The notes under the pieces were generated by a model that saw only the letters and a program-made list of their open reading frames with translations, made no database searches and had not been told where the DNA came from. 12,469 bases of DNA from the NCBI GenBank assembly GCA_947631485.1, contig CANRLJ010000013.1, positions 1-12,469 on the forward strand, written 5' to 3'. Source of the DNA: an uncultured Clostridia bacterium (GTDB taxonomy: Bacteria > Bacillota > Clostridia > Christensenellales > UBA1242). A program made the translations under genes and the position numbers. Below are positions 1-12,469 of this stretch, in pieces. How positions within the stretch are numbered: position 1 is the stretch's first letter; each line of letters starts with the position of its first letter.

Positions 1-124
1 GTGTGTCATCCTCTGCTGTGATTTTTATTCCTTCCAAAATAGGATTTGTTGTTTTGTTTGAAATCGCTTTGCTTACGCTTAAAAAAGCATCTGAAAGTTC
101 TATTCCGTGACATGAAACGTACAT
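1..124 (-). CDS. dnaN: DNA polymerase III beta subunit (sliding clamp), N-terminal part, cut by window edge
   Basis: The 41 visible codons begin MYVSCHGIELSDAFLSVSKA and continue through KTTNPILEGIKI. This is the start of a DnaN sliding clamp; the Bacillus protein has KAVSSRTTIPILTGIKI at the same place. The family forms a dimeric ring around DNA that tethers the replicative polymerase. The start is the ATG at 122-124, preceded at 131-137 by an AAGGAGA ribosome binding site with 6 nt spacing. It lies downstream of dnaA on the same strand, the usual dnaA-dnaN order, with a 305-nt gap that holds the candidate origin. The remainder of the gene is beyond the left edge. Confidence 0.93.
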   Translation of the reverse strand, partial: MYVSCHGIELSDAFLSVSKAISNKTTNPILEGIKITAEDDT

Positions 125-149
125 TTTTGTTCTCCTTATTACAAAATCA

Positions 150-179
150 ATTATAACACACAAGCATCTTTGAAAGCAA
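150..179 (-). promoter_or_regulatory. Predicted dnaN promoter
   Basis: Read on the minus strand there is a perfect TATAAT (+ coordinates 150-155), directly preceded by TGT (156-158), which makes an extended -10. A weak -35 candidate TTGCTT lies at 174-179 with an 18-bp spacer. The predicted start of transcription is about 20 nt upstream of the dnaN ATG, so the ribosome binding site at 131-137 is inside the transcript. dnaN could also be read by transcription continuing from dnaA, because no terminator hairpin is visible after dnaA. Confidence 0.6.
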
Positions 180-224
180 ACAATATTGGTTTAATTTCAT
201 TTTCATTTTTTCAGCACATGCGCG

Positions 225-446
225 CCAACTTATAGTTTTTATTATTTTTATTTATTGTGTAATAATACTCTTAATAATGCTATGTGGAAATGTGTGGAAA
301 AGTTGGATTAACCCCTTCATAATCAACATATAGCGTTGTTTTTGAGAGGCATAGGCACAATATATGTGAAAAGTGAAAACTTTGAAATGTGGACAACTAT
401 GTGCAAAAGATGTTTGTTGTTGAGTCTTGTTATCCACTTATCAACA
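225..446. other. Candidate chromosomal replication origin (oriC), dnaA-dnaN interval
   Basis: This is the only stretch over 300 bases without a gene (125-429), extended slightly into the 3' end of dnaA. Positions 225-282 are very AT-rich (a possible unwinding element). They are followed by DnaA-box-like 9-mers (consensus TTATCCACA). On the minus strand these are 283-291 (two mismatches), 293-301 (TTTTCCACA, one mismatch) and 388-396 (TTGTCCACA, one mismatch). On the plus strand they are 430-438 (TTATCCACT, one mismatch) and 438-446 (TTATCAACA, one mismatch); these two share a base and lie over the dnaA stop codon. Position between dnaA and dnaN is the classical place of the Bacillus unwinding origin. 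No box matches the consensus perfectly. Confidence 0.68.
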
Positions 447-1779
447 TGTCTCTGATGTCGTTTATAAGGGTTTGTGTTTTCTTGTTTGATTTTAGGTCTT
501 GCGAAATTTTGTCGCGCGAGTGCATGATTGTGGTGTGGTCTCTTCCTCCAAACAATTTTCCAATGTTCACAAGTGGCAGATTTAGGATGTCACTTATAAG
601 ATATATGGCAATCATCCTTGGTTCAACAATCTCTTTGTTTTTCTTCTTTCCGGTTATGTCCTGATATGAAACATTAAAGTAGTCGCACACAACAGAGATT
701 ATTTTGTCTGGGGTGAGGTCGTTTTTTATTTCCTCTTTCTGATTTGAAAATATGTCAAGAGCCTCTTCCATCGTTGCAACTTTCTTTCCGGACAAGGTGG
801 CAAGAAAATACACCTCAGACAACTTTCCTTCCAATTCTCTTATGTTTGTGTCAACATTTTCTGCAATGTAATTTATGACATCATCGTCGGCATAATATTT
901 TTCAAGTTGGCTCTTTTTTCTTAATATGGCAATTCGCGTTTCGATGTCTGGCTTTTGAATATCATGAATAAGCCCACTTGCAAAACGAGAACGCAATCTG
1001 TCTTCAAGAGTTGGAATATCTTTCGGTGGTCTATCAGAACAAATTATGACCTGTTTGTTGTTTAAGATAAGTTCGTTGAAGGTGTGGAAAAATTCTTCCT
1101 GAGTTTCTTTTTTGTTTGAAATAAACTGAATATCATCAACAAGCAGCACATCCAAATTTCTGTATTTTCCTCTGAATTCCATGACTGCCTTGTTTTTTGT
1201 TGGAGACCAAAGGGAGGCAATATAGTCGTTTGTGAACTGTTCGCAAGTTGTGTACATGATTTTCAGTTTTGGAGAAAATTCTCTGATATAATTTCCAATT
1301 GCGTGCAACAGGTGAGTTTTTCCAAGCCCAACACCGCCATAGATGAAAAGAGGGTTATATCTTTTGCCTGGGTGTTCGGCAACAGTTCTTGCAGCGGCAT
1401 AAACAAACTGATTGCTTTTTCCTACGACAAAGTTGTCAAATGTGAACTTTTCGAAAAACGGATTTGGCTCTTCCGTTTGAACAGCTTTTTTGTCCTCGAC
1501 ATTGTTGCTTTTCATATATTCAATTTCTTCGTTTTGGTCAAGCACGACAATCTTCATCTGTCGCCCCATAACTTCATTGCAGCACTCACTGATTTTGTCT
1601 ATGAAATTTCTGAGAATCTGATTTTTTGCTGACACGGACTGAGTTGCTATGACAAAATGGTCGTTTTCATCAATTTCGATGGGTTTTGTTGGCTCAATCC
1701 ACAGCATATATGACACTGAGGATATGCGAAGTTCCAACTTTTCCAAAACCTGTTTCCAAATGCTTTGAATATCTTGCAT
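430..1779 (-). CDS. dnaA: Chromosomal replication initiator protein DnaA
   Basis: A complete 449-residue protein of the normal family length. DnaA binds DnaA boxes as an ATP-dependent filament, opens the origin and loads the helicase. Domain I is residues 1 to about 80 (starts MQDIQSIWKQVLEKL), followed by a short variable linker (about 81-105). The AAA+ ATPase domain has Walker A GGVGLGKTH at 148-156, Walker B VLLVDD at 211-216 and the arginine-rich RLRSRF at 261-266. The C-terminal DNA-binding domain carries the DnaA signature GGRDHTTIMHS at 411-421. The start ATG (1777-1779) has an AGGAG at 1786-1790 with 6 nt spacing. It is divergent from recF. No DnaA box is evident near its promoter, so autoregulation is not visible there. 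All key motifs are intact. Confidence 0.98.
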   Translation of the reverse strand: MQDIQSIWKQVLEKLELRISSVSYMLWIEPTKPIEIDENDHFVIATQSVSAKNQILRNFIDKISECCNEVMGRQMKIVVLDQNEEIEYMKSNNVEDKKAVQTEEPNPFFEKFTFDNFVVGKSNQFVYAAARTVAEHPGKRYNPLFIYGGVGLGKTHLLHAIGNYIREFSPKLKIMYTTCEQFTNDYIASLWSPTKNKAVMEFRGKYRNLDVLLVDDIQFISNKKETQEEFFHTFNELILNNKQVIICSDRPPKDIPTLEDRLRSRFASGLIHDIQKPDIETRIAILRKKSQLEKYYADDDVINYIAENVDTNIRELEGKLSEVYFLATLSGKKVATMEEALDIFSNQKEEIKNDLTPDKIISVVCDYFNVSYQDITGKKKNKEIVEPRMIAIYLISDILNLPLVNIGKLFGGRDHTTIMHSRDKISQDLKSNKKTQTLINDIRDMLISG

Positions 1780-1810
1780 AATAAACTCCTAAGGCAAAAA
1801 CTTTAGATTT

Positions 1811-1839
1811 ATTTTAAAATGTAAAAAATAAATTGTCAA
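1811..1839 (-). promoter_or_regulatory. Predicted dnaA promoter
   Basis: On the minus strand a perfect -35 TTGACA (1834-1839) is followed by a 17-bp spacer and -10 TAAAAT (1811-1816). The expected transcription start near 1804 leaves a leader of about 25 nt containing the AGGAG at 1786-1790. The architecture is identical to the promoter of the small membrane protein gene at 9856-9884, which supports the call. Confidence 0.85.
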
Positions 1840-1845
1840 GCAAGT

Positions 1846-1873
1846 TTGAAATGTTTAAAAAATGTGTTAAAAT
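1846..1873 (+). promoter_or_regulatory. Predicted recF promoter (extended -10, leaderless)
   Basis: -35 TTGAAA (1846-1851), 16-bp spacer, -10 TAAAAT (1868-1873) preceded by TGT (1865-1867), which gives an extended -10. The recF GTG begins at 1880, six bases after the -10 box, so transcription is expected to start at or next to the start codon. The -35 boxes of this promoter and the divergent dnaA promoter are 6 bp apart, so two polymerases would compete for the same short DNA segment. Confidence 0.72.
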
Positions 1874-1879
1874 AGATTT

Positions 1880-2968
1880 GTGAAAATACAATCAATAGAA
1901 CTTGACGGCTTCAGAAACTACGGCCACATAAAGACAAAGTTTGACGACAATGTAAACATTTTAATAGGAAAAAATGCTCAGGGAAAGACAAACCTATTGG
2001 AAAGCATTTTTTATTGCTGCATAGGGAAAAGTTTTAAGTCATGCAAAGATAAAGAACTTGTAAATTGGTCGGCAGAGCAAGCAAGAATTAAGATTGTTGC
2101 ACAAAAAAAATACAGAGATTTGACGATTGAAGCAAGGCTGTTTAAAGACCAAAAAAAGACGATAAAAATAAATGACCTTCCAATAAAAAAAATAGGAGAA
2201 TTGATAGGAGAAATAAATGTCGTGTTTTTCTCTCCACAGGAATTGAAACTTGTAAGAGAAAGTCCGGAAGAAAGAAGAAAGTTTATGGACATTGACATCT
2301 CGCAAAACAACAAAAGATATTTCTATCAACTTTCGCGCTATGAAAAAATTTTGCAAAACAGAAACAAACTTCTTAAAAATAGCAAGACGATTGACGTTGT
2401 GAAAGAGACGGTTGAAATTTGGGACAGGGCACTTGTTGCATCAGCAAAACTTCTTGCCTTTGAAAGACAAAAATTTGTTTCGCAAATATTGCCTTTTGCA
2501 CAAAAAGCGCACTCCTACATCAGCGGAGGAAAAGAACAACTAGAACTGAAATACATTTGTGGATGCAAGGTTGAACTTGACGAAAACTTTGAAGAAAATC
2601 TGATGAAGCAACTGAGAAAAAACTTGGAGAAGGACTATAAATTAGGTTACACCTCTCTTGGCGTGCATAGAGATGATATTGACATATATCTAAATGGCGT
2701 TGAGGTGAAGGGTTTTGGCTCTCAGGGGCAGCAGAGGACTGTTGCACTGTCGCTTAAACTTGCCGAACTTGAAAATATGTGCAACATAAATGGAGAATAT
2801 CCAATTTTGCTGCTTGACGATGTGTTTTCAGAACTTGACAGCGAAAGACAAGCAAGGCTGATTAAGTTTGTTGGCAGAACGCAAACCTTCATCACTTGCA
2901 CGGACGAAAAAAAGATAAGTGGAAAGGTGTATAAAATCTCAAACGGAGAAATTGCCGTTCAAAAATGA
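1880..2968 (+). CDS. recF: DNA replication and repair protein RecF
   Basis: A 362-residue SMC-like ATPase of normal RecF length. RecF acts with RecO and RecR to load RecA at single-strand gaps in damaged or stalled DNA. Visible motifs are Walker A GKNAQGKT at 30-37, the ABC signature region FGSQGQQRTVALSL at 279-292 and Walker B ILLLDDVFSELD at 309-320. The GTG at 1880 is chosen because the N-terminus MKIQSIELDGFRNY aligns with the beginning of other RecF proteins (Bacillus MYIQNLELTSYRDY). No Shine-Dalgarno sequence lies upstream; the 5' flank is the promoter itself. recF normally follows dnaN in Bacillota, but here it lies on the other side of dnaA and is transcribed away from it. A run of eight A at 2103-2110 is inside the reading frame. 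Confidence 0.96.
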   Translation: MKIQSIELDGFRNYGHIKTKFDDNVNILIGKNAQGKTNLLESIFYCCIGKSFKSCKDKELVNWSAEQARIKIVAQKKYRDLTIEARLFKDQKKTIKINDLPIKKIGELIGEINVVFFSPQELKLVRESPEERRKFMDIDISQNNKRYFYQLSRYEKILQNRNKLLKNSKTIDVVKETVEIWDRALVASAKLLAFERQKFVSQILPFAQKAHSYISGGKEQLELKYICGCKVELDENFEENLMKQLRKNLEKDYKLGYTSLGVHRDDIDIYLNGVEVKGFGSQGQQRTVALSLKLAELENMCNINGEYPILLLDDVFSELDSERQARLIKFVGRTQTFITCTDEKKISGKVYKISNGEIAVQK

Positions 2969-2985
2969 AAAAAGCGGAAAGAAAC

Positions 2986-3014
2986 TTGTTTTTATAGCAA
3001 AAATGTTATATACT
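2986..3014 (+). promoter_or_regulatory. Predicted promoter of the CvpA-like/rsmH/ftsL-slot/ftsI gene run
   Basis: -35 TTGTTT (2986-2991), 17-bp spacer, -10 TATACT (3009-3014). It lies in the 66-nt gap after recF, upstream of the AGGAG at 3023-3027. No terminator hairpin is seen between recF and this promoter, so some read-through from recF is possible. Confidence 0.65.
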
Positions 3015-3034
3015 AAACAAAAAGGAGAAAGATT

Positions 3035-5890
3035 ATGACAGCAGCAATAACTTGGGGAACAATAGGAGTCTTTGTTTTGTTTCTTGCCTTGGGACTGGCA
3101 ATAGGATTGATTAGAGGGGCAAAGCGCTCGGCTGTTCACTTTGCGTTTGTGATTGTAAGTTTTGTCCTGGCATTTTTCATCACAACACCAATCGCAGGTG
3201 CAATATTAAACATCAAATTCAATTTGGACGGAGGAAGTTACACCCTAAGCCAATACATCATCAAAATGATAAACTTTGACCTGTCAAACTACGGCGTGGC
3301 ACAAGAGTTCATCACAAAACTGCCGGTGGCTCTTGTTTCACCAATACTGTTTATTGTGTTGTCGCTTGTTTGTTATTTTGTCTTTGACATAATCTATCTC
3401 ATCGTTGCAAGACTTGTGTTTGGCAAGAAGAAAAAAGATTTTGAAAACAAAAAGCCACACAGAATTTTTGGCGGAGCAATAGGACTTGTTGAGGGATTTT
3501 TGTTTATGGTGCTTTTGTTTGCACCACTGACATCGTTGACTTCAACCGTGCAAGATATTGCATATGTAAAAACAACGGCACAGGCTCAGGCAGAAGAGGT
3601 CTCTGACGACAATCATCTCAAAACCATCGGAAGCCTTGCAAGCGAAAACTTGCCACCAGAAGTGATGGATGTTTTGAAGGCCTACAACAACAGTGTTCTT
3701 GGAAAAGTCACAGGTGCTGGAGGAATTGACGACTTGTTGTTTGATGGACTTTCGCAAGTGCAAGTTCACGGCAAGACAATCACAATAAGAAAAGAACTTT
3801 TGGCAGGAACAAAGATTTATGACAACTTTGTTCAGATATACAACAACTTTCAGGACGAAAACTTTGACGTAATAAAATTGTCAGCAATAAAGCAAAACCT
3901 TTCAACCTTTTTGGATGGCGAACTTTTCAGAACGGTTGTTGTTGACACAGCAAAACAGTTCATCCTGACCCACAGCGAAGAACAAGTCAAAAAGTTGCCA
4001 GAAATATTGCAGGAAATTTTGGCAGAATTAAAGAACACTCTTGAGGGAGAGGAAAAAATCTCTCTTGCGGACGACTTGAAAAACGACCTTCTTAAAGTTG
4101 TGGATGCTGGAGATTTCATTTTGGATAAACAACTTATTCAAAAGTATAACGAACTTACTGAAAAAGACGCAATGGCAATTTTGAATTTCGTAAACGAAAA
4201 TCTGGACACCGAAACATTTGACAGAATTCTTGGCGATGTTTTGGATTTGAAAATGGTTTCATATTCCATGCAGGCACTTTTGAACTATGGCTCAGACAAA
4301 GTTTCAGAAATTTTTGATGGCGACAAAGAAATAAAGCTAAACACAAACGTTGAAAATGTTGAGGAAATGCTTAAACAGGCAAAAGAGGCCGTTGGAAATC
4401 TTGTGGAACTTAGCAATCTTTTGCAACTGCCACAACTTTTGGAAGCGGAGGACAAGGTTGATTTTCTTGTGAACATCAAGACCGAGGATTTGGAAGCAGG
4501 CATGACCCTTGCAGGAACAACTCTTGACGAATTGAGAGACTTGGAAATCCTGAAAGTTAAAGAGGGTGACGACACAAACTATGTGCTTGACAAAATATTG
4601 AAACACTACAACTTCTCAATCTTGGGCGACACAGTTTATGAAATGAAAGACGACACTGCCGAGGAAGTTGTTATTTCAGATTATAAAACCTTCTTCAATC
4701 ACATCAAAGAGCCAATAATGCTTGTGAAGGAGAACAATCTTGTTGCCCTTTTGGATGGAGGAGATGTTTTGGATTCTGTCATTGACCTTTTGAGTGCGGA
4801 CAGTGGACTTTTGGCAAAGACAATTTTGCCATTTAAAAACATGACGGCTTTGGATTTGGGCACAATGATTTATGATGAGGTTGTAAACACTCTGAAAACG
4901 CAAAAGTTGTCTGGCGACGACAAGTTGTTGAATTTTGACTATCTTGAAATTGACGGCGAAGAAACAAATGCCCAAAACTTTGCAAGATGGAATCAGGCGT
5001 TTAACACCTTGGGCGAAACTTTGAAAAATCTCAACACAGGCTCAGTAAGTGTGGGCGAAACAACATACACATACATCAAATATGTTTTAAGCGCAGAATA
5101 TAATCAGGACACTCTGATTGACAGCCTTTTGAAAGATGAAAACTTTGAAAACATCCTAAGCCCAGTGTTTGAAACAGAACTTTTCCAACCTTTGGGACAA
5201 ATGTTTTTGGACAATATAGACAGTGCTGTAAATGGCATCACAAAACTTTCCGCAAAATCAACCTACAAAGTGGACAAAACGGCGGCACAAGCCCTGAAAG
5301 CACTGCTTGGCAAAGTGAAAGCATTAAACGGCGAGGACTTAGACCTGAAGAGTGTTGGACAGATTTTGGACATTTTGAAGGAAAACGCAAAAGCAGACGG
5401 AGTGTTCAACACAGTGTTCTGCAACTTCATTTGGTATTTGACAGGCGATAACATCGGAGAACTTTCAGTTGATGGTCAAAGCCCAATCGACATCAAAGAC
5501 AAGGTTGCGGAATATTTGAAGAAGGAATACACTGATGAAGATTTAAGAGCGTTCTATCTTGAAGTTTCTTACACAGAAAAGTTTAAAGAAATTGCAAATG
5601 CAAAACAACTTGGCGACAACATCCTCAAAAACTTGCAAAGTGTTCCTGAAATAGACAGTCTTGAGACAGCCCAACAATTTGTGGATGCTTTGGAAAGTTC
5701 GCTTGAAGGCCTTTCTGACCAAGAAGTTGTTGACGCGTTGAACAACCTTGGAGATTTTGTTGACAAAGACACCATTTTAGGAAAGTTTGAGGGCAACGAC
5801 CAAGTTGTCAAAGAGGCACTTGGAAGTGCATTTGGCGGAAATGAAACCCTTCAAAACGCATTTAAAAACTTTCTTTGGCCTGAGGCATAA
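3035..5890 (+). CDS. Large protein with N-terminal CvpA-like membrane domain and long helical C-terminal region
   Basis: A 951-residue protein. Residues 1-170 resemble the CvpA (colicin V production) family: four hydrophobic segments at about 5-27, 33-57, 96-128 and 146-168, and a glycine-rich last segment (FGGAIGLVEGFLF, 145-157) typical of that family. The remaining 780 residues are acidic and look mostly alpha-helical, without a motif I recognise, and have no further convincing membrane segment. Ordinary CvpA proteins are about 160-200 residues, so the C-terminal part is a large addition. The ATG is preceded by AGGAG (3023-3027) with 7 nt spacing. The stop is 9 nt before rsmH, whose binding site overlaps the stop codon, so the genes are almost certainly cotranscribed. 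This suggests a role at the envelope or division site, which is inference from context. The CvpA assignment is moderately sure and the function is unknown. Confidence 0.8.
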   Translation: MTAAITWGTIGVFVLFLALGLAIGLIRGAKRSAVHFAFVIVSFVLAFFITTPIAGAILNIKFNLDGGSYTLSQYIIKMINFDLSNYGVAQEFITKLPVALVSPILFIVLSLVCYFVFDIIYLIVARLVFGKKKKDFENKKPHRIFGGAIGLVEGFLFMVLLFAPLTSLTSTVQDIAYVKTTAQAQAEEVSDDNHLKTIGSLASENLPPEVMDVLKAYNNSVLGKVTGAGGIDDLLFDGLSQVQVHGKTITIRKELLAGTKIYDNFVQIYNNFQDENFDVIKLSAIKQNLSTFLDGELFRTVVVDTAKQFILTHSEEQVKKLPEILQEILAELKNTLEGEEKISLADDLKNDLLKVVDAGDFILDKQLIQKYNELTEKDAMAILNFVNENLDTETFDRILGDVLDLKMVSYSMQALLNYGSDKVSEIFDGDKEIKLNTNVENVEEMLKQAKEAVGNLVELSNLLQLPQLLEAEDKVDFLVNIKTEDLEAGMTLAGTTLDELRDLEILKVKEGDDTNYVLDKILKHYNFSILGDTVYEMKDDTAEEVVISDYKTFFNHIKEPIMLVKENNLVALLDGGDVLDSVIDLLSADSGLLAKTILPFKNMTALDLGTMIYDEVVNTLKTQKLSGDDKLLNFDYLEIDGEETNAQNFARWNQAFNTLGETLKNLNTGSVSVGETTYTYIKYVLSAEYNQDTLIDSLLKDENFENILSPVFETELFQPLGQMFLDNIDSAVNGITKLSAKSTYKVDKTAAQALKALLGKVKALNGEDLDLKSVGQILDILKENAKADGVFNTVFCNFIWYLTGDNIGELSVDGQSPIDIKDKVAEYLKKEYTDEDLRAFYLEVSYTEKFKEIANAKQLGDNILKNLQSVPEIDSLETAQQFVDALESSLEGLSDQEVVDALNNLGDFVDKDTILGKFEGNDQVVKEALGSAFGGNETLQNAFKNFLWPEA

Positions 5891-5899
5891 GGAGGAAGA

Positions 5900-6838
5900 G
5901 TGCAGGAGTTTAGGCATGTTCCCGTCATGTTAAACGAGGTTGTTGATGGGCTTAGTATAGTTGAAAACGGAGTTTATGTTGATTGCACTGTCGGCGGAGG
6001 CGGACACTCTTTGAGGATTGTGCAGAAACTTAAAAACGGGCATCTATATGCCTTTGACCGAGATGAGGACGCAATAAAAAAATCCACCGAAACGCTGAAA
6101 GACTTTAAGAAAAACATAACCCTAATCAAAGCAAATTTTCATGATGCTCCAAGCATTTTGAAAGAGATGGGCGTCACTGAAATTGACGGTTTTTTGGTGG
6201 ACTTGGGCGTGAGTTCTTATCAAATTGACGAGGGCGACAGAGGTTTCAGTTTTGTGCATGATGGAAGGCTTGACATGCGCATGGACAGAAGCGAAGATGT
6301 TGAGACGGCAGAAGAGATTGTAAACTCCTTTTCGGAGCAAAGGCTTGTTGAAATCATGCAAGAATATGGCGAAGAGGAGTTTGCAAAGCCAATAGCAAAA
6401 AACATTGTGCTGGCGCGACAAAAAGCAAGGATTGAAACAACTTTTAGGCTTAAAGAGATAATAGAAAGCAGCATGCCCAAAAAGGTTGTGTATTCTCGCG
6501 GTGGGGCATCAAAAAAGGTGTTTCAGGCGCTGAGGATTTACATAAACAGAGAACTTGACGGCTTGGACAAATTTTTGGAAGAGATGATTGACATGTTGCG
6601 TGTTGGCGGCAGGGGAGTTGTTTTGACATTTCACAGTTTAGAGGACAGAATTGTCAAAAATGTCTTCAAACTTGAAAGCACAAACTGCATTTGTCCTCCA
6701 AAGACGCCAATTTGCATCTGCCATCACAAAGCAAAAGTCAGGTTGGTGAACAGAAAGCCGATTGTGGCATCTGAAAAAGAGCAGCAGGAAAACAGCCGAA
6801 GCACAAGTGCAAAATTGAGAATTGTTGAGAGGATATAA
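5900..6838 (+). CDS. rsmH: 16S rRNA (cytosine(1402)-N4)-methyltransferase RsmH (MraW)
   Basis: A 312-residue SAM-dependent methyltransferase of normal length. RsmH methylates N4 of C1402 in the decoding centre of 16S rRNA. Visible family hallmarks are HVPVMLNEVVDGL at 6-18, the SAM-binding VDCTVGGGGHS at 27-37, VDLGVSSYQID at 100-110, RGFSFVHDGRLDMRMD at 114-129, FHSLEDRIVK at 244-253 and the cysteine-rich CICPPKTPICICHH at 263-276. The GTG start at 5900 directly precedes the conserved N-terminus. AAGGAGG (5889-5895) overlaps the upstream stop and leaves 4 nt spacing, suggesting translational coupling. rsmH is normally the second gene of the dcw cluster after mraZ. Here the preceding gene is the large CvpA-like protein. 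Confidence 0.97.
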   Translation: MQEFRHVPVMLNEVVDGLSIVENGVYVDCTVGGGGHSLRIVQKLKNGHLYAFDRDEDAIKKSTETLKDFKKNITLIKANFHDAPSILKEMGVTEIDGFLVDLGVSSYQIDEGDRGFSFVHDGRLDMRMDRSEDVETAEEIVNSFSEQRLVEIMQEYGEEEFAKPIAKNIVLARQKARIETTFRLKEIIESSMPKKVVYSRGGASKKVFQALRIYINRELDGLDKFLEEMIDMLRVGGRGVVLTFHSLEDRIVKNVFKLESTNCICPPKTPICICHHKAKVRLVNRKPIVASEKEQQENSRSTSAKLRIVERI

Positions 6839-6872
6839 AAGAATATTTACAAAAGGAGGAAAATAAAGATAT

Positions 6873-7538
6873 ATGGATAGGCTTGTCGCAGAAACCGAAA
6901 CAAAAGAAAAAGAAGTTCAAGTGCAGACCGAAGTGGCAGCGGCGCAAGAGCAAGAGCCTGCACAAAAAGAGACAAATTCATATATAAACTCCTTTAAAGA
7001 CATGACTGTTGCGGACATAAAGCGCGAGGAAGAAAGGAAAGAGCAAGAAGAGTTTAAAAAGCAGAAAGAGGTTTTATTAAAGCAGCAGTATGAAGAGAAG
7101 ATTGAAGAGCAAACCGAGCAGCAGGAACAAAAGCAAGAGCAGGCCTCTCAAAAAATAATAGAAAAGCCAAACTATGACCTAATCGAAGAAAATCCAAAGG
7201 TTTTGAGACTGAAAAAGAGGACAAAGGAAAAGAAGGCTCTTTCAAAAAAGACGGCAGGAATAATCTTATCATGCACGCTGGGTGCGGCGGTGATTATTTC
7301 GGTGGCAAACTTTGTTGTCATCGACCAGATGCAGTCCAGTTTTTCGCAGATTGAAAGTTCTTACAACCTCAAACTTAGTGATTATTTGCAGCGTTTGACC
7401 GAACTTGACGGAACAAAGATGGGCACAGAGATAATTGAAACCTATCCTGACGAAAACAAGCCTGCTGGCGACTTGGGTAAAAAGAGCAACTGGTTTGACA
7501 GATTGTGCAACTTCATAGGGAGGCTGTTTGGAGGCTAA
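6873..7538 (+). CDS. Single-pass membrane protein in the ftsL position, with long cytoplasmic coiled coil
   Basis: A 221-residue protein between rsmH and the FtsI/SpoVD-type gene, exactly where Bacillota carry ftsL. Topology fits FtsL/DivIC: a cytoplasmic N-terminus, one hydrophobic segment at about 128-150 and a short outer part with heptad-like hydrophobics (about 151-178). FtsL is a bitopic divisome protein that helps activate FtsW/FtsI. Features unlike a usual FtsL of about 100-120 residues are the 127-residue cytoplasmic region, with a Glu/Gln/Lys-rich coiled coil at about 45-95, and a C-terminal tail ending NWFDRLCNFIGRLFGG that looks amphipathic. The ATG at 6873 follows AAGGAGGA (6853-6860) with a rather long 12-nt spacing. 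The stop codon immediately adjoins the next ATG. Identification as FtsL rests on position and topology, not on recognisable sequence similarity. Confidence 0.85.
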   Translation: MDRLVAETETKEKEVQVQTEVAAAQEQEPAQKETNSYINSFKDMTVADIKREEERKEQEEFKKQKEVLLKQQYEEKIEEQTEQQEQKQEQASQKIIEKPNYDLIEENPKVLRLKKRTKEKKALSKKTAGIILSCTLGAAVIISVANFVVIDQMQSSFSQIESSYNLKLSDYLQRLTELDGTKMGTEIIETYPDENKPAGDLGKKSNWFDRLCNFIGRLFGG

Positions 7539-9443
7539 ATGACATACACGCTTCGTTCTTTGCAAAAGAGAATTAAGTCTGTATTTTTAGTGTTGATAAT
7601 CCTTTCATGTGCCTTAGCAATAAGGCTTTTTGTCGTTCAGATAATAAATGGAAAGAGCCTGCAAATAAAGGCAACTGACCAGTGGACAAGAGACTTAAAA
7701 CTGACAGCGCCAAGAGGGACGATATACGACTCCACGGGCGACACCTTGGCGGTCAGTTACACAACTTACGATGTTTATGTGCGAGGCAGAGAGGTTGCTG
7801 ATGCACAAAGCACCGCAAGTTTTTTGTCGCAACTTTTGAGCCTTGACTATGAAAAGACGCTTTCAAAAGTGCAGAGAAAAGACATTTCCGAAAGTTTGTT
7901 GAAAATGAAGATTGAGGCAGAAACGGCGGAGGAAATATATGACAAAAACCTGCCGGGAATATATCTGACCGAAAATGTGGGAAGATATTATGTTTATGGA
8001 AACTTGCTGACCCAACTTTTGGGCTTCACCTCGCTGGACAACGTCGGACAGGCCGGGCTTGAGGCATATTTGGACAAATATTTGACAGGAGAGGACGGCT
8101 ATAGTTATGTTCAAAGTGACCTGCAAGGCAAAGAGATTGGCGGAACGCTGAGATATTATGTTGCTGGCCAGCCAGGAGATTCTGTCACGCTGACTGCAAA
8201 CAGCAAAATTCAACTCATTTTGGAAAGGGTTTTGGAAAAGGCATATGCAGAACAAAAGGCAAAGGCTGTTTCCGGCATTGTCATCGACGCCAAAACAAGC
8301 CAAATTCTTGCCATTTCATCCAAGCCAAGTTTTGACCTAAACACGCCGCCAAGAAAGGACCTGTTTCAACTTTTTGAGCAGTCAAAGATGAAGGCAGTCA
8401 CAGACACATACGAGCCCGGCTCCACTTTCAAAATTTTGACTATTGCGGCGGCGTTGGAGGCGGGAGTCACCAACCTGAACGACCGATTTTATTGCCCGGG
8501 ATTTCGAATTGTTGACGGCCAAAGAATAAAGTGTTGGAAGAGCATAGGCCATGGCAGTCAAACACTTGCCGAGGCGTTTGCAAACTCTTGCAACTGTTGT
8601 TTTATGGATTTGGCTCTGCGGCTTGGCGTGGACAGATTTTATGAATATATGCAAAGGTTTGGAATAGGTCAAAAAACCGGCATAACAATAAAGGGCGAGA
8701 GTGGAGGAATTGTCATGCCAAAACAAAATGTAAAGACTGTTGACCTTGCCAGGATGGGTTTTGGGCATGCCGTAGCAGTGACGCCGCTGCAACTGCTTTC
8801 AATTGTTGCTGGCATAACGGACGGTGGCGTTTGGAAGACGCCAACAATTATAAAAGAGATTGTCAGTTGTGACGGAAAAATCACCTACACGCCACAAAAA
8901 ACAACCCGAAGAATATTGTCAGAAAAGACAAGTCAAATTGTGAACATGTTGTTGCAAAAGGCGGAAAACAAACAAGAGGACTTTGCCTTTGTGGAGGGTT
9001 ATAATGTTGGCGGAAAGACAGGCACAGCGCAAAAGTATGACGAAAATGGCAGAATTGCAAGCGGAAAATATATTTCAAGTTTCATTGGCACATATCCTGC
9101 AAACAGCCCAGACTACATCTTTATGATTATGGTTGATGAGCCAAGTGCTGGGGCATACTATGGCTCGCTGGTTGCAGCGCCATATGGCAAAGAGTTTTTC
9201 AGCCAACTGTTTGAGTTTTATGACATGCCAAAGGACGACTCAAATATCGTTGTTGAAGAGGTGACCATGCCACAGGTGGAGGGGCTTTCGCTTGCCGAAG
9301 CGATGGCGGAGGTGACTGCCGCAGGGCTTGGCTATGAAATTGATGGCGAAGGCGCTTTCATAACAAAACAACTGCCGCCGGCGGGCACAAGGCTGCATAA
9401 AGGCGATACGGTCCTTTTGGTGGCAGGGGTTGGGAACGCCTAA
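7539..9443 (+). CDS. ftsI: Class B penicillin-binding protein, peptidoglycan D,D-transpeptidase FtsI/SpoVD type with PASTA domain
   Basis: A 634-residue membrane-anchored transpeptidase that would cross-link septal (or spore cortex) peptidoglycan outside the membrane. The membrane anchor is at about 13-36, followed by the class B dimerisation-domain signature (LTAPRGTIYD, 55-64). The transpeptidase domain has all three active-site motifs: STFK with nucleophile S295, SCN at 350-352 and KTG at 493-495. A single PASTA domain occupies about 574-630 (starts VTMPQVEGLSLAEAM). One PASTA domain and this length resemble Bacillus SpoVD (PbpB has two), but only one such gene follows the ftsL slot here, so a vegetative divisome role is equally possible. 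The ATG directly abuts the upstream TAA, and GGAGG (7530-7534) lies inside the upstream gene, indicating tight coupling. mraY and the mur genes do not follow. Confidence 0.96.
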   Translation: MTYTLRSLQKRIKSVFLVLIILSCALAIRLFVVQIINGKSLQIKATDQWTRDLKLTAPRGTIYDSTGDTLAVSYTTYDVYVRGREVADAQSTASFLSQLLSLDYEKTLSKVQRKDISESLLKMKIEAETAEEIYDKNLPGIYLTENVGRYYVYGNLLTQLLGFTSLDNVGQAGLEAYLDKYLTGEDGYSYVQSDLQGKEIGGTLRYYVAGQPGDSVTLTANSKIQLILERVLEKAYAEQKAKAVSGIVIDAKTSQILAISSKPSFDLNTPPRKDLFQLFEQSKMKAVTDTYEPGSTFKILTIAAALEAGVTNLNDRFYCPGFRIVDGQRIKCWKSIGHGSQTLAEAFANSCNCCFMDLALRLGVDRFYEYMQRFGIGQKTGITIKGESGGIVMPKQNVKTVDLARMGFGHAVAVTPLQLLSIVAGITDGGVWKTPTIIKEIVSCDGKITYTPQKTTRRILSEKTSQIVNMLLQKAENKQEDFAFVEGYNVGGKTGTAQKYDENGRIASGKYISSFIGTYPANSPDYIFMIMVDEPSAGAYYGSLVAAPYGKEFFSQLFEFYDMPKDDSNIVVEEVTMPQVEGLSLAEAMAEVTAAGLGYEIDGEGAFITKQLPPAGTRLHKGDTVLLVAGVGNA

Positions 9444-9527
9444 TAAAGAGGACAAATAAATTAAAGCAGAAAAAAGATTATGAGTCCGCGAAAAATATAA
9501 AAAGGGCTGAGCCAGGAGAAAAATAAA

Positions 9528-9547
9528 ACGGCTATGAGCCGAGCCGT
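9528..9547 (-). terminator. Hairpin followed by T-rich tract on the minus strand
   Basis: A 6-bp inverted repeat ACGGCT (9528-9533) / AGCCGT (9542-9547) with an 8-nt loop. Read on the minus strand it is followed by TTTTATTTTT, so it may act as a second terminator for the leftward 73-residue protein gene. On the plus strand it is followed by A, so it would not terminate the ftsI transcript. Confidence 0.45.
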
Positions 9548-9552
9548 AAAAA

Positions 9553-9576
9553 AAAGACACTGAAAAGTGTCTTTCT
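9553..9576. terminator. Bidirectional rho-independent terminator between ftsI and the small membrane protein gene
   Basis: A 9-bp stem AAAGACACT (9553-9561) / AGTGTCTTT (9566-9574) closed by a GAAA loop. Rightward, it is followed by CTTTTATCTCTT and ends the ftsI transcript. Leftward, the stem runs into an uninterrupted T tract and ends the convergent gene at 9585-9806, whose stop codon is 9 nt away. Confidence 0.85.
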
Positions 9577-9584
9577 TTTATCTC

Positions 9585-9806
9585 TTAGATGTTTAAGAGT
9601 CTGAAAATGTGCTTTTGTGTAATCATGAAAATAAGGTCAACAACCCAAAGAATCCATCCTCCGAAGAAGACACGAACAATGGCTGCTACAATCTTACCTT
9701 CTTGGAATCTTGTAACCACACCGCAAACCCATGCTGTAATTGGGATGATAGCGAGAATGAGGCTTACAATCCAATCAAGGCCAAAGTAATCTGACTTTCC
9801 TGCCAT
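9585..9806 (-). CDS. Small two-helix membrane protein, function unknown
   Basis: A 73-residue protein beginning MAGKSDYFGLDWIVSLILAI. It has two hydrophobic segments at about 12-31 and 42-62, joined by a charged turn containing TRFQEGK (32-38), and a short basic C-terminal tail (KHIFRLLNI). The ATG at 9804-9806 has AAGGAGA (9816-9822) with 9 nt spacing. An upstream ATG closer to the binding site is in another frame. It has its own strong promoter (9856-9884) and terminator (9553-9576), so it is a genuine monocistronic gene and not a chance frame. It is convergent with ftsI and divergent from the metallopeptidase gene. I do not recognise a named family, and it lacks the features of Pmp3/YqaE proteins that its size might suggest. 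Confidence 0.88.
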   Translation of the reverse strand: MAGKSDYFGLDWIVSLILAIIPITAWVCGVVTRFQEGKIVAAIVRVFFGGWILWVVDLIFMITQKHIFRLLNI

Positions 9807-9855
9807 AATACATTTTCTCCTTTTAATTAAATTTTGTAATTTTGTTTACACTCCA

Positions 9856-9884
9856 ATTTTAAAACATAAAAATGAAAATGTCAA
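9856..9884 (-). promoter_or_regulatory. Predicted promoter of the 73-residue membrane protein gene
   Basis: On the minus strand there is TTGACA (9879-9884), a 17-bp spacer and TAAAAT (9856-9861). The predicted leader is about 40-45 nt and includes the AAGGAGA at 9816-9822. The upstream flank (9885-9915) is almost pure A/T. This is the same consensus as the dnaA promoter and predicts strong, probably constitutive expression. Confidence 0.85.
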
Positions 9885-9975
9885 CAATTTAAACAATTAT
9901 TATATATGTTTTTACAATTTTTTTTATCACAAATCTGGCAAAGAGACAAAATATATGCAAAATCCAAACAAAACA

Positions 9976-10004
9976 TTGTCTAAAAGCTGCGGATGTGATA
10001 TAAT
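9976..10004 (+). promoter_or_regulatory. Predicted promoter of the yugP-like gene (extended -10, leaderless)
   Basis: -35 TTGTCT (9976-9981), 17-bp spacer, perfect -10 TATAAT (9999-10004) preceded by TGA (9996-9998). The ATG begins at 10011, six bases after the -10, so transcription is expected to begin at or next to the start codon. No Shine-Dalgarno sequence can lie upstream of the ATG in such a transcript, and none is seen. Confidence 0.82.
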
Positions 10005-10010
10005 ATACTT

Positions 10011-10739
10011 ATGATGACATATGTGATTATTGGCGTTGTAATTGGTTTAGGGCTGGTGCTGTGCTTTCTGTTGGCGGTGGCAAATTTTTCGTTCAATCAA
10101 TTTTATGAAAAGTTCAAAGAAAACGATGCGCGCCGAAATTCCTATGGCATAACCACCCTCGAATATGTTTCCAGAATAAATCAAGCCTATTTCAACAACA
10201 AACTGCGTCTGACAAAGTGTGCAAAATTCAAAGACTTCTATGGCGGAGGAATTGTTGGGCTTTCCGAAAGCACAATGAAGTCAAACAGCCTGTCTTCTCT
10301 TGCAATAGTCTCGCACGAACTTGGCCACGCCCGACAAGATTTCACATCAAACAAAATAAAAAAGCACGGCAAGATGCGACTTGCGGGCAGAATTTGTGGG
10401 TTGTTTTTCATGCCATCGCTCATTGCTGGGGGAGTGATTTCAGTTTTGCAGGTGTTTGATGTGTTGCAACCGTTCTATTTCTTGATAATCGGACTTTCGC
10501 TCATCGGCCTTTCAGTTTTGATTTTCTTTTTTGCAATTTTTCTGAAATATAAAGAAATTCAAATAGAAAAAGAGGCGTCAGACTTTGCCCTTGAATATCT
10601 GCGAGAATATCTAACCGAGCCAGAGGTGGAATATTGCAAAGAGGTGCTGGACGGGGCAAGGCTGACATATTGGGCAGCGCTTGTGAGGACGCTTTTAAGT
10701 TGGACGCTCCTCACTCCCAAAAACACACTTTTCAAATAA
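10011..10739 (+). CDS. yugP: Membrane zinc metallopeptidase, YugP family
   Basis: A 242-residue protein of typical YugP (neutral zinc metallopeptidase) length and layout. An N-terminal membrane segment lies at about 4-24. The zinc-binding HExxH motif is SHELGHARQD (101-110; H102, E103, H106). Two hydrophobic segments follow at about 128-150 and 155-178, and then IEKEASDFA (185-193), where E186 is the likely third zinc ligand by comparison with the ExDAS motif of the family. The family is widespread in Bacillota; its substrates are not established. Either of two adjacent ATG codons (10011, 10014) could start translation. 10011 is preferred because it sits at the predicted transcription start. 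The gene is monocistronic, with its own promoter and a terminator right after the stop codon. Confidence 0.92.
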   Translation: MMTYVIIGVVIGLGLVLCFLLAVANFSFNQFYEKFKENDARRNSYGITTLEYVSRINQAYFNNKLRLTKCAKFKDFYGGGIVGLSESTMKSNSLSSLAIVSHELGHARQDFTSNKIKKHGKMRLAGRICGLFFMPSLIAGGVISVLQVFDVLQPFYFLIIGLSLIGLSVLIFFFAIFLKYKEIQIEKEASDFALEYLREYLTEPEVEYCKEVLDGARLTYWAALVRTLLSWTLLTPKNTLFK

Positions 10740-10745
10740 CAACAA

Positions 10746-10778
10746 AAAAAACATATGCTGTGGTTGCATATGTTTTTT
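10746..10778. terminator. Bidirectional terminator between yugP-like gene and lipoprotein A
   Basis: A perfect 13-bp stem AAAAAACATATGC (10746-10758) / GCATATGTTTTTT (10766-10778) with the 7-nt loop TGTGGTT. It has a T run on either strand, starts 6 nt after the yugP stop and ends 2 nt before the stop codon of the convergent lipoprotein gene, so one hairpin serves both transcripts. Confidence 0.92.
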
Positions 10779-10780
10779 GT

Positions 10781-11383
10781 TTAAACTGCCTCAGATGCTT
10801 GTGTTGGTGACAATGTGATGTCTTGAGGAATAATCAGTTTGTATATTTCTGCTTCTTCTTTGCCTTCACCGTCCCAGTCAATAGACAAGAAAACGGTTTT
10901 TGCAGTAGATTTGCCTGTGCCAGGAACTCCTATAAACACATGAAGGTCTGTTTCTACTGGTTGTGCATCTTCATTTGAATCAGCCAATTCATCCCAGTCT
11001 TGAGGATAGGTTTCGGCTTGTGCTTTTACAACTGCATCAGGAATTTTGTATCCCTTTCCAGCAAAGGTAATGCAAACAACATAATCACTTCCGAAAGCAG
11101 CCTTTGTATTAGGACCAACTTGTTGAAGTTCAGTTGTTGTCAGTTTATAAACAGCCTTGTATTCATCAAAGTGTTCATCTTGTGCGTTTTCTTCGGCTTC
11201 TTTTGTCAATTTTTCCCATTCTGTTGCAGCGACAGAGACAGTGTTTCCTCTAAAGTAGCCTTCAACAGCACCAAAAGAAACTGTGTGGACAACTGGTTTG
11301 CTTTCCCCACAACCAACCAAACCAAATGCGCCTACAACTGCCAAAGCAAGGCAACCTAAGCCTGTAAGTAACTTCTTTTTCAT
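10781..11383 (-). CDS. Putative surface lipoprotein A (paralogue of lipoprotein B)
   Basis: About 200 residues. The signal peptide MKKKLLTGLGCLALAVVGAF is followed by lipobox LVGC with C25 as the expected lipidated cysteine, so it should be anchored on the outer face of the membrane. The mature part is acidic and probably beta-rich, with no family I recognise. It shares with lipoprotein B the blocks VSFGxVxGxxRG (35-46), AATxW (52-56), AAFG (95-98), ITFxxKG (105-111), DWDGxG (169-174) and a terminal IP motif. GVPGTGKST (152-160) imitates a P-loop but occurs in an exported protein without other ATPase motifs. Two ATGs adjoin; the second (11381-11383) has the same 6-nt distance from AAGGAGA (11390-11396) as the paralogue and is preferred over 11384-11386. 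The gene has its own promoter, whose spacer contains nine G. Confidence 0.9.
   Translation of the reverse strand: MKKKLLTGLGCLALAVVGAFGLVGCGESKPVVHTVSFGAVEGYFRGNTVSVAATEWEKLTKEAEENAQDEHFDEYKAVYKLTTTELQQVGPNTKAAFGSDYVVCITFAGKGYKIPDAVVKAQAETYPQDWDELADSNEDAQPVETDLHVFIGVPGTGKSTAKTVFLSIDWDGEGKEEAEIYKLIIPQDITLSPTQASEAV
11294..11383 (-). repeat. Signal-peptide-coding repeat, copy A
   Basis: The first 30 codons of lipoprotein A, closely matched at the DNA level by 12018-12107 (copy B). At the protein level 28 of 30 residues are identical; only positions 5 (L/F) and 28 (S/A) differ. The similarity falls sharply after the lipobox. The two copies are direct repeats 724 bp apart and could recombine. Confidence 0.85.
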
Positions 11384-11428
11384 CATCTTTCTCCTTTTTT
11401 ATTATCTTTGCATTTATATGCTAAAAAT

Positions 11429-11459
11429 ATTCTACAAAAAATCCCCCCCCCATTGTCAA
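11429..11459 (-). promoter_or_regulatory. Predicted lipoprotein A promoter with nine-G tract in the spacer
   Basis: On the minus strand there is a perfect -35 TTGACA (11454-11459) and a -10 TAGAAT (11429-11434, one mismatch). The 19-bp spacer contains nine consecutive G (C on the plus strand, 11443-11451). Nineteen is longer than the optimal 17, so this copy is predicted to be weak as written; losing one or two G would restore 18 or 17. The upstream flank is A/T-rich and overlaps the T tract of the lipoprotein B terminator. A poorer hexamer, TGTAGA, would give 17 bp. The predicted leader is about 40 nt. Confidence 0.72.
11443..11451. repeat. Homopolymer tract C9 (G9 on the coding strand) in the lipoprotein A promoter
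   Basis: Nine consecutive C on the plus strand between the -10 and -35 of lipoprotein A. Together with 12167-12175 it is one of only two G or C runs of six or more that I find in the window. Confidence 0.95.
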
Positions 11460-11480
11460 CAAAAATGAAATAAAATTCAA

Positions 11481-11516
11481 AAAAAAGACATACGCTTAAA
11501 AAGCGTAGCCTTTTTT
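11481..11516 (-). terminator. Terminator of lipoprotein B (hairpin active on either strand)
   Basis: The inner stem TACGCTT (11491-11497) / AAGCGTA (11501-11507) has an AAA loop, extended past a small internal bulge by AAAAAAG (11481-11487) with CTTTTTT (11510-11516). On the minus strand it follows the lipoprotein B stop by about 40 nt and ends in a T tract. It separates the two lipoprotein transcripts, so each gene depends on its own promoter. Confidence 0.85.
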
Positions 11517-11555
11517 CAATTTAAAAAGTTACTTTTTATTGTGGGCTAAACTATT

Positions 11556-12107
11556 TTAGTTTTCTGCACTGTCAAATGTGAGTTCAGAGCCAGGAATAAC
11601 AAACTTGTATGTGACATCATCCTCTCCGTCGCCGTCCCAGTCAAAGTATATAACAAATCCTTTGCTTTCATTGTTGATTGTTGAGAAGTAAATGAAATTG
11701 TCACCTTTGTTTGTTCCGGTTTCAAGGGTGCTTGTGAGGTCTTTCTTTTGAGAATCTCCATCTTTCAAGGAAGTTTTAGAAATCTTCATCTCGCTTGAGT
11801 CATGTCCTTTTGTGCTAAATGTGATTGCGATGATGTTTCCAGATTCTGTCCCAAAGGCCTCTTTTGCTTCTGCGTTCCAAGCGATCGTTTGCTTGTCCAT
11901 TTTCCAGACTCCATCAAAGTCCTCTTCGGCGTCTTGTTTTGTCCATTTTGTTGCTGCAATTGTCACGTCAGCGCCTCTGTAGTTTCCTTTTACCTCTCCA
12001 AAGGACACTGGTGATGTAGGCTTTGCTTCTCCGCATCCCACAAGCCCAAAAGCACCAACAACTGCCAAAGCAAGGCATCCTAAACCTGTAAGAAATTTCT
12101 TTTTCAT
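11556..12107 (-). CDS. Putative surface lipoprotein B (paralogue of lipoprotein A)
   Basis: 183 residues. The signal peptide MKKKFLTGLGCLALAVVGAF is followed by LVGC with C25 as the predicted lipidation site. The start is the ATG at 12105-12107, with AAGGAGA at 12114-12120 and 6 nt spacing. An in-frame ATG further upstream (12137) would put ten polar residues before the signal peptide and lies inside the predicted leader, so it is rejected. The mature region is acidic and aligns only in blocks with lipoprotein A (VSFG at 34-37, AATKW at 51-55, ITF at 95-97, DWDGDG at 156-161). D156-x-D158-x-D160-G161 fits the first part of a calcium-binding DxDxDG loop, but no second loop is present. No named family is recognised. 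It has its own promoter, with nine G in the spacer, and its own terminator. Confidence 0.91.
   Translation of the reverse strand: MKKKFLTGLGCLALAVVGAFGLVGCGEAKPTSPVSFGEVKGNYRGADVTIAATKWTKQDAEEDFDGVWKMDKQTIAWNAEAKEAFGTESGNIIAITFSTKGHDSSEMKISKTSLKDGDSQKKDLTSTLETGTNKGDNFIYFSTINNESKGFVIYFDWDGDGEDDVTYKFVIPGSELTFDSAEN
12018..12107 (-). repeat. Signal-peptide-coding repeat, copy B
   Basis: The first 30 codons of lipoprotein B, direct repeat of 11294-11383 (copy A). The resemblance continues upstream in a degenerate way: both leaders contain AGCATA and ATGCAAA, and both promoters have TTGACA followed by nine G and ATTT. This points to duplication of the whole promoter-leader-signal unit. Confidence 0.85.
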
Positions 12108-12154
12108 GATTTTTCTCCTTTTAAACGATTTTTGCATACCTTTATGCTATTGTC

Positions 12155-12182
12155 ATTGTATCAAATCCCCCCCCCGTGTCAA
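12155..12182 (-). promoter_or_regulatory. Predicted lipoprotein B promoter with nine-G tract in the spacer
   Basis: On the minus strand there is a perfect -35 TTGACA (12177-12182) and -10 TACAAT (12155-12160, one mismatch) preceded by TGA (12161-12163), an extended -10. The 16-bp spacer consists of one C, nine G (C on plus, 12167-12175) and ATTTGA. Sixteen bp with an extended -10 is predicted to be active, and gain of one G gives the optimal 17. The A/T-rich inverted repeat just upstream (12190-12210) could act as an UP element. Confidence 0.8.
12167..12175. repeat. Homopolymer tract C9 (G9 on the coding strand) in the lipoprotein B promoter
   Basis: Nine consecutive C on the plus strand inside the -35/-10 spacer of lipoprotein B. 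Its length is the same as the tract in the lipoprotein A promoter, and it lies at almost the same distance from the -35 box (1 nt here, 2 nt there). Confidence 0.95.
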
Positions 12183-12189
12183 CTGAATT

Positions 12190-12210
12190 AAAAATTTTTC
12201 CAAAATTTTT
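12190..12210. repeat. A/T-only inverted repeat upstream of the lipoprotein B promoter
   Basis: AAAAATTTT (12190-12198) and AAAATTTTT (12202-12210) form a perfect 9-bp inverted repeat with a 3-nt loop. It lies between the stop of the leftward gene at the right edge and the -35 of lipoprotein B. It could be a weak terminator for that gene or an UP element; the lack of G/C pairs makes a strong terminator unlikely. Confidence 0.45.
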
Positions 12211-12232
12211 CAATGAGCGAGGAAGGCGGATT

Positions 12233-12469
12233 TTATTTTGTCTTTTTTGTTCTTCCAAGAGAAAAATTGTCTGACTTTCGGTCTTGAAGCTCTTTGACAG
12301 GATTTGGCTTTGTTTCAAAACGATAATCTTCGCCAAACCTTGAAATGTGGTCCTCAATCGTGGTGTGTCCACGCTCTTCTTCTGGCTTTTTAAACATTTT
12401 GTTTTGATATTTAAAAAAGTTTGCAGAACTTTCCACATCGTTTATGTTCACATAGCCCTCGCGATGGGC
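12233..12469 (-). CDS. C-terminal part of an unidentified protein, cut by window edge
   Basis: The frame is open from the right edge to the TAA at 12233-12235, giving 78 residues that begin AHREGYVNINDVESSANFFK and end in SLGRTKKTK. It is strongly charged and hydrophilic, without a membrane segment or a motif I recognise. An internal GTG (12449-12451) could be mistaken for a start, but no Shine-Dalgarno sequence precedes it and the frame stays open upstream, so this is more likely the tail of a longer gene. It reads in the same direction as the two lipoprotein genes and ends about 50 nt before the lipoprotein B -35 box. Confidence 0.6.
   Translation of the reverse strand, partial: AHREGYVNINDVESSANFFKYQNKMFKKPEEERGHTTIEDHISRFGEDYRFETKPNPVKELQDRKSDNFSLGRTKKTK

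Follow-up and report, generated by a model that had tools for sequence, protein, structure and literature searches.

Nine-G tracts in two tandem lipoprotein promoters, candidate slippery spacers, are one case of a genus-wide G/C promoter-tract design in an uncultured clostridial genus

Two tandem lipoprotein genes of an uncultured clostridial bacterium are each preceded by a promoter whose spacer holds a run of exactly nine G, which raises the question of whether the length of such a run could set the expression of a surface protein. The window that we analyzed, meaning the whole stretch of DNA under study, is a single contig of 12,469 bases from a genome of 779,975 bases that is 76.6% complete and divided among 118 contigs. 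Lipoprotein genes B (12107..11556) and A (11386..10781) lie in tandem on its minus strand. Upstream of gene B, on the same strand, the -35 box TTGACA (12177..12182) is followed by a single C, the G9 tract (12167..12175; C9 on the plus strand), ATTTGA, and the -10 box TACAAT (12155..12160), giving a spacer of 16 bases. Upstream of gene A, again on the minus strand, the -35 box TTGACA (11454..11459) is followed by AT, the G9 tract (11443..11451), ATTTTTTG, and the -10 box TAGAAT (11429..11434), giving a spacer of 19. These promoters are predicted, since the boxes were set by consensus match. With G9 in place and spacers of 16 and 19, neither promoter stands at the usual 17. The original prediction had described this order of TTGACA, one or two nucleotides, nine G and a -10 box before both genes, and had called the two tracts the only G/C runs of their kind in the window; both statements hold, and no other run of even six G or C occurs in the window.

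Gene B encodes a lipoprotein of 183 amino acids (we took the ATG at 12107; the mechanical open reading frame begins at 12137), and gene A one of 201 amino acids. A BLASTP alignment of 194 columns gives 39% identity between the two proteins, whose signal peptides are almost alike. Leader and signal-peptide code of both genes are covered by a 111-nt direct repeat, with copies at 11303..11413 (gene A) and 12027..12137 (gene B) that are 81% identical. A signal peptide and a lipobox, read by eye, predict that the products sit at the cell surface. Pfam returned no match for gene B and two matches far under the cut-off for gene A, scanning named genomes with the lipoprotein sequence yielded no confirmed relative, and a protein database search gave four matches, at least one of which (P0002) is apparently gene A itself. 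We drew no function for gene B from its predicted structure: the model, built from seven sequences, was beta-rich with a mean pLDDT of 69.8, and its top PDB matches were antibody domains, with a best E-value of 0.017 and none at or below 0.001. Just past the -10 box, both leaders carry palindrome-like elements, GCATAAAGGTATGC and GCATATAAATGC (window 12134-12147 and 11410-11421, minus strand), and two other loci (L234 and L235) have a similar AGCAT...TTGC; an operator or a 5' stem is possible. Elsewhere in the window, dnaA (430-1779, minus strand) and a RecF-like gene (1880-2968, plus strand) are back-to-back neighbours; the gene list has nothing between the two, and dnaN was not seen there, so a replication origin may sit near 1780-1879.

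To place the two tracts in context, we listed the G/C runs of the window's own genome. There are nine runs of eight or more, seven of which are nine or ten long, against a rough chance expectation, for 780 kb and both strands, of 2.6 runs of eight or more and 0.5 of nine or more (taking p(G) = 0.195 from the composition of the window, which may not be the genome's). Four of the nine lie in promoter spacers, namely, the two G9 tracts of the window, a C10 tract on contig C4 (spacer 18, before a small membrane-like protein), and a C10 tract on contig C40 (spacer 20, before another lipoprotein-like gene). Among the others, one run (C24:9127) is inside a gene that a search assigned to glycosyltransferase family 2, and one (C69) lies close to a contig end; three more were placed by a look at the sequence, near where two glycosyltransferase-like frames meet (C24:4519), inside another such frame (C77), and in a NUDIX-like frame (C2). 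Tract position departs from chance more than tract number does.

The same promoter anatomy recurs across the genus. Searching for TTGACA, 0 to 4 bases, a run of at least eight C, 2 to 10 bases, and TANNNT, we found matches in 57 of 112 genus genomes, and the corresponding G form in 26, compared to none of the 112 for either base when the patterns were reversed; a looser earlier pattern had matched 19 of 101 genomes, versus 2 of 101 for its reversed control. With TAWAAT as the -10 box, the G form was present in 18 of the 112 genus genomes (hand count) versus 3 of 398 phylum genomes. The C form occurred in at least 42 of the 112 with TATAAT (hand count), versus a single one of the 398 with TAWAAT, which was the window's own genome. 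This comparison used a stricter -10 box than the window's own promoters (TACAAT and TAGAAT) would pass.

Runs of exactly nine G or nine C were found in 87 of the 112 genomes, and from the first 30 genomes among the matches listed we drew a promoter-independent sample of 109 distinct runs. Forty-eight of these lay wholly inside a promoter spacer (-35 box with at least 5 of 6 matches; -10 box with at least 4 of 6 and the form TA....T), versus 164 of 6,190 random nine-base positions at the same loci (2.6%). The other 61 divided into 47 within a stop-to-stop frame of at least 100 codons and 14 that were not. In 33 of the 48 the layout was a second one, missed by our initial search patterns, in which the tract is at or near the -10 box and the -35 box ends 5 to 9 bases upstream of the tract. 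About 14 of the 48 spacer runs come from a single genome, G043. Its loci L377 to L392 include about 14 promoters in which G9 directly adjoins the -10 box; 13 belong to the -10-proximal type, and almost all the runs are on one strand. Chance is excluded as the source of the pattern, and the promoter-tract design is genus-wide. The anatomy given in the original prediction was correct for the two lipoprotein promoters, and the system is wider than described there: tracts of both G and C, in two spacer positions, occur in many genomes.

What lies behind these promoters? By a home-made predictor of N-terminal hydrophobic or lipobox segments, the products of 46 of 52 G-tract genes and 36 of 88 C-tract genes are exported or membrane bound, compared to 26 of 139 background open reading frames (Fisher p of 4e-19 and 4e-4, respectively, uncorrected for relatedness). 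These gene sets derive from 57 G sites, 5 without an open reading frame and 13 from one genome, and from 89 C sites, 1 without an open reading frame. A Pfam search of 130 tract-gene proteins gave 84 families, and among the 25 listed were BspA-type leucine-rich repeats, Listeria-Bacteroides repeats, GLUG, choline-binding repeats, and adhesive domains, with 2 to 6 members each. A surface reading fails to account for the 52 of 88 C-tract genes that have no exported start (for example, those at L271, L275, and L296), many of which are small and without a known family. In a family of exported proteins, eight of them in the sample (L365, L367, L368, L393, L427, L433, L439, and L442), a G9 run lies within the coding sequence after the signal peptide, 33 to 53 codons past the start except in L442, where the start is uncertain and the distance is 13. 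Five of the frames that follow run on for at least 130 codons or as far as the retrieved sequence reaches, and the other three meet a stop codon within 12; judged from these frames, the coding runs are likely sites of translational switching.

We then considered tract lengths and spacers at the 146 -35-proximal sites of the genus, a count that covers runs of eight or more. G tracts of 8, 9, 10, and 11 occurred at 9, 31, 15, and 2 sites, and C tracts of 8, 9, and 10 at 22, 63, and 4. A search from four C upward returned ordinary promoters with C4 to C5, some with C7, and about 12 interrupted C-rich spacers. The spacer modes were 16 and 19 for G and 15 to 16 for C, apart from a few stray values between 11 and 25, for which the -10 box may be mis-picked. 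Tract-free promoters at the same loci had a mode of 17 to 18 (36 of 52, or 15 of 23 under stricter criteria), compared to 12 of 57 G and 16 of 89 C sites with such spacers. The idea that tract promoters shun a spacer of 17 was dropped, because the -10-proximal type, with a mode of 16, has 12 of 33 at 17 to 18; we kept only the shift in mode, which with caution may be taken to mean that the set point lies a little away from optimal spacing. An extended -10 element (TGn) was found in 35 of 57 G and 50 of 89 C tract promoters versus 12 of 52 controls, so dependence on spacing should be softened.

To ask whether tracts change in length, we compared paralogs and related species across 302 sites. 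Six pairs had equal edge bases and a flank identity of 95% or more, and tract length differed in three of these (the Faecalibacterium locus L090 being in two of the three), with 4 indel events in the 891 flank bases of the six; at 80% flank identity or more, 31 of 73 pairs differed, with 220 indel events in 10,861 flank bases. The per-base excess of tract change over flank indels falls from 12-fold in the closest pairs to 2.4-fold at 80% identity, as expected if a tract can differ just once per pair, but this limits the strength of the test. The clearest pairs each come from a single genome: loci L075 and L090 of Candidatus Faecalibacterium gallistercoris have G8 and G10 with 146 flank bases ungapped, and L069 and L117 of an uncultured Clostridia genome have G11 and G10 with one flank gap. 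Thirteen related promoters of genus genome G061 have G9 (10 promoters), G10 (2 promoters), or G11 (1 promoter). L069 and L117 also carry an inverted repeat, CAACCGAG...CTCGGTTG, around the -10 box beside the G tract. At the Faecalibacterium loci L075, L087, and L090, the contigs stop about 65 to 110 bases beyond the tract, in what appears to be promoter and signal-peptide sequence common to many genes, and such shared-promoter families are probably under-assembled.

Relatives of the lipoprotein itself add a comparison between species. Gene B has matches in six other genus genomes, four over most of its length and two in the signal peptide only. Near full-length relatives in G110 and G024 are preceded by TTGACAGC-G9-ATTTG and TTGACAGC-G6-ATTTG, respectively, the latter with G6 in place of G9, and those in G039 and G061 have no tract within 160 to 170 bases upstream of the gene. 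The two matches limited to residues 1 to 39 have a tract as well: TTGACAGC-G9-ATTTG in G072 and G9 straight after TTGAC in G092. Since there are relatives with and without the tract, and matches in the signal peptide only, the tract promoter is gained or lost between species and also travels with the signal peptide to other genes.

Tract promoters are also present in other lineages. The strict G form was found in at least 118 stretches of named genomes, and a hand count of 80 titles among the matches listed gave 63 Bacillota and 17 other bacteria. Many of the matches listed were uncultured gut Bacilli or Clostridia, together with Faecalibacterium, with several per genome. Downstream of the 124 sites, of which 25 lacked an open reading frame, 71 of 99 frames had an exported start; at least four of the loci (L102, L105, L111, and L121) belong to the window's genus, so this set is not wholly independent. 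Virus contigs gave one and five matches, too few for a comparison of alleles. A literature search, with subscription papers mostly outside it, returned no description of promoter-spacer G/C tracts in Clostridia.

Our reading is that the G9 tracts are slippery promoter spacers of the porA type and that the pair is one case of the genus-wide G/C promoter tracts, to which we assign a probability of roughly three in four. Slippage would change the length of G9 within the spacer, shift the distance between the -35 and -10 boxes, and so tune transcription of the surface-protein gene; with a tract for each gene, the two tandem genes would yield several expression states. By the porA spacing rule, a single extra G should raise expression of gene B (spacer 16), and the loss of two should do so for gene A (spacer 19). 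We infer slippage as the cause, switching within a population, and an effect on transcription, and any benefit would be against host, phage, or competitors. Phase variation at these promoters is likely, as judged from sequence comparison, and the candidate phase-variable surface system of the original prediction gains support from the recurrence in the genus, the export bias of G-tract genes, and the length differences between copies; the G6 in place of G9 in another species and the coding tracts in and out of frame fit it too. Other observations speak against slippage. Nine is the dominant length (31 of 57 G and 63 of 89 C tracts), as a fixed motif would also give; three of the six closest pairs are equal in length, and interrupted C-rich spacers occur; the excess of length change is strong in the closest pairs only; two of the four near full-length relatives lack the tract; the extended -10 element is commoner in tract promoters; and C-tract genes are mostly not exported. 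Mismatch repair is kept as well. With mutS in 111 of 112 genus genomes (over the cut-off in 103), loss of mismatch repair as a driver is unsupported in the genus, and slippage would have to run against repair. The window's own genome has a C-terminal mutS fragment, with stops only in the last few dozen codons before the contig end, and then a mutL-like start (mutL called by eye).

The dominance of nine and the interrupted C-rich spacers of similar size are what one would expect if a regulator or RNA polymerase read about nine G or C in the spacer as a fixed recognition element, its length held constant, and the clustering of C-tract sites at spacers of 15 to 16, with shared TTGACAAAT-C9-G forms before unrelated small proteins, points the same way. 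We nevertheless consider such an element unlikely, because the runs occur on two strands and in two positions, at either end of the spacer and before different genes, and because some near-identical copies differ in tract length; runs of equal length inside surface and glycosyltransferase-like genes, moreover, need no binding role. Less probable still is that the tracts reflect mutation bias or the shared ancestry of copied leaders, with no regulatory effect, or are in part assembly artefacts. It is true that the two leaders in the window are the copies of the 111-nt repeat, that many sites fall into paralog families, and that G/C runs are hard to call in reads, according to the available text of one study (PMC9187656). 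Against this stand the concentration of sampled runs in promoter spacers, at 48 of 109 versus 2.6% for random positions, the absence of the reversed pattern from all 112 genomes, the bias of G-tract genes to export, and the presence of runs on both strands in many independent genomes.

Invertible promoters are the better-known clostridial mechanism of surface variation. As the mechanism here they have next to no chance of being correct, even though they are known in Clostridioides difficile from the available text of PMC11868660. In the region 10700-12469 we found six inverted-repeat pairs (arms of at least 12 nt, seed 9), the longest an A/T-rich pair of 20 nt at 80%, and none brackets a single promoter; nor was a recombinase present among the seven window proteins scanned.

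If the slippery-spacer reading is correct, surface variation through promoter slippage, so far familiar mainly from mycoplasmas and a handful of Gram-negative pathogens, would be a main mode of regulation in whole lineages of uncultured gut Bacillota. A single consensus genome would then conceal variation in tract length, ordinary metagenome reads could reveal expression state through tract length, and the selection of commensal surface states by immunity, phage, or competitors would become directly askable. We also entertain a wider proposal, to which we give slightly less than even odds. On this view, an uncultured genus of Clostridia whose genomes measure about 1 Mb would maintain large combinatorial surface variation. 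As many as tens of promoters in a genome would each carry a separate G or C tract that usually leaves the spacer one to three bases away from its optimum, such that expression is low in most cells and a single slip turns a gene up. Coding-frame tracts after signal peptides would form a second layer, and the same design would have arisen or spread in other gut Bacillota (Faecalibacterium and uncultured Bacilli).

Several known systems share parts of this arrangement. The Vlp lipoproteins of Mycoplasma (Mesomycoplasma) hyorhinis are encoded by tandem genes with a common signal peptide, each with its own promoter tract, of poly-A. The pair described here is likewise a set of tandem lipoprotein genes with a shared signal peptide and a promoter tract apiece, but its tract is G9, which places it outside the Vlp class. 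The invertible promoters of C. difficile also give promoter-level variation in Clostridia, which for our promoters we infer, but as far as the available text goes (PMC11868660) they act by site-specific inversion, and the lack of bracketing inverted repeats here sets the two apart. Campylobacter phasomes, in the available parts of two reports (PMC6321876, PMC8355987), resemble the genus in combining many G/C homopolymers with a small genome; in the genus, 48 of the 109 exact-nine runs sampled were placed in promoter spacers. Bifidobacterium breve UCC2003 is, like the present organism, a Gram-positive gut commensal with G tracts, and slippage in them alters a surface structure, as measured by deep sequencing. 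It belongs to the Actinomycetota, however, and the switch demonstrated in the available text acts on the coding frame of pilus genes, whereas ours would act in promoter spacers; further G tracts in promoter spacers are mentioned there without detail (PMC9187656).

The closest likeness is to porA of Neisseria meningitidis, in which a poly-G tract lies between the -10 and -35 boxes. In the available text of PMC3639595, the surface level is two-fold lower with 10G and 13-fold lower with 9G than with 11G, and there is escape from antibody, which is faster in a mutS mutant; PMC7864442, also available in part, gives 17 as the best spacing. There are differences. In those sources 11G is the high state and a single gene is concerned, whereas here tracts are mostly of nine G or C and stand before many promoters per genome; expression graded by tract length is described for porA and is a prediction here; and ours is a Gram-positive gut clade with putative switching. 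Two defining features of the porA type are nevertheless present, as the poly-G lies wholly between the -35 and -10 boxes of each gene and the product is a predicted surface protein, and by this analogy the system probably works like porA.
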